Below the pieces are notes generated by a model. It saw only the letters and a program-made list of their open reading frames with translations. It was not told where the DNA came from and searched no databases. A stretch of DNA of 64,000 bases. It comes from an uncultured Bacteroidales bacterium (GTDB lineage Bacteria; Bacteroidota; Bacteroidia; Bacteroidales; UBA932). The position numbers and the translations under genes were made by a program. The stretch lies in NCBI GenBank assembly GCA_900316245.1, contig ONCE01000004.1:34194-98193 (forward strand), given 5' to 3'. Positions 1-64,000 of this stretch are shown here, piece after piece. Every line of letters begins with the position of its first letter. Position 1 is the stretch's first letter.

Positions 1-795
1 GAGGTGGCATCGGCCCCCAAAGAAGACCTCTCCATGCCCGGAGACTCCTTCCCGCTGGGTTCCCGCCATCCCGTTTCCATCGTCCGCCAGCAGATTGTGG
101 ACATCTTCCGCAAGTTTGGCTATGACGTGGCCGAAGGACCGGAAATCGAGGACGACTACCACGTGTTCGAGGCCCTCAACTTCCCGCCCAACCACCCGGC
201 CCGCGAGATGCAGGATACCTTCTTCGTAAGCACCGGTCACCTGAATCCGCTGCTGCTCCGCACCCACACCTCTTCCGTGCAGGTGCGCACCATGGAAAAG
301 CAGTCGCTTCCCATCCGTGTGGTATGCCCCGGACGCGTTTTCAGAAACGAAGCCATTTCGGCCCGCGCCCACTGCATCTTCCACCAGGTAGAAGGCCTCT
401 ATATCGATAAGGACGTCACCTTCGCAGACCTCAAGCAGGCTATCCTGCTGTTCGCCCGCGAAATGTTCGGCCCGGAGACCGAAATCCGTATGCGCCCCTC
501 TTACTTCCCCTTCACCGAGCCGTCGGCCGAGGTAGACGTAAGCTGCAACATCTGCCACGGCAAGGGTTGCAACATCTGCAAGGGCACCGGCTGGCTGGAG
601 ATTATGGGCTGCGGTATGGTAGATCCCAACGTACTCAAGGCCAGCGGAATAGATCCCAACGAATACAGCGGCTTCGCCTTCGGTATGGGCGTAGAGCGTA
701 TCGCCATGCTCAAGTGGCAGGTGAACGACCTCCGTCACTACTTCGAGAACGATATGCGCTTCCTCCAGGAATTCGCTACCGCTACGGAAGTCTAA
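1..795 (+). CDS. pheS: Phenylalanyl-tRNA synthetase alpha subunit, 3' part
   Basis: Class II aminoacyl-tRNA synthetase subunit that, with PheT, charges tRNA-Phe in the cytoplasm. The reading frame is open from the first base, so the 5' end lies outside the window. About 264 codons are present against a family length near 340, so the missing part is the N-terminal coiled coil. Visible catalytic-core signatures include the motif 2 stretch [22 protein letters not shown], here shown only by its start RVFRNE, the T-E-P-S-A-E-V loop, the [12 protein letters not shown] cysteine pairs common in Bacteroidetes PheS, and the motif 3 segment [14 protein letters not shown]. The stop codon overlaps the stop of the convergent phosphatase gene by four bases. 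Identification is secure; only the start is unknown. Confidence 0.97.
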
Positions 796-2048
796 AGATT
801 CCCATACTTGGCCACTATGTCGCTCCACCGGTAGAAACTGCCGGGGGCAGCCATAGGAAGCGGAAGCGTGGCCTCGAAACCGTTGAGAAGAACCTGGACC
901 AGAACGTCCGGGTTCTTCTTGCTTTTGAAGAAGACCAGCTGGAGGTTGCAGCCCATAGGGATGTCGAAGATGCGCCAGTAATTCTCCACCTCGTAAGGAT
1001 TCTCCACACGGGCGCCCATTCCGTTCACGTCCATCAGGGACAGCAGCGGCATCAGGGTGGAGTCGTGGGCAAAGCGAAGGCGCAATTGCACTCCGTCCTT
1101 CCAGTCGGCCTCGGCCTTTTCTATGATGTCGAGGAGGAGGGGCTTCATAGCCTGGACGCGAAGGTTCTGCGTATCCGGGGACTTGGCCAGAATCTGGTAA
1201 TCGCGGAAGTTCTTGACCCGCCAGAGAGTGTACCGCTCTTCCGGGGTATACACGTTGTAGAGTTCCTTGGGGGCGGGCACATCCAGGTTGTCCAGCGTGG
1301 CCACCATCGTGTGGAGGTCATAGCAGAACTTGTACTTTCCGCCGGTGACCAGGGAATCGGGCTGGGTGAACCATTTGGCCAGCAGGGCATCCAGGTCCAG
1401 CACCTCGCTCCGGAAGGCTATATACTTTTCCTCGGCGGGACCGTCCCGCTCTATAGGAGAGTCGATGATGGCGGGCAGCAGATAGCTCTGGTAAGGCTGG
1501 CCGTAGTCTGCCTCGAAGGTGAAATCCCGGTCCGTGTTGTCCAGCTGGCTCAGGAAGAAGAACATGCTCACGATTACCCGGTGGGACACGGTGGAAACGG
1601 CCTCCGCGTGCGTGGCGCCCTTGAAAAGGGACGGATAGTCCCTGTAGAGACGGCTGGCAATGTAGCGGTGCTGGTCCTGGCCCTTGTGGGTGAGGTTACC
1701 CTCCCGGTGGGCTATCAGGGGATAGAACTCCGTATAGGCCTGGTAAAACGTTTCCCCTTCCGGAGTGAGCCAACCTTTTTCGTGGCCCTTGGAGAAGGTG
1801 GCAAGCATTTCCTCGTACAGCGACCCTCCCAGTCCGTGACGGGAGCCGTGACGGCCCACGTGGCTCACATAGAAGGCCTCATAGCCTTTGGGAGCCGCGG
1901 TGGGAGCGGGCTGGTTGGTGGGATAGACATAATACTCGCCGCCGGCACGGGCTATATCGGCCATTACCTGGGCCCGGGTATCCTGCTGGGCATAGGTTGC
2001 ACTGCCGAGAGCGGCCAGCGCAAAAACAAAAATCGCTATCTTTTTCAT
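792..2048 (-). CDS. Histidine acid phosphatase, MINPP-like, secreted
   Basis: Predicted exported phosphomonoesterase of the histidine acid phosphatase clan, closest in style to the Bacteroides multiple inositol polyphosphate phosphatases that remove phosphate from phytate. It has a signal peptide ([20 protein letters not shown], cleavage near QQ), the phosphohistidine motif RHGSRH near residue 64, and the distal HDS motif (in RFAHDST) near residue 326, which replaces the HD proton donor pair. At 418 residues it fits the family. The ATG at 2048 is chosen over an in-frame TTG at 2054, because that TTG lies inside the promoter box. The start codon sits in the loop of a perfect 16-bp hairpin. The exact substrate is inferred, not seen. 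Confidence 0.88.
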
Positions 2049-2068
2049 AGTCAAAGATAGCGATTTTT
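2028..2068 (-). terminator. 16-bp perfect hairpin: clpB terminator overlapping the next gene's start
   Basis: The arms AAAAATCGCTATCTTT (2028-2043) and its exact reverse complement (2053-2068) enclose a 9-base loop. Read on the minus strand, the hairpin starts three bases after the clpB stop codon and ends in a T-rich run, as an intrinsic terminator would. The loop contains the ATG of the phosphatase gene, and the upstream arm contains most of that gene's promoter box. It may therefore act both as a terminator and as a translation block on read-through RNA. The structure is seen directly; the role is inferred. Confidence 0.6.
2052..2059 (-). promoter_or_regulatory. -7 box TATCTTTG of the phosphatase gene
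   Basis: Exact match to the Bacteroidetes -7 consensus TAnnTTTG, ending three bases before the ATG at 2048. Transcription from it would start at or beside the start codon, giving a leaderless message. Confidence 0.6.
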
Positions 2069-2070
2069 CT

Positions 2071-4230
2071 TTAATTGCGAACGACCACTTCTCCGCCGCT
2101 CACATCCACCGTGACCGTGGAGTCCTTCCGGATACTGCCTTCCAGGATGTTCTTGGCCAGCAGGTTCACCAGTTCACGCTGCATAAGCCGCTTGATGGGA
2201 CGGGCACCGTAGGAAGGGTCGTAGCCGTTGTCCACCATATGGTCTTCGAAGGCCGGGGTAAACTCCAGTTCTACGCCGCTTTCAGCCAGTTTGGTGCGGA
2301 GTTCTTCCTCCTGGATGTGCAGGATGTCGCGGATATCGGCCTTGGTGAGCGGATCGAACATAATGATCTCGTCGATACGGTTCAGGAACTCGGGCCGGAC
2401 CGTCATCTTGAGCACGTCGATCACCTTGCCGCGGCACTCGTCCAGCAGGCTCCGGCGGGTGGCGATGGCCTGCATATCCACTCCGTTCACTTCCGGGAGC
2501 TTCTCCATATAGCTCTGGATGATATCGGCCCCGGCGTTGGAGGTCATGATGAGGATGGTGTTCTTGAAGTCCACCGTGCGGCCCTTGTTGTCCGTCAGGC
2601 GGCCGTCGTCCAGTACCTGCAGGAGCACGTTGAACACGTCCGGATGGGCTTTCTCAATCTCGTCCAGCAGCACCACGGAGTAGGGTTTGCGGCGTACGGC
2701 CTCGGTGAGCTGGCCGCCCTCGTCGTATCCTACGTATCCCGGAGGCGCGCCCACGAGCCGGGAAACGGTGTGGCGCTCCTGGTACTCGGACATATCGATA
2801 CGGGTCATCATATTCTCGTCGTTGAACAGGAAGGCGGCCAGGGCCTTGGCCAGTTCGGTCTTGCCCACGCCCGTGGTACCCAGGAAGAGGAAGGAGCCGA
2901 TGGGGCGCTTCTCGCTGGAGAGGCCGGCGCGGCTGCGGCGGACGGCATCGGCCACGGCGCGGATGGCCTCGTCCTGGCCCACTACACGCTTGTGCAGTTC
3001 GGATTCCATCCTCAGGAGTTTCTCCTTCTCGCTTTCCAGCATGCGGTTCACAGGGATGCCCGTCCATTTGGCCACCACCTCGGCAATGTCCTGGGGCGTC
3101 ACGGCTTCCGTCACCAGAGGGTCCTTGATGGCCTCGGCCTTGGCGGTGAGCTCGTCAATGCGCTTCTGGGTCTGGGCCATCTTGCCGTACCGGATTTCGG
3201 CCACCTTGGCGTAGTCTCCGCTGCGTTCAGCCGTCTTGGCCTGGAGGTTCAGGTCTTCCAGCTCCTGACGGGCCGTCTGCAGGCCGCCCAGGATGTCCTT
3301 TTCCTCATTCCAACGCTTCATAAGCCCTTCCCGCTGGGCCTGCAGGTCTTTGAGTTCGGCCTCCAGTTTCTCCAGTTTGGTGCTCACGCCCTCGCGCTTG
3401 ATGGCCTCGCGCTCGATCTCCTTCTGGCGGATGGCGCTGTTGAGGTTGTCAATGGGCTCGGGGACGGAATTCATCTCCAAGCGGAGCTTGGAAGCGGCTT
3501 CGTCCACCAGGTCGATGGCCTTGTCCGGGAGGAAACGGGAAGTGATGTACCGGTGGCTCAGGTTCACGGCGGCTATGAGGGCGTCGTCTTCGATGCGCAC
3601 CTTGTGGTGGTTCTCGTAACGCTCCTTCAGGCCACGCAGGATGGCGATGCTCTCCGCGGGGGAAGGCTCGTCCACCATCACCATCTGGAAGCGGCGCTCC
3701 AGGGCCTTGTCGGCCTCGAAGTACTTCTGGTACTCGTCCAGGGTGGTGGAGCCGATGGTTCTGAGTTCACCGCGCGCCAGGGCGGGCTTTAGGATGTTGG
3801 AGGCATCCATAGCTCCGGAGCTTCGGCCCGCACCCACCAGGGTGTGGATTTCATCGATGAAGAGGATAATCTCTCCGGCGCTGTCAACTACTTCCTTGAC
3901 CACGCCCTTGAGGCGCTCTTCAAACTCACCTTGATATTTTGCGCCCGCGATAAGGGCACCCATGTCCAGGGAATAGACTTTCTTGGATTTCAGGTTTTCG
4001 GGCACCTGCCCGTTTACGATATTCTGGGCAATGCCTTCAGAGATGGCGGTCTTGCCCACGCCGGGCTCGCCTACCAGAATGGGGTTGTTCTTCGTGCGTC
4101 GAGACAGAATCTGCAGCACACGACGGATTTCGTCGTCCCGGCCGATCACCGGGTCCAACTTGCCTTGCGACGCCCTCTCGTTGAGGTTGATGGCAAAGCG
4201 TTCCAAAAAGTTACTGTTGTTCTGTTCCAT
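2071..4230 (-). CDS. clpB: ClpB-type disaggregase lacking the N-terminal domain
   Basis: Hsp100 AAA+ chaperone that threads aggregated proteins through its hexamer together with the DnaK system. It shows the first AAA+ module (Walker A GEPGVGKT, residues 54-61, Walker B ILFIDEIH), a ClpB-type coiled-coil middle domain (roughly 260-380), and the second AAA+ module (GTTGVGKT near 451, [12 protein letters not shown]) with the C-terminal D2-small domain. The ATG at 4230 has a good ribosome binding site (AAGGAG, about 10 bases upstream), giving 719 residues. Usual ClpB is about 860, and the missing part is exactly the N-terminal Clp_N domain. Upstream in-frame codons to 4449 run into the divergent regulator gene and do not encode a Clp_N domain, so the short form appears genuine. 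Confidence 0.93.
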
Positions 4231-4321
4231 ATTTCTATTTTCTCCTTTGCCTTTTCCTTCATCAATCTTTGTTCCCCTTGCAACAAACTGACAAAATGGC
4301 AGATTTATTCCAAATAATTCG

Positions 4322-4329
4322 TATCTTTG
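4322..4329 (+). promoter_or_regulatory. -7 box TATCTTTG of the Fis-type regulator operon
   Basis: Exact TAnnTTTG match ending seven bases before the ATG at 4337, in the 106-bp divergent gap between clpB and the regulator. No convincing -33 TTTG is seen at the usual distance. The same gap holds a TTTGTT...AACAAA inverted repeat (about 4266-4285) on the clpB side that could be an operator. Confidence 0.6.
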
Positions 4330-4336
4330 CAAGACT

Positions 4337-5527
4337 ATGGATTTACAAGCGCTAAAGAACAAATACGACATCATAGGCAACGACCCCGCCCTCAACGAGG
4401 CGCTGGAGACGGCCGTGAAATTTGCCCCCACCGGCCTGAGTGTGCTCATTCAGGGAGAAAGCGGCGTGGGCAAGGAAAACGTGGCGCGCATCATCCATCA
4501 GTACAGCAACCGCCGGCAGGGACCTTTCTTCGTGGTCAACTGCGGCGCTCTGCCCAAGGAACTGGTGAACTCGGAACTCTTCGGCCACGTCAAAGGTTCC
4601 TTTACCGGTGCGGTGGACAACCGCAAAGGCTATTTTGAGGATTCCGACGGAGGAACCCTCTTCCTGGACGAGATTGCCGAACTGCCCCTGGAGTCCCAGG
4701 CCCTGCTGCTGCGCGTGCTGCAGAGCGGAGAGTTCCGCAAGGTGGGCTCCAACAAGGTGGAGCACACGGACGTGCGCATCGTAGCCGCCACCAACGTGCA
4801 CCTGTACGAGGCCGTCAAGCGCGGCAAGTTCCGCGAAGACCTCTACTTCCGCCTCAGCGCCGCCCAGATCCGCATCCCCGCCCTGAGGGAGCGCAAATCG
4901 GACATTTACCTGCTGTTCCGCAAGTTCACCTCGGACTTCTCGGAAGTGAACGGCATGTGCAAGATATCCCTGAAGCCGGACGCCATCCGTCTGCTGGAGC
5001 AATACCGCTGGCCGGGCAACATCCGCCAGCTGCAGGGCTTCACGCAGTCCCTGACCGCCCAGCTTTCCCAAAAGGTAACCCCTACCCTTCAGCGCATTGA
5101 ATTATCGGCCCAGGAACTCCTGCCGTTCATGCCGCTGGAAGAAGGGGAACCCATTCCCATGCTGTACGAAGGTCCCCAGCCGCAGCAGCCTTCGATGGGG
5201 GCCGATGAGCGCCAGGCCATCTTCAAGGCCATCCTGGACCTCAAGCAGGAGGTAGACACCCTCAAGGCCCGGATGGACCGCCGGGAACTGCCCGCTCCGG
5301 CCGTAGCCGCCCCCGCCCCGGTGGAGGAAGAGGCCGAATGGCAGGACCAGGAAGAGCAGCCCCTCCCCGTGGAGGAGCCGTCCCTGAGCGTACGCCGGTC
5401 AGAAGAGGAACTCATCCGCCAGGCCCTGGAGAAATACCACGGCAACCGCAAGAAAGCCGCCGAAGAACTGGGCATGAGCGAGCGTACCCTTTACCGCAAA
5501 CTGCCCCCCGAATACCGAAAGAAATGA
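4337..5527 (+). CDS. Sigma-54-interacting AAA+ transcriptional regulator, Fis-type HTH
   Basis: Bacterial enhancer-binding protein expected to remodel sigma-54 RNA polymerase. The AAA+ domain begins at once, with no receiver or sensor domain in front: Walker A GESGVGKE near residue 39, the sigma-54 contact loop as GSFTGA near 94 (usual form GAFTGA), Walker [10 protein letters not shown] and the R-finger segment [10 protein letters not shown] low-complexity linker (residues about 270-350) leads to a Fis-type helix-turn-helix at the C terminus ([20 protein letters not shown]). Its stop overlaps the lptE start (ATGA). This regulator-lptE-TPR-secG order is conserved in Bacteroidales, which suggests a cell-envelope role. 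No ligand-sensing domain is visible, so the signal is unknown. Confidence 0.92.
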
Positions 5528-6021
5528 AGCGCCTCGCCGTCATACTGACTTCGGCCCTGCTGGTCGCCTCCTGTGGAATTTACTCTTTCACAGGCACTTC
5601 CATACAGCCGGACGTAAAGACCATCTCCATCCCTTACGTGGAGTACAAAGCCCTGCGCGTGAACCCCAGCCTGTCCGGTGACCTTACCGACGCCCTGCAG
5701 GAGAAGTTCCGCAAACTCACCCGCCTGGAGCAGGTGGACCAGGACGCAGACCTGGAGCTGGTGGTGGAAGTGACCGGCTACGACGTCAAGGCCGCCGCCG
5801 TGACAGCCGATGAAATGGCTGCCCAGAGCCGCCTCACCGTAAGTGTGAAGATTACCTTCACCAACCACAAGTACCCGGAGGACGATGTCTCCCAGAGCTT
5901 CAGCGCATACGAAGACTTTGACTCGACCCTGTCGCTGGACTCCGTAGAATCCGGCCTCTGCGAATCCATCATAGACAAACTGGTAGAAGATATTTTCAAC
6001 GCAACCGTAGCACAATGGTAG
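5524..6021 (+). CDS. lptE: LptE-like lipopolysaccharide assembly lipoprotein
   Basis: Predicted outer-membrane lipoprotein that plugs the LptD barrel and helps insert lipopolysaccharide. The start has a lipoprotein signal ([17 protein letters not shown], lipobox LVASC) followed by GIYSFTGTSI, typical of Bacteroidetes LptE. The rest (165 residues in all) is a small alpha/beta fold with LSGDLTDALQEKFRKLTRLEQV and an acidic, strand-rich body. It is translationally coupled to the upstream regulator by an ATGA overlap and overlaps the next gene by seven bases. Function is inferred from family and the conserved neighbourhood; LptE proteins diverge strongly, so short motifs alone would not decide it. 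Confidence 0.85.
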   Translation: MKRLAVILTSALLVASCGIYSFTGTSIQPDVKTISIPYVEYKALRVNPSLSGDLTDALQEKFRKLTRLEQVDQDADLELVVEVTGYDVKAAAVTADEMAAQSRLTVSVKITFTNHKYPEDDVSQSFSAYEDFDSTLSLDSVESGLCESIIDKLVEDIFNATVAQW

Positions 6022-6617
6022 GCCCTGCCCGCATAGACATTCACGCCCTCAGCCTGGACGACCTGGTTGGGGTGATCAACCTGTATCCCTGGTATGGCGG
6101 CGCCCGCCTGGAGCTGTGCCGCCGGATGTCCCAGATGGGAAACACCTGGGAAGATGACCAGTACGCCCCCGAGGCCCTGTACCTGCCGGACCGCCGCCTG
6201 CTGGTCAAGCTGCTGAAGCAGTCCCGCCAGGCCGACTATTCCGACAAGGACGCCCAGGAACTCCTGGCTTCCTACCTGGAGCCTGCTGCCGCGGAGATGA
6301 GCCAGCCCGCGCATCCCGTCCACGTGGTGGGAGGAGACTATTTCTCCCAGGCCCAGTACGACAACGTGAAGAAAGGAACGGACAACATCTTCTCCCGCTT
6401 TGCCGTGCAGGTGCGCTCCGAAACCCCTTCCCAGGGAGAGGACCCTTCGCCCGTGGCAGACCGCTTCGCCACCGAGACGCTGGCCCGGATTTTCGCCGAA
6501 CAAGGCCGTCCGGACGAGGCAAAACGCATTTATTCCCGTCTGATTTTGGATTTTCCGGAAAAAAGTGCTTACTTTGCAACCCTTATTGACTCTTTGGAGT
6601 CCGAAACTGGTGTATAG
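6015..6617 (+). CDS. Conserved Bacteroidales protein between lptE and secG, TPR-like C terminus
   Basis: A 200-residue cytoplasmic protein with no signal peptide or membrane segment. The N-terminal part has the sequence YPWYGGARLELCRRM, characteristic of this family. The C-terminal 45 residues (TETLARIFAEQGRPDEAKRIYSRLILDFPEKSAYFATLI) form one tetratricopeptide-like helical hairpin, here quoted in outline by its core GRPDEAKRIY. It overlaps lptE by seven bases, so the two are likely cotranslated. The molecular role is unknown; the fixed position beside lptE and secG suggests envelope biogenesis. Confidence 0.8.
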   Translation: MVGPARIDIHALSLDDLVGVINLYPWYGGARLELCRRMSQMGNTWEDDQYAPEALYLPDRRLLVKLLKQSRQADYSDKDAQELLASYLEPAAAEMSQPAHPVHVVGGDYFSQAQYDNVKKGTDNIFSRFAVQVRSETPSQGEDPSPVADRFATETLARIFAEQGRPDEAKRIYSRLILDFPEKSAYFATLIDSLESETGV

Positions 6618-6653
6618 ACAAATACATAACAAGTATATAAATAGTAATAACAT

Positions 6654-7013
6654 ATGTCAACAGCGTTTGTAATTTTGTTGGTCCTCATTATTATTGCGGC
6701 CATTCTCCTGATTGCGGTCGTCCTCCTTCAGAACGGTAAGGACGGCGGTCTCGCTACCAATTTCACTTCTGCCAACCAGACCCTGGGCGTGCGCCAGACG
6801 GCCACCATCCTGGAAAAAGCTACCTGGTATCTCGTGAGCTTTATCCTGGTGGTTTCCATCATCACCGTGTTCGTGAACCGCGGCAGCACCCAGAGCGGCA
6901 CCAACGACGCCATCGGTTCCGGTATCGTGAACCAGGCCGAGTCCGCCGCTGAGGAAGCCGCCACCGTGGACTTCCCTGTAACCCAGCAGAATCCCGAGGC
7001 CGAGGCCGAATAA
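6654..7013 (+). CDS. secG: Preprotein translocase subunit SecG
   Basis: Small inner-membrane partner of SecYE that eases SecA-driven export. The 119-residue protein has two hydrophobic segments (about residues 4-26 and 55-77) separated by the SecG loop LLQNGKDGGLATNF, and a disordered acidic tail rich in E and A. It follows the TPR-like gene by 36 bases and is followed by a strong intrinsic terminator, so it closes the lptE operon. It works with the SecDF encoded at 22758. Confidence 0.95.
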   Translation: MSTAFVILLVLIIIAAILLIAVVLLQNGKDGGLATNFTSANQTLGVRQTATILEKATWYLVSFILVVSIITVFVNRGSTQSGTNDAIGSGIVNQAESAAEEAATVDFPVTQQNPEAEAE

Positions 7014-7037
7014 GCCCAACAAGCAACGGTAAGTATA

Positions 7038-7068
7038 ACTCCTGGTCCTACGGACCGGGAGTTTTTTT
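7038..7068 (+). terminator. Intrinsic terminator after secG
   Basis: 11-bp stem with one G-U wobble (ACTCCTGGTCC at 7038-7048 pairing with 7052-7062), a 3-base loop and a run of seven T. It ends the regulator-lptE-secG transcript. Confidence 0.88.
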
Positions 7069-7080
7069 AATTTTTATTAT

Positions 7081-7088
7081 TATATTTG
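7081..7088 (+). promoter_or_regulatory. -7 box TATATTTG for the OmpA/TPR lipoprotein operon
   Basis: Exact TAnnTTTG match just after the secG terminator, 26 bases before the ATG at 7115, with a T-rich stretch upstream. It probably drives the lipoprotein, LytTR and symporter genes together. Confidence 0.6.
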
Positions 7089-7114
7089 TAATCCCGCATA
7101 AGTTTAAATGACAT

Positions 7115-8752
7115 ATGAAAAAATTCCTGATTTTCTTTGCCGCCACCGCTCTTACCGTGGCTTGTGCATCCCCCGAAAAGATGGCCAAGATGGCCGAAAA
7201 CGTGAAAGTCACCTGCGAACCCGCCGTTCTGGAAGTGGTTGCCGGTAACGTGGATCCTGTGGTCACCGTAACCTACCCCAAGGATTATTTCAATCCCAAC
7301 GTGGTGATGGAGGTTACCCCCGTGATCGTCTATGAAGGCGGAGAAGCCGCCATGAAGCCCTTCAAATACCAGGGCGAGAAAGTTAAGAACAACTACAAGG
7401 TAGTGGCCGCCGCCGGCCAGAGCGTTACCGAGCGCCTGCACTTTGATTATGTGCCCGGTATGGAAAAGAGCCACCTGGAGCTCCGCGCCAAGGTGGTTGC
7501 CGGCAAGAAGAGCATCAACCTGCCCACCAAGAAGGTGGCAGACGGTGCCTACACCACTTACATGCTGGTGAAGAAGGCCGGTAATGTTGCCTTCAAGAAG
7601 GACAACTACCAGGATGTGATCGTAACCTCCAAGGAAGGCCAGATCAAGTACCTGGTAAACAGCTCCGAGGTTCGCAATTCCGAGCTCAAGGGAACTTCCG
7701 TGAAGGAATTCCTGGCCGCCCTGGATGCTGCCAATGCAGACGAGCGCACCACCGTCAAGAGCACCGAGATTGTAGCCTACGCCTCCCCCGAAGGAGCCGA
7801 GAAGCTCAACAACAAGCTCTCCGGCAACCGCTCCGAAAGCGCCTCCAAGGCCTGGGACAAGCTCACCAAGGGCCACGAGACCCTGGATCCCACCGTCCGC
7901 AGCGTAGGTGAAGACTGGGAAGGCTTCCAGCAGCTGGTATCCGAAAGCAACATCGAAGACAAGGAACTCATCCTCCGCGTCCTCTCCATGTACAGCGACC
8001 CTGCCGTCCGCGAAAACGAAATCCGCAACATGTCCCAGGTGTTTACCGCCCTCAAGGGTGAGGTTCTGCCGGAACTCCGCCGCGCCCGCCTCATCGCCAA
8101 CGTGGAAACCAAGAACTACACCAACGAAGAGCTCCTGGACATCCTTAAGAACAATGAGAACATCCTGGACGAGGAAGCCCTCCTCCGCGTAGCCTCCGTG
8201 GCACAGGACAACGACCAGAAGGAAAGCATCTACCGCAAGGCCATCGAGCGCTTCGATTCCCCTCGCGCCCAGTACAACCTGGTTGCCCTGTACCTGAGCG
8301 AAGGCAAGGACGCCAAGGCCGAAGCCGGAATGGCTGAACTCAATGCCGCCGACCCCGACGTCATCAACGCCAAGGGTGTCCTGGCCCTCCACAAAGAGGA
8401 CTTCGTACAGGCCGAGCAGTGCTTCCGCAAGGCCGGCACCCCCGAAGCCAAGAAGAACCTGGGTATCGTGCTCATCCTCACCGGACAGTATGAAGAAGCC
8501 GCTCAGGTGCTCAAGAACGTGGACGGCTGCTGCCACAACACCGTCCTGGCCTACATCCTCACCGACCAGCTGGACAAGGCTATGGAGAGCGCCCACTGCG
8601 GAGATCCCAAGGTCTGGTACCTCAAGGCCATCGTCGCCGCCCGCCAGGGCAAGGTCAACGAGATGAAGACCTTCCTGGAGAGAGCCTACAAGAACCCGGA
8701 TCTGAAGGCCCGTGCCGCCAAGGACATTGAATTCGCCGCTTACGACCTTTAA
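7115..8752 (+). CDS. Outer-membrane lipoprotein with OmpA-like and TPR segments
   Basis: A 545-residue envelope protein. The N terminus is a lipoprotein signal with lipobox TVAC (cysteine near residue 17). Residues about 30-180 are strand-rich. A segment near 218-240 (VAYASPEGAEKLNNKLSGNR) resembles the peptidoglycan-binding OmpA C-terminal signature with its following LS..R pattern. The C-terminal 230 residues are helical repeats of TPR type (for example SPRAQYNLVALYLSEGKDAK, KEDFVQAEQCFRKAGTPEAK). Such proteins in Bacteroidales link the outer membrane to the wall. It ends three bases before the LytTR gene. The exact function is not recognised. Confidence 0.75.
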   Translation: MKKFLIFFAATALTVACASPEKMAKMAENVKVTCEPAVLEVVAGNVDPVVTVTYPKDYFNPNVVMEVTPVIVYEGGEAAMKPFKYQGEKVKNNYKVVAAAGQSVTERLHFDYVPGMEKSHLELRAKVVAGKKSINLPTKKVADGAYTTYMLVKKAGNVAFKKDNYQDVIVTSKEGQIKYLVNSSEVRNSELKGTSVKEFLAALDAANADERTTVKSTEIVAYASPEGAEKLNNKLSGNRSESASKAWDKLTKGHETLDPTVRSVGEDWEGFQQLVSESNIEDKELILRVLSMYSDPAVRENEIRNMSQVFTALKGEVLPELRRARLIANVETKNYTNEELLDILKNNENILDEEALLRVASVAQDNDQKESIYRKAIERFDSPRAQYNLVALYLSEGKDAKAEAGMAELNAADPDVINAKGVLALHKEDFVQAEQCFRKAGTPEAKKNLGIVLILTGQYEEAAQVLKNVDGCCHNTVLAYILTDQLDKAMESAHCGDPKVWYLKAIVAARQGKVNEMKTFLERAYKNPDLKARAAKDIEFAAYDL

Positions 8753-8755
8753 ACC

Positions 8756-9547
8756 GTGAAAAACCGCCTGTTTGCTTGGGACATCATCTTCTGCGTCCTC
8801 GTGGTGCCGGGGATGATGTTCCTGTTTCCAGTCGCCGAGTGGATTCAATGGCATCCGGATTACGTGTTCGGATACCTGGCCTGGCTGGAAGGTGTCTGGT
8901 TTATGTGCCGCAAGGGGGTTGGTCCCCTGATGGCACAGGACCGGCAGGGCGTTGCGTTGGCCATCGGTTCCCTCTTCGTCATTGGCGTGGTCACCTTCCT
9001 GATGACCCTCACGCCTGTCAATTTCACCAGTCCCGGAGACACCTTCGGCAGCCTCAAACTGCACCAGCGGGCCATGTGGATCCTGCTCATTGCGGTGGTG
9101 GCGGCCAGTCTCCCGGAGGGCGCCCTGATGACCAGAAACAAGGAGCTCTCCACGGAAAAAGACCAGGAAGAAACCCGTGAAAAGGCCAAGACCGCCCTGG
9201 CTACCCGCAAGGCCGAAGCCTTCACCGACACAGGCGGAGACGAAATTCAAGTCAAAGCAGGATACCGTACGGTGCACCTTCCGCTGACGGCCATCCAATT
9301 CATCGAAGGCAGAAACAATTACGCTTGCTTCCATTTGGACCACCGGGAAGACGTGGTCTCGCAGATTCCGCTCAAAAACGTGATGGAAATGCTGCCGGAA
9401 GGCAAGTTCGTGCGCATCCATCGCTCTTACATCGTACCCGCCTGGCGTATCGAGAAGCGCACGGCGTCGGCCATTAAATTAATGGGGATACAGGAACCCC
9501 TTCCCGTGGGCCGCGCTTACAAGGAAGAGCTAAAATCTAACAAGTAA
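8756..9547 (+). CDS. Membrane-anchored LytTR-type DNA-binding regulator
   Basis: 263 residues starting at a GTG three bases after the previous stop. The first about 125 residues carry four hydrophobic helices (around 8-27, 38-55, 66-90 and 100-120). A charged, probably coiled linker follows (TEKDQEETREKAKTALATRK). The C-terminal about 95 residues are a LytTR domain: IQVKAGYRTVHLPLTAIQFI, then EGRNNYACFHL, then KFVRIHRSYIVPAWRI. LytTR domains bind DNA, so this is a membrane-tethered transcription factor with no kinase or phospho-acceptor domain. Its ATG-adjacent neighbour is a sodium symporter (one base apart), so it may sense or control transport across the membrane. The ligand is unknown. 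Confidence 0.88.
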   Translation: MKNRLFAWDIIFCVLVVPGMMFLFPVAEWIQWHPDYVFGYLAWLEGVWFMCRKGVGPLMAQDRQGVALAIGSLFVIGVVTFLMTLTPVNFTSPGDTFGSLKLHQRAMWILLIAVVAASLPEGALMTRNKELSTEKDQEETREKAKTALATRKAEAFTDTGGDEIQVKAGYRTVHLPLTAIQFIEGRNNYACFHLDHREDVVSQIPLKNVMEMLPEGKFVRIHRSYIVPAWRIEKRTASAIKLMGIQEPLPVGRAYKEELKSNK

Positions 9548-9548
9548 A

Positions 9549-10862
9549 ATGGCAAAAAACAACAAGGATTTCTATGCAACCCGGTCTACGGCATGGTGGA
9601 AAGTAGCCATCGCCATGATTGGGTCCTGTCTGTCCGGCGTGACCTTCGTGTCCGTGCCCGGAATGGTGGACGTGTCTCAGTTTGGCTATCTTCAGATGGT
9701 CCTGGGTTTCTTCCTGGGTTACCTGGTCATTGCCTTCGTGCTGTGCCCGCTGTATTTCAAGCTCAACGTGGTCTCCGTATATGAGTACCTGGACAAACGC
9801 TTCGGAATGTCCGCCCATAAGACAGGCGCCTGGTTCTTCTTCATTTCCAAGATTCTGGGAGCATCGGCCCGCCTTTTCCTGGTGTGTGCCACGCTGCAGC
9901 TTCTGCTCCTGGGCCCCCTGGGCGTTCCTTTCTGGATTACCGTTCTCCTTAGCGTTTTGCTGGTGTGGCTGTACACCGTACGCGGCGGCGTGAAGGCCGT
10001 GATTGGAATGGATATCTTCAAGACGCTGTGCATGCTGGCGGCCGTTGGTCTCACCCTGTTCCTGGTAGGAAAGGAAGTGGGCAAACTGGACACCACCTAT
10101 ATGAAAGTCTTCCACTTTGACGATATCAACCACCCGCAGTACTTCTGGAAGCAGCTGCTGGGCGGTATGTTCACCGTGATTGCGATGACGGGCCTGGATC
10201 AGGATATGATGCAGCGCACGCTGGCCTGCAAGAACGTGAGGGATTCCCAGAAGAATCTGATGGTTTCCATCCTGCTTCAGGCTGTGATGATTTCCCTGTT
10301 CCTCTTCCTGGGCGTGGCCCTGTACCAGTACGCCGGCCTGCACGGCATTACGGCCCGCGGTGACCAGCTGTTCCCGGAAGTGGCCTGGAACGGCGGCCTG
10401 CCCAAGATTGTGGGCGTCCTCTTCCTGGTGGGTCTGGTTATGGCCGGTTTCCCGGCCGGCGGCAGCGCCCTTACGTCCCTCACCACCTCCTTCACCATTG
10501 ACATCCTGGGCGGAAAAGACAGCAAGCGTACCTGGATCCACAGCGGTATGGCCGTCCTGATGGCCGTGACCATCATCGTGTTCAATGCCCTCAACAATAC
10601 CAGCGTCATTGACGCCGTATACCGCCTGGCCAGTTACACCTATGGTCCGCTGCTGGGTCTGTTTACTTTCGGGATGTGCTGCAAGCGCACCGTCAAGGAC
10701 CGCTGGGTCCCCGCGGTGGCCATCCTCTCCCCCATCCTGTGCCTGGTGCTGGACCGCAATTCCGAAGCCTGGTTCAACGGCTATCACTTCAGCTATGAAC
10801 TGCTTCTGATGAATGCCGCGTTCACCATCATCGGCCTGATTCTAATTAGCAAAAAGCAATAA
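9549..10862 (+). CDS. Sodium:solute symporter (SSS family)
   Basis: 437-residue inner-membrane transporter of the sodium:solute symporter family (LeuT fold). About eleven hydrophobic helices are visible. The family signature region GLVMAGFPAGGSALTSLTTSFTID, recognisable by its core AGFPAGGSALTSL, lies near residue 300, and the early TM segment GSCLSGVTFVSVPGMV fits the sodium-site helix. It is slightly short for the family (usually 450-550). One base separates it from the LytTR gene, giving a likely regulator-transporter pair. The substrate cannot be read from sequence; sugars, sialic acid, amino acids and vitamins all occur in this family. Confidence 0.88.
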   Translation: MAKNNKDFYATRSTAWWKVAIAMIGSCLSGVTFVSVPGMVDVSQFGYLQMVLGFFLGYLVIAFVLCPLYFKLNVVSVYEYLDKRFGMSAHKTGAWFFFISKILGASARLFLVCATLQLLLLGPLGVPFWITVLLSVLLVWLYTVRGGVKAVIGMDIFKTLCMLAAVGLTLFLVGKEVGKLDTTYMKVFHFDDINHPQYFWKQLLGGMFTVIAMTGLDQDMMQRTLACKNVRDSQKNLMVSILLQAVMISLFLFLGVALYQYAGLHGITARGDQLFPEVAWNGGLPKIVGVLFLVGLVMAGFPAGGSALTSLTTSFTIDILGGKDSKRTWIHSGMAVLMAVTIIVFNALNNTSVIDAVYRLASYTYGPLLGLFTFGMCCKRTVKDRWVPAVAILSPILCLVLDRNSEAWFNGYHFSYELLLMNAAFTIIGLILISKKQ

Positions 10863-10869
10863 TAGGAAA

Positions 10870-12996
10870 CTATAAAGTACGGAGGGAGTTCCATTCCTGG
10901 GAACCCGCCTTCCGGGTCAATACTTCTCCTTTGTTACGGGCGGTCATCCAACCGCCCGTTACGTTACTCAGGAACACCAGGCGGAAGTGGTGGATGCCTT
11001 CTTCCAGGACCAGGGTTCCGTCGTGTCGGTAGTTCTTCTTGACCTCTGCGCGGTTGTCCACCACCAGGCGACCGTCTATCCAAAGCTCGTCATACAGGGT
11101 GCTGAAATACCAGGTATCCGTGGACGAGACCTTGAAATAACCCTCCGCCTCAGCGGCGAAGAACTGCGGATTCTGCATATTGTAGTCCGGCGGGTAAATC
11201 TTGGGGATCTCCCGCAGGCTTCCAATCTGAACCGGTGTCCAGACGGCGTCCTGGGAGATATCATAGGGAATGCGGAAAGCACCGACCGTGCTGCGGCAGC
11301 TGATGCCCTCCGGGTTCTCCGGATGCAGCGCCGGGATGGGCTGCATCTTTTCCAGTACGATGTCGCGAACCAGACTCCGTTTTCCATAGCTAGTAAGGGA
11401 TGCAATGCGCAGCAGTCCACTTTCCGTCACAGTGATGGGGCCTTCATAGCGGGCCGATTGGGCCGAAGGCTCGCTGCCGTCCAGCGTATAGACCATGGTC
11501 ATAGGGCGGGAGGTGGTGAACTCCAGAACCGCCTGGTCCTGGAAGGCAATCTGGCTGCAGGAGCCGCCGGGCTGCTCCGGGAGCGGCATATGGTAGGCCA
11601 CGCCCTCGGCGTCCAGCCGGGCGCAGGCGGCGTCCAGCCGGGCGCAGAAATCCGTGAAATCCTTTTTCTCCAGCGGGGTCCAGGCCGTTTCGGCCACGGC
11701 GAACATCTTGGGGAAGGTGAGGTAATCCCTCATCCAATCGCTGTAAATATACTCACTCCAGAGGTTGCCCTGTACGCCCAGGATGTGCCGGGCTTCTTCC
11801 TCCGTCAGTTCGGCGGGAACGGGGTTGTAGTCGTAGGGCACCCGCAGGACGGAGTGGTGGGCGTAGCACTCGGGCTCGGCCTTGGGGTCTCCCTGGTAGT
11901 GGTTCAGGTACAGGCCGCCGCTGCCGGGGGTCATAATCACGTCGTGTCCTTCCCGGGCCGCCTGGATGCCGCCCTGCTCCCCTCGCCAGCTCATCACGGT
12001 GGCATTGGGGCTCAGGCCTCCTTCCAGAATCTCGTCCCAGCCCACGAGGCGTTTGCCGTACTTCTGGAGGATCTTCTCCATCCGATTGACCGCATAGCTC
12101 TGCAGCTTTTCCTCGGCGGTGAACTCGTCATCGGCCACCAAGCCTTCGGCCTTGATGCGGGCCTGGCAGGCGGGGCAGGTCTGCCAGCGGATCTTCTTGC
12201 ACTCGTCTCCTCCGATGTGGAAAAACTCGGAGGGGAAAAGGGCCGACACCTCCGCCACCACGTCTTCCAGGAACTGGAAGGTGAACTCGCTGCCGGGGCA
12301 GAGGACGATGTCCGGGGAGCCCCAGGTGTAGAAGTTGCCCACGGGCTGCTTCTCGCAGGAAAGCTCGGGATAGGCGCGGATGGTGGCCATGCTGTGGCCG
12401 GGCATTTCAATCTCCGGAACCACGGTCACGTGGCGCTCGGCGGCATAGGCCACCACCTCCCGGATCTGGTCCTGGGTATAGTAGCCCTCGGTTACCGTTC
12501 CGTCAAACTCTACGCGACGAGCTCCCACCTCCGTGAGGCGGGGATATTTCTTGATCTCGATACGCCAGCCCTGGTCGTCGGTCAGGTGCCAGTGCATCCG
12601 GTTGATCTTGTACCGGGAAAGGATGTCGATGTACTGCTTGATCTTCTCTACGGAAAGGAAGTGACGGGAGGCGTCCACCATAAAGCCGCGCCAGCGGAAA
12701 CGCGGATAATCCTTGATCTTGACACAGGGGATCTCCCCGTTCTGCTCCAGCTGGGCCAGAGTCTGACGGGCATAGAAGAGGCCGGCCTCCGTGGAAGCCA
12801 CGGCCTTCACGCGCGTGCGCGTAACCTCTAAGGTATAACCTTCTTCCGGCAAGCCGCATTTGGGGTCCAGTCTGAACTCCATCTTGCCACGGCTCTTCTC
12901 GGTAACAATAAAAGAACCTTCCTTCTCCTGCATCTGGGCAGGGGCAGGAAGGATCTGGGGGGCAAGCGCCAACAGGAGGGCTAGAAGTTTTATCAT
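10870..12996 (-). CDS. GH20 beta-N-acetylhexosaminidase, secreted
   Basis: Exported hexosaminidase that removes terminal GlcNAc or GalNAc by substrate-assisted catalysis. It has a signal peptide (about 20 residues), a GH20b-like N-terminal domain, and the catalytic barrel from about residue 100 with RMHWHLTDDQGWRIEIKKYP and the catalytic pair in HIGGDE (D-E near 262-263). A chitobiase-type beta domain follows (about 480-560). The C-terminal about 140 residues resemble a PA14 module (WYFSTLYDELWIDGRLVVDN), probably carbohydrate-binding. The start overlaps the alkaline phosphatase stop (ATGA), so it is the last gene of the GH2-phosphatase-GH20 operon and converges on the symporter gene. Confidence 0.93.
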   Translation of the reverse strand: MIKLLALLLALAPQILPAPAQMQEKEGSFIVTEKSRGKMEFRLDPKCGLPEEGYTLEVTRTRVKAVASTEAGLFYARQTLAQLEQNGEIPCVKIKDYPRFRWRGFMVDASRHFLSVEKIKQYIDILSRYKINRMHWHLTDDQGWRIEIKKYPRLTEVGARRVEFDGTVTEGYYTQDQIREVVAYAAERHVTVVPEIEMPGHSMATIRAYPELSCEKQPVGNFYTWGSPDIVLCPGSEFTFQFLEDVVAEVSALFPSEFFHIGGDECKKIRWQTCPACQARIKAEGLVADDEFTAEEKLQSYAVNRMEKILQKYGKRLVGWDEILEGGLSPNATVMSWRGEQGGIQAAREGHDVIMTPGSGGLYLNHYQGDPKAEPECYAHHSVLRVPYDYNPVPAELTEEEARHILGVQGNLWSEYIYSDWMRDYLTFPKMFAVAETAWTPLEKKDFTDFCARLDAACARLDAEGVAYHMPLPEQPGGSCSQIAFQDQAVLEFTTSRPMTMVYTLDGSEPSAQSARYEGPITVTESGLLRIASLTSYGKRSLVRDIVLEKMQPIPALHPENPEGISCRSTVGAFRIPYDISQDAVWTPVQIGSLREIPKIYPPDYNMQNPQFFAAEAEGYFKVSSTDTWYFSTLYDELWIDGRLVVDNRAEVKKNYRHDGTLVLEEGIHHFRLVFLSNVTGGWMTARNKGEVLTRKAGSQEWNSLRTL

Positions 12997-14162
12997 TTCA
13001 TCAATTTTCTCACAATCTGAGCTATTTCGCTATTTTCGTGGATGCCGGCAAACTGCTCGGCCCCGGGACCGAAGGCAAAGACGGGCACCATAATGCCGTC
13101 GTGTCCCTTGGTGGAGAAGTTCACCTTGACGGTTCTCTCTTCCAGGCTGCCCTTGAGAAGGGTGAGACCGCCGGTGCAATGGTCGGCCGTTACTACCACA
13201 AGGGTTTCGCCGTCCTTGGCGGCCCATTCCAGCACATAACCCACCACTTTGTCAAAATCGAAGAGTTCCTCCACCATCGGGCCCACCTTGTTGCGGTGTG
13301 CGTAATCGTCTATCTGGGAACCTTCCACCATCAGGAAGAAACCTTTCTTGTTGTCCAGCATCTCGATGGCCTTCTTGGTAGTTTCCATCAGGACGGGACC
13401 GCGGACCGTCGAAGGGGACATATCGTATTCAGCAAACAGGCCCAGGAATTTGTCTCCCTTGGCACCGGCCACGTCTTCCAGCTTGTCCACAAAGGTATAG
13501 CCCTGGGCTTTCATCTCGTCAATGAGGTTGCGGCCGTCGGAACGATGGACCCAGAAATGGGTGCCGCCGCCGGAGATGAAGTCCACGTTGGCGTTGACAT
13601 ACTGGGCGGCCAGGCCTTCCTCATCCTTGCGAGACTCGCCGTGGATGCAGAAATCGGCCGGCGTGGCATCGTTGATGCGGCAGGTGACGGTGACACCCGT
13701 CTTCATTCCCTTGCGCTTGGCATACTGCAGGTTGGACTCCACGGGATTGGCATTCTCATCGATGCCGATATAGCCGTACTTGGTCTTCTGGCCAATGGCC
13801 AGGGCGGTACCGCCGGCGCAGGAATCGGTAATGAGCTGGTTGGTGGCATAGGTGCGGGAGGCGCCCAGAACGGGCATCTGCTCCGTCATATTGAGCTTGC
13901 CGCCGTTGGCCACCCAGCCCACGTTCACCTGTTCGAAGCCCATTCCGTCGCCAATCATGAAAATGACATTTTTGATCTTCTTGCCGCGGGGCTGTTCTAC
14001 CTCAACAGTCCGGTAAGGGACCTCTACGGTGTATTGGTCGTCCTTACTGAAGTTATACGTAGCGTGCTTGGAACGGTTCCGGTCCAGGGAATCGGGGGTC
14101 TGGGCGGATGCAAAAACGGCGATACCAACCAAACCTATTAAAGAAACAACAATCTTTTTCAT
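12993..14162 (-). CDS. Alkaline phosphatase, secreted
   Basis: Metal-dependent phosphomonoesterase exported by a signal peptide (MKKIVVSLIGLVGIAVFASA). The N-terminal metal ligand motif is IFMIGDGMG (about residue 65). The nucleophilic serine lies in ITDSCAGGTALA, where DSAAS is the usual form, so one position differs. The later metal ligands are TADHCTGGLT and STKGHDGIMVPVFAFGPGA near the C terminus. 389 residues, within the normal range. The ATG at 14162 is used rather than one 30 bases upstream, because the signal peptide begins there. It sits between two glycosidases in one operon and may remove phosphate from sugar phosphates or phosphorylated glycans, which is an inference. Confidence 0.92.
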   Translation of the reverse strand: MKKIVVSLIGLVGIAVFASAQTPDSLDRNRSKHATYNFSKDDQYTVEVPYRTVEVEQPRGKKIKNVIFMIGDGMGFEQVNVGWVANGGKLNMTEQMPVLGASRTYATNQLITDSCAGGTALAIGQKTKYGYIGIDENANPVESNLQYAKRKGMKTGVTVTCRINDATPADFCIHGESRKDEEGLAAQYVNANVDFISGGGTHFWVHRSDGRNLIDEMKAQGYTFVDKLEDVAGAKGDKFLGLFAEYDMSPSTVRGPVLMETTKKAIEMLDNKKGFFLMVEGSQIDDYAHRNKVGPMVEELFDFDKVVGYVLEWAAKDGETLVVVTADHCTGGLTLLKGSLEERTVKVNFSTKGHDGIMVPVFAFGPGAEQFAGIHENSEIAQIVRKLMK

Positions 14163-14170
14163 CTTGAAAC

Positions 14171-16687
14171 TTATTTTACAATTGCATTCCAACCTTCAAT
14201 CTCGATCTGGGCGTCCTTGCAGCCCTCCGGGAGCGTGCACTCGATGGTGCGGGACTCTCCGGGCAGGAGCGTGAAGAAGTTGTCCGTCCAGAACGTGCCG
14301 GGGATGAGTTCACCCTTGGCGTTCTTGGCCTTGAGGATATTCTGGTAAGCCAGAGTTTCTCCGCGGTTGACCAGGGTGATTTCGTAGCCCTTTCCGGTCT
14401 TCCGGACCGTAGTGCCTACCACCGTCTGGGGAAGATCGCAGACATAACCGATGTTGGCATACTCCAGGATGGGGAGGCCCCACCAGTCGGCCTTTTCCCA
14501 GTCATAGACATTGTTATTGGCGGAAATGGTGTAGAAGTTATTGCCGAAGGCCTTTCCGTCGGGGGTGATGAGTTCCAGCACCACGTAGCAGGGGCCGGTG
14601 ATGTTTTCAAACACCTTCAGGGGCTCACGGACCTTGCTCTCCACCTGCTTGCTTTCCTGGCGGAGAACCGTCTTTCCGTCGATACCGTAAACCAGGAGGT
14701 TGGCCGTGAGGACGCCGGCGTTGTCCACCACGTCATTCACTAGGTAAGCGCAACGGTCCCCATAATTGTACACCAGCTGCAGCGGACGCAGGGCCTTCTT
14801 GACGCCGTAGTAACCGGCGGTGGGAATGCCGTACCAGTCGTAAAGCTGCCAGTAAATGCTGGGCCAGGCGCTGTTGAGCATCCACTGCACAATACCCGTA
14901 GCGTTGGGAACATTGCAGCGGAAGGCCTCGAACATGGCACGCTCGGTGTTGTAGTCCATAGCGTGGGCGCGCTTGACATAGTCTTCCAAGGTTTCGGCCT
15001 TTCTGCCGTACAGACCCTCCTGGGCCCGCATCTGGAAGGCGGGGGTATTCATATGGGAAGCAGAGGAAGTGCAGTGGTAAGCCCAGTTCTTGCCCATAGG
15101 CCAGAGCTGCTCCTCACCGATCATACGGCGGAGGCTCTCTACCTGCGGCAGGTTGAGGCCGGGGCCGGTTTCCGTGTTGAAACCGAAGGCGCCGCCGCAC
15201 TCCTTATCAATATACCAGTAGTCAGGACCTACAAACTCGTAGGGGCCTTCCATCTTCATTCCGGAAGGGCCGGCCAGGCTGGAGAGACCCTTGGCAGAGC
15301 AGATATAGGGCCGATATTCGAGTTTTTCATAGAGGGCCAGGTATTCCTTCTCCAGACGCTCGTTGGGGATGCGGTCGCTGCCGGTGAGCCAGCCGATCAG
15401 GGACGGGTGGTTGCGCAGGCGGATGATCTGGTCGCGGAAATAGCGCACGGCCAGGGCCTCGGAACGAGGGTCGTTGATGCAGCCGTAGCCGCGGGTTTCG
15501 GGCAGACCGCAATAGTCCATCCATTCCCACTGGCAGCTCCAGCCCACCAGGGCCATGATGCCCATCCGGTCGCAGAGGTCGTAGATTTCGTCGTCCTTGC
15601 CCCAGATGTTCTCAAAGCGGATGCAGTTGAGGCCCATATCGCACACCAGGTCCATCTGGGCCTTGAGGCTTTCGGGGGTGTCCTGGAGGAAGATGTCGTC
15701 TGTCCAGCCGCCGGCCTTGATGAGGACCTTCTTTCCGTTCAGGATGAACTGGCGGTGACCGTTTTCGTCCACGATACCCTCAATCTTGCGGATACCGAAA
15801 TCGGCGCTCTTCCCGTGGCTTACCTTGCCGCCGTTCTCGAAGGTCACATCCAGGTGATACATCTCCGGGGAACCCATCTCGCGGGTCCACCAGATGCGGG
15901 GGTTGTTCACCGTCTCGGTCACCCTAACAATGCGGGTGTCCTTTGCGGGGATCTGGACATCGGCCTGGAAAGAGCCGCTGTCATATACGCCCTTCACGGT
16001 GCCCTCTACCGGGTTCTCGCTGCGGTTGACCAGCGTGACGGCCACCTCAATCTCTGCGCGCGTAAGGTCTGCGGGGTCCACGATGGGCTTCACGAACACA
16101 TCCTGAACCTGCACGTCCGGCGTGGAGATGAGGCTCACGGGCCTTACGATACCCATGCTCTCATCCAGGGGACGGGGGTTCCAGTCTGCGAAGCCGTGGT
16201 TGAGGTCTCCGCTCTGTGCGCGGCGCAGCGTGACCTGGAGGGTGTTGTTGCGCTGTGCCAGGTCCGTAATGTCGAACTCACGGTTGCAGAACGTACCGAA
16301 GGTGGTATCGGCCGATGCAATCTTGACGCCGTTGAGTTCTACGTCGGCGTAAAAATTCAAACCTTCGAAACGGAGCACGTGGTGCAGTCCCTGGGCCGTC
16401 CTGAACTGCGTGGTAAACACCCAGGGCTTGTCAAAGGGGGTCTTGTCCAGCTGCTTGTAGTGGTCCAGGTCCAGGATATTCTCTCCCAGAGCGCCGGCCT
16501 CGTTGAGGGCGCCCACCACCGTGCAGGGAACGGTAACATCATACTTCTGAGCAGCCCCTTCCTGCTGGAGGGTCCACTGTTTGAGGCCTTCGCCCTTAGG
16601 GCTGCAGGCAGACGTAAAAAGCATAAACGGAAGAAGCATCAGTAGGTAAAGGATGCCGGTTCCTTGGGGCTTGGATCCGAGTGTCAT
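14171..16687 (-). CDS. GH2 glycosidase, exo-beta-D-glucosaminidase/mannosidase-like, lipoprotein
   Basis: 838-residue glycoside hydrolase family 2 enzyme of the mannosidase/exo-glucosaminidase branch. A lipobox (FTSAC, cysteine near residue 28) suggests cell-surface or periplasmic anchoring. Residues about 40-330 are the two Ig-like and jelly-roll GH2 domains; the TIM barrel follows with KAGGWTDDIF. Acid/base and nucleophile candidates are the D in WLTGSDRIPN (near 434) and the E in NTETGPG (near 502). An aspartate acid/base in a GSD context is the pattern known from exo-beta-D-glucosaminidases such as CsxA. C-terminal Ig-like domains complete it. The ATG at 16687 is preferred, because the in-frame ATG at 16714 overlaps the promoter box. 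First gene of the operon. Confidence 0.87.
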   Translation of the reverse strand: MTLGSKPQGTGILYLLMLLPFMLFTSACSPKGEGLKQWTLQQEGAAQKYDVTVPCTVVGALNEAGALGENILDLDHYKQLDKTPFDKPWVFTTQFRTAQGLHHVLRFEGLNFYADVELNGVKIASADTTFGTFCNREFDITDLAQRNNTLQVTLRRAQSGDLNHGFADWNPRPLDESMGIVRPVSLISTPDVQVQDVFVKPIVDPADLTRAEIEVAVTLVNRSENPVEGTVKGVYDSGSFQADVQIPAKDTRIVRVTETVNNPRIWWTREMGSPEMYHLDVTFENGGKVSHGKSADFGIRKIEGIVDENGHRQFILNGKKVLIKAGGWTDDIFLQDTPESLKAQMDLVCDMGLNCIRFENIWGKDDEIYDLCDRMGIMALVGWSCQWEWMDYCGLPETRGYGCINDPRSEALAVRYFRDQIIRLRNHPSLIGWLTGSDRIPNERLEKEYLALYEKLEYRPYICSAKGLSSLAGPSGMKMEGPYEFVGPDYWYIDKECGGAFGFNTETGPGLNLPQVESLRRMIGEEQLWPMGKNWAYHCTSSASHMNTPAFQMRAQEGLYGRKAETLEDYVKRAHAMDYNTERAMFEAFRCNVPNATGIVQWMLNSAWPSIYWQLYDWYGIPTAGYYGVKKALRPLQLVYNYGDRCAYLVNDVVDNAGVLTANLLVYGIDGKTVLRQESKQVESKVREPLKVFENITGPCYVVLELITPDGKAFGNNFYTISANNNVYDWEKADWWGLPILEYANIGYVCDLPQTVVGTTVRKTGKGYEITLVNRGETLAYQNILKAKNAKGELIPGTFWTDNFFTLLPGESRTIECTLPEGCKDAQIEIEGWNAIVK

Positions 16688-16711
16688 TAAATTAAATAGG
16701 TTAAACCTCTG

Positions 16712-16719
16712 CAAAAATA
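16712..16719 (-). promoter_or_regulatory. -7 box TATTTTTG of the GH2-phosphatase-GH20 operon
   Basis: Exact TAnnTTTG match, 24 bases before the GH2 ATG and just downstream of the AraC-type regulator gene. This regulator is the obvious candidate to act here. An interrupted palindrome (GGAGCCGCTCCC, around 16725-16737) lies directly upstream and could be an operator. Confidence 0.55.
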
Positions 16720-16760
16720 ACGCGGGAGCGGCTCCCCAAAATACGACTTTTGCGTATTTC

Positions 16761-17930
16761 TTACCGCAATTTGCGCAAATTTGTGGTTCTGTACTCGGTT
16801 GGAGTACATTTCATAATGGCCTGAAAGCGTCGCGTGAGGGTTTTGGCATCCGGTTCATCCATGGTGGCGGCCAGGTTGGCTATGGAATCGTCGCTGGACA
16901 GCAGGAGGTCGGCAAAGTACTGGATGCGCTTCCGCATGATGTACTGGTAAACGGACATACCCGTAGCACTCAGGAAGCGCTGCTCCAGCAGGCGGCGGGA
17001 CAGGGGGACGTGCTTGAGGACATCCCTCACCTGGATCTTGTGCCGGATGTTGTCGTGGATGAATTCCAGGGCGTCGTGAATGGCCGTATCGGTGGTGGCC
17101 ACGGCATTGGAGGAGCGGCGCAGCACCAGCTTGATGGGCTGCATCACCACGTCTTCTCCGGAATAGGCGGGGTCCTTCACCATATGGGCGATCATCCGGG
17201 CCACCTGATAGCCTCCCCGCTCCATTCCCACGTCGATGGAACTGATGGCGGGCTGGGACAGGTTGCAGGCTACCTCGTCGTTGTCCACGCCGATGATGGC
17301 CACATCGTAAGGCACGCGGATGCCGTAGTTGTTGCACGTCTCGATGAGCAGCGTGGCCTGGGTGTCGTCCGAGGCCATGATGCCCACCGGCTTGGGCAAG
17401 GAAACCAGCCACTGCCACACCTTGGGCTGATCGAAATTCCAGAAGAAGTTCTCCCCGCGGATGCGGTCTCCGGAGTCAAAGGATTCCGCCAGGCCGGATT
17501 CCTCCAGGCGCTCCTGGAAGCCGGCGCGGCGGCCGTCACTCCAGACCACGCCGCGGTAGCCGAAGAAAGCGAAATGGCGGAAGCCGCTCTCCAGGAAAGC
17601 ATCGGCCGCCATTCGGCCCATCTTTTCATAATTGGCCGTCAGGTTGGGAATGTCCGGGAACAGGCGGATGTTGTCCACCGCCACCGCTACGATGCCGTTT
17701 TTCCGGAACTGGGACACGGGATCCTGCGGATCGAACTGGCCCAGGACGGCATCGGCCCTCCATTCCTTGGCCCAGGAAAGTACGCCGGAAAAACCGTGTT
17801 CCTGCTTGTAGGACGGGGGCATACGGCGCACAATCCAGGGCTCTCCGCTGTCCTGCGAATACAGGTGGATGCCGCGGAGAACCCGGTAAGCGAACTGCTC
17901 GGTAAAGTCTCCTATGTAAAGGAGCCTCAT
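16761..17930 (-). CDS. XylR-type AraC-family regulator with periplasmic-binding-like sensor
   Basis: 389-residue transcription factor. Residues 1-270 form a LacI/PBP1-like ligand-binding domain (GIVAVAVDNIRLFPDIPNL, GIMASDDTQATLLIETCN, VAIIGVDNDEVACNLSQP). Residues about 285-389 form an AraC-type double HTH ending in the conserved helix around RRFQAIMKCTPTEYR. This is the domain order of XylR, which binds sugar in the cytoplasm and activates sugar-catabolic operons. It lies directly upstream of the GH2-phosphatase-GH20 operon on the same strand, so it probably controls that operon in response to an amino sugar. Three bases separate it from the beta-barrel gene ahead of it. Confidence 0.9.
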   Translation of the reverse strand: MRLLYIGDFTEQFAYRVLRGIHLYSQDSGEPWIVRRMPPSYKQEHGFSGVLSWAKEWRADAVLGQFDPQDPVSQFRKNGIVAVAVDNIRLFPDIPNLTANYEKMGRMAADAFLESGFRHFAFFGYRGVVWSDGRRAGFQERLEESGLAESFDSGDRIRGENFFWNFDQPKVWQWLVSLPKPVGIMASDDTQATLLIETCNNYGIRVPYDVAIIGVDNDEVACNLSQPAISSIDVGMERGGYQVARMIAHMVKDPAYSGEDVVMQPIKLVLRRSSNAVATTDTAIHDALEFIHDNIRHKIQVRDVLKHVPLSRRLLEQRFLSATGMSVYQYIMRKRIQYFADLLLSSDDSIANLAATMDEPDAKTLTRRFQAIMKCTPTEYRTTNLRKLR

Positions 17931-17933
17931 ACT

Positions 17934-18788
17934 TTACTTTCTCTTGTTTTTGGGAAGGATATAGCGTACGTAACCCACCTGCACGCCCAGCATATCCATA
18001 TCGCGGGAGATGTTGAAACGGTTCATGGTGGCTCCGGAGAATTCGTCCTCGGCCTCGGCGTCCTTGGTGGTCCAGTACTTCTCCTGACGGCCACGCTGCC
18101 AGGCGGCGCCTACGATGGGAATGCTAAGGGTAAGGACGCTGTTGTCCTTGAGCTTGACGGCCAGGCCGCCGGCAATCTTGAGGCCGATGTCCAGGGAACC
18201 CGTCAGGCGGATTTTCTTCACTTCCCCGTCTTTGGAAATAGGATAAGACCGGGTTGCGCCGTAGTTACCATAGAGGCGGCCTTCGGCAAAGACGCCGAAC
18301 ATATCGCTGCCAAACAGAGAAAGGTAACGGCGGGCGGTCAGGGCCAGACCGGCCTTGTGATGGTTCATATGACGGCGGGAGATGATGATGTTCAGATTCT
18401 CTTCGGAAGCTTCGGCTCCCAGGATATCACGGAAGTCCAGCCCGAGGTTGGTGTCCACGGCGTAGCCGGTGTAGTTGAGGCGCACGCCCAGGGAGAAGTC
18501 ATCGGACAGGAACCAGGCGAAGGAAGGAGCCACGCTCCAGGTCTGCAGTTTTCCCTCACCGATATTGAGCAGGGACAGGATGGAATAACCGTCTCCGGCG
18601 TTGTCTCCGGTAATGCCGAAATGGCGGTAGGAACCGCTGATGCCCCAGGCGCGGCCACCTTTGGCCAGGAAAGCCGTCTTGGGCTTTTCAGGATCACTGA
18701 AACGACTCAGTGCCTTGTCAACGATGTTTTGGGAAAAGGCCGATGCGCATAATAGCATCATAGCGGCCACAAGGATAGTTTTTTTCAT
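17934..18788 (-). CDS. Outer-membrane beta-barrel protein, unknown role
   Basis: 284 residues with a signal peptide (MKKTILVAAMMLLCASAFSQ) and alternating hydrophobic/polar strands throughout (YSILSLLNIGEGKLQTWSVA, FSLGVRLNYTGYAVDTNLGL), closing with strands expected of a small outer-membrane barrel. No enzyme motif is seen. It resembles the outer-membrane beta-barrel proteins of unknown function that are common in Bacteroidales. It shares a transcript with the XylR-type regulator three bases downstream, which suggests a link to amino-sugar use, though this could be coincidental. Confidence 0.72.
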   Translation of the reverse strand: MKKTILVAAMMLLCASAFSQNIVDKALSRFSDPEKPKTAFLAKGGRAWGISGSYRHFGITGDNAGDGYSILSLLNIGEGKLQTWSVAPSFAWFLSDDFSLGVRLNYTGYAVDTNLGLDFRDILGAEASEENLNIIISRRHMNHHKAGLALTARRYLSLFGSDMFGVFAEGRLYGNYGATRSYPISKDGEVKKIRLTGSLDIGLKIAGGLAVKLKDNSVLTLSIPIVGAAWQRGRQEKYWTTKDAEAEDEFSGATMNRFNISRDMDMLGVQVGYVRYILPKNKRK

Positions 18789-18809
18789 GGTCTATAGTGT
18801 TTGCGATTG

Positions 18810-18817
18810 CAAAGTTA
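18810..18817 (-). promoter_or_regulatory. -7 box TAACTTTG of the barrel-regulator operon
   Basis: Exact TAnnTTTG match, 21 bases before the ATG at 18788. On the opposite strand of the same 92-bp gap, TATCTTTA (18856-18863) serves as a near-match box for the cytidylate-kinase-like gene. Confidence 0.58.
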
Positions 18818-18880
18818 GCATTTTTTTGCATCTTGCTAGTTTGTAGATTGTTTCCTATCTTTACGAAAAATTAATACACT

Positions 18881-19525
18881 ATGAAACTAAACGACCCTTT
18901 TGTTATTACCATCAGCCGTGAAATCGGTACCGGTGGCGGTTCCGTAGGCATTAAACTGGCAGAAAAGCTCAACGTCCCCTATAGCAACAAACAGCTCATC
19001 CAGGCTCTGGAAGAGAAGTTCAACCTCAACAGAAAGGGCATCGAGCACCTCAAGAGCACCAAGAAGAACTGGTTCAAGGACCTGTTCGAGCAGGTTGCCC
19101 CGGCTCCCAAGGCCACGATGAAGGTGGGGGACTACACCTTCTCCCGCGAATTCCAGGATACCGTAACGGTCCAGGACATCTTCGAGGCCGAAAAGGAAAT
19201 CCTCAACGCCATCGCAAACGAAGGCTCCTGCGTCATCACCGGCCGCTCCGCCTTCTTCGTGCTCAAGGACCGTCCCAACAAGGTGGACATCTTCATCACC
19301 GCCTCCAAGGAAAACCGCATCGCGAAGGAGATGGCCAAGCAGAACCTGACCCGCGAAGATGCCGAGAAACTGGTAGAGAAAGTGGACACCGGCCGAGACA
19401 ACTTCGTCAAGCGCTTCACCGGCCTCAGCCGCTACGATATGCGCAACTACGACCTCATCCTGGATATGGACTACCTCACCGAGGATGAAGCCGTAGAAAA
19501 GATCCTGGCCTTTATTGAACGGTAA
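18881..19525 (+). CDS. Cytidylate kinase-like family protein
   Basis: 214-residue P-loop kinase-like protein of the cytidylate_kin2 type. The N terminus FVITISREIGTGGGSVGIKL carries the modified P-loop (REIGTGGGS), as in this family, which lacks the canonical GxxxxGKS. A NMP-kinase-like core follows, with CVITGRSAFFVL and KENRIAKEM in the lid region. The biological substrate of these proteins is not established; it should not be equated with Cmk. It lies alone between a divergent promoter and the convergent MscS gene, eight bases from that gene's stop. Confidence 0.85.
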   Translation: MKLNDPFVITISREIGTGGGSVGIKLAEKLNVPYSNKQLIQALEEKFNLNRKGIEHLKSTKKNWFKDLFEQVAPAPKATMKVGDYTFSREFQDTVTVQDIFEAEKEILNAIANEGSCVITGRSAFFVLKDRPNKVDIFITASKENRIAKEMAKQNLTREDAEKLVEKVDTGRDNFVKRFTGLSRYDMRNYDLILDMDYLTEDEAVEKILAFIER

Positions 19526-19533
19526 TCGGCCCT

Positions 19534-22206
19534 TTACTTGTCGTCCTTGACAAGGTGTACGTCGCACTGCGGGAACGGGATGGTGATGCCGGCCGCGTTG
19601 AGCGCGTCGTAGATCACTTCCTTGGCGCGATCGATGTAGCCAATCCTTTCGGAAACCAGCACGTACTGCTTCACGGCAATCTCTACGGCGCTGTCGGCCA
19701 TGTCGTTGACCACCACGTTGATACCGTACTTGGGTTCCACAATCTCGCGGCCATACGTGTCCTTGGTCCTTACCTGGTCCATGGCGGCCACCAGCGCCTC
19801 GCGTACCTTCTTGACATCGGTGCCATAGGCCACGCCCGCGATGATCTTGGTGAACTCGTAGGAGTTGTTGCGGGTAAGGTTGTTGAAGTTCTTGCCAAAG
19901 AGGGAGGCGTTGAGGAACGACATCTCCGTACCATCCAGCGTTTCCACCACCACGCACTGGTAGTTGATGGCCACCACACGTCCGCGTACGCCGTCGCATT
20001 CAATCCAGTCTCCTACCCGCAGGCGGCCGCCCATGAGCTGGATACCATAGATGAAGTTGTTCAGGATATCCTTGAGGGCCAAACCGATACCGGCCGACAA
20101 ACCACCGGCCACCAGGCTCAGGGATCCGGTAGGAATTCTCCATACCACCACAACCACTACTACATAAGACATCCACACCAGCACGCTGATGATGCTGTTG
20201 CCCAGGGAGAGGTTGATTTCGTTGTCCCGGATGGCGGTGCGCTTGTGCTTGCGCATGAAGGCGGCATAGCGGGCATACTGCCAGATGGCATGGATGGCCC
20301 GGTTGAAGTAACGCAGCACAAAGAACAGGATGGACAGGCCGATGATGCTTCCGCCGGAGATGCGGAGCGTCTCGAAGCCCTCCTTGCTCATGAGCTGGAC
20401 GAAAGGAATATTGAAGATCTTGTCGTACAGGTCGTCAAAGTCAAAGACATCCAGCGACATGTGGACGCAGAACGGCAGGGACAGCAGCACCATGGCCGGA
20501 ATGAGCACCTGGCGGATGAAGTCGTAGAACCAGGTGGCACCAAACAGGAGAGACTCCCGGTCTGCGCCCGACACATAGGTAATGCGCTTGCGCATGGACT
20601 CCACGCGCTTGTCCAGCCTCCGCTGCTTGTAGCGGTCCATCAGGTCTGAGATACAGAAGATGGTAAGGATCACGGCCAGCTGGAAGTACCACCAGATGAG
20701 GACGAGCAGCGACACGAACGTGTAGCCGAAGAAGGCCACGATAAAGGCTATGAGGTAAATGGCCAGGGAGGCCCAGCCCAGAGCGCTGTCTATGGCGGTG
20801 GCTTTCCCGCTTTCCCGGATGCAGAAGAACAGCTGCCGCAGCACAGCGAAAGCCAGGATGGGCGGGAACAGGAAATTCATCAGCAGGTCCGGCACAAAGG
20901 AGATGCGGCAGGCGATGATGATTAACGCGATGAGGAAGGTGGGGATGTAGAGCACCAGGCAGTGGGGGCTCTGCTGGGGCTTCACCCGCAGCAGCAAGGA
21001 GCCCGTGATGGCCAGCAGCAGCCACAGGAAGGTATTGATATTCTTGGCACTCAACTGCACATACTCGTTTCCATGCACGCCAAAACCCAGCACCAGGAAG
21101 TATACGAAGGTTCCCACCAGCACCGAGAACAGCGGCATCTGGTGCAGGGGCAGGTGACGCTTGACCTTGGGAATGCGGCTCAGCAGGAGCAGAAGGAAGA
21201 ACGTGAGCACCCAGAAAAGGACCAGGGCCACCACCTGGATGCCGCTCACAAGGACCAGGGCAGCATTGGCGCCCTTGCTGGACAGACCGGTAAAGAGGTC
21301 GTCGTCCTCCAGGGCCGCTTCCTCCACTTCCTCGGCTTCGGTTGGTTCGTCGTCGGCCAGTTCATGGAAATCGTACTGGGCGTGCAGGGCTACCTTCACC
21401 TTGTTCCAGGCCGCCCGGGGTGCCGCCAGAATGTCCAGGAAAGGCGTCTGGCCCTCCTTGAACACATATTTCTCCAACTCTTCATAACGGGACTGGGCGT
21501 AGTCGTACGCCTCTTTCATGCGCCAGTAGGCCGCGTGATAGTGCGTGCTGTCCGCTACCACATGGGAACGGTTGTCGGCATTCCGCTTCAGGAGTTCGGA
21601 GGCGTACAGGATACAAGAGTCGCGGAGGATCTCGCCTTCAGCGTCCAGGACAAAGGGAGACGAGAGCGAATCCTTGACGGCAATCCGGATTACTTCCCTC
21701 TCAAGGGAAGAAGCCAGCTCGGAGATGTGCTGGTCCAGGGAGTCGCTGTGATACATCAGGCTGTCCGGCAGGATCTCCACTTCAATCTCCTTCATCACCG
21801 GAGGGAGCCGGCGAAGGGCCTCGATCAGACGGGCATAGCGGTCTATTTCAATGTTGAGTTCATTGACAATGCGGTCGTACGGCTTTCTGTCCTTGCTGAA
21901 GTCCTTGTAGGCATTGGTCACTTTTTGCAGGGCATAGGCCAGGTCGAAGGTCATCTCCTGCTCCTGGGTATATAGGAGGATGGACAGCTCGTTGGACGAC
22001 GTGAGCACATCCACCATCCGCTGGTGCTGGAGTTCGTATTCCTTGTCAAACAGCTGCTGCTCTTCCCCGTTTTGCTCCAGGACCATCTTCAGCTCCGAAC
22101 GCAGGTCCCGGAGCACATCGGTCAAAGGCTGCCCATTCACAATGGACAGCACCGGAATGGCAAAGACAAAAACGGCAAAGGCAATGGTCAGGAATTTCTT
22201 TTTCAT
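19534..22206 (-). CDS. Large MscS-family mechanosensitive channel
   Basis: 890-residue inner-membrane channel of the MscK/MscM size class. A signal peptide or first helix (residues 1-25) is followed by a periplasmic, helix-rich domain to about 290, with acidic stretch EEVEEAALEDDD. About ten membrane helices follow. The pore helix and beta domain come at the C terminus: GGLSAGIGLALKDILNNFI (TM3-like, glycine/alanine ridge) and then GDWIECDGVRGRVVAINYQC, with the typical MscS_C region after it. It releases solutes on osmotic downshock. It has no operon partner; a near-match box (TATTTTTA, 22231-22238) precedes the start. Confidence 0.93.
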   Translation of the reverse strand: MKKKFLTIAFAVFVFAIPVLSIVNGQPLTDVLRDLRSELKMVLEQNGEEQQLFDKEYELQHQRMVDVLTSSNELSILLYTQEQEMTFDLAYALQKVTNAYKDFSKDRKPYDRIVNELNIEIDRYARLIEALRRLPPVMKEIEVEILPDSLMYHSDSLDQHISELASSLEREVIRIAVKDSLSSPFVLDAEGEILRDSCILYASELLKRNADNRSHVVADSTHYHAAYWRMKEAYDYAQSRYEELEKYVFKEGQTPFLDILAAPRAAWNKVKVALHAQYDFHELADDEPTEAEEVEEAALEDDDLFTGLSSKGANAALVLVSGIQVVALVLFWVLTFFLLLLLSRIPKVKRHLPLHQMPLFSVLVGTFVYFLVLGFGVHGNEYVQLSAKNINTFLWLLLAITGSLLLRVKPQQSPHCLVLYIPTFLIALIIIACRISFVPDLLMNFLFPPILAFAVLRQLFFCIRESGKATAIDSALGWASLAIYLIAFIVAFFGYTFVSLLVLIWWYFQLAVILTIFCISDLMDRYKQRRLDKRVESMRKRITYVSGADRESLLFGATWFYDFIRQVLIPAMVLLSLPFCVHMSLDVFDFDDLYDKIFNIPFVQLMSKEGFETLRISGGSIIGLSILFFVLRYFNRAIHAIWQYARYAAFMRKHKRTAIRDNEINLSLGNSIISVLVWMSYVVVVVVVWRIPTGSLSLVAGGLSAGIGLALKDILNNFIYGIQLMGGRLRVGDWIECDGVRGRVVAINYQCVVVETLDGTEMSFLNASLFGKNFNNLTRNNSYEFTKIIAGVAYGTDVKKVREALVAAMDQVRTKDTYGREIVEPKYGINVVVNDMADSAVEIAVKQYVLVSERIGYIDRAKEVIYDALNAAGITIPFPQCDVHLVKDDK

Positions 22207-22269
22207 GGTCCCGTTTCTGGTTAGTGATGGTAAAAATACAAGTTATTTTCCTTTAATGCAAAAAAGGCC

Positions 22270-22294
22270 GCGATTTCAAATCTCGTCCCTTCCG
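22270..22294 (+). other. Remnant resembling a tRNA 3' end
   Basis: This 25-base stretch carries a canonical T-loop TTCAAAT, an imperfect five-base T-stem and the acceptor-like end CTCGTCCCTTCCG. It matches the T-arm plus 3' acceptor strand of the tRNA-Ser at 22454-22542, in the opposite orientation, with four mismatches over 25 bases. No 5' half is present. It is probably a tRNA fragment left by an integration or duplication. Confidence 0.4.
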
Positions 22295-22302
22295 TAATCA
22301 TA

Positions 22303-22412
22303 ACCGAATTTCGGTATAACGCCGCTTCTGCGGCGAGTCCCTCCCCCGAGGGGAGGGATTTAGGGAGGGGGTAACGTGGGGCCGCAGGCAGGGGACGAGT
22401 CATCTCGTCCCC
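22303..22412. repeat. Cluster of four short perfect hairpins in the mscS-tRNA gap
   Basis: Four inverted repeats follow each other: ACCGAA/TTCGGT (22303-22315), GCCGC/GCGGC (22321-22334), CCCTCCCC/GGGGAGGG with loop CGA (22339-22357), and GGGGACGAG/CTCGTCCCC with loop TCAT (22391-22412). The last arm repeats the acceptor and T-stem of the adjacent tRNA-Ser. No coding capacity is seen. This is the only long stretch (22207-22453) without a gene in the window. Its origin is unknown. Confidence 0.6.
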
Positions 22413-22420
22413 GACTAACG

Positions 22421-22448
22421 AAAAAAGGCCGCCGTTAGGCAGCCTTTT
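22421..22448 (-). terminator. Intrinsic terminator of tRNA-Ser
   Basis: 11-bp stem with one mismatch (22423-22433 with 22438-22448), loop GTTA and a run of six T on the minus strand, six bases beyond the 3' end of tRNA-Ser. Confidence 0.8.
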
Positions 22449-22453
22449 GAGTG

Positions 22454-22542
22454 CGGAGGGGACGAGATTCGAACTCGTGGTACAGAATAACCCGTACGGC
22501 AGTTTAGCAAACTGCTGGTTTCAGCCACTCACCCACCCCTCC
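22454..22542 (-). tRNA. tRNA-Ser, anticodon GCU
   Basis: 89-nt class II tRNA read on the minus strand. The acceptor stem GGAGGGG/CCCCTCC is perfect with discriminator G. The anticodon stem GCAGT/ACTGC holds loop TTGCTAA with anticodon GCT, which reads AGC and AGU serine codons. The long variable arm (CGTACGGGTTATTCTGTACC region) is typical for serine tRNA, and the T-arm has loop TTCGAAT. The CCA end is not encoded (CGCAC follows). Confidence 0.97.
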
Positions 22543-22675
22543 GGGAATGATGTTCCTGAAACACCCGCTACGGAAGCGGGACTGCAAAGATACATATTTT
22601 TGGTGACTTCGCAAGAGGAACGTGTAAAAATGTGAGAAATAGTTCCGGGAAAGGTGGTAAATCAGAAAAAAATCG

Positions 22676-22683
22676 TAAATTTG
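22676..22683 (+). promoter_or_regulatory. -7 box TAAATTTG of secDF
   Basis: Exact TAnnTTTG match, leaving about 70 bases of leader before the secDF ATG at 22758. This is one of the few leaders of such length in the window. Confidence 0.55.
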
Positions 22684-22757
22684 CAACCTATTTTGCCGTA
22701 GTGTCTAAAGACGCCGGTAAATGAATGGAAATAAAGTTAAATCAAAACAATAAAAAC

Positions 22758-25727
22758 ATGCAAAGCAAAGGTTGGATTAGATTTGTTGCCATCCTGCTCG
22801 GTATTGCCAGCATTTGGCAGCTCTCCTTCACGGCGGTAACCCGCTACCAGGAGAGCAAGGCCGCCAAGTATGCCGAGGCTCAGGCCCAGCAGTTTGTAGA
22901 GGCAAACAATGTCCCCGCCGACGTTCTGGAATATGTGAAGGACTCGGTGGCAAACAACATCAACAGAGTTTACTTAGACTCCCTGAACAACGAGAAAGTG
23001 TACCTCTGGTATCCTTTCAAGCGCGTCAAGGAAAAGGAAATCAACTTGGGTCTGGACCTCAAGGGCGGTATGAACGTGATGCTGCAGGTGCAGCTGGAAG
23101 ACGTTCTGAAGGCCCTGGCCGCCAACCCCAACGACCCCGATTTCGTGGCCGCCATGGAGAAGGCCAAGAAGGAGAACGTGAATGACAGCCGTGACTTCAT
23201 CGGCCTGTTTGAAACGGCCTGGAATCAGGTAGCTCCCCAGCGTCGCCTCAACGAGATCTTCGCCACCACCGAACTCCGTGACAAGATTTCCAACGATTCC
23301 TCCAACAGCGAGGTAATCACCGCCCTCCGTGCAGAGGCCAAGAGCGCCATCGACGATTCCTTCAACGTGCTCCGCAAGCGTATTGACCGCCTGGGTGTCA
23401 CCCAGCCCAATATCCAGCAGGTGAGCAACACCGGTAAGATTCTCATCGAACTCCCTGGTGTTAAGGATCCCGAGCGCGTGCGTAAGCTCCTGCAGGGAAC
23501 CGCTTCCCTGGAATTCTGGCCCACCTTCACCGCCCAGGAGATTGACCTCGGCAGCGTGAACGCCCGCGTAAGCGAACTCCTCGCCGGCGAAGAAGGCATC
23601 GGTACAGACCCTCTGTACAGCGTCCTCCTTCCTACCGGTGGCGGTTCCGCCTGCCTGGGTTATGCCAGCGCTGTAGATACGGCTACTGTGAATAAGTACC
23701 TGGCCCTCGCTTCCGACTTCCTGCCCGCCGAATTCCGCGGTGCCTGGTCCGTGAAGCCCGTCGAGCAGCAGTACGACAAGGACGGTAACCCCTACTACAC
23801 GCCCGCCGTTCTCGGCAAATTTGAACTCGTGGCCCTCAAGGTCACCGATCCCGACGGCAACGCTCCCCTCGACGGCAGTGTTGTTACGGACACCCGCGTG
23901 AACTTCAACGGTGCCCAGCGTGGCGGTAACGGTGCTCCTTCCGTATCCATGAGCATGAACCGTGAGGGTGCCAACATCTGGGCCAACCTCACCAAGGACA
24001 ACATCGGCCGTCAGGTGGCCATCGTCCTGGACGGTCTGGTGTATTCCTACCCTAACGTGCTCAACGCCATCACCGGCGGTTCTTCCGAAATCACCGGTAA
24101 CTTCACCATCGAAGAGGCCGAAGACCTTGCCAACGTGCTCAAGGCCGGTAAGCTGCGCGCTCCCGCTACCATCATTCAGGAGCAGGTGGTGGGTCCTTCC
24201 CTGGGTTCCGCTTCCATCCGCGCCGGTCTCATCTCCTTCCTGATCGCCTTCATCCTGGTGCTCATCTATATGGTGCTGTTCTACCGCGGTGCCGGTCTCA
24301 TCGCAGACGTGGCCCTGCTGTGCAACGTGCTCCTGCTGTTTGGCGTGCTGGTTTCCTTCGGCGCCGTCCTCACCCTGCCCGGTATCGCCGGTCTCGTGTT
24401 GACCCTGGGTATGGCCGTGGATGCCAACGTGATTATCTACGAGCGCATCAAGGAAGAACTGGCTGCCGGTAAGGGCTTCTCCCTCGCCGTACACGACGGT
24501 TACAAGAACGCTTACTCCGCCATCATCGACGGTCAGGTAACCACCCTCCTCACCGGTATCATCCTGTTCATGGCCGGTTCCGGTCCGGTTCGTGGTTTTG
24601 CTACCACCCTCATCATCGGTATCATCACCTCCGTCCTGACCTCCATCTTCATCACCCGTCTCATCTTTGACGACCGCATCGTCAAAGGCAAGACCGTGAG
24701 CCTGTCCAACAAGTTCACCGAGAACTTCCTCAAGCATACCAACGTTGACTTTATCGGCCTGAAGAAGTACTCCTATATCATCTCCGGCGCCCTCATCGTC
24801 ATCGCCATCGCTTCCATCTCCCTCAAGGGCTTCAGCTATGGTGTAGACTTCACCGGTGGCCGTACTTATGTAGTCCGCTTCGACCAGAGCGTTACCGCTG
24901 AAAGCGTCCGCTCCGCCGTGGAAGACACCTTCCGCGTGGCTGCCGAGCAGGCTGGCGTAGACCAGTCCTCCGTCGAGGTCAAGCAGTTTGGTGGCGACTC
25001 CCAGATGAAGATCTCCACCCAGTACAAGTACCGCGAGGAAAGCTCCGCTGTTGATACTGAGATCGAAGGCCTGCTGTACGAGGCTCTGAAGGGCTTCTAC
25101 AAGGAGCCGGTCACCCTGGCCAGCTTTACCTCCACCCTGGAGAACCCCAACGGTATCATCTCCTCCGACAAGGTATCGGCCTCCATCTCCAACGAAATCA
25201 CCAACCGCGCCATCATCTCCGTGCTGCTGGCCCTCCTGGTGATCTTCGCCTACATCGCCTTCCGCTTCAAGGGCTGGACCTGGGGTCTGGGTGGTGTCGT
25301 GTCCCTGGCTCACACCGCCATCATCATCATTGGCTTCTTCTCCCTGTTCAACGGTATCCTGCCGTTCAACCTGGATGTGGACCAGACCTTCATCGCCGCT
25401 ATCCTGACCATCATCGGTTACGCCATCAACGATAACGTGGTTATCTTCGACCGCATCCGTGAGCAGCGCGGCCTCCACCCGAAGGACGATTTCCGCAAGA
25501 CGGTGAACACCGCTCTGAACGCCACCCTCACCCGTACCGTGAACACTTCCGTGTCCACCCTCCTTCCTATGGTAGCCATCGCTATCTGGGGCGGTGAGAG
25601 CATCCGCGGTCTGGCCGTGGCCCTCTGCCTGGGTGTCCTGATTGGTACCTACGCTTCCATCATGATCGGTACTCCCATCATGTACGACGCTACCACCAAG
25701 ACCGGCAAGGGCAAAAAGGAAGAGTAA
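22758..25727 (+). CDS. secDF: Fused protein translocase subunit SecDF
   Basis: 989-residue inner-membrane protein that uses the proton gradient to pull exported proteins out of SecYEG. The SecD half has the first TM (residues about 5-25), LGLDLKGGMNVMLQV, the large periplasmic P1 domain and the TM bundle (GPSLGSASIRAGLISFLIAF, then VDANVIIYERIKEEL). The SecF half begins with KYSYIISGALIVIAIASISL and YGVDFTGGR and ends with AINDNVVIFDRIREQ. Fused SecDF is usual in Bacteroidetes. The start at 22758 (MQSKG) matches relatives better than the ATG at 22725. Codon choice is strongly biased, suggesting high expression. Confidence 0.97.
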   Translation: MQSKGWIRFVAILLGIASIWQLSFTAVTRYQESKAAKYAEAQAQQFVEANNVPADVLEYVKDSVANNINRVYLDSLNNEKVYLWYPFKRVKEKEINLGLDLKGGMNVMLQVQLEDVLKALAANPNDPDFVAAMEKAKKENVNDSRDFIGLFETAWNQVAPQRRLNEIFATTELRDKISNDSSNSEVITALRAEAKSAIDDSFNVLRKRIDRLGVTQPNIQQVSNTGKILIELPGVKDPERVRKLLQGTASLEFWPTFTAQEIDLGSVNARVSELLAGEEGIGTDPLYSVLLPTGGGSACLGYASAVDTATVNKYLALASDFLPAEFRGAWSVKPVEQQYDKDGNPYYTPAVLGKFELVALKVTDPDGNAPLDGSVVTDTRVNFNGAQRGGNGAPSVSMSMNREGANIWANLTKDNIGRQVAIVLDGLVYSYPNVLNAITGGSSEITGNFTIEEAEDLANVLKAGKLRAPATIIQEQVVGPSLGSASIRAGLISFLIAFILVLIYMVLFYRGAGLIADVALLCNVLLLFGVLVSFGAVLTLPGIAGLVLTLGMAVDANVIIYERIKEELAAGKGFSLAVHDGYKNAYSAIIDGQVTTLLTGIILFMAGSGPVRGFATTLIIGIITSVLTSIFITRLIFDDRIVKGKTVSLSNKFTENFLKHTNVDFIGLKKYSYIISGALIVIAIASISLKGFSYGVDFTGGRTYVVRFDQSVTAESVRSAVEDTFRVAAEQAGVDQSSVEVKQFGGDSQMKISTQYKYREESSAVDTEIEGLLYEALKGFYKEPVTLASFTSTLENPNGIISSDKVSASISNEITNRAIISVLLALLVIFAYIAFRFKGWTWGLGGVVSLAHTAIIIIGFFSLFNGILPFNLDVDQTFIAAILTIIGYAINDNVVIFDRIREQRGLHPKDDFRKTVNTALNATLTRTVNTSVSTLLPMVAIAIWGGESIRGLAVALCLGVLIGTYASIMIGTPIMYDATTKTGKGKKEE

Positions 25728-25747
25728 TCCTTCCCAAGACAGAAAAG

Positions 25748-25777
25748 CCGCGACCCACCCCGGGCCGCGGTTTTTTT
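25748..25777 (+). terminator. Intrinsic terminator after secDF
   Basis: Stem CCGCGACCC (25748-25756) with GGGCCGCGG (25762-25770), one mismatch, followed by seven T. Located 20 bases after the secDF stop. Confidence 0.9.
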
Positions 25778-25801
25778 GTGCGCTTGCTCCGGTCCGCTCC
25801 G

Positions 25802-25934
25802 GCCGCGTTTGCACAAAATCTGGCCCTGGTGCATTCTAGCTGCAAACGCGGCTCGTTTTTTGGCCGAAAAGCCTGTTTTAGTCGCCACGTTTGCACAAAA
25901 TCTGGCCCTGGTGCGTTCTTGCTGCAAACGCGGC
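25802..25934. repeat. REP-like dimer A: two 51-bp palindromic units with 31-bp spacer
   Basis: Unit A1 (25802-25852) begins GCCGCGTTTGCA and ends with its exact reverse complement TGCAAACGCGGC, so it folds into a 12-bp GC-rich stem. Unit A2 (25884-25934) begins GCCACGTTTGCA and ends the same way. The interiors are nearly identical (CAAAATCTGGCCCTGGTGC, then variable). They are in the same orientation, separated by a 31-bp spacer (25853-25883). The dimer lies between the convergent genes secDF and dnaE, a typical place for REP/BIME elements. A 13-bp extension (CCGGTCCGCTCCG, 25789-25801) before A1 recurs in copy B. Confidence 0.85.
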
Positions 25935-25987
25935 AAGGGTAGGGGGGGGCGTGGCGGGCCGAAAGGGAGGCGCTTTCCGTAAAGAGG

Positions 25988-28900
25988 CTACTTGCGGACG
26001 ACCTCGTACTTGTCTACGCCTATGCGGCGGAGATCCTGAAGGAACTCGGAGGTGACCGCTACCTGGAACTTCTTGGAGTAGAACTGGATGCGGTAGCGGG
26101 TGCCGGGATCAAAGAGGAACAAGGTAAGCGGAATGCTGCCCTTGTGCTTCTTGATCACCTGCAGCAGGTCTTTGCGGAACTGCTGGGTGAGCATGGGCGT
26201 GGTGATATCCATACTGAACCCGGAGAGGATATCGTCAGATATATTGCCGAGCAGCGTCACCTTACGCAATTTAAAGGCGTAGGGCGACGTTTTACCCTGC
26301 GCACGTTCCTCGGGCTTGACGAAGAACTTTTCTTCCACCATACCCTCTAAAAACAGCGTTGCGCGGGGTGTCATATATTGCATGAAGGTTTCGTGCTCCT
26401 TACCGAAGAGCGTGAGCTCGTAGGAGCCGCTGTAATCTTCCAAAATGGTGCGGGAGTAGGGCTTGCCCGTCTTGGTGGTCAGCTGCTTGAAATCCGTCAC
26501 TATGCCGGCCGCATAGACCTTGGTGGGGGTCTTCTTGGTTTCGCAGTCTGCCACGAAGACGCCCATATCGGCCATCTTGCAGGTGCAGAAGTTCTCCATC
26601 TCAAAGCGGTAGCGGTCCAGCGGATGGGAACTCAGGTACATACCTACCAGCTCCTTTTCCTTCTGGAGCATATCCATAATGTCCATCTCGCCCTCGTTGT
26701 CGGGCAGGGCGGGGCGCTCGGGCTTCATCTCTTCCATATCTCCGAACAGGGAAACGCCGCCGGAGAGGGTGTCTTCCTTGAAGAGTTCTCCGTAGCGGAC
26801 CAGCTGGTCTATGAAGAGGTCTCCGCCGCGGCCGGGCTGGAAGTACATGCTGCGCTTGTGGCCCAGGCTGTCCAGGGCGCCGGAATAGACCAGGTTCTCA
26901 AAGCTCTTGCGGTTCACACTGCCGGCCATACGCTCCACGAAGTCGTAGACGTCCGTGAAGAGGCCGTGCTCTTCCCTTTCGGCCATAATGGCTTCCACTA
27001 CGTTGGCGCCGAAGCCCTTGATGGACCCCAGGGCAAAACGGACGTTGCCTTCCTTGTTGACGGTGAAGTGGCCGGCACTCTCATTGACATCGGGGCTTAA
27101 CACCTTGATGCCGTGGCTCTTGCAGTCGTCCATAATCTTGATGATTTCTTCCATGCTCTTGGCGCAGTCCAGGCAGGAAGCGAAGAATTCGGACGGATAG
27201 TGGCACTTGAGCCAGCCGGTCTGGTAACTCACCCAGGCGTAGCAGGTGGCGTGGGACTTGTTGAAGGCATACTGGGCAAACTTCTCCCAGTCTTTCCAGA
27301 TCTTGTCCAGGACTTTCTCGGGGTGGCCGTTGGCCTGGCCGCCGGACATAAACTTGTCCTTGAGGGAGTTCAGGATGTCGATCTGTTTCTTACCCATAGC
27401 CTTGCGGAGCTTGTCAGCTTCACCCTTGGTGAATCCGGCCAGCTTCTGGGACAGAAGCATCACCTGCTCCTGGTAAACCGTGACGCCGTAGGTGTCCTGC
27501 AGGTATTCCTCCATTTCGGGGAGGTCGTATTCTATGGCTTGTTCACCCTGCTTGCGGGCCACGAAGTCCGGGATATAGTCCATAGGACCGGGCCGATAGA
27601 GGGCGTTCATAGCAATGAGGTCTTCGAAACGCTCCGGGCGCAGTTTCTGCAGCCAGGTTTTCATTCCTTCCGATTCAAACTGGAACACGGAAGTGGTATC
27701 TCCGCGGCCGTAGAGCTCCAGGGTGGGCTTGTCGTCAATGGGGATGGCCTCGATGTCTATGTCTTCCCCGTGGTGCTCCTTGATGAGGTTGAGGCAGTTG
27801 TGGATGATCTGGAGGGTAATGAGGCCCAGGAAGTCCATCTTGAGCATACCCACGTCCTCGATGTAGTGGCCGTCGTACTGCGACGTGCGCACATCCAGGC
27901 CCGTTTCCTTATCCTTGGACAGGCAGATGGGCAGGTAATCCGTCAGGTCTCCGCGGCCAATGATGGTGGCGCAGGCGTGCATACCCACCTGGCGGACGCA
28001 GCCTTCCAGGGCCTGGGCATATTTGAGCACCTCCTTGTTGATTTCCGGGCCGTTCTTGAGTTCTTCGATGAACTCCGGAACCAGGCGGTAGCAGTTCTTG
28101 AGGTTGATCTTGACGTCCACGTCCTCCATACCTTTCTGGAAGGTCTTCATTACGCCATCCACTTCCTTCTCTATGACCTTGAAGCCGGGCTTCAGTTCGT
28201 CCAGTTTGGGGTTGTAGGGGTATTCTTTTTCCTTTTTCTCGGAAAGGCGGTCCGGGACCATCTTGGTGAGGCGGTTGCTCTCGTCTATGGAGACGTGGCT
28301 GATGCGGGCCACGTCCTTGATGGCGCTCTTGGCGGCCATGGTGCCGAAGGTGATCACGCGGGACACGTGGCTGGCGCCGTACTTTTTCTCTACGTAGTCG
28401 TGGGCCTTGGTCAGGTCTTCGAAGTCTACGTCAATATCCGGCATGGAGATACGGTCCGGATTGAGGAAACGCTCGAACAGGAGCTGGTACTTGATGGGGT
28501 CCAGGTTGGTGATCCTGAGGCAGTAGGCCACCACGGAACCTGCGGCGGAACCACGGCCCGGGCCCACCATGCTGCCCATCGCGCGCGAGGCGGCAATGTA
28601 GTCCTGCACGATGAGGAAATAGTCCGGGAAGCCCATACGGCAGATGGTCTTGAGCTCAAAGTCTATGCGCTCATCCTGCTCCGGCGTGAGGGTTTCCCCG
28701 TAACGCTGGTGGGCGCCCTGGTAGGTGAGGTGGCAAAGGTAGGCCACCGAATGGCAGAAGCCGTCTCCGCGGTAGGTGCCGTGCTTGTCGCATCGGCCCG
28801 CATCTATGATGTCCTTGTACTGCTCCAGATACTTGTCAATCTGGGCCATGAAGGCCGGATCAATCTCGTAAACCGGCAGCACAGGGTCTCTGTCTATGGA

Positions 28901-29737
28901 ATACTCCTCTATCTTGGAGGCCACTTCCAGGGTGTTTTCCAGGCACTCCGGGTGGTCCGGGAACAGTTCCCGCATCTCTTCCTCGCTCTTGAGGTACTCC
29001 TGCTGGGTGTAGCGCAGGCGGTCCGGGTCGTCAATATACGCGTTGGTGGTGAGGCAGACGAGGCGGTCGTGCACCGGGCCGTCTTCCTTGCGAACAAAGT
29101 GGGCGTCGTTGGTGGCAATTACCTTCACGCCGTACTTTTCGGCCAGCTTGAAAATCTCTCCGGTGTAGTAGCACTGGTCCTCGTAGAGCTGGTTGTCCAG
29201 GCCCGGGACCTCCGTCTTGTGCTTCATCACCTCCAGGTAGTAGTCCTCCCCAAAGACACGCTTGTGCCAGAGGATGGCTTTCTCCACGGCCTCGGCGTTA
29301 TGTGCCATGATGGCGCGCGGCACCTCTCCCGCCATACAGGCCGATGAGCAGATGAGCCCCTCGTGGTACTTCTCCACAACCTCGTGGCTCACGCGCGGGC
29401 GGTAGTACATACCGTTGATGTGGGCTTCCGACACAATCTTGACCAGATTGAGGTAGCCCGTATAGTTCTTGGCCAGCAGAATGAGGTGGTAGTAGCCTTT
29501 CTCCTTGACCCGGTGATCCCCCTTGGACACATAGATCTCACAGCCTATGATGGGCTTCACCGAAGGATGCTTTTTGGCATACTTGAAGAACTCCTTCACG
29601 CCGTACATATTACCGTGGTCGGTGATGGCCAGGGCAGGCATGCCCAGCTCTTCGGCCCGGTTGAAGAGGTTTTCGATGGACGACTGTCCATCCAGGATGG
29701 AGTACTGCGTATGGACGTGAAGGTGAACGAAACTCAT
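25988..29737 (-). CDS. dnaE: DNA polymerase III alpha subunit (replicative polymerase)
   Basis: 1249-residue catalytic subunit of the replicative polymerase. The N-terminal PHP domain begins with FVHLHVHTQYSILDG. The palm has the catalytic pair in PDIDVDFED (near residue 432). Fingers and thumb segments follow, with DTTSVFQFESEGMK and YRPGPMDYIPDF. The helix-hairpin-helix and OB-fold are at the C terminus (KVYAAGIVTDFKQL). The ATG at 29737 opens the PHP motif directly, and the box TATCTTTG ends six bases upstream. It is flanked on both sides by copies of the 51-bp REP-like repeat. Confidence 0.97.
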   Translation of the reverse strand: MSFVHLHVHTQYSILDGQSSIENLFNRAEELGMPALAITDHGNMYGVKEFFKYAKKHPSVKPIIGCEIYVSKGDHRVKEKGYYHLILLAKNYTGYLNLVKIVSEAHINGMYYRPRVSHEVVEKYHEGLICSSACMAGEVPRAIMAHNAEAVEKAILWHKRVFGEDYYLEVMKHKTEVPGLDNQLYEDQCYYTGEIFKLAEKYGVKVIATNDAHFVRKEDGPVHDRLVCLTTNAYIDDPDRLRYTQQEYLKSEEEMRELFPDHPECLENTLEVASKIEEYSIDRDPVLPVYEIDPAFMAQIDKYLEQYKDIIDAGRCDKHGTYRGDGFCHSVAYLCHLTYQGAHQRYGETLTPEQDERIDFELKTICRMGFPDYFLIVQDYIAASRAMGSMVGPGRGSAAGSVVAYCLRITNLDPIKYQLLFERFLNPDRISMPDIDVDFEDLTKAHDYVEKKYGASHVSRVITFGTMAAKSAIKDVARISHVSIDESNRLTKMVPDRLSEKKEKEYPYNPKLDELKPGFKVIEKEVDGVMKTFQKGMEDVDVKINLKNCYRLVPEFIEELKNGPEINKEVLKYAQALEGCVRQVGMHACATIIGRGDLTDYLPICLSKDKETGLDVRTSQYDGHYIEDVGMLKMDFLGLITLQIIHNCLNLIKEHHGEDIDIEAIPIDDKPTLELYGRGDTTSVFQFESEGMKTWLQKLRPERFEDLIAMNALYRPGPMDYIPDFVARKQGEQAIEYDLPEMEEYLQDTYGVTVYQEQVMLLSQKLAGFTKGEADKLRKAMGKKQIDILNSLKDKFMSGGQANGHPEKVLDKIWKDWEKFAQYAFNKSHATCYAWVSYQTGWLKCHYPSEFFASCLDCAKSMEEIIKIMDDCKSHGIKVLSPDVNESAGHFTVNKEGNVRFALGSIKGFGANVVEAIMAEREEHGLFTDVYDFVERMAGSVNRKSFENLVYSGALDSLGHKRSMYFQPGRGGDLFIDQLVRYGELFKEDTLSGGVSLFGDMEEMKPERPALPDNEGEMDIMDMLQKEKELVGMYLSSHPLDRYRFEMENFCTCKMADMGVFVADCETKKTPTKVYAAGIVTDFKQLTTKTGKPYSRTILEDYSGSYELTLFGKEHETFMQYMTPRATLFLEGMVEEKFFVKPEERAQGKTSPYAFKLRKVTLLGNISDDILSGFSMDITTPMLTQQFRKDLLQVIKKHKGSIPLTLFLFDPGTRYRIQFYSKKFQVAVTSEFLQDLRRIGVDKYEVVRK

Positions 29738-29743
29738 AGATGA

Positions 29744-29751
29744 CAAAGATA
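29744..29751 (-). promoter_or_regulatory. -7 box TATCTTTG of dnaE
   Basis: Exact TAnnTTTG match ending six bases before the dnaE ATG, again predicting a leaderless or near-leaderless message. Confidence 0.6.
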
Positions 29752-29805
29752 CGATTTCTCCCCCGTTTTTGCGCAAAAAAGTTATCAACATTGCGCCCGC
29801 TTCCA

Positions 29806-29869
29806 GCCGCGTTTGCACGCAGAATGCACCAGGGCCAGATTTTGTGCAAACGCGGCCGGAGCGGACCGG
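29806..29869. repeat. REP-like unit B (single copy, inverted relative to A)
   Basis: Core 29806-29856 with perfect 12-bp arms GCCGCGTTTGCA/TGCAAACGCGGC. Read in reverse it matches unit A1 at 48 of 51 positions. The match extends over the 13-bp flank (29857-29869) that also precedes A1. It lies 13-14 bases beyond the stop codon of the RAYT gene, so it sits at the downstream edge of the transposase gene. Confidence 0.85.
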
Positions 29870-29882
29870 AAACCAGCAGGGA

Positions 29883-30797
29883 CTAGTATCCCAGGCAGCG
29901 GCGAATCTGGTGATTGGGGAGGCGGAATTCGGCCTGGAGCTGGCGGGCAAGGCGCTGGCGCTGGCTATCCGAAAGCAGATAGACGGAGCGGACGCCAAAA
30001 GAGGGCAACAGATCATGGTCGATGAGGCGGCAAACATCCATATCCTGTAAGCGGTTGGGGTTGAAGTTGCGTCCGTGCTCGTTGTTCAGCATCTGGGCTA
30101 TGGATTTTTCATCGGCCCCTTCGATCATGGACAGGGTGACGGGCTGGCCGGTATTGTCCTTCTGCTGGTCTTCTTTCCAGCTTTCGTCCGTCAGCCGGTT
30201 CATCTGATATAGATAGTTTCTGGCCGAACCGTAGTACTGCTCGGCTCGTCGAAGCTCCATAAAACTCTTGCGAAGGAAAACGCCTGATTCATCCATTTGC
30301 CAATGGTCCGGGAACGCTGAATAGCGGGGCAGATAGGCCGCCATATCGGCCCGGGAAAAAGGCCGGGACCTCTCAGAAGAGAGGCCGATCTCTTTCGCAA
30401 ACAGCTCACGTACAGAACAATAGGCGTATCCCAATGCCGTGGGAGCCGCTCCGTGATGAAGCCCGTTCCTCAGGACGTAAGACAGCGCCACCATCTGGTG
30501 ATTGAAACCGTCGATCTTTTGTGAGAAAGTGTACTTCTGCCCCATCCTCCCCTTCCGGTCATACTTATGGTTGAAGTATTTGGTATAGGACATCCTTAGC
30601 GCAGAGGCAAAGAGCATCGGGTCCTCGGCAAACACAACGGAGTGAAAGTGGGTGGACATTTCTGCGTCGGCCAGAATCTCAGCATCAGATACAAAGGCCC
30701 GCAGCGCCATCAGGTTAACAAAGACTCCGTGATCTTCCTCATCCCGGAACATCACCTCGTCGTGCGATGTAAAGCAGATATGATATGATTCCTTCAT
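29883..30797 (-). CDS. REP-associated tyrosine transposase-like protein (RAYT, Y1/HUH family)
   Basis: 304-residue single-strand nuclease of the Y1 transposase superfamily. The metal-binding HUH motif is H50-F-H52 (in MSTHFHSVVF) and the candidate catalytic tyrosine is Y107 (in ALSYVLRNGLHHG), spaced as in RAYT/TnpA-REP proteins. A C-terminal extension of about 130 residues ends in a helical segment (SDSQRQRLARQLQAEFRLPN) that may contact DNA. The ATG at 30797 is chosen over a TTG nine bases earlier. It is single-copy here, with no inverted ends of an ordinary IS. Instead it is bracketed by 51-bp palindromic repeats, the context expected of a domesticated RAYT that acts on REP elements. Only the family assignment rests on motifs; the activity is inferred. 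Confidence 0.85.
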   Translation of the reverse strand: MKESYHICFTSHDEVMFRDEEDHGVFVNLMALRAFVSDAEILADAEMSTHFHSVVFAEDPMLFASALRMSYTKYFNHKYDRKGRMGQKYTFSQKIDGFNHQMVALSYVLRNGLHHGAAPTALGYAYCSVRELFAKEIGLSSERSRPFSRADMAAYLPRYSAFPDHWQMDESGVFLRKSFMELRRAEQYYGSARNYLYQMNRLTDESWKEDQQKDNTGQPVTLSMIEGADEKSIAQMLNNEHGRNFNPNRLQDMDVCRLIDHDLLPSFGVRSVYLLSDSQRQRLARQLQAEFRLPNHQIRRCLGY

Positions 30798-30835
30798 GCC
30801 CACCAAGGTAAGCAGGCCAATCCGGAATTCCTACA

Positions 30836-30887
30836 ATCGTAAGAAAAGTTGTGTTGTTTCAGGCGGTATTTGTGTGTTTCTTACGAT
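30836..30887. repeat. 11-bp inverted repeat upstream of the RAYT gene
   Basis: ATCGTAAGAAA (30836-30846) and its perfect reverse complement (30877-30887) flank 30 bases, lying between the RAYT start codon and repeat C. It may be an operator, a leader hairpin or the inner boundary of the mobile unit. It is not a copy of the 51-bp repeat. Confidence 0.5.
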
Positions 30888-30890
30888 GGC

Positions 30891-31023
30891 GCCGCGTTTG
30901 CACGTAGAATGCACCAAAGGCAGTTTTTGTGCAAACGTGGCGACTAAAACAGGCTTTTCGGCCAAAAAACGAGCCGCGTTTGCAGCTAGAACGCACAGAA
31001 GGCAGATTCTTTGCAAACGCGGC
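30891..31023. repeat. REP-like dimer C, inverted copy of dimer A
   Basis: Units C1 (30891-30941) and C2 (30973-31023) are 51 bp each with 12-bp arms; C2's arms are perfect, and C1 has one mismatch (GCCGCG against CGTGGC). The spacer (30942-30972) is the exact reverse complement of the 31-bp spacer in dimer A, and the total length is the same 133 bp. Interior bases differ from A at several positions (for example CTGCCTT for CTGGCCC). The dimer ends 29 bases before the stop of the DUF4923 gene, upstream of the RAYT gene. Confidence 0.85.
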
Positions 31024-31052
31024 CGTAAATGCCGGGAAAACAGGCCCCGAGC

Positions 31053-31667
31053 TTACTTGCTCATCTTGAAGCCCAGGCGGAAGTTGTCGTAGCCGTCGGC
31101 CAGCTTGGTCAGGGAGCCCAGTTCAGAGGAGGCCTGGCCCAGCGTGGAGGCCACTTTCTTGATGAGGGCCATAGCCTTGTTGACGGGGAAAACCATCTTT
31201 ACATTGCCCAGGCTGGATTCCAGGGAGCCGGTCATGCTCAGGTACTGGAACTTCTTGCCGAAGACCAGGGAAACGGTCTTTTCTCCGTCGCTCACCTTGT
31301 AAGTGCCGGGGACGGAAATACCGGCCACATTCAGCGTAAAGCTATTGTCCGCGGAATTGAAGGTGAAGGACAGGACGCCGGGCTTGATGCCCACCTTGGA
31401 GAGGTAACCGTCGGCCTTGGTTTCCAGGGCCGATGTAGCCGCAGAACCGGCCAGGTTGGTGAGGATGCCGCCTTCGGAGCTGGTGGCGGAGACAGCGACA
31501 CCGTTATAAGCATACGTTCCATTGAGGCTTACGGGGGCGGAATACACCACACCGGCCGCGTTGGTAATGACATTACCCAGGCTGCCCAGCTTGTCCAGGA
31601 TGCCCTGGGCGCTCACGGACAGGCAGAAAGCCGCCGAGAGAACAAATACGGATACGAGTTTTTTCAT
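31053..31667 (-). CDS. DUF4923 lipocalin-like exported protein
   Basis: 204-residue exported protein with signal peptide (MKKLVSVFVLSAAFCLSVSA). The body matches the Bacteroidales DUF4923 family: an early GILDKLGSLGNVITNAAG segment, then an eight-strand-like barrel (WKY-type motif replaced here by LNGTYAYNGVAVSATSSEGG). The C-terminal helix region ends KLADGYDNFRLGFKMSK. It probably resides in the periplasm or outer membrane. It starts 12 bases after the AIR-synthase-like gene and is likely cotranscribed. No function is known for the family. Confidence 0.8.
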   Translation of the reverse strand: MKKLVSVFVLSAAFCLSVSAQGILDKLGSLGNVITNAAGVVYSAPVSLNGTYAYNGVAVSATSSEGGILTNLAGSAATSALETKADGYLSKVGIKPGVLSFTFNSADNSFTLNVAGISVPGTYKVSDGEKTVSLVFGKKFQYLSMTGSLESSLGNVKMVFPVNKAMALIKKVASTLGQASSELGSLTKLADGYDNFRLGFKMSK

Positions 31668-31679
31668 GTTATTAAGGTT

Positions 31680-32684
31680 TTATTCGGTTTCTTCTTGCCA
31701 TCCCTGGGCCTTCACGGGGAATTCCACGCCCTCCGGCGTTACCAGGACCGTACCCGCCTCTGGCTGGGCCAGGTGACCGATTACGTCGAAGGTCTGGAAC
31801 TCGCGGCGGAACTTCTCCAGGTGCAGGATGGGCACCACAAACAGGAGGCGGTTGTCATCTCCCCCGTTCATAGCGGCCGATACGGGGTCCATATCCAGCT
31901 CTTTACCCAACTGGAAGCTGTTGCCCTCGAAGGGAATCTTGTCGGCGTATACCTTGGCTCCCAGGCCGCTGTCGCGCGTGAGGCGCTTGAGGGCATCCGA
32001 AAGGCCGCGGGTCACGAAATAGCCGTACGAAGGATAAATCTCGGTATCTTCCAGGCGGGAAACTATAGAAGCGTCCAACTCAGGCCTCAGATAGGCCCCT
32101 ACCAGCATCTTGTACTGGGTCATATCGGGCTGGGTCCCCTTCTCCTGGAACTCACGGGCTCCCCGCTCCAGCACCTGCAGGCCCAGATACGCGGCGCCCA
32201 GGCTGCCGGAAACGCAGATGAGGTCCTTGGATTTGGCGGCCAGGCGGCGCTTCTCCGTAAGGATGGCCGTTTCTCCGGTAGCGCTCAGCGACAGGTACAG
32301 CCCGTTGTTGGAGGGCTGAAGATCCAGGTTCACGGCCTCGAAGCCGTGTTCCTTGGCCGCCACCGTAATGCCCATCCAGAGTTCCTTGATCTGGGGGAAA
32401 TCCAGTTTGGCCGATACGCCCAGCACCACGTTGAGGAGCTTGGGTGCGGCCAGGGCGGCGTACAGTTCACCCACAACGCCCACTACACACTTGTAGCCCA
32501 GGTGCTTGAGGGGAAAGTACACCAGATTGAAATCAATGCCTTCCAGGTACATCCGGGACGCGGTGGTAATGCGTCCGCCCTTGGAAGAAGTATAGCTGAG
32601 TCCGCTTACGGGATTGTATGCCGACAGCTGATAAAGCTGCTCGATGGCCTGGATTTTACCTATCTCAGAGAATGATTCTGCCAT
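31680..32684 (-). CDS. AIR synthase/ThiL-like protein with altered active-site residues
   Basis: 334-residue protein with the two-domain AIR-synthase fold, closest in layout to thiamine-monophosphate kinase (ThiL). The segment TASRMYLEGIDFNLVYFPLK aligns with the STDTLVEGVHF region of ThiL, but the metal-binding Asp is Arg. The LSDLAAMGA motif reads VGELYAALAAP, with Asp to Glu. The N-terminal GDDAA metal loop is absent. The C-terminal MNGGDDNRLLFVVP keeps the GDD signature. It may therefore be a non-kinase paralogue or a pseudo-enzyme. The ATG at 32684 lies 17 bases after a perfect promoter box. It is unlikely to be the genome's only ThiL. Confidence 0.7.
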   Translation of the reverse strand: MAESFSEIGKIQAIEQLYQLSAYNPVSGLSYTSSKGGRITTASRMYLEGIDFNLVYFPLKHLGYKCVVGVVGELYAALAAPKLLNVVLGVSAKLDFPQIKELWMGITVAAKEHGFEAVNLDLQPSNNGLYLSLSATGETAILTEKRRLAAKSKDLICVSGSLGAAYLGLQVLERGAREFQEKGTQPDMTQYKMLVGAYLRPELDASIVSRLEDTEIYPSYGYFVTRGLSDALKRLTRDSGLGAKVYADKIPFEGNSFQLGKELDMDPVSAAMNGGDDNRLLFVVPILHLEKFRREFQTFDVIGHLAQPEAGTVLVTPEGVEFPVKAQGWQEETE

Positions 32685-32701
32685 TTCAAATGCTGTTTGT
32701 G

Positions 32702-32709
32702 CAAAGATA
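32702..32709 (-). promoter_or_regulatory. -7 box TATCTTTG of the ThiL-like gene
   Basis: Exact TAnnTTTG match, 17 bases before the ATG at 32684 and directly after the stop of the DUF4838 gene. Confidence 0.58.
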
Positions 32710-32719
32710 GCAATTATCC

Positions 32720-34873
32720 CTATTTCACCCAAACTTCGTCAATAAAGAACCAGCAGGGGTTCCCCACGCCGTAATGCCACTCCGGGCAGTCCTTTACGCC
32801 GTCCACGAAGATCCGTACATAGCGGGCCTGCGCGTGGCCCTTCCCCACCACGGGCGTGAATTCGATGGTGCCGCTGCGGTTCTCCTCCAGCGGCCGGTAG
32901 TCAAACTCCCGGAAATCCTTTCCGTCGGCCGACACAAAGAAGCGGACGGCCTTGGGCTCCAGCACCCAGGCGCCTATCTGGCGGAGGAAATCGGCCCCAA
33001 TCTCATTGATGGTCTTCACGGAGCCCAGGTCTATGGTGAAATCGGCGTCCGTGCCTTCCCAGCCCACCCAGCTCTCTACGTAGCCGGCACCACCGTACAG
33101 ACCGTCAGTAAGGGCCGTCTTGCCCAATTCTGCGTATTTGGGGCGGGGCTCGATGGTAAAGGTGACCGGGCAGCCGAAGGCCAGGTTGTCCTGGGCCGAT
33201 GGCAGATATCGCTCCCGGAACAGCCTGCAGTATTCCAGCGGGCTGTTGGCACGCTCGTTCAGGCTGGGAACGTTGAATTCCCGGATACGGCTTTCGAAGA
33301 GGTCCAGGTCCTTGGCAACGGCCTCGTTATCCCTGTGAATATCCGTTCTGGCTATCTCCAGGGCCGAATACTGCAGCGGAAGGCGGGTCCTGCGCACGCG
33401 GGAGAGCCTGAGCGGATCCTCGGCAACGGCGGCTTCAGCCTCATCGAACATCGCGTTATAGCGCCTGAACAGGGCCGGCTGGAGGATGTTGCCTTTATAG
33501 GAAACGGGGGAATCGTAAATGAAAAGGTCCACGTCCGTAGCTACGGCAGCCCCCTCCATCGTATGGATATACCTTAAGATATGGGGCGCAGCGGCCCCGT
33601 AATAGGCCTCGCAGAAATGCCGCTCCAGCGAATCCAGGCTGGCCTGGGGGTTCCACATCAGTTTGGAAACCAGATAAGGCCTCAGTTCGGCCATATCCCC
33701 GCCCCGGGAACTGTTGATCTGCGAGAAATGCATCTTTACCCCGTGCTCCTGGAAGATGACCATATTGTCCTTGATGGTCTGCAGGTTGGGGAAAGGCGAA
33801 AGGTAATTGTCGAAGTTGATGCCGTAATCCCAGAGGAAAATGTTGTTGCAGATGGCGCTCCAGCCCTCCAGGGCCCGCATAAACACCTGCCCGGAGGGGT
33901 TTTCAGGGAGAGAGGTCTGCCGGCGGCAGTCTATGTCGCAGAGCATAATGGACACGTTGGGGCGCGGCTTGGTGATTTTGGGCGGCTGCACGGAGAAAAG
34001 ATACGCCAGCGTGGAGATTTCCTTGTCCGGGAAACGGTCCGCCACCGCGTTCACAAAGCGCAGGATGGGCCCGGAGGGACTCCCCTCCTCGTCCATAATG
34101 GCCTGGCAGGCCGGGCATCGGCAGTAAGTATCTGACCCATCGTTCTGCGAGATGGAAATCATCCCCTGCTCCGGGTGGGCGTGAAACAGGCTGTCCAGCG
34201 TTCCACAAACGATTTCCAGCACTTCCGGATTGCTCATACACCACTGGCTGGCGCTGCCGGGATGGCGCTTTCCGCCATAGTACGCATAATACTCAGGATG
34301 CTCGGCCCCGTAGCGCGAAGCCGGCAAAAGGCGGTTGCAGGTATGCACCCACAGGTTGTCTACAAAAAGGTCGGCCGGCTCTACCAGACGCATCCAGGTG
34401 CGGAGAAGAGGGTCTTCCCGCAGGAGATAATGGCTGCACTGCCTGTAGCGGAAAGCCGGGATCTCCGTTCTGGGGCGCACCGTAACGCTATTTATATGGG
34501 GAAGGTCGTATTCGCCACCGCCCCAGTAGTTCATACCAACCTCCTGCTCCAGGAAGTCACAGACGGCATATGAAAGGCCTTTTCCATGCCCCTCCAGTAT
34601 TATTGCACCCTTCACCACCTGCACGCGGAAAGCATCTTCCGGTAAATCGGCCACATCCCTCGGGAAGATGTCCGTCTTGCGCGGCTTATCCACGGCAATG
34701 GGAAAGGGTTCTCCCGTAGACTCCGCCAAATAAGGCTGAAGCAGGTTGGCCGTTTCCAAGAGTTCCCTGGTCAGGCTTTCGCAAACGATACGGCTTTTGC
34801 TGGTAAAATGGACATTCTGGGCCCCTGTGCTCACAGTTAGCGCCAGCAGGGCAAGGGTTATCAGTCTTTTCAT
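32720..34873 (-). CDS. DUF4838 alpha-glucuronidase-like protein with discoidin domain
   Basis: 717-residue exported protein (signal peptide MKRLITLALLALTVSTGA). The N-terminal about 120 residues resemble the accessory alpha/beta domain that precedes GH67/GH115/GH20 barrels (AILEGHGKGLSYAVCDFLEQ). The central DUF4838 region (about 150-480) forms a barrel-like domain, with SISQNDGSDTYCRCPACQAI and FLWDYGINFDNYLSPFPNL. The C-terminal 140 residues are an F5/8-type (discoidin) module (DADFTIDLGSVKTINEIGAD; FFVSADGKDFREFDYRPLEE) for glycan binding. It probably acts on a complex glycan such as host mucin or plant material. Substrate and chemistry are not established for this family. Start ATG at 34873. 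Confidence 0.8.
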   Translation of the reverse strand: MKRLITLALLALTVSTGAQNVHFTSKSRIVCESLTRELLETANLLQPYLAESTGEPFPIAVDKPRKTDIFPRDVADLPEDAFRVQVVKGAIILEGHGKGLSYAVCDFLEQEVGMNYWGGGEYDLPHINSVTVRPRTEIPAFRYRQCSHYLLREDPLLRTWMRLVEPADLFVDNLWVHTCNRLLPASRYGAEHPEYYAYYGGKRHPGSASQWCMSNPEVLEIVCGTLDSLFHAHPEQGMISISQNDGSDTYCRCPACQAIMDEEGSPSGPILRFVNAVADRFPDKEISTLAYLFSVQPPKITKPRPNVSIMLCDIDCRRQTSLPENPSGQVFMRALEGWSAICNNIFLWDYGINFDNYLSPFPNLQTIKDNMVIFQEHGVKMHFSQINSSRGGDMAELRPYLVSKLMWNPQASLDSLERHFCEAYYGAAAPHILRYIHTMEGAAVATDVDLFIYDSPVSYKGNILQPALFRRYNAMFDEAEAAVAEDPLRLSRVRRTRLPLQYSALEIARTDIHRDNEAVAKDLDLFESRIREFNVPSLNERANSPLEYCRLFRERYLPSAQDNLAFGCPVTFTIEPRPKYAELGKTALTDGLYGGAGYVESWVGWEGTDADFTIDLGSVKTINEIGADFLRQIGAWVLEPKAVRFFVSADGKDFREFDYRPLEENRSGTIEFTPVVGKGHAQARYVRIFVDGVKDCPEWHYGVGNPCWFFIDEVWVK

Positions 34874-34880
34874 ACTCCCA

Positions 34881-34888
34881 CAAAGATA
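34881..34888 (-). promoter_or_regulatory. -7 box TATCTTTG of the DUF4838 gene
   Basis: Exact TAnnTTTG match, seven bases before the ATG; a purine-rich GGGAG lies between box and start. Confidence 0.58.
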
Positions 34889-34921
34889 CAAAAAACACGG
34901 TCGAAAGTACAAGCTACACAC

Positions 34922-34960
34922 AAAAAAGAGCCCGGCTCAATTGAGTCAGGCTCTTTTTTT
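34922..34960 (-). terminator. Terminator after tonB
   Basis: Long inverted repeat with outer stem AAAAAAGAGCC/GGCTCTTTTTT and inner stem CTCAA/TTGAG around a short internal loop. On the minus strand it follows the tonB stop (34975) by about 15 bases and ends in six T. It is nearly symmetric and could also stop plus-strand transcription. Confidence 0.85.
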
Positions 34961-34974
34961 ATGCCTTTCCGTGC

Positions 34975-35667
34975 TTATCGGAGCTGGAAGATCACAGGGA
35001 AGGTGTAGGTAACCTTAACAGCGCGGTCACGCTGACGGCCAGGGGTCCACTTGGGGGAGCTGGAAACCACGCGAACGGCTTCCTTGTCCAGGGACTCATC
35101 CACGCCACGCACAACGCGCACGTTGGTAACGCGGCCGTCGGCCTCTACGGTGAACTGGAGGGTTACACGGCCCTGTACGCCATTTTCCTTGGCAATTTCG
35201 GGATAAACCAGACGGGAGTTAACCCACTTGGAGAACTCGTTGGCATCGCCACCCTGGAAGGAAGGCTTCTTTTCTACGAGCTGGAAAGGAATGGCTTCTT
35301 CTTCCACTTCTTCCTCTTCCACAGCGGCTTCCTTATAGTCCTGGATCTCGAAAGACTGGTTGTTGTCTTCCAGGTTGATGAACAGATCGTCGTCGAGCTT
35401 GATGTCATCGTCCACGATATCGATCTGGTCGCTCAGGACGGGGATGCTGGGAGCCTCGGGCGGGGGCGGAGGGAGCTCATTCTGGATGGCCACCATCTCT
35501 TCTTCTACCAGAACCTGGGTGGTATCTTCGAGAACAGCCACCTTGGCGTCTTTGGAAGAGTAGTTGAAGGCCAAATACACGATGCCGAGAGCTACGACAA
35601 GGCCGATCTCGGTGAAGAGCAGGCGCTTGTTCTCAAGGCTGGCTTTGGGGGATTTCTTTACTTCCAT
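34975..35667 (-). CDS. tonB: Energy transducer TonB
   Basis: 230-residue inner-membrane protein that couples the proton motive force (through ExbBD) to outer-membrane TonB-dependent receptors such as SusC. A single N-terminal membrane helix (residues about 17-35, LLFTEIGLVVALGIVYLAF) is followed by a proline-rich and acidic periplasmic spacer (ELPPPPPEAP; EEEEVEEEA). The C-terminal TonB domain lies at about 140-230 (FSKWVNSRLVYPEIAKENGV, ending VTYTFPVIFQLR). A near-match promoter CATCTTTG lies at 35702-35709. The 214 bases between it and the upstream gene hold no recognisable gene. Confidence 0.95.
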   Translation of the reverse strand: MEVKKSPKASLENKRLLFTEIGLVVALGIVYLAFNYSSKDAKVAVLEDTTQVLVEEEMVAIQNELPPPPPEAPSIPVLSDQIDIVDDDIKLDDDLFINLEDNNQSFEIQDYKEAAVEEEEVEEEAIPFQLVEKKPSFQGGDANEFSKWVNSRLVYPEIAKENGVQGRVTLQFTVEADGRVTNVRVVRGVDESLDKEAVRVVSSSPKWTPGRQRDRAVKVTYTFPVIFQLR

Positions 35668-35881
35668 GGTTATTGAATTTTTTGGGTTAATTTCTTTGTT
35701 ACAAAGATGAGAAGTTATTTTGAAGCCTCCAAAAAAGCGGCAAAAAAGAATCTCGCAAACATGTTACATTAACCCCTTGACAGATAGTCCTTTACCCGTG
35801 GGTTGTCGAAAATGATTCTCGCAACCGCCACTTTTTCGGTTGAAAACCCTCACTTTTCTGCACTTAACCACTAAAATTGAA

Positions 35882-36448
35882 TTAGCGATCCAAACAGGCC
35901 AAAAACAGGCCTCTATCAGGGGTTTCAGTGGCTTTTATCCGTTCTTTTAGGCGGTAAAGGCGGTTATAGACGTAGGGTTTGTCCTTCTCGAGGAGGGTGG
36001 AGATGGTGGTGGAAGAGAAGCCGGAGGCGGCAAAGAGATAGAGCAGGTAATCTTCTTGTTTCAACTTCGGAAAAGTGTTCCTCAGTTTGATCATGACATC
36101 GTCTGCGCTCTCGTTGAGAGCCTGCTCGAGCTGTTTCTGGACGCCATCATCGGCCCGCAATCCCTCCACAATGGAGCGGACCTCCTTTAAAATGCGGGGT
36201 TGGAGGTTATCCGTGCCCTCATAGATGTAATATTGCTCGCAGAGACGGTCCAGGGCGTTGAAACTGCGGCCCGCCGAGCGCTTTTGGATAGCGCCCAGAC
36301 GGGCCTGCAGGTCTTCGGCTATGGACATAATACGCTCATTTTCTTCCCTTTCCTCCAGCAGCTGCTTCTCCAGCTGGGCCTTGCGGGCCCAGAAATACAG
36401 GACCAGCGTAGCCAGAATGGCGGTAATGAGAAGTGCGAGCGGACCCAT
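35882..36448 (-). CDS. Short membrane protein with coiled coil and LuxR-like HTH
   Basis: 188 residues. An N-terminal TM (residues 4-22, PLALLITAILATLVLYFW) is followed by a charged helix (about 23-60) likely to be a coiled coil. A globular C-terminal part contains DYLLYLFAASGFSSTTISTL and then DKPYVYNRLYRLKERIKA, which resembles the C-terminal helix-turn-helix of Bacteroidetes regulatory TPR proteins, but without their TPR domain. It starts six bases after the glyS stop on the same strand, so the two are cotranscribed. Function unknown; a membrane-tethered transcription factor is possible. Confidence 0.65.
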   Translation of the reverse strand: MGPLALLITAILATLVLYFWARKAQLEKQLLEEREENERIMSIAEDLQARLGAIQKRSAGRSFNALDRLCEQYYIYEGTDNLQPRILKEVRSIVEGLRADDGVQKQLEQALNESADDVMIKLRNTFPKLKQEDYLLYLFAASGFSSTTISTLLEKDKPYVYNRLYRLKERIKATETPDRGLFLACLDR

Positions 36449-36454
36449 AATAGG

Positions 36455-37993
36455 CTAGAGATTGCGGAGGAGGTTGGTGAGAGATACCTTCTTCTCAATC
36501 ATAGCGCGCAGATCTTCAATCTTGACGCGCTGCTGGGTCATACTGTCGCGGTCACGCACGGTTACGCAGCCGTCGTTGAGGCTGTCGTGGTCCACGGTGA
36601 CGCAGAAAGGCGTTCCAATGGCGTCCTGACGGCGATAACGCTTGCCAATGGAGTCTTTTTCGTCGTACTGGTAGGAGAAATCGTACTTGAGCTCGTCTAC
36701 CACCTTCTGGGCCAGTTCCGGCAGGCCGTCCTTCTTCACGAGCGGCATTACAGCCACCTTGATGGGGGCCAGCGGGGCGGGAATCTTCATCACAACGCGC
36801 TCTTCGCCGTTTTCCAGCTGCTCCACCGTATAGGAGTGGGAGAGCACGGCCAGAACCATACGGTCTACGCCGATGGAGGTCTCGATTACGTAGGGAGTAT
36901 AGGAGGTATTCTCCTCAGGATCAAAGTATTCAATCTTCTTGCCGGAGAACTTCTGGTGGTTGCCCAGGTCAAAGTTGGTGCGGCTGTGGATGCCTTCCAG
37001 TTCCTTGAAACCGAAGGGGAAGTTGAATTCGATGTCCGTGGCGGCGTTGGCGTAGTGAGCCAGCTTCTCGTGGTCGTGGAAACGGTAGTTTTCAGCGCCC
37101 ATTCCCAGGTTCACGTGCCATTTCATACGGTTTTCCTTCCATTTCTTGAACCAATCCAGCTCGGTTCCGGGCTTGATGAAGAACTGCATTTCCATCTGCT
37201 CGAACTCGCGCATACGGAAAATGAACTGGCGGGCCACAATCTCGTTGCGGAAGGCCTTACCGATCTGGGCAATGCCGAAAGGAATCTTCATTCGGCCCGT
37301 CTTCTGGACGTTCAGATAGTTCACAAAGATGCCCTGAGCGGTCTCAGGACGCAGATAAATGAGGTTGGCGCCGTCGGCCGTGGAACCCATCGAGGTGGAG
37401 AACATCAGGTTGAACTGACGCACCTCGGTCCAGTTGCAGGTACCGGAAATGGGGCACACGATGTTGCAGTCAATGATAATCTGGCGGTATTCGGCAAAGT
37501 CATTGGCCTTTTCGGCAGCCACATAGCGGTTGTGAACCTCGTCCCATTTGGCCTTCTCACGCAGCACATTGGGGTTGGTGGCACGGAACTGGGCCTCGTC
37601 AAAGGCGTCTCCGAACTTCTTTTTGCCCTTGGCTACCTCTTTTTCAATCTTTTCCTCAATCTTGCCCAGGTAGTCTTCGATGAGGACATCGGCCCTGTAA
37701 CGCTTCTTGGAGTCCTTGTTGTCAATGAGAGGGTCGTTAAAGGCGCCCACGTGACCGGAGGCCTCCCAGATGCGGGGATGCATGAAAATGGCGGAATCAA
37801 TGCCCACGATGTTCTCGTGGAGGCGCGTCATAGCCTCCCACCAGTAGTTTTTGATGTTGTTTTTGAGCTGGACGCCCATCTGGCCATAATCGTAAACAGC
37901 GGCCAGACCATCGTAAATCTCACTGGAAGGGAAGATGAAGCCATACTCCTTGCAGTGGGCTACCAACACTTTAAATAATTCGTCTTGAGTCAT
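36455..37993 (-). CDS. glyS: Glycyl-tRNA synthetase, dimeric (class II) type
   Basis: 512-residue alpha2-type enzyme that charges tRNA-Gly. The class II motif 2 region reads LRPETAQGIFVNYLNVQKTG, with KAFRNEI following. Motif 3 is near the C terminus in ETSIGVDRMVLAVLSHSY, after which comes an anticodon-binding domain (PLAPIKVAVMPLVKKDGLPE). This is the single-chain form also seen in eukaryotes, archaea and many Bacteroidetes. Transcribed from its own box (38027-38034), with the short HTH membrane protein downstream. Confidence 0.96.
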   Translation of the reverse strand: MTQDELFKVLVAHCKEYGFIFPSSEIYDGLAAVYDYGQMGVQLKNNIKNYWWEAMTRLHENIVGIDSAIFMHPRIWEASGHVGAFNDPLIDNKDSKKRYRADVLIEDYLGKIEEKIEKEVAKGKKKFGDAFDEAQFRATNPNVLREKAKWDEVHNRYVAAEKANDFAEYRQIIIDCNIVCPISGTCNWTEVRQFNLMFSTSMGSTADGANLIYLRPETAQGIFVNYLNVQKTGRMKIPFGIAQIGKAFRNEIVARQFIFRMREFEQMEMQFFIKPGTELDWFKKWKENRMKWHVNLGMGAENYRFHDHEKLAHYANAATDIEFNFPFGFKELEGIHSRTNFDLGNHQKFSGKKIEYFDPEENTSYTPYVIETSIGVDRMVLAVLSHSYTVEQLENGEERVVMKIPAPLAPIKVAVMPLVKKDGLPELAQKVVDELKYDFSYQYDEKDSIGKRYRRQDAIGTPFCVTVDHDSLNDGCVTVRDRDSMTQQRVKIEDLRAMIEKKVSLTNLLRNL

Positions 37994-38026
37994 ATTGATA
38001 ATACTTTATACTTTCAAAAAAGCCTG

Positions 38027-38034
38027 CAAATTTA
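38027..38034 (-). promoter_or_regulatory. -7 box TAAATTTG of glyS, sharing bases with the folK stop
   Basis: Exact TAnnTTTG match. Its first three bases are the TAA stop codon of folK (38032-38034). It lies 33 bases before the glyS ATG. Confidence 0.5.
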
Positions 38035-38514
38035 CTCAAATAATTCGGGAAAAGCCTCTCTGACCTTGGGTTTCGAGATCTCCAGCAGGGGTTTTTTCAC
38101 GAAATCACGCTGCGCAATCAGGGGATGGGGGATTGTAAGCTCATCTGTATGAACAATTTCCGTTCCATAAAGCAGGATATCGATGTCAATGGGCCGATTT
38201 TGGTAAATCCGCTTTCCTTCGGCATCAAAAAGGGCTTCCTCTGTCCTTCCCATAGCCTTTTCTATGGCTTTTACCTGCCGGAGGATCCAGGTGGCGTGCT
38301 CTTCCGGCGTGCCCTGAACCACCAGGCGGTACAGGACGCACATATTCAGGAAATCCGGCCCTTCAAAGCCCCAGGACGGGGTTTCTACGATGCGGGATAT
38401 GCGCTCCGGATGCGTTCCAAAGGCCTCGTCCATCAGATTCATGGCCCTCAGGAGGGCAAGTTCCCGCTCTCCTACATTGGAACCCAGTCCGAGAAATACA
38501 TCTACGCGTTCCAT
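38032..38514 (-). CDS. folK: 2-amino-4-hydroxy-6-hydroxymethyldihydropteridine pyrophosphokinase
   Basis: 160-residue HPPK, which transfers pyrophosphate from ATP to hydroxymethyl-dihydropterin in folate synthesis. Family signatures are FLGLGSNVGERELAL at the start, ETPSWGFEGPDFLNMCV in the pterin site, and NRPIDIDILLYG with IPHPLIAQRDFVKKPL near the end. It lies one base after the SufT-like gene on the same strand. FolK is usually with folP/folB elsewhere; here it stands between Suf genes and glyS. Confidence 0.95.
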   Translation of the reverse strand: MERVDVFLGLGSNVGERELALLRAMNLMDEAFGTHPERISRIVETPSWGFEGPDFLNMCVLYRLVVQGTPEEHATWILRQVKAIEKAMGRTEEALFDAEGKRIYQNRPIDIDILLYGTEIVHTDELTIPHPLIAQRDFVKKPLLEISKPKVREAFPELFE

Positions 38515-38515
38515 T

Positions 38516-38896
38516 TTAGTCTTCCAGCTTTCCGTAATCGTCTTCCTCGTAGTCCAGACCCAGTTCTACACGGGCTTCTTCCGAGAGCATGCTGCGGTCC
38601 CAGACCGGCTCAAAAGTGAGTTCTATGGTGCATTTGGTGACGCCCGGAACGGCTTCCACGCCCTCCTGGACCTCTTTCAGCACCTGGTCTGCCATAGGGC
38701 AGTTGGGGGCCGTAAACGTCATCAGGATGGAGACTTCGTGCTCTTTGTTGATGGTGAGTTCGTATATGAGGCCCAGATCATAGATATTGACCGGGATTTC
38801 GGGGTCGTAAACCTCCTTAAGGGCCGAAATGACGGCTGCATACAGCGGTTGCAGCGCTTTCACGTCCTCTGCTGTCAGTACGGTCTTATCTTCCAT
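38516..38896 (-). CDS. MIP18/SufT-type iron-sulfur cluster assembly protein
   Basis: 126-residue DUF59/MIP18 protein involved in Fe-S cluster maturation. It carries the family core LKEVYDPEIPVNIYDLGLIY and the cysteine motif FTAPNCPMADQV, then VTKCTIELTFEPVWDRSMLS. It overlaps the end of sufE by 11 bases and leads into folK. In this sufS-sufE-sufT order it probably helps deliver sulfur or clusters. SufBCD is not in the window. It resembles SufT/PaaD-like proteins; the precise role is an inference. Confidence 0.88.
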   Translation of the reverse strand: MEDKTVLTAEDVKALQPLYAAVISALKEVYDPEIPVNIYDLGLIYELTINKEHEVSILMTFTAPNCPMADQVLKEVQEGVEAVPGVTKCTIELTFEPVWDRSMLSEEARVELGLDYEEDDYGKLED

Positions 38897-39296
38897 TTTC
38901 GGCTAACTTCTTAATGGTGTCAATCATCGATACCAATCCATTCGCGCGCGTAGGGGAGAGGTTGTCCTTGAGGCCAATCTCGGAGACAAAGCCAAAATCA
39001 TCGGCTGCAATGGCCTCAGGAGTCTCTCCGGAGTAAACGCCAATGAGCAGCGAAATGATTCCGCGGGTGATGATGGCATCGCTGTCGGCCTGAAAATAAA
39101 GGCGGCCGTCCCTCAGCTGTGCATCCAGCCAAACGCGTGACTGACAGCCTTTTATAAGGCGGTCGTCCGTCTTTTTCTCTTCCGGAAACGCCTCCAGGCC
39201 CTTGCCCAGCTCAATCAGATATTCATATTTGTCCAACCACTCCTCATACAAGGAGAAGTCTTCTATCACTTGCTGTTTTTTCTCTTCTAAACTCAT
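38886..39296 (-). CDS. sufE: Cysteine desulfuration protein SufE
   Basis: 136-residue sulfur acceptor that takes persulfide sulfur from SufS. The acceptor cysteine is Cys51 in LIKGCQSRVWL. The closing segment LSPTRANGLVSMIDTIKKLA is typical of SufE. The ATG at 39296 overlaps the sufS stop (ATGA), giving translational coupling with its partner enzyme. Upstream in-frame sequence to 39425 is sufS and not part of this protein. Confidence 0.93.
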   Translation of the reverse strand: MSLEEKKQQVIEDFSLYEEWLDKYEYLIELGKGLEAFPEEKKTDDRLIKGCQSRVWLDAQLRDGRLYFQADSDAIITRGIISLLIGVYSGETPEAIAADDFGFVSEIGLKDNLSPTRANGLVSMIDTIKKLAENGR

Positions 39297-40513
39297 ACCA
39301 GCATCTCTATAGCCTTGTCCAGGCTCTTCAAAAAATAGTTGGCCTCCTCTACGGTATTGTACGGGGCAAAAGAGGCCCTCAGGAGGCCTGTAACACCCAG
39401 ATGATCCATCAGAGGCTCTGCACACATCTGTCCGGAACGCACAGCCACGCCCATCTTGTCCAGAATAAGGGCCAGGTCTTCGTGATGCGCTCCTTTTACG
39501 GCAAAGGAGAACAGAGGAATCTTGTTTTCCTTACCGGTTCCATATAGCGTAATTCGCTTATCTTCAGTCAGTTTGCTGTAAACTTTGTCCAAAATGGCCT
39601 GCTGTTCCGCCTTCACGGCCGGGTTCTCGCGGACGGCATCGGCAAAGTCCAGAGCGGGCACCAGCGTGGGCACGGCATTGAAATTCTGGGTGCCGGCTTC
39701 GAATTTCATGGGCAGGGGAGCATAGGTTGTTCCGCTGAAACGCACAGTCTCAATCATTTCGCCCCCTCCCATATAGGGAATCATAGCCTCCAGCCACTTG
39801 CGTTTTCCGTATAGGACACCCGTTCCGGTAGCGGCATAAATCTTATGGCCGGAGAAAGCGTAGAAGTCGCAGTCCAGATCCTGAACGTCTACTTTTTCGT
39901 GGACGACTCCTTGGGATCCGTCCACCAGAACCGGAACACCGGCCTTATGCGCTATTCTCACGAGCTCCTTAACGGGATTAACAAGGCCTAACACATTGGA
40001 AATGTGCGCAATAGCCACCATTTTGGTGTGTTCGTTCAGAAGGGCCGAAAGAGCCGCGGGATCCAGGAGACCGTCCCTGTTGGGCTCCAGAACCCGGAGT
40101 TTGGCTCCCTTCCGCTCACAGAGCATCTGCCAGGGGACCATGTTGGAGTGGTGCTCGCAAGTGCTTACGATTATCTCATCTCCCTGATTTACAAATACTT
40201 GACCATACGAAAAGGCCACCAAATTGATACTGGCCGTGGCGCCGGAAGTGAAAACAATCTCTTCCCTTGCAGCCGCATTCAGAAATGTCTGAACCCGGTT
40301 CCTAGCGCCTTCGTAGGCATCCGTAGCCTGGGCGGCCAAATGATGTACGGCCCTGTGAATGTTTGCGTTAGCTCCTTCCACAAGCTCTTTCCAACAATCC
40401 ACGACGGCCTGGGGACGCTGCGCCGTAGCGGCGTTGTCCAGGTACACCAGCGGCTTTCCATACACAGGCGTGTCCAGAATGGGGAAAAGGGCTCGTATTT
40501 CCGTAACAGTCAT
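39293..40513 (-). CDS. sufS: Cysteine desulfurase SufS
   Basis: PLP enzyme that extracts sulfur from cysteine for Fe-S clusters. 406 residues. The lysine binding PLP is in DFYAFSGHKIYAATG (near residue 220). The active-site cysteine is in VRSGQMCAEPLMDHLG (near 363), the RxGxxCA form of group II desulfurases. An ATG at 40513 is used; a TTG at 40534 lies inside the promoter palindrome. First gene of sufS-sufE-sufT-folK, transcribed divergently from ruvA. Confidence 0.95.
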   Translation of the reverse strand: MTVTEIRALFPILDTPVYGKPLVYLDNAATAQRPQAVVDCWKELVEGANANIHRAVHHLAAQATDAYEGARNRVQTFLNAAAREEIVFTSGATASINLVAFSYGQVFVNQGDEIIVSTCEHHSNMVPWQMLCERKGAKLRVLEPNRDGLLDPAALSALLNEHTKMVAIAHISNVLGLVNPVKELVRIAHKAGVPVLVDGSQGVVHEKVDVQDLDCDFYAFSGHKIYAATGTGVLYGKRKWLEAMIPYMGGGEMIETVRFSGTTYAPLPMKFEAGTQNFNAVPTLVPALDFADAVRENPAVKAEQQAILDKVYSKLTEDKRITLYGTGKENKIPLFSFAVKGAHHEDLALILDKMGVAVRSGQMCAEPLMDHLGVTGLLRASFAPYNTVEEANYFLKSLDKAIEMLV

Positions 40514-40530
40514 TTGCTTTTGATAAGTTT

Positions 40531-40550
40531 GCAAATTTACATAAATTTGC
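40531..40550. promoter_or_regulatory. Palindromic divergent promoter of sufS and ruvA
   Basis: The 20-base sequence is a 9-bp inverted repeat (GCAAATTTA and TAAATTTGC) around a central CA. Each half contains one -7 box TAAATTTG, one per strand. The plus box ends four bases before the ruvA ATG (40554). The minus box ends 18 bases before the sufS ATG (40513). The two start codons are only 40 bases apart, so the two promoters overlap and are likely mutually exclusive. Confidence 0.65.
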
Positions 40551-40553
40551 GGT

Positions 40554-41141
40554 ATGTTAGACTATATTAAAGGACAAATCGTTGAGCTGACGCCCACTGA
40601 GCTCGTTCTGGACAACAGCGGGATAGGGTACAGCATCCTCATTTCCCTGCAAACCTACGAGGCTTTCCAGGGAAAGGCCGAAACCATCGCCTACATCCAT
40701 CACTACATCCGGGAAGACGAAGAACTCTACTTTGGTTTTGCCACCAAGGACGAAAGAGAACTCTTCCGCCTGCTCATCAGCGTATCCGGAATCGGCGTTG
40801 CATCGGCCCGTATGATGCTTTCCACGCTTACTTCCGAAGAAATCCGTCAGGCTATCCTGGCCGAAGACGTGAACAAGATCAAATCCGTCAAGGGAATCGG
40901 CCTCAAGAGCGCCCAGAGAATGGTTCTGGAGCTCAAGGACAAGGTGGTCAAAGGCGAAGGAAGCGCAGAAACGTCGCTTTTCAAGGCCGATTCCAACGCG
41001 CTCGTGGACGAAGCCACCACGGCCCTGGTTATGCTGGGCTTCTCCAAGGCCAATATCGCCAAAGTAATGCCCGCCATCCTCAAGGACAACCCTTCGGCCA
41101 AGGTAGAAGACATAATAAAAGCCGCATTAAAGCGGCTCTAA
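40554..41141 (+). CDS. ruvA: Holliday junction branch migration protein RuvA
   Basis: 195-residue DNA-binding subunit that holds Holliday junctions for RuvB. Domain I is an OB fold (MLDYIKGQIVELTPTELVLD, GIGYSILISL). Domain II has two helix-hairpin-helix motifs (LLISVSGIGVASARMMLS and IKSVKGIGLKSAQRMVLEL). Domain III, the RuvB-contact helix bundle, is at the C terminus (EATTALVMLGFSKANIAKV). It converges on mnmG, with 29 bases between stops that hold a parS-like site. Confidence 0.95.
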   Translation: MLDYIKGQIVELTPTELVLDNSGIGYSILISLQTYEAFQGKAETIAYIHHYIREDEELYFGFATKDERELFRLLISVSGIGVASARMMLSTLTSEEIRQAILAEDVNKIKSVKGIGLKSAQRMVLELKDKVVKGEGSAETSLFKADSNALVDEATTALVMLGFSKANIAKVMPAILKDNPSAKVEDIIKAALKRL

Positions 41142-41154
41142 TTTAAAAGGCGTT

Positions 41155-41170
41155 TGTTCCACGTGGAACT
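41155..41170. promoter_or_regulatory. parS-like palindrome 1
   Basis: TGTTCCACGTGGAACT matches the 16-bp ParB/Spo0J centromere palindrome in the TGTTCCACGTGGAACA form known from Pseudomonas, except for the last base. It lies just after ruvA and before the mnmG stop codon. Confidence 0.55.
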
Positions 41171-43039
41171 TTAGCGGCCGAAGTAAACTAGTAAAACGGA
41201 AATATCCGCCGGCGAGACGCCGGAGATTCTGGAAGCCTGAGCGATCGTCTCGGGCTTATATTTTTTCAGCTTCTGCCGGCACTCAATGGTGAGACCTTGA
41301 AGATTGTCGAAGTCAAAGTCGGCGGGAATCTTGATATACTCCAAACGATTGTTCTTCTCTGCCTGCAGCTTCTCGCGATCGATATATCCCGCGTACTTGA
41401 TGGCGACCTCAACGGAAGTAATGACCTCTTCAGAATAATTGTTTCCTGTTCCACGTGGAACAAAATCGAGTAATTTAGACAGTTCCAACTCGGGCCTGGA
41501 AACCAGATCAGAAAGGAGCTTAGACTCGGTTAAGGGCGTAGAACCCACGGAAAGGAGGTATTCGTTGACCTTATCGGCACGAACTTTAGTCGCATAACAG
41601 CGTTCCTTAAGCTCAGAAACGGCTTCTTGCTTGGCCATAACGGCCGAATACCGTTCTTCAGAAGCCAAACCCAGACTATGAGATAGTTCAGTAAGCCGGA
41701 AATCCGCATTATCCTGACGAAGCAGGATGCGATACTCGGCACGAGAGGTAAACATTCGGTAAGGCTCGTCAACACCCTTATTGATGAGGTCATCGACTAG
41801 AACGCCGATATAAGCCTGGTCGCGGCGCAAGACAAGGGGTTCGTGTTCCACAAGGAACAAATGCGCGTTAATGCCCGCCATCAGGCCCTGTGCCGCCGCC
41901 TCTTCATAACCAGTAGTTCCATTCACCTGGCCGGCCAGGAAAAGATTAGAGACGACTTTAGACCGCAAAGAATGATGAAGGAACTGCGGATCGAAGTAAT
42001 CATACTCGACAGCATAGGCCGGTTTAAAGAACACGGCCTCCTCCAGACCTTCGATGGCGTGTACTGCTTCGAGCTGAACTTCCAAAGGAAGCGAAGAGGA
42101 GAAACCTTGAAGGTAGTACTCCGGAGAAGTCGCGCCCTCCGGTTCCAGGAAGAGCTGGTGGGAATCCTTATCGGAGAAAGTGAGGAGCTTGTCTTCGATA
42201 CTGGGACAGTAACGGGGTCCGCGTCCCTGGATCATTCCAGTGAAAAGAGGCGACCGGTCAAAGCCGGTCCTCAGAATTTCGTGAACCCTCTCGTTGGTAT
42301 GGAGAAGGAAGCAGTCCATCTGCTCGCCGGATTTCTGAACGGCGGAAGGAACATCGAGGAAAGAAAAGCGCTCCGGGTCATGGTCTCCAGGTTGGCGAAG
42401 CAACTTGGAAGTGTTCACCGAACGGACGTCGATTCGAGGGGGTGTTCCGGTCTTCATCCGGGCCGTAGGAATTCCGAAAGAGGCCAGCTGATCCGAAATT
42501 CCATAAGAGGCTTTCTCGCCAATTCGGCCTCCTTCGAAAGAATGCTGGCCGATGTACATTTTACCGTTCAGGAAGGTGCCGGCCGTCAAAATAACGGCCT
42601 TAGAATGGAACATAGCCCCGGTGATTGTACGGACGCCTGTAATAACGCGATTCTCAAAGAGAAAATCGGCCGCAAAATCAACGTAAATATTTAATTTACA
42701 GCAACTTAGAAGAGTTTTCAACCAGGTGGCAGAAAAGAGCTGTTTGTCGCATTGGGCGCGCGGACTCCACATAGCCGGACCCTTGGAACGGTTAAGCATG
42801 CGGAACTGAAGGGTAGCCGCATCCGTGACCAAACCGGAGTATCCTCCCAGCGCGTCAATCTCCCGGACAATCTGACCTTTGGCAATTCCGCCAACAGCCG
42901 GGTTGCAACTCATCTTGGCCAAGCCGTTCAGATCGGGAGTAATCAGAAGAACGGAAGAGCCCATGTTGGCAGCAGCCATGGCAGCTTCACAGCCTGCATG
43001 ACCACCGCCCACAACTATTACATCGAAATCACTTGTCAT
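41171..43039 (-). CDS. mnmG: tRNA uridine-5-carboxymethylaminomethyl modification enzyme MnmG
   Basis: 622-residue FAD protein that, with MnmE, modifies wobble uridine 34 of several tRNAs. The N-terminal dinucleotide-binding motif is [20 protein letters not shown]. GidA family signatures include [20 protein letters not shown] and [19 protein letters not shown], and the C-terminal MnmE-contact domain ends with [11 protein letters not shown]. Its start overlaps the ybeY stop (ATGA). Two parS-like palindromes lie in or beside the coding region, at 41155 and 41447. mnmG is origin-proximal in many bacteria. Confidence 0.95.
41447..41462. promoter_or_regulatory. parS-like palindrome 2, inside mnmG
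   Basis: TGTTCCACGTGGAACA, a perfect 16-bp palindrome identical to the Pseudomonas-type ParB site, in the codons for residues around FVPRGTG of MnmG. It is 292 bases from site 1. Confidence 0.65.
41844..41859. promoter_or_regulatory. Degenerate parS-like site 3, inside mnmG
   Basis: TGTTCCACAAGGAACA matches 14 of the 16 positions of the palindrome, with both mismatches in the central ACGT. It could be a weak third site, or chance. Confidence 0.25.
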
Positions 43040-43455
43040 ATCTTGCTCCTCTGGGAGAGGTAATAATTCTCCTTGGCCCGCATAGTGGCAATGTCTTCTT
43101 CAGTATGGTCGTCGTAACCGATCAGGTGAAGGACGCCGTGAACGATGACCCGGTTCAACTCTTCGGCAAACTCGGTCCCATAGAAGGAAGCGTTTTCCCG
43201 GACCGAATCTACGCTGATAAAGAGATCGCCGGACAGACGGTTGCCCTCACAATAATCGAAAGTAATGATGTCTGTATAATAATCGTGTTGCAGATATTTT
43301 ATATTGACATCCAAAATATAATTATCGGAGCAAAATATAACAGCAATGTCTCCAAGGCGCTTCGACTCACTCTCGGCCACAAACTTGAGCCAACGGGAAG
43401 TAAGCCGTTTTTCCTTGAAAGCAAAAGCGGTATCCTGGGTAAAAAAAGAAACCAT
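43036..43455 (-). CDS. ybeY: Endoribonuclease YbeY
   Basis: 139-residue metal-dependent RNase needed for 16S rRNA 3' processing and ribosome quality control. The family signature is [19 protein letters not shown]: the first two histidines are as expected, but the third lies one position later than in the usual GYDH, as seen in Bacteroidetes versions. It is short but complete. Its stop overlaps the mnmG start, and its start is one base after the STAS gene stop, so it is part of one tight operon with the SpoIIE/STAS pair and mnmG. Confidence 0.9.
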
Positions 43456-43456
43456 C

Positions 43457-43759
43457 CTACTCTAAGTCAAAGATGGAAATAAAACCGGAAACGTCAAGAA
43501 CGTCGTGAATCACGTCATTCACGTTCTTGAGCACCACGCGGGATCCCACGGCCTGGGCCTGCTTGAGAATGCTCAAAAGGACACGGAGACCGCTCGAGGA
43601 AATATACTCCAGGTCTTTGCAATCCAACACTATTTCCTTTCCCTTGCTGTCAAGAAGGGGCTGAAGGTCTTTTTCCACCTGCGCAGCGGCAGCAGTATCC
43701 ATTTCACCGGAAAGGACGGCAATGATTCTCTCGTCGGTTTCTTTAATGGTAGTTGTCAT
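43457..43759 (-). CDS. STAS-domain anti-sigma factor antagonist
   Basis: 100-residue stand-alone STAS protein of the SpoIIAA/RsbV class. The core is VLDCKDLEYISSSGLRVLLS, in which the serine next to the glycine is the phosphorylation-site position. Such proteins bind an HATPase anti-sigma kinase when unphosphorylated. Its start overlaps the stop of the SpoIIE-HATPase gene (ATGA), so the two are coupled. It is followed by ybeY. Its partner is probably the HATPase domain of its neighbour. The downstream sigma factor or other target is not visible. Confidence 0.9.
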   Translation of the reverse strand: MTTTIKETDERIIAVLSGEMDTAAAAQVEKDLQPLLDSKGKEIVLDCKDLEYISSSGLRVLLSILKQAQAVGSRVVLKNVNDVIHDVLDVSGFISIFDLE

Positions 43760-45861
43760 AGTATGTTTTTAGTTAAAAATAATACGTTTTTAGGCCCGAT
43801 CCTGGTGTAGGATATGGAATCCATCAGTTTGCGGGAAAGAAAGATTCCCAAGCCTCCTATGGGCCTGTTCTGGGCATCCAAGGTAGTGTCCGGTTTCAGG
43901 ACGGTTGTAGGGTCAAAAGGATAACCGGAATCCGTGATGGTAAACCGGACCTCGTGGCCATTGGTATCTGCGTTAATCAGGATTTCTCCCTGCTCGCCAA
44001 CAGGGTAAGCATAATTGATGACGTTCACAACGGCTTCTTCCAGCGCAAGACGAAGGGCGGAAGCCAGTTTCTTATCCAGTTCCAGGGGAGCCAGGAACTC
44101 CTTGACAAAAGTACCCAGTCGGGTTACCTCGGAAGTCTTGTTGACCAAAGTAAGCTGCTCACTGCGATTGTTGTCCGATTCAAATCGAAGGGCCAGCATG
44201 GTAAGATCATCACTCTGAGGAGCCTCCCCGGCAAAAGAGTGGGCGGCTTCACTGAGGGTAGACACCAGGTTGCAGAGAGACTGGTCCGGATTGCTTCTGA
44301 ACTGCTCCAGAACTTCCTGGATGCGAGGACGGCCAAAAGTCTTGCGCTCAACATTCTTGGCCTCGGTAAGACCATCCGTATACAGAAGGAGGAGAGTCCC
44401 AGGAGCAAGCATAAACGTCTGTTCCTCAAACTGGGTATCAGGGAATACCGCCAAAGGCAAATTGGCCTTGCTGGGGAGCAAAGTAATCTCTCCGTTAACC
44501 AGGAAAGGCTTGTCATGACCTGCGTTGCTGAAGCGGAGTTCTCCGGAATAAAGATCCAGGCAGCCGACAAAGAAAGTAATGAACATATTACTGTCGTTGC
44601 CGCGGTTGAGTTCCTGATTCATGGACTCAAGAATGCGGGCCGGACTGTCCGTCTTCTGGGAAAGAATGCGGAAAAGGGAATGCGCAACGGACATAAGCAT
44701 GGCCGAAGGAACCCCCTTGCCGGTAACATCACCGATGCAGAAGAAGAGTTTTCCGTCCCGGGTAAAGAAGTCAAAGAGGTCTCCTCCCACCTCCAGGGCC
44801 GGTTCCAGGGAACCATACACAAAAGGAGGGAAGGTCTTGGGCAGCATCTGCTGCTGAATCCGGTGCGCCACCGCCAGTTCACCTCCAATGCGGGCTTTTT
44901 CCTCAGAAGCCTCCCGGAGTTTCCGCTCATTGCGGGCATAACGGTTAATCATGAAGGCCAGGATGGCCAGGCCCAGCACGATGAAGAGCATCTGCTGGCG
45001 CCGCTGGCGACGTGCGCGGGCATAAACCTCGTCCGTCTTGTAAACCTCTACCACCTGCCAGAAAGGGTCTTTAAAAAGTTTGGTCCGGGTAAAGGAAACA
45101 CCCGGTAAATCAGACGCGGGAATAAGGCCGTTGAGAACGTCCAGTACCTGTTTGACGTCCTCCTCCGGCGTGCGGGACTTGGAGGGACCGGCCACCAATT
45201 CTCCGTCGGGGGTAAGCAACAGGCCGAAGGAAGAAGGGAAAGGCTGACGGGAATTGAGGGTGTCACCCAACCAGGAAAGGTCGATGTCCAGGCCGCAAAC
45301 AGCCTCGATGGTGCCCTGATCATCGTAAATGGGGATCGAATACGTGGTGAAAGAGAGGGAGTCGGGGCCATACTTGTAAGGGTCTGTCCAGCTAGTGCAG
45401 CGGTTTTCCAATACCCAGAGATACTCTTCGTTAAGGGTATAATCGTGGTCGGGACCGGCTATCTGCTCTACTTTGATGGTTCCATCCGGCTGAAGGCTGG
45501 CATAGGGCTCGTAGAGACGCCCTTTTGAGGGATAGAAATAGGGCCTGAAGGCCAGACAGCCGCCAACCAGGTTGCGGTCGTCGTCAATCAGACGGACCAC
45601 GGCTCCGAAAACGGAGTCCGGGTGGGCCATGCTGCGCTTGATGTCCCACAGATTCTCCCGCATCGTAATCTCCGTACGCTCCAAAGTGTGCTGGATTTCC
45701 TCGGCCATGGAGTTCATGACCACCCGGCTGCGAAGATCGGTTTCTTCCAGCAAAGCCTTTTGGACATGCCCGTACTGCACGATGGAGAGGATCTCCACCA
45801 TGACCGCCGCCAGGACCACAATGCCCACACGGGACAACCAGCTATTCTTTAATGAAGCCAT
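43756..45861 (-). CDS. Membrane-bound PP2C phosphatase fused to RsbW-type HATPase
   Basis: 701-residue fusion. The N terminus has a TM (about residues 9-30), then a periplasmic Cache-like sensor (about 35-285, with DRNLVGGCLAFRPYFYPS and GLDIDLSWLG), then a second TM (about 290-310) and a short helix. A SpoIIE-type PP2C domain follows (about 335-560): GGDLFDFFTRDGKLFFCIGD, then VTGKGVPSAMLMSVAHSL. The C-terminal about 130 residues are an HATPase_c_2 domain (N-box EEAVVNVINYAYP, G1 ITDSGYPFDP, G2 PIGGLGIFLSR). Phosphatase and kinase of a partner switch in one chain is unusual; STAS follows. Divergent to the NRPS gene. Confidence 0.9.
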   Translation of the reverse strand: MASLKNSWLSRVGIVVLAAVMVEILSIVQYGHVQKALLEETDLRSRVVMNSMAEEIQHTLERTEITMRENLWDIKRSMAHPDSVFGAVVRLIDDDRNLVGGCLAFRPYFYPSKGRLYEPYASLQPDGTIKVEQIAGPDHDYTLNEEYLWVLENRCTSWTDPYKYGPDSLSFTTYSIPIYDDQGTIEAVCGLDIDLSWLGDTLNSRQPFPSSFGLLLTPDGELVAGPSKSRTPEEDVKQVLDVLNGLIPASDLPGVSFTRTKLFKDPFWQVVEVYKTDEVYARARRQRRQQMLFIVLGLAILAFMINRYARNERKLREASEEKARIGGELAVAHRIQQQMLPKTFPPFVYGSLEPALEVGGDLFDFFTRDGKLFFCIGDVTGKGVPSAMLMSVAHSLFRILSQKTDSPARILESMNQELNRGNDSNMFITFFVGCLDLYSGELRFSNAGHDKPFLVNGEITLLPSKANLPLAVFPDTQFEEQTFMLAPGTLLLLYTDGLTEAKNVERKTFGRPRIQEVLEQFRSNPDQSLCNLVSTLSEAAHSFAGEAPQSDDLTMLALRFESDNNRSEQLTLVNKTSEVTRLGTFVKEFLAPLELDKKLASALRLALEEAVVNVINYAYPVGEQGEILINADTNGHEVRFTITDSGYPFDPTTVLKPDTTLDAQNRPIGGLGIFLSRKLMDSISYTRIGPKNVLFLTKNIL

Positions 45862-45936
45862 TCACATCCAATATCAACTGGTAAAGTTATCATTTGTTTT
45901 TGAGAACTCAAAACGGTAAATATTTGAAAATTTTTC

Positions 45937-45944
45937 TAATTTTG
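45937..45944 (+). promoter_or_regulatory. -7 box TAATTTTG of the NRPS gene
   Basis: Exact TAnnTTTG match, 21 bases before the ATG at 45966. It lies in the 104-bp AT-rich gap between the SpoIIE-HATPase gene and the NRPS gene. A near-match (TAACTTTA) lies on the other strand. Confidence 0.55.
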
Positions 45945-45965
45945 TAAAAAACAAACACTGAAACA

Positions 45966-51926
<5,961 letters not shown>

Positions 51927-51929
<3 letters not shown>

Positions 51930-51934
51930 CTTTG
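51927..51934 (+). promoter_or_regulatory. -7 box TAACTTTG of hflX, sharing bases with the NRPS stop
   Basis: Exact TAnnTTTG match. Its first three bases are the TAA stop codon of the NRPS gene, and it ends seven bases before the hflX ATG at 51942. Confidence 0.5.
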
Positions 51935-51941
51935 CGGCCTT

Positions 51942-53126
51942 ATGAGTGAATTCAAGACCAACAAAGCCGTATTTGTTGGCGTCATCCTGGAGAAAGGCGG
52001 GGAACGCAAGGTGCAGGAATACCTGGACGAGCTTGCGTTCCTGGCCGAAACCGCCGGCGCCATCCCCGATAAAATGTTTACCCAGCGCCTGGACCGGCCC
52101 GACAAGGCCACGTACATCGGCCCCGGTAAACTGGAGGAGATCAAGGAATACTGCCAGGAGAACGAGATAGAGTACGTCATCTTCGACGACGAACTCACGG
52201 GTATGCAGCAGCGCAACATCGAGAAGGTGATTGCGTGCAGCGATGTCATTGACCGGACGTCCCTGATCCTGGAAATCTTTGCCCAGCGGGCCAAGACCTC
52301 CTACGCCAAGATGCAGGTGGAACTGGCGCACTACAACTATATGCTCCCGCGCCTGGCCGGTATGTGGACGCACCTGGAGCGTCAGCGCGGCGGTATGGGC
52401 ACCAGAGGCGGTATGGGTGAGACCCAGATAGAGATCGACCGCCGTATCGTAAAGCAGCGGATTTCCAAGTTAAAGGAAGACCTGAAGAAAGTCGACAAGC
52501 AAATGGCCACGCAAAGGGGCAATAGAGGCTCTCTGGTGCGTTTAGCCCTCGTGGGGTATACCAATGTAGGGAAAAGCACTTTGATGAATTTATTGGCCAA
52601 ATCTGACGTGTTTGCGGAGAACAAGCTTTTTGCCACGCTGGACACCACCGTCCGAAAGGTCGTCATCGAGAACGTTCCCTTCCTCCTGAGCGATACGGTA
52701 GGTTTTATCCGCAAGCTCCCCACCCAGCTGGTGGAAGCCTTCAAGAGCACCCTGGACGAGGTCCGCGAGGCCGATGTCCTGGTGCACGTGGTGGATATCT
52801 CCCATCCGGGCTTTGAAGAGCAGATGGAGGTGGTGGAAAGGACGCTGAGGGAGATTGGTGCCGCAAATAAGCCCGTATACGTGGTTTTCAACAAAGTGGA
52901 CGCCTACACCTACGAACCCTACGACGAGTTCTCCCTGGAGCCCAAACAGCCCGTAAACCGCACGCTGGAGGAGCTTAAGAGCAGCTGGATAGCAGAGGAG
53001 AAGACCCCTTGCATCTTCATTTCGGCCCGGGAGAAGATAGGCATAGAAAAACTCCGCAACGACCTTTACAAGATAGTTGCGGAGATTCACGCAGGAAGAT
53101 ATCCTTTCAATAACTTCCTCTGGTAA
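51942..53126 (+). CDS. hflX: GTPase HflX
   Basis: 394-residue ribosome-associated GTPase that splits stalled ribosomes under stress. The HflX N-terminal domain contains KATYIGPGKLEEIKEYCQEN and MLPRLAGMWTHLERQRGGMG. The G domain shows GYTNVGKSTLMNLL (G1), DTVGFIRKLP (G3) and NKVD (G4). A short C-terminal domain ends the protein. It abuts the convergent porV-like gene with no base between stop codons, and follows the NRPS gene by 12 bases. Confidence 0.96.
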   Translation: MSEFKTNKAVFVGVILEKGGERKVQEYLDELAFLAETAGAIPDKMFTQRLDRPDKATYIGPGKLEEIKEYCQENEIEYVIFDDELTGMQQRNIEKVIACSDVIDRTSLILEIFAQRAKTSYAKMQVELAHYNYMLPRLAGMWTHLERQRGGMGTRGGMGETQIEIDRRIVKQRISKLKEDLKKVDKQMATQRGNRGSLVRLALVGYTNVGKSTLMNLLAKSDVFAENKLFATLDTTVRKVVIENVPFLLSDTVGFIRKLPTQLVEAFKSTLDEVREADVLVHVVDISHPGFEEQMEVVERTLREIGAANKPVYVVFNKVDAYTYEPYDEFSLEPKQPVNRTLEELKSSWIAEEKTPCIFISAREKIGIEKLRNDLYKIVAEIHAGRYPFNNFLW

Positions 53127-54017
53127 TCAGAAGGCGTAGCCCAGGCCGATGTTAAGGGTGTTGCCCAGGATATCGTTGGCCGTAATCCAGCTGGCATCGA
53201 GATGGATGCCGATGAACTTCACGCCCAAACCCAGCGAAGCATAGGTGGGCAGCGGTGCCCCGGTGGTTCCCACGTGGAAACCGGCACGCACGAATACCAT
53301 GTCGTTCCAGGCATACTGGAAACCCAAAGCCATACCCAGGCCTCCGGTAAAGAAGACGTCGGCGTCGGCCGCTACGGCTATGGCGCTGGTGCCAAAGGCC
53401 TTGTCATAGCTCACGGCCACCTTGCCCGATGCGGGCAGCTTGTAGCTCTGTTCGCCGGACTTGACGGGCATTCCCAGGGAAGCCACGCCGCCCGTTACCC
53501 CGAAACCGTTCTTGTAGAACATCACAAAAAGATCTCCGGCCACGGAACCGTAGCCCGCGGAGGAGGTCAGGGTGGATTTGGCGTACTTGACGTTGGCGCC
53601 CACGGACAGGAAGTCCGTAATGGCAAAACCAAAGCCGGCACCGGCCATCAGGTCGCTGGGAACGAACTCGCTCCCCGCCTTTCCGGTATTGTCATACGTG
53701 GTGTAGGCCTTTCCCGACTGGTAAGCGCCCAGGATGTTGATGCCGATGCGCTTCCCGATCTTGATGCCGCCCAGGAGGTTGATGTTGGAGCTCTTGGCTC
53801 CGCCGGGGGCCCACATCTGGTAAGAAGCCAGGATGTCCCCGCCCTTGAAGGGAACGGCGGCCGGGTTGTAAAGGGCCGATGTGCCCTCCGCGCCACCCAT
53901 GGCCGAAGTAATGGGGTTACGGTCTATCCGGACAAAGGGAAGGGCCGGAGAAGACTGGGCAAAAAGTGCCACCGGCAGCAAAGCCGCCACCAAGGAGGTA
54001 AGAAGGATCTTTTTCAT
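53127..54017 (-). CDS. PorV/PorQ-like outer-membrane protein
   Basis: 296-residue exported protein (signal peptide MKKILLTSLVAALLPVALFA). Its body is the FadL-like small-barrel fold of the PorV/PorQ family (FVRIDRNPITSAMGGAEGTS near the start, GLGMALGFQYAWNDMVFVRA and LGVKFIGIHLDASWITAND towards the end). PorV-type proteins shuttle T9SS cargo to the cell surface. It follows the T9SS-sorted subtilisin gene by six bases, so it probably serves that cargo, but whether it is the main T9SS PorV or a paralogue cannot be decided here. Confidence 0.8.
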   Translation of the reverse strand: MKKILLTSLVAALLPVALFAQSSPALPFVRIDRNPITSAMGGAEGTSALYNPAAVPFKGGDILASYQMWAPGGAKSSNINLLGGIKIGKRIGINILGAYQSGKAYTTYDNTGKAGSEFVPSDLMAGAGFGFAITDFLSVGANVKYAKSTLTSSAGYGSVAGDLFVMFYKNGFGVTGGVASLGMPVKSGEQSYKLPASGKVAVSYDKAFGTSAIAVAADADVFFTGGLGMALGFQYAWNDMVFVRAGFHVGTTGAPLPTYASLGLGVKFIGIHLDASWITANDILGNTLNIGLGYAF

Positions 54018-54023
54018 ACTCTG

Positions 54024-56672
54024 TTACTGTTTGACGACGGTTTGCTTGTACTGGTTATCATTGAAGGTAATGGTCACGGTATAGATGCCGGGAGCCAGGC
54101 CGCTCACATCCAGGGTGGCCGGTTCGAAGGCGCTGCCGCTTACCGTCTCGGAGATCATTACGCCGCCCGTAGAGGCCGTTACTTTCACCTCCATGGTGTG
54201 CAGCTGAGTCTCGTTGTTGGTGATGTACAGAACGTCCGTTACGGGGCTGGGATAGGCCGAAACCAAAACGCCGGACGTACGGACGGCCACCTTGAACTCT
54301 GCGCTCACCGATGTCTTGAGAGGGTCGGAAGCCGTTACCTTGACCACGGCCAGGCCGTCGGTCATGGCGGTTCCGCTCAGCTTGCCGCTGTTGGCGGTCA
54401 CGTGCAGGGCCGAAGAGGAGGTGTGGGCCGTATAGGTGAGGTTGTCTCCGTCTTCATCGGTGAAGTACTCGGACAGCGCAAGGCTGAAGGAGGCGCCCTT
54501 CTCGTTGAGGATGATGTTCTCAAATCCCTTGGCCAGCACGGGGGCGTGGTTCTCCAGGATGGTGTAGTGGACCGTTACCTCGGCCTCCTCTTCATAGTCG
54601 TCCTTGGCTACGATACGGCAGCTGTAGGAGCCTGCCGGGGCCTTGGTGCCGTCAATCTGGAGGGTAAAGCTACCGCCCTGGTTCTCGCGCCAGCTCTCGG
54701 CTGCAGAGCCGGGCGTATGGGTCACCCTGACTTCGTGACCGTCGGGATCTACGATGGAGAAGTTGATAGGCCTGGTCTCGGATGCCTTGATCCGGAGGTT
54801 GGAGATGTCTCCTTCGGGTTTAATGACGGGTGCGTGATTGCTTCCCGTCTTCACGGAAACCGTTGCAGAAGCGTCTGAGTGCACCACAGGCGAGCTATAG
54901 GCGTAAATGCGGAAATAGTAGTCGGTCTCGAAATCCAAAGCGGGGATGGTCAGGCTTACCTGAGTTCCCACCTTTTCCGCAGAGACCGTGAAATATTCGG
55001 CCATAACTCCTTCCTTGCGGTCATTGAACGAGGAGGCCTCCAGGGCGCTCTTGCTGTCGCTGTACTGCAGCTGGAAACCGGCTGCGGGGACACCCTCGTG
55101 ACCCGTTACGTTCCATTTGGCCGTAACGGTGTTGGACAGTACCTCCAGGGTCAAGGTGCTCACGGGATCCGGAGCCTCGGCCGTGCCATAGTTGACGGCA
55201 TTCCAGGCATCTACCAGGGGACCGATCTTGAATCCTTGCAGGTCTACCTTGGTGCTGGTTCCGTTCAGAAGCTTGTCCAGGAGCATCTCGCGGGTAAAGC
55301 CCTGTCCGCCGCAGGCGGCTACCACCAGAGCCGCCACGCCGGAAACGTGCGGGCAAGCCATGGACGTGCCCTGCATATAGCCGTACTTATTGTTGAGGAC
55401 GGTGCTGTAAACCCGTTCGAACTGGCTTTCTCCGCCGGGAGCGGCAATATCCACCCAGTCACCGTAGCAGGAATAGGAGGCTCTGGTGCCGCTGGGACCG
55501 ATGGATCCCACGGAGACGATGCCTTCATAAACACCCGGGACGCCATACTCGTTGGAATCATTACCGGCAGAGAAGAAAGCCACACCGCCGGCCATAGGGC
55601 CCACCTGCTTGCCGTTGGCGTCCATTCCGGCGTTCTTGTTAAAGTAGTCCACGGCCGACTTCAGACTCGTCATATAAGACCCGGTATTGGGCTGGCTATA
55701 GAGCTCGAACATCTCTTTTGCCTGCTCCTGGTCATACACCTTGTGGTCCTCATCCCAGAAATTATAGCCCCAGCTGTTGTTGCAGATGACGGCGCCGTGG
55801 TCTGCAGCCCATACAATGGCCTGCTCACCATAACCTCCGCCTTTTCCGTCCGGATCAAAGATCTGCAAGGTAAGGAGGGTGGTTCCTTCCTTACCGTTGG
55901 CAGCATCTCCTCCGGCCAGGCCGGCAACGCCTTTTCCGTTGTTATTGATGGCGGCAATGGTACCGGCCACGTGGGTGCCGTGGTCTCCGGGAGCGATGCT
56001 GGCCGAATGATTGACGAAATTGTAACTGTTGGCCAGATCTACGCGGCCGGACAAATCTTCGTGGGAGAATTCAATTCCCTTGTCCACGACGGCCACAACC
56101 ACCTTGGGATCACCGGTGGTGACGTTGTTCCAGACCGGAAGCACATCCACATCCACGCCGGCAATGGCTCCTCTGGCGGTTCCGTCGTTATGATAATGCC
56201 ACTGGAGATCCTCCTGAGGGTCGTTGAAGAAGGTGATGGAATTGATGGCCTCCTTCAGGGGGACCTCCACCACTTCCACGCCGGGAATGTCCGCCAGGGA
56301 ATTCTTGGCCTTGGTGGCGGGCATACTGCCCTTGTAGGTTACCACATACCACTTGTGGAGACCGGCCTCGCGGTGACGGGGCTCAAACTCGCCGGCATCC
56401 GGGAACAGGCGCTCCATAGATACCACATCCAGCTGATCCAAGGCGGAATTGAATCCCGGGGACTTGGTCAGATAGGAGCCGCTTTCCAAAGCAGCTTCCA
56501 CCTGCCGGACCAAATCATCTCCCAAATACATCTTAACTTGCTGAACCTGAGGCTCGGCGGCCACGGTCTCCTCGGTGGGGATGTCCTGGGGCTGCCCGGG
56601 CACTTGGGTTTCCCTCTGGCAGGCAACCGCCAGAACGGAGGCCAGAGCCAGCACTTCAAAAAATCTTCTCAT
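54024..56672 (-). CDS. Subtilisin-family (S8) protease with T9SS C-terminal sorting domain
   Basis: 882-residue surface or secreted protease. The N terminus has a signal peptide with a possible lipobox (AVAC, near residue 18), then a propeptide-like region (to about 150). The catalytic triad is Asp in VAVVDKGIEFSHED (near 197), His in DHGTHVAGTI (near 232) and Ser in GTSMACPHVSGVAA (near 435). A fibronectin-III-like domain (about 490-610) and two cadherin-like domains (NHAPVIK..., NHAPVLA...) follow. The last about 75 residues are a type A T9SS sorting domain (YPSPVTDVLYITN, GLAPGIYTVTI). It sits in the SusCD operon region, so it probably degrades protein for uptake. Confidence 0.92.
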   Translation of the reverse strand: MRRFFEVLALASVLAVACQRETQVPGQPQDIPTEETVAAEPQVQQVKMYLGDDLVRQVEAALESGSYLTKSPGFNSALDQLDVVSMERLFPDAGEFEPRHREAGLHKWYVVTYKGSMPATKAKNSLADIPGVEVVEVPLKEAINSITFFNDPQEDLQWHYHNDGTARGAIAGVDVDVLPVWNNVTTGDPKVVVAVVDKGIEFSHEDLSGRVDLANSYNFVNHSASIAPGDHGTHVAGTIAAINNNGKGVAGLAGGDAANGKEGTTLLTLQIFDPDGKGGGYGEQAIVWAADHGAVICNNSWGYNFWDEDHKVYDQEQAKEMFELYSQPNTGSYMTSLKSAVDYFNKNAGMDANGKQVGPMAGGVAFFSAGNDSNEYGVPGVYEGIVSVGSIGPSGTRASYSCYGDWVDIAAPGGESQFERVYSTVLNNKYGYMQGTSMACPHVSGVAALVVAACGGQGFTREMLLDKLLNGTSTKVDLQGFKIGPLVDAWNAVNYGTAEAPDPVSTLTLEVLSNTVTAKWNVTGHEGVPAAGFQLQYSDSKSALEASSFNDRKEGVMAEYFTVSAEKVGTQVSLTIPALDFETDYYFRIYAYSSPVVHSDASATVSVKTGSNHAPVIKPEGDISNLRIKASETRPINFSIVDPDGHEVRVTHTPGSAAESWRENQGGSFTLQIDGTKAPAGSYSCRIVAKDDYEEEAEVTVHYTILENHAPVLAKGFENIILNEKGASFSLALSEYFTDEDGDNLTYTAHTSSSALHVTANSGKLSGTAMTDGLAVVKVTASDPLKTSVSAEFKVAVRTSGVLVSAYPSPVTDVLYITNNETQLHTMEVKVTASTGGVMISETVSGSAFEPATLDVSGLAPGIYTVTITFNDNQYKQTVVKQ

Positions 56673-56723
56673 TGCGTAAAAACTATCAAATTTGGCCTAA
56701 AGATAGCGCTTTTTTTTCAAAAA

Positions 56724-56750
56724 ACGACCAGCCCTTTGGAGGCTGGTCGT
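56724..56750 (-). terminator. Terminator after the Calx-beta lipoprotein gene
   Basis: Perfect 10-bp stem ACGACCAGCC/GGCTGGTCGT with loop CTTTGGA. On the minus strand it ends in a T run (56723-56711). It separates the upstream SusCD-lipoprotein transcript from the protease-PorV pair, which has a near-match promoter TATCTTTA at 56698-56705. Confidence 0.85.
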
Positions 56751-56780
56751 AATCATAAGGACTAAATTAAGTCTTCCCGC

Positions 56781-58574
56781 TTAGCGGATGCAAATGTGGT
56801 CCGTAAGGGCACCGGCGATTTCGCCGTGGTTGACGGAAGCGCCCGGGAGGGGAAGGTTAACCGTCACCTTCTTGCTGTTGCTGACCGTGGTGTTAGGCTC
56901 GGGCTTCACGGGAATGAGCGAATTGGGGAGGCTGGTGTAACCAGAGGTATAGCGACCGGCGCCGGCGCTTACTACCCAATAATACTTCAGTCCGGTGATG
57001 GCGTAGCGCGTACCGGTCTCGCTGTCATAGAAGGAGCCGGGGGTCAGGGAAGCGACACCGTTGGCTCCCAGTACACCATAGGCAATGGGATCTTCACCGG
57101 CAGCCACATAGTAGGTGGCACCGCCATCTTGGATCAGACCGGCCAGAACATCCTTGGCAGGACCGTAGTCCGGATGCGTCCAGGTACCTACCGTCTGAGG
57201 ATAGATGGTAATGGTGCCGTCAGACTCAAAGAAAGCGGTAGCGGAGAGCTTTTCGGATACGGTATCAATGCCTTCCAGGCCGTCAATGTAATAGCTGTTG
57301 TTCACATCCTTTGCGCTGATGGTAACCACGATGGGCTTTTCATCGTAGGCCGTAGAGCCAAGGATCCAGTCACCCAGCCAAGCCTTGTAGGCGGCCGTCG
57401 GTTCGGGTTCGGGTTCCACGGTGAAGTCGAGCACGGCATATTCGCCGGTGCAGACACCCTGTTCGGTAACGCCCAGAATCCAGAGCTTGTAATCGCCGGC
57501 CTTCGCGCGCTTTCTGGCAGCCACATAAGCACCGCCCTCGAAATCGCTGTAGCAAATTTCGTCAAGCGTCTCGCCTTCGGCCATACTCTGTCTGATGTAC
57601 AGGTTCTCTTCGTAAATCAGGTTAGGATAGATGAAGCTGTTCTTTTCTTCCTGATCGGCGCTGGTAATGAAGTAGTCAAAATAACCGCCTACTTCGTCCA
57701 CAAAGAAGAGCTCGTAAGTGGTTCCTTCCTGCGTAACGCGACCCTGGTAGTTCAGGGACCAGCTGTGGTTCTTCTTGGGAGCCACGAAGTTATAGGCGCT
57801 GGCGCTGGCAAATTCAGAAGAAGAGATCTCGAACTTGTCTTCCGTCTTTACGGAAAGGGACTTGACCATAAGACCGCCGGCATAGCGACCGGTCTCAAAG
57901 AGGGCGTCCAGATCGATGGCCACAGAACCGCTGGCTTCCGTTTCGCCGGCCTTGATGACAACTTCCTTGTCAAACTTGAAGGCCATGGAGGGAACATTGG
58001 TGTAACCGGGAATGTCAAGCTCGTACTGTGCCAGGTTTACCACGCAGTCTTCCTCGCTGTACATATCCAGAGAAACCGTAAAGTCGGCTTCACCTTCGGA
58101 GTTGAAAGCCGAGTCAAAAGAAATGCTGACCGTAGACACACCCTGAAGGAGGATGATGTTGGCGGAGTTCTTGGAAGACATATTGGCACCCTGCGTGCTC
58201 ACGGCTACTACCTGGGTTTCATACTTACCCTTGGGAAGGGCGGCGTTGTTCACCGTAACGGTAGCGGTACCTTCCGTCTGGCCGGCAGGAATCGTAATGG
58301 TTCCGGCGGTTACCAGATCGGGATCGAGAGGGGTAGTATAATCCTGGGCGATGTTGTCATCAATGGCAAAGTCAACCGTCACAGGAGTGTCTATGGCCTG
58401 GCTCAGGGTAGCCTTGATCTCGGCCTGGGCTTCCGTGAAGTAGGAATCGGCAGAGATGGTCACCATCACCGGCTTCTGAATGGCGCTGTCATTGTCTTTT
58501 TCCTTGGCGCAAGATACGGCAAGAACACCGATAAACAGGGCCGCAAGAGCTGCTTGGAAAATATTCTTTTTCAT
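56781..58574 (-). CDS. Lipoprotein with Calx-beta-like domains, SusCD-associated
   Basis: 597-residue exported lipoprotein (lipobox LAVSC near residue 22). At least two Calx-beta/Ig-like repeats are visible (DIDTPVTVDFAIDD, with DTPVTVDFAIDDNIAQDY; FSVSLDMYSEEDCVVNLAQY). A middle and C-terminal portion of unknown fold follows (TYELFFVDEVGGYFDYF, YKAWLGDWILGS). Surface lipoproteins of this kind encoded after susD often act as SusE/SusF-like binders. Here the ligand may be peptide, in line with the protease next door. No enzyme motif is seen. Confidence 0.75.
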   Translation of the reverse strand: MKKNIFQAALAALFIGVLAVSCAKEKDNDSAIQKPVMVTISADSYFTEAQAEIKATLSQAIDTPVTVDFAIDDNIAQDYTTPLDPDLVTAGTITIPAGQTEGTATVTVNNAALPKGKYETQVVAVSTQGANMSSKNSANIILLQGVSTVSISFDSAFNSEGEADFTVSLDMYSEEDCVVNLAQYELDIPGYTNVPSMAFKFDKEVVIKAGETEASGSVAIDLDALFETGRYAGGLMVKSLSVKTEDKFEISSSEFASASAYNFVAPKKNHSWSLNYQGRVTQEGTTYELFFVDEVGGYFDYFITSADQEEKNSFIYPNLIYEENLYIRQSMAEGETLDEICYSDFEGGAYVAARKRAKAGDYKLWILGVTEQGVCTGEYAVLDFTVEPEPEPTAAYKAWLGDWILGSTAYDEKPIVVTISAKDVNNSYYIDGLEGIDTVSEKLSATAFFESDGTITIYPQTVGTWTHPDYGPAKDVLAGLIQDGGATYYVAAGEDPIAYGVLGANGVASLTPGSFYDSETGTRYAITGLKYYWVVSAGAGRYTSGYTSLPNSLIPVKPEPNTTVSNSKKVTVNLPLPGASVNHGEIAGALTDHICIR

Positions 58575-58595
58575 AATAATACTCTTTTAGGACAA

Positions 58596-59432
58596 TTAGT
58601 TCTTTGTAAGCGTTGTGTAGCCGCCGTAGCCGCCACCTTCGCCGGTGAAGTTATATCCAGCATACTGTCCGGTAAGAATAATGACATACCAAGGGCCAAT
58701 GGAGATACCGCCACTGGTAACCGTAGCTACGCAATCTACCAGAGAATTGCCTTCAATACCGAAGATACCGCAAGGACCATAGGAGTCGGAGGTGTAAACC
58801 ACCTGTCCCTTAGCAAATACGATGGTAGCGGAGTTATTGGCTTTGTCAAAAGTAACCGTTCCTTCGATGGTAGATCCTTCGTCCCAAATATTGACGAGCT
58901 TGAGGGTATTCTCACCCGACTTCTTGATTTCAACGTCATAAGTGGAGCTGCCGTCATCGGATGCGGTCCAATCACCGTTCAGGTAATCCCAGTCAACAAC
59001 AACGTCGTTGTCCTTGATCTCAACCGAAGCGGAATAAACGCCGCCCAAATCGGTGATGCCACCGGTTACGGCAGACAGTTCGATGGTGAACTTGAGGCTT
59101 CCGGTAAGGACGCCTGCGTGCTCAACGACGGAAATCACAATATTTTCGGTGCTGTTTCCATTGAAATCCAGCACACCGTTGGCAGGTTCTACCGTGAAGT
59201 CGGTTCCCTGGACAGCCGTTCCGTCAATAACCTTGAAGAAAACGGAACCGGAAACAGACTCGCTGTTGTAGGCCGATACCGGGATGTACACGGTACCAAT
59301 GTCTTCCTTCACGGAGAAAGAAGTCTCGCCAAATGCAACGTAGGAATTAGTCTTGAAAGAATACTCGTGAGTGCAGGAGAAAAGAACGGCGGCACAGAGG
59401 GTAGTCACAAGAATATTGATAACTCTTTTCAT
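58596..59432 (-). CDS. Calx-beta-domain lipoprotein, SusCD-associated
   Basis: 278-residue lipoprotein (lipobox VLFSC near residue 20). A Calx-beta domain covers about residues 25-145 (GSVFFKVIDGTAVQGTDFTV, then EIKDND at its end, the acidic calcium-site pattern). The C-terminal half is strand-rich and glycine-rich at the end (GEGGGYGGYTTLTKN). It is 21 bases after the larger lipoprotein on the transcript's other side and 40 bases from susD, in the same operon. Function inferred only from position. Confidence 0.75.
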   Translation of the reverse strand: MKRVINILVTTLCAAVLFSCTHEYSFKTNSYVAFGETSFSVKEDIGTVYIPVSAYNSESVSGSVFFKVIDGTAVQGTDFTVEPANGVLDFNGNSTENIVISVVEHAGVLTGSLKFTIELSAVTGGITDLGGVYSASVEIKDNDVVVDWDYLNGDWTASDDGSSTYDVEIKKSGENTLKLVNIWDEGSTIEGTVTFDKANNSATIVFAKGQVVYTSDSYGPCGIFGIEGNSLVDCVATVTSGGISIGPWYVIILTGQYAGYNFTGEGGGYGGYTTLTKN

Positions 59433-59472
59433 GGTCTTTCTTATTTAAGATGCAAAGACTTCTCTATTCCAA

Positions 59473-61032
59473 TCAATAACCGGCATTCTGGACCAGGTTC
59501 TTGTTGGTCTGCATGTCGTTGGTAGGGATGGGCCAGTTGAGATGGTAGTCGCCGGGCTCCATGCTCTTGGTCTCGTAGTTGTCACCTCTCATAATGAAGG
59601 TAGCAACGGCGGCAGGCTGAGGAGTACGTACGGAATAACCATTGCCGAAGCGCTTGACCGTGCTCATATGCAGGCCTTCGCCAACTGTTTCCTTGAACCA
59701 CTCGTTATAGAGAACGGTAGCGTTCACTTCGTCGGAAGGAGTGGCACCGCGCTTGGTCTGGAGGGCATTCAGGGCCGTGAGGGCATCGCCGTTGTTGGCG
59801 CCACGGAAAGCAGCTTCTGCGGAAATCAGGTACATTTCGCTGATGAGCAGGGGCTTTACGTGCTGGCGGGAATTCAGGACAGCGCTGCTGGTAAGGTCTT
59901 TATTGCCCAGATACTTGGAGAAGATCACCACATCATAGGTGTAGTCGTTGGTGATGAAGGTAGGATACTTCTCGCCGGTGAGGTTGTTCTGACCGTCGAT
60001 GGTGAACCAGCAAGCCAGACGGAGGTCTTCTGCTTCATACTGATCCAGCAACTTCTGGGAAGGGAAGAAGTAAGGCTTGTTGAAGTAGCGGCCGTTGGTG
60101 TTGTCCTTTACTTCTGTAGAGGAAGCCATGGAAGTATAGATGCTGTTGGTACCGGAACCGTTTTCGGTGAGGCTGGCATAAAGCTGCACGATGGCCTCGG
60201 TGCCGTTGTCAAGATAATACTCGTTCTGGAACTCCTTCACAGAGGAAGAGAGAGTGTAACCGGCTTTGGAAGCAATCACTTCCTGGGCCTTGGCATAAGC
60301 CTTGGAATAATCCTTCACATCCAGATAGTAACGGGCGTAAAGGGCGTTTACGGCGTCAATGGTGATCTTCTGGGAAGCCTTGGCTCCGGCCACACCGGCC
60401 AGGTTCACGGCAGCAGAATCCAAATCTTCCTTGATCTGGTCATACACTTCCTGAACGGTAGCACGGAAAGGCTTTTCGTTCTGGTCGTAGACGAGCACCA
60501 GCGGAACACCGGAGTTCTCCTGGGCGGCCGTTGCGGGATCGTAAGCGGGAGCATAGTGACGGATCAGATCCAGATAAGCGGAAGCGCGGAAGAAATAAGC
60601 TTCGCCCTTCACAACCTGGGCCTTGGCACCAAGGGCCTTGTAGTCCTCGGGGAGGTTCTCTACGCCGTTGATGAATACATTGTAGTTCTTGATGCAGCTG
60701 TAACGATTGGACCAGTAGTCACGGATTTCGTAGTTACTGGGGTTGAAATCTTCATCTGCACGGTGGGCACCACCATAGTTGTTACCAAAGTCGGCGGAGG
60801 CATTGAAGCCGTCCATCATGACTTCTTCGGTAATGGCGTACTCGCCATAGAAACCACTGCGGTAAGAGGTATAAAGACCATTCTCCAGGTAACCCAGTTC
60901 TTTTTCATTGGTGAAAAGGGCTCCGTCCTCATCGTAAGCGATGCTGCCGTTGGGGAACAAGTCCAGGTTGCAGGAGCTCACGAGAACCACGGCGGAGAAA
61001 GCAGCAAGAATATAGTTGATTGTCTTTTTCAT
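59473..61032 (-). CDS. SusD/RagB-family outer-membrane lipoprotein
   Basis: 519-residue surface lipoprotein (lipobox VSSC near residue 21, then NLDLFPNGS). SusD proteins form a lid over the SusC channel and bind the substrate. Family features include helices with TPR-like packing (DYWSNRYSCIKNYNVFINGV, KGEAYFFRASAYLDLIRHYA) and the C-terminal stretch MRGDNYETKSMEPGDYHLNW ending in PIPTNDMQTNKNLVQNAGY. Together with the SusC downstream in the genome order (upstream in transcription) it forms a complete uptake pair. The substrate is unknown; RagB-type peptide uptake is suggested by the linked protease. Confidence 0.95.
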   Translation of the reverse strand: MKKTINYILAAFSAVVLVSSCNLDLFPNGSIAYDEDGALFTNEKELGYLENGLYTSYRSGFYGEYAITEEVMMDGFNASADFGNNYGGAHRADEDFNPSNYEIRDYWSNRYSCIKNYNVFINGVENLPEDYKALGAKAQVVKGEAYFFRASAYLDLIRHYAPAYDPATAAQENSGVPLVLVYDQNEKPFRATVQEVYDQIKEDLDSAAVNLAGVAGAKASQKITIDAVNALYARYYLDVKDYSKAYAKAQEVIASKAGYTLSSSVKEFQNEYYLDNGTEAIVQLYASLTENGSGTNSIYTSMASSTEVKDNTNGRYFNKPYFFPSQKLLDQYEAEDLRLACWFTIDGQNNLTGEKYPTFITNDYTYDVVIFSKYLGNKDLTSSAVLNSRQHVKPLLISEMYLISAEAAFRGANNGDALTALNALQTKRGATPSDEVNATVLYNEWFKETVGEGLHMSTVKRFGNGYSVRTPQPAAVATFIMRGDNYETKSMEPGDYHLNWPIPTNDMQTNKNLVQNAGY

Positions 61033-61058
61033 AATCTCAATTATTTAAAAATCAACCG

Positions 61059-63901
61059 TTAGAACTGGATCTGGATACCGCCCAGGAACTGCTTGGAGTT
61101 ACCAGGAAGACCGAGAGTCAGGTTGGAGTTAACTTCCGGGTCAATACCTTCGTACTTGGTGAAGGTAAGGAGGTTACGACCGGTGAAGGAGAGGGTGATG
61201 CCCTTGACAGCCTTCTGCCAGCCCAGCCAGGAAGCGGGGAGAGTATAGGAAACGATGAGGCTCTTCAGACGCAGGAAGGAAGCATCCTGGAGGAGGTGAG
61301 AGTCAAACTGCATGGTGTAACCGTCGCCCCAGTTGGGGTACTTGGCATCGGTGTGGGTAGGAGTCCAGAAGTCGGTAACGTCCTTGGACTGGTTGTAACC
61401 GAAGAAGCTGTTGGGGTTGGCCACGAAGTAACCATCGTTGTTGATCAGGTATTTACCCAGCATATAGGTAAAGTCGGCACGGACAGAGAAGCCCTTCCAG
61501 CCACCGGAGATGCCGAAACCACCGTTGATGGGGTTGTAACGGGCGATACCGGTGTTCTGCATCAGGAGATCTTCGTTGAAGCTCTTGGTGGTAGCGTTGG
61601 GATCCTTGCGGGTGCGGGTGATGTCGATGAGGTCGGTATTGGGAGCACCGGCTTCAACGGAAGCCTGATATTCCTCATAACCGTAAGGCAGGTACCAGGT
61701 AGGTGCACCGTCTTCGGGATCTACACCGGCCCAGAGGGGATAGTAGAAGGAAACGGGCTGGCCCACCACATAGGTGATACCGGTGGAAGCCACCGTCCAC
61801 TTGTCCAAACCATTGAACAGTTCGGTCACCACCTGCTTGTTGTAGTTGAAGGTAGCGTTCAGGGTGATGAAGGCGTCACGGGTGCGGAGGATGTCCAGAC
61901 CCAGGGTGAGGTCAACACCGGTGTTGCTCAGCGTACCCACGTTGGCGGTCTGATTGGAGAAGCCGGCGGTGTAAGGATAAGGCACATCCATCAGCATGTT
62001 GGAAGTGTTTCTCTTATAGTATTCAACCTCAAAGTTCAAGCGGTTGAACAGACGGGCGCGGAGACCGACGGTGAACAGACCCTGCTTCTCCCAGGACAGG
62101 GAGTTGTTGGAAGGCTGGGAAAGGACCCAGGCCTGACCGGTAGCATAGTCCGTGGCTTTGCCGATGAGGCCCAGGTGACCGTAGTTACCGATAGCAGCAT
62201 TACCCTGCGTACCGTAGCTCACCTTGAGGTCCAGATCGTTGATCCAGGTGGCGTTCTTCATGAAGTTCTCCTTACCGATCTTCCACATGGCACCTACAGA
62301 CCAGAAGAAGGCGTTACGGTTGTCTTTACCGAAACGGGAGGAAGCATCGTTACGGACGGTAACGTCAAACATATACTTCTTGTCGAAGGAATAGTCGGCG
62401 TGGCCGAAGAAGGACAGGAAGCGATACTGGCTCCAGCTTTCACTCACGTCATACTGAGCCTGGAGACCATCCTGCAGGCGGAGCTGCTTGTCATTGGTCT
62501 GGCCGGTGGAACTGGCAGCGAAAGAATCGTACTTGTAGTCTACACCTTCCTGACCGGCAAGCAGGGAAATCTCGTGCTTGTTGGCAATGTTGAAGGAGTA
62601 CTCAATGGTGTTGGTGATGGTATTGGTATACCAGCCTTCCCAGTTACGATAACGGGAACCGGAACCATTGGAAGCCACATAGCTGGGGTTGCGATAGTAC
62701 TTGTTGATGGAGAAACCGGCATCGGTACCTACTCGGGAGGTGAACTTAAGGTTGCGGACGGGTTCGATGGTCACGAAGGCGCTTCCGTTGAGGTTGTAGC
62801 TCTTGTAAACATCGTCGGTATTGTCGAATCTGACCTTAGGATCCTGGTAGTTGGAAGCCTCGTAACGGCCGTCCGGTTTCAGGACATCCGGATACAGGGG
62901 GTTCAGGATAACGGACAGACCACCATAGAGGTAGTTGTTACCGCCGGCATTGCCGGAGTTACCGAAGTTGGTGTTACGCTGGGTTTCATCGATGCTCATA
63001 TTGGCATTGACACCGAATTTGAGCCAGCTGGTAGGGTGACCCTGCAGGTTGGTACGGAGGGTGTAACGGTCATAGTAGTTACCCACGGTGGTACCGTCCT
63101 GGTGATACTGGGAGAAAGAAACAACATAAGCAACCGTCTTGCCGCCACCTTCGATGGAAACATCGTTCTGGGACTGGAGGGTGTTGGTGTTGTAGAACTT
63201 ACGCCACCACTGGGTGTTGTTGGTATAACCCTTGGAAATGTAAGTGTTGTACAGATACTCTGCAGATGCAATACCGGAACGCTGCCAGAAATCGAGCAGT
63301 TCGGAACCGGTCATCATGTTGTTGTAGTACGTCATGTCAGCAATGGTGGAAACACCCCAAGTGGAACGCAGGGAAATGCGGGCACTCTCGTTGTAGGCAC
63401 CTTGCTTGGTGGATACATAAACGACACCGTTAGCAGCACGGGAACCGTAGATGGAGGTTGCAGATGCATCCTTCAGAACGCTCACGCTCTCGATATCGTT
63501 AGGGTTCATGTTCATCACGGCGCTGGAGGAAGACGGAATACCGTCAATCACGAACAGCGGAGTGGAGCTGGCGCCCAGGGAACCCACACCGTGGAGGGTC
63601 ATGGACACGTTGTTATCACCGGAAACACCGCCGGTGGTGAGAACGGACATACCGGCCACCTGACCCTGGAGGGCATCCAGAGCGGTTGCGGCGGGCGTGC
63701 TCTTCACCGTTTCGGAGTTAACGGTAGCCACCGATCCTACGAGGGTGCTCACCTTCTTGGCGGAACCGTAACCGAGGACGACGGCGCTTTCAATGAACTC
63801 GTTGTCGGACTTCAGCGTTACATTGATGAACGTCTTACCGGCAACTGCCACTTCCTTGGTCTCATAACCAATGGAAGAAATAACCAAGATTGCATTAGAA
63901 G
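61059..63901 (-). CDS. SusC/RagA-family TonB-dependent receptor, 5' end disrupted
   Basis: Outer-membrane active transporter driven by TonB. It has part of the carboxypeptidase-like domain (ISSIGYETKEVAVAGKTF), the plug (ALQGQVAGMSVLTTGG, VSVLKDASATSIYGSRAANG) and the 22-strand barrel, ending with GGIQIQF. The signal peptide and the first part of the N-terminal domain are missing. Receptor-like sequence stops near 63901, and beyond it lie short direct repeats and foreign sequence that read in-frame only by chance up to 63974. The frame has an in-frame stop further upstream. The gene looks interrupted by an insertion and probably cannot be exported as it stands. susD follows 27 bases downstream. 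Confidence 0.85.
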
Positions 63902-64000
63902 TGTAAATTGCCACCGAAAAGTGAACAGTTTTGCCAACGAAAGTTGAACAGTTAGAGATCGTCTGCAAAGGTATTCATTTTTCTGGTTTTTGCTTCATTT
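63902..64000 (-). mobile_element. Probable end of an IS21-type element inside susC
   Basis: From the point where SusC homology ends, the sequence begins TGT and carries two 22-bp direct repeats (63908-63929 and 63931-63952, 19 of 22 matches, TTGCCAmCGAAAr.TGAACAGT). The repeats start six bases from the end. A TG terminus with multiple short direct repeats is a feature of IS21-family ends. A reading frame stops right at the second repeat. The rest lies beyond the window, so the family name is tentative. Confidence 0.45.
63952..64000 (-). CDS. C-terminal tail of a gene running off the window, possibly transposase
   Basis: An open frame enters from beyond the window edge and ends with TAA at 63954-63952, giving at least 15 residues (NEAKTRKMNTFADDL). 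It stops directly at the terminal repeat, as expected of a transposase-helper gene near the end of its element. Too short to assign; it may be a chance frame. Confidence 0.25.
   Translation of the reverse strand, partial: NEAKTRKMNTFADDL

Follow-up and report, generated by a model that had tools for sequence, protein, structure and literature searches.

Cognate palindromes accompany a family of RAYT-like transposases in a Bacteroidales genus, a probable REPIN/RAYT-like system

Does a Y1/HUH transposase gene of an uncultured Bacteroidales bacterium, lying among five 51-bp palindromes, form a system with these repeats as RAYTs do with REPINs, or are the palindromes the ends of an insertion sequence, transcriptional hairpins or parts of a switch? 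The choice of hairpin by a RAYT is known for few Proteobacterial cases, all with a GTAG foot. We examined the locus in a stretch of 64,000 nucleotides (the window) and in related genomes. We favour, with a probability of about 0.72, the view that the gene and its repeats, from a divergent Bacteroidales subfamily, form a REPIN/RAYT-like (REPtron-like) system, because cognate palindromes accompany the gene, their arms change with the protein, matches to the palindrome pattern occur in genomes with homologs, and an indel at a related locus is bounded by palindromes. This basis, to which the predicted fold, the invariant catalytic residues and dispersal in relatives also belong, is drawn from sequence.

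The left dimer of the window consists of palindrome 1 (25802..25852, + strand) and palindrome 2 (25884..25934, +; a single arm base is altered), joined by a 31-bp linker (25853..25883, +), and sits between the convergent genes secDF and dnaE. A solitary palindrome 3 (29806..29856, − strand), inverted relative to the left dimer, lies immediately 3' of the transposase gene, and the right dimer comprises palindromes 4 (30891..30941, −) and 5 (30973..31023, −). Both dimers have a period of 82 bp (units starting at 25802/25884 and 30891/30973) and they are inverted copies of each other, with 88% complementarity. The palindromes bracket dnaE (DNA polymerase III alpha; 25988..29737, −), a host gene outside the element. 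By eye, a terminator-like hairpin with a T run is visible after secDF, separate from the palindromes.

Eight of the ten palindrome arms are exact copies of GCCGCGTTTGCA or its complement and the remaining two are one base off. The window has 17 arm-like 12-mers with up to two mismatches, where 6.9 are expected (none of 100 shuffles reached 17); seven of these were isolated on inspection, and pairing is seen only among the remaining ten, which belong to the five units. The first-pass annotation, which described five 51-bp repeats with 12-bp arms in 5.2 kb, none elsewhere in the window, and long palindromes arranged as dimers, was upheld on each point, with two dimers and one single copy. In the window's arm clade, units have 12-nt arms around a less conserved spacer of 27-28 nt and are foldable, and the 31-bp linkers are found again in other dimers and arrays. 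DNA folding z-scores were −3.3, −3.2 and −4.4 for single units, −2.1 for the left dimer and −5.1 for the right dimer; an array stretch at locus L103 scored 0.1, not better than shuffles. REPINs are described in PMC8049555 as two inverted conserved arms with a short variable spacer that form a hairpin, and the 51-bp units have this arm-spacer-arm organization; each unit would be the equivalent of one REPIN.

The transposase gene (29883..30797, −) encodes 304 aa when counted from a conserved MKESYH start, the mechanical ORF beginning three codons earlier with TTG. An AF2 model (pLDDT 95.7, pTM 0.93) has the order b1-aA-b2-b3(HxH)-aB-b4-aC(Y107), followed from about residue 120 by an all-alpha C-terminal part. 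In a Foldseek search, the best PDB match was 4er8, the E. coli RAYT with a REP hairpin (E 1.1e-4), and the next were the TnpA proteins of IS608 and ISDra2. By sequence, the window protein had no match to Pfam Y1_Tnp (PF01797) at E<=1, this profile matched four of 37 homologs (best 5.5e-4), searches of Pfam, NCBIfam, PHROGs and PDB sequences gave nothing convincing (one unrelated match, E 0.63), and a profile search against PDB sequences had 0 matches. Family membership therefore rests on the predicted structure and the homologs. On its modelled fold the protein is a remote RAYT, a predicted single-strand-DNA Y1/HUH endonuclease whose N-terminal domain appears to have the RAYT/IS200 fold.

The catalytic residues named by the first-pass annotation, H50, H52 and Y107, are conserved without exception in the 70 homologs aligned; we cite this alignment because a further one, A3, contains homologs that were searched for with the tyrosine motif, so that its invariance at Y107, R110, N111, H114 and H115 is partly built in. 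RAYT/TnpA_REP proteins are assigned to class 2 with the motif Y---NP in Quentin et al. 2018 (PMC6006769). The motif of the window protein is YVLRNGLHH (Y-x-x-R-N-G-x-H-H), hence Y---NG and not Y---NP. Among the 70 homologs, the residue at Tyr+5 gives Y---NP in 11 and is otherwise G (36), A (18), S (3), V (1) or C (1); the family thus straddles the motif, which the window member fails by one residue. Tyr+4 is N in 63 homologs, as in the window protein, and Q in seven, and HH follows the catalytic Tyr by seven/eight residues in all 70.

The RAYT-like family was present in 65 of 200 genomes of one Bacteroidales genus, and the proposed Bacteroidales home of the system was borne out. By a wide criterion, cognate palindromes lay beside the gene at 55 of 71 retrieved homolog loci and on both sides at 47; control placements in the same loci gave 62/543 beside and 21/543 on both sides, a background that partly reflects lone same-family palindromes inside the control stretches. 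The other 16 of 71 loci were without a cognate palindrome by this criterion, and at nine of these the sequence extended over 2 kb to either side. A narrow test, in which matching palindromes had to lie within 350 bp on each side, was positive at 27 of 64 testable loci versus 0 of 916 control placements; it has no two-sided background but misses more distant palindromes. Arm similarity tracked protein identity across 52 loci (Mantel r 0.475, a value reached in 0 of 2000 permutations), while an 8-nt arm word was shared in only 44 of 138 homolog pairs that were >60% identical. The claim that the RAYT-like protein has a palindrome family of its own is supported by this flanking of the gene and by arms that follow the protein. 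The chief limitation of this analysis is that repeats are collapsed in draft bins.

These data also bear on a regulatory reading, in which the palindromes act as bidirectional terminators or similar control hairpins and lie near the gene by chance. The position of the left dimer between convergent genes and the stability of single hairpins fit such a role; however, secDF already has its separate T-run hairpin (by eye), the window's arm clade has spacers of about 27 nt, the arms change with the transposase sequence, none of the 916 control placements had matching palindromes on both sides within 350 bp, and the counts per genome given below suggest that palindromes go with the gene. We consider this reading very unlikely.

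The genome from which the window derives is a draft of 2.24 Mb in 35 contigs, 92.8% complete. Here the window's arm type occurs in five copies only, all beside the gene. The genome has two RAYTs of the window subfamily and four distant Y1 relatives; the second RAYT is a 64% identical paralog with its own dimers and different arms, and palindromes of the family are found only beside the two RAYT genes, plus one lone dimer on contig C15. The first-pass annotation had looked for many copies genome-wide with a single RAYT gene, and this did not hold, the exact family being confined to 5.2 kb around the gene and the subfamily RAYTs being two.

In congeners with a cognate gene, the expectation of a RAYT with dispersed repeats, which failed in the source genome, found support in dispersed copies and co-diverging palindromes. 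Pattern matches per genome averaged 13.0 (median 9, maximum 59) in 17 genomes with a close homolog versus 0.60 (median 0) in 135 without any homolog (Mann-Whitney p 1.2e-11). Of 22 dispersed clusters that were read, 17, holding 41 of 51 units, were not crossed by a long ORF; an intergenic test with greedy ORFs (19/51 units outside ORFs) was dropped, having been misled by open frames through repeat arrays. Clusters reach 13 units and some sites have no matched gene copy. Equal occurrence of the repeat in genomes lacking the protein had been named as evidence against the system, and at least one genome touches on this: G184, whose assembly is 80% complete, has six clear palindrome copies and no cognate gene detected.

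Comparison of chromosomal sites gives a view of element gain or loss. In G028 the window site is without palindromes and without the RAYT. Between ftsY and asnA, in a close relative, locus L135 has the order P1-P2-RAYT-P3-P4, and G005 has a single palindrome composed of the P1 body and the right end of P4. The two differ by a clean, palindrome-bounded indel of 1.37 kb, and the alignments of flank plus palindrome are 98.6% and 96.2% identical. Recombination between direct repeats could have produced this indel, which we suspect was made by the protein.

The same indel would suit an autonomous IS200/IS605-like insertion sequence, whose ends would be the palindromes and whose decayed or deleted copies would be the lone ones. 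Palindromes that abut both gene ends, the fold match to IS608 TnpA and the ftsY-asnA site with and without cargo (see below) are consistent with this explanation. We nevertheless consider it unlikely, since the genome has no near-identical copy of the gene (its best paralog is the 64% identical one), palindromes cluster in groups of as many as 13 units and occupy sites without a matched gene copy, the C-terminal part is long, and the class 1 signature Y---Q is found in only 7/70 homologs and not in the window protein, which differs in this and in copy number from class 1.1 (IS200/IS605).

The interval between the transposase gene and a flanking palindrome dimer contains restriction-modification genes in several species. 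At ftsY-asnA, where the element is seen both with and without cargo, and elsewhere, the same transposase lineage occurs alone, accompanied by an Eco57I/MmeI-type system or by an EcoRI-methylase/GmrSD-HNH pair, or beside a remnant. In this genus, Y1/HUH elements bounded by palindromes may tentatively be regarded as carriers of restriction-modification systems, a possibility that we hold to be doubtful. If true, a REPIN/RAYT-type enzyme would, through single-strand transposition, be a vehicle for the exchange of anti-phage genes at fixed sites of the chromosome, and domesticated single-strand transposases would be tied to defence-gene turnover. An Rfam search of two cargo loci found only a tRNA. 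Upstream of the cargo methylases lies a non-coding stretch that is conserved; its assignment to the transposase was dropped, since it is matched in G042, G057, G011 and G017 without an adjoining transposase match.

Orientation of these blocks raises a further alternative, in which dnaE or the restriction-modification block is flipped by recombination at the inverted dimers, as a switch and not by transposition. The two dimers of the window are inverted relative to each other and 88% alike, dnaE has the opposite orientation in G122, and the cargo-RAYT block between palindrome dimers is oppositely oriented in G000 and G019. However, dnaE also has the reverse orientation in G019, G051 and G057, three genomes with no transposase match at the site, which led us to reject a dnaE switch as the main reading. 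Moreover, asnA is likewise flipped with no second dimer matched beyond it, and the upstream cognate palindrome lies <=250 bp from the gene in 34 of the 47 homolog loci that have one, leaving no space for a flipped gene. A switch is thus very unlikely.

The preferred REPIN/RAYT-like reading can be compared with described systems. As in REPIN/RAYT systems (TnpA_REP, REPtrons) of E. coli, Pseudomonas and Stenotrophomonas, there is a Y1/HUH fold (4er8) with invariant HxH and Tyr, the gene is flanked by its own hairpin repeats with inverted arms and a variable spacer, units occur in tandem, copies are dispersed in some relatives, cognate specificity is apparent from sequence comparison, gene copy number is low, and 11/70 homologs have Y---NP. 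Unlike these systems, there is no GT[AG]G foot, the 12-nt arms are not themselves hairpins, the window protein has Y-x-x-R-N-G-x-H-H and, at 304 aa, a long all-alpha C-terminal part, and dispersed copies are few or none in many genomes of the Bacteroidales family. GT[AG]G was present at the outer hairpin foot in 0 of 109 distinct palindromes (5.7 expected by chance) and on the loop side in four of 109; the lack of this foot was implied by the first-pass annotation for a Bacteroidales version.

TIRtrons (Di Nocera et al. 2013, PMC3733652) combine a Y1 transposase (TIRYT) with non-GTAG inverted repeats that flank it, some self-complementary and in dimers or clusters, and they resemble the present family in these repeats and in long proteins. 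In contrast, in that paper's section on TIRtrons the named species are from other phyla, and co-divergence and cargo are not described; the GGGGWSAS motif, present in some described TIRs and absent from others, was found in 0 of 147 palindromes including 20-nt flanks. In the classification of TnpA_Y1 by Quentin et al. 2018 (PMC6006769), subclass 2.6 is mostly from Bacteroidetes and is similar in its atypical flanking secondary structures without GT[AG]G and further copies in the genome, but has a median of 179 aa and YIH[QN]NP, whereas the window protein has 304 aa and YVLRNGLHH. Subclass 1.2 (about 148 aa, Y---Q--HH, REP column 'no'; PMC6006769) shares HH after Tyr (YIKNQKEHH there), a Bacteroidetes origin and low copy number; it differs in having Q at Tyr+4 (7/70 here), in its shorter length and in the absence of flanking REPs. 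The family is a variant that lacks the GT[AG]G foot and has a Tyr-HH motif of its own, and it looks fast-diversifying. A literature search, with subscription papers outside its reach, found no description of this Bacteroidales family or of restriction-modification cargo with RAYTs.

In a REPIN/RAYT-like system of this type, a unit would form a hairpin once it is single-stranded, the lagging-strand template being the most likely place, and the protein would recognize its cognate hairpin; Y107 would nick beside it and join the end to another single-stranded site. Hairpins may thereby multiply beside the gene and, in some species, across the genome, and the gene itself may occasionally move or be lost along with a flanking palindrome. 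The foot-less family offers dozens of protein-palindrome pairs that diverged in parallel, with arms from identical to unrelated, and this natural series makes a recognition code directly testable by pair swapping. The solo palindrome and the full element at ftsY-asnA provide a defined substrate and product for possible DNA movement by these RAYT-like enzymes. Finally, an inverted repeat, CAATCGTAAGAAA / TTTCTTACGATGG (30834..30889, no strand assigned), lies directly upstream of the transposase start and may from its position be operator-like; upstream inverted repeats are also present at some homologs of the window transposase.

We consider it probable, at roughly 0.7, that the palindromes and transposase of the window form a system that works like REPIN/RAYT. 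The five 51-bp palindromes described in the first-pass annotation lie exactly where it had placed them, as a dimer (25802-25934), a single copy (29806-29856) and a second dimer (30891-31023), enclosing dnaE (25988-29737) and a minus-strand ORF of 304 aa (29883-30797). Of the ten arms, eight match GCCGCGTTTGCA or its complement exactly and the remaining two are one base off; these ten are the only pairing arms in the window, and the number of arm-like words was reached by none of 100 shuffles. The two dimers are inverted copies of each other (88% complementary). Across 109 distinct units of the window's arm clade, arms take the form GCC[GA]CGTT.., the spacer is asymmetric with AAATCGGCC to one side, and dimer linkers are 31 bp. 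Folding of an arm by itself is almost nil (0 to -0.6 kcal/mol); relative to shuffles, folding is more stable for single units (z -3.2 to -4.4) and for the two dimers of the window (z -2.1 and -5.1), and an array stretch at locus L103 shows no such gain. Because of its inverted arms, variable spacer and barely folding single arm, the 51-bp unit corresponds to a REPIN, described in PMC8049555 as two inverted arms with a variable spacer, rather than to one REP. Canonical REPs have a GT[AG]G foot, whereas these Bacteroidales palindromes lack it, as had been implied: it was present at the outer foot of 0/109 units, with 5.7 expected.

Sequence libraries gave no model match for the 304-aa protein, and Pfam Y1_Tnp was reached by 4 of 37 homologs. 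On its predicted structure (input alignment of 73 rows; pLDDT 95.7, pTM 0.93) the protein belongs to the Y1/HUH superfamily, with the Y1/HUH strand-helix order, H50-x-H52 on a strand, Y107 on the next helix and a subsequent all-alpha part of ~185 residues. The top match among solved structures was 4er8 (E 1.1e-4), in which E. coli RAYT holds a REP hairpin; the IS608 and ISDra2 transposases came next. From this fold and from E. coli TnpA_REP, as reported in PMC8266576, we infer a putative nicking mechanism for the window protein. H50, H52, Y107, H114 and H115 were invariant in 70 homologs collected without use of the Tyr motif, which reads YVLRNGLHH in the window protein; Tyr+4 was N in 63 and Q in seven, and Tyr+5 was G in 36, A in 18, P in 11 and another residue in five. 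Since class 2 TnpA_Y1 proteins have Y---NP and subclass 1.2 Y---Q--HH (PMC6006769), the family touches both motifs. The Tyr-HH motif is like that of subclass 1.2, and TIRtrons and subclass 2.6 are nearest in habit; in the window member a single residue departs from Y---NP, and this, together with the missing foot, sets the variant apart. A longer protein form (match of 359-376 aa) occurs at loci L195, L198, L199, L202, L203, L206 and L207, in bins titled Bacteroidaceae or Bacteroidales. By eye, small HTH-like ORFs run into the transposase start, as if co-translated, in two divergent homologs (L113, positions -808 to 0 relative to the gene start; L045, positions -377 to -3).

Homologs at E<=1e-20 were present in 65 of 200 congeneric genomes (96 matches), and we examined the loci of the best 71, counting a palindrome as cognate if it had an arm 8-mer in common with another palindrome of the locus. 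Cognate palindromes accompanied the gene at 55/71 loci (both sides, 47/71), compared with 62/543 control placements at these loci judged in the same way (both sides, 21/543). Within 350 bp, matching palindromes flanked both sides at 27/64 testable loci versus 0/916 control placements, and any repeated palindrome was found at 40/64 versus 18/916. Arms run from identical to unrelated, variants including GCCGCGTTGACA, GCCGCGATTGCA, GCCGCCTTGACA, AAGAGAAATCCAGCCA, GACAGGTGTCCA, GGAGGATTCC, GCCGGATATCCA, ACGCACTTCCAC and GATGTAGTACAG among others. Arm similarity tracked protein identity (Mantel r 0.475; 0/2000 permutations as high; 52 loci), and arms change fast, because just 44 of 138 homolog pairs above 60% identity had an 8-nt arm word in common. 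Among 393 sampled genomes from 206 genera of the order, matches at 1e-15 were confined to the window's genus. Scanning genome_contigs gave 137 relatives; among the 80 listed, titles were Bacteroidales, Bacteroidia, Bacteroidaceae or Candidatus Colenecus caballi, many naming ruminant or horse gut samples.

The repeat is absent from the rest of the window, as the annotation had said, and the dispersed copies it looked for did not materialize: the assembly of the window's genome (2.24 Mb, 35 contigs, 92.8% complete) holds no extra copy of the exact arms. A looser arm pattern gave 12 matches there: the five window units, four surrounding a paralog of 64% identity (contig C16), a C15 match whose neighbour is one mismatch off (a lone dimer), and chance-like, poorly pairing matches on C13 and C27; read backwards, it gave none. 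The paralog's own dimers, with arms GCC[GA]CGTTGAC/GTCAACGCGGC, lie either side of the block containing it. A quick look around four distant Y1 relatives (22-26% identity; C22:30366, C21:174315, C35:17073 and C15:48516) saw no repeated palindromes. Across genomes, the pattern of the window's arm clade matched 0-59 times (mean 13.0, median 9) where a close homolog was present (n=17), 0-6 times (mean 0.77) with only other homologs (n=48) and 0-7 times (mean 0.60, median 0) without any (n=135), small counts carrying no meaning because a reversed control gave 0-3 per genome and some chance matches fall in coding DNA. The first and last of these groups differ at p 1.2e-11. Genome G184 has six clear copies with no cognate gene found in its 80% complete assembly, which counts against the REPIN/RAYT reading. 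Copies in G038 form arrays of up to 13 in one cluster, and 17 of 22 dispersed clusters (20 sites sampled) had no long ORF across them.

Comparison of sites suggests mobility or loss of the element. Gene order around the window site is conserved in G028, where palindromes and transposase are absent and the dnaE start lies 71 bp from the DUF4923 match, versus ~1.3 kb in the window. dnaE (also loci L243-L250 and L095) shares the window's orientation in G028, G054, G038, G005 and G077 and has the opposite one in G122, G019, G051 and G057, the last three having no transposase match at the site. At the ftsY-asnA site, locus L135 reads P1-31-P2, RAYT, P3-31-P4, and G005 has one palindrome that combines the P1 body with P4's right arm end and flank. 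The two sites differ cleanly by 1,372 bp; aligned with each side of L135 in turn (palindrome and flank together), G005 shows 98.6% and 96.2% identity. The element was either inserted into a palindrome or lost from between palindromes, through recombination or excision. G038 has a diverged solo palindrome there. Next to the element, asnA of the window's genome (C16) runs opposite to that of G019 (C27), G005 and G038, and no second dimer was matched beyond asnA.

At ftsY-asnA, palindrome dimers of G019 enclose the RAYT together with Eco57I/MmeI-type methylases and a T5orf172-ResIII helicase, and the window's genome has the same block, inverted, with the C16 paralog. The helicase of this paralog block (C16, ~74638-77255) is split into two overlapping matches that lie in different frames, through a frameshift or an assembly error. 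An EcoRI-type methylase and a GmrSD/HNH protein occupy the same divergent position in G122, G126 and G028. Such genes adjoin the transposase at six of 80 named loci, with a remnant at one more. Cargo is the exception: of the 47 loci that have a cognate palindrome upstream, 34 have the nearest one no more than 250 bp from the gene and nine have it more than 700 bp away. A conserved non-coding stretch without an Rfam match precedes methylase genes of two unrelated restriction-modification types (L012, 6416-6692; L095, 6676-6900), and is matched too in congeners without the transposase.
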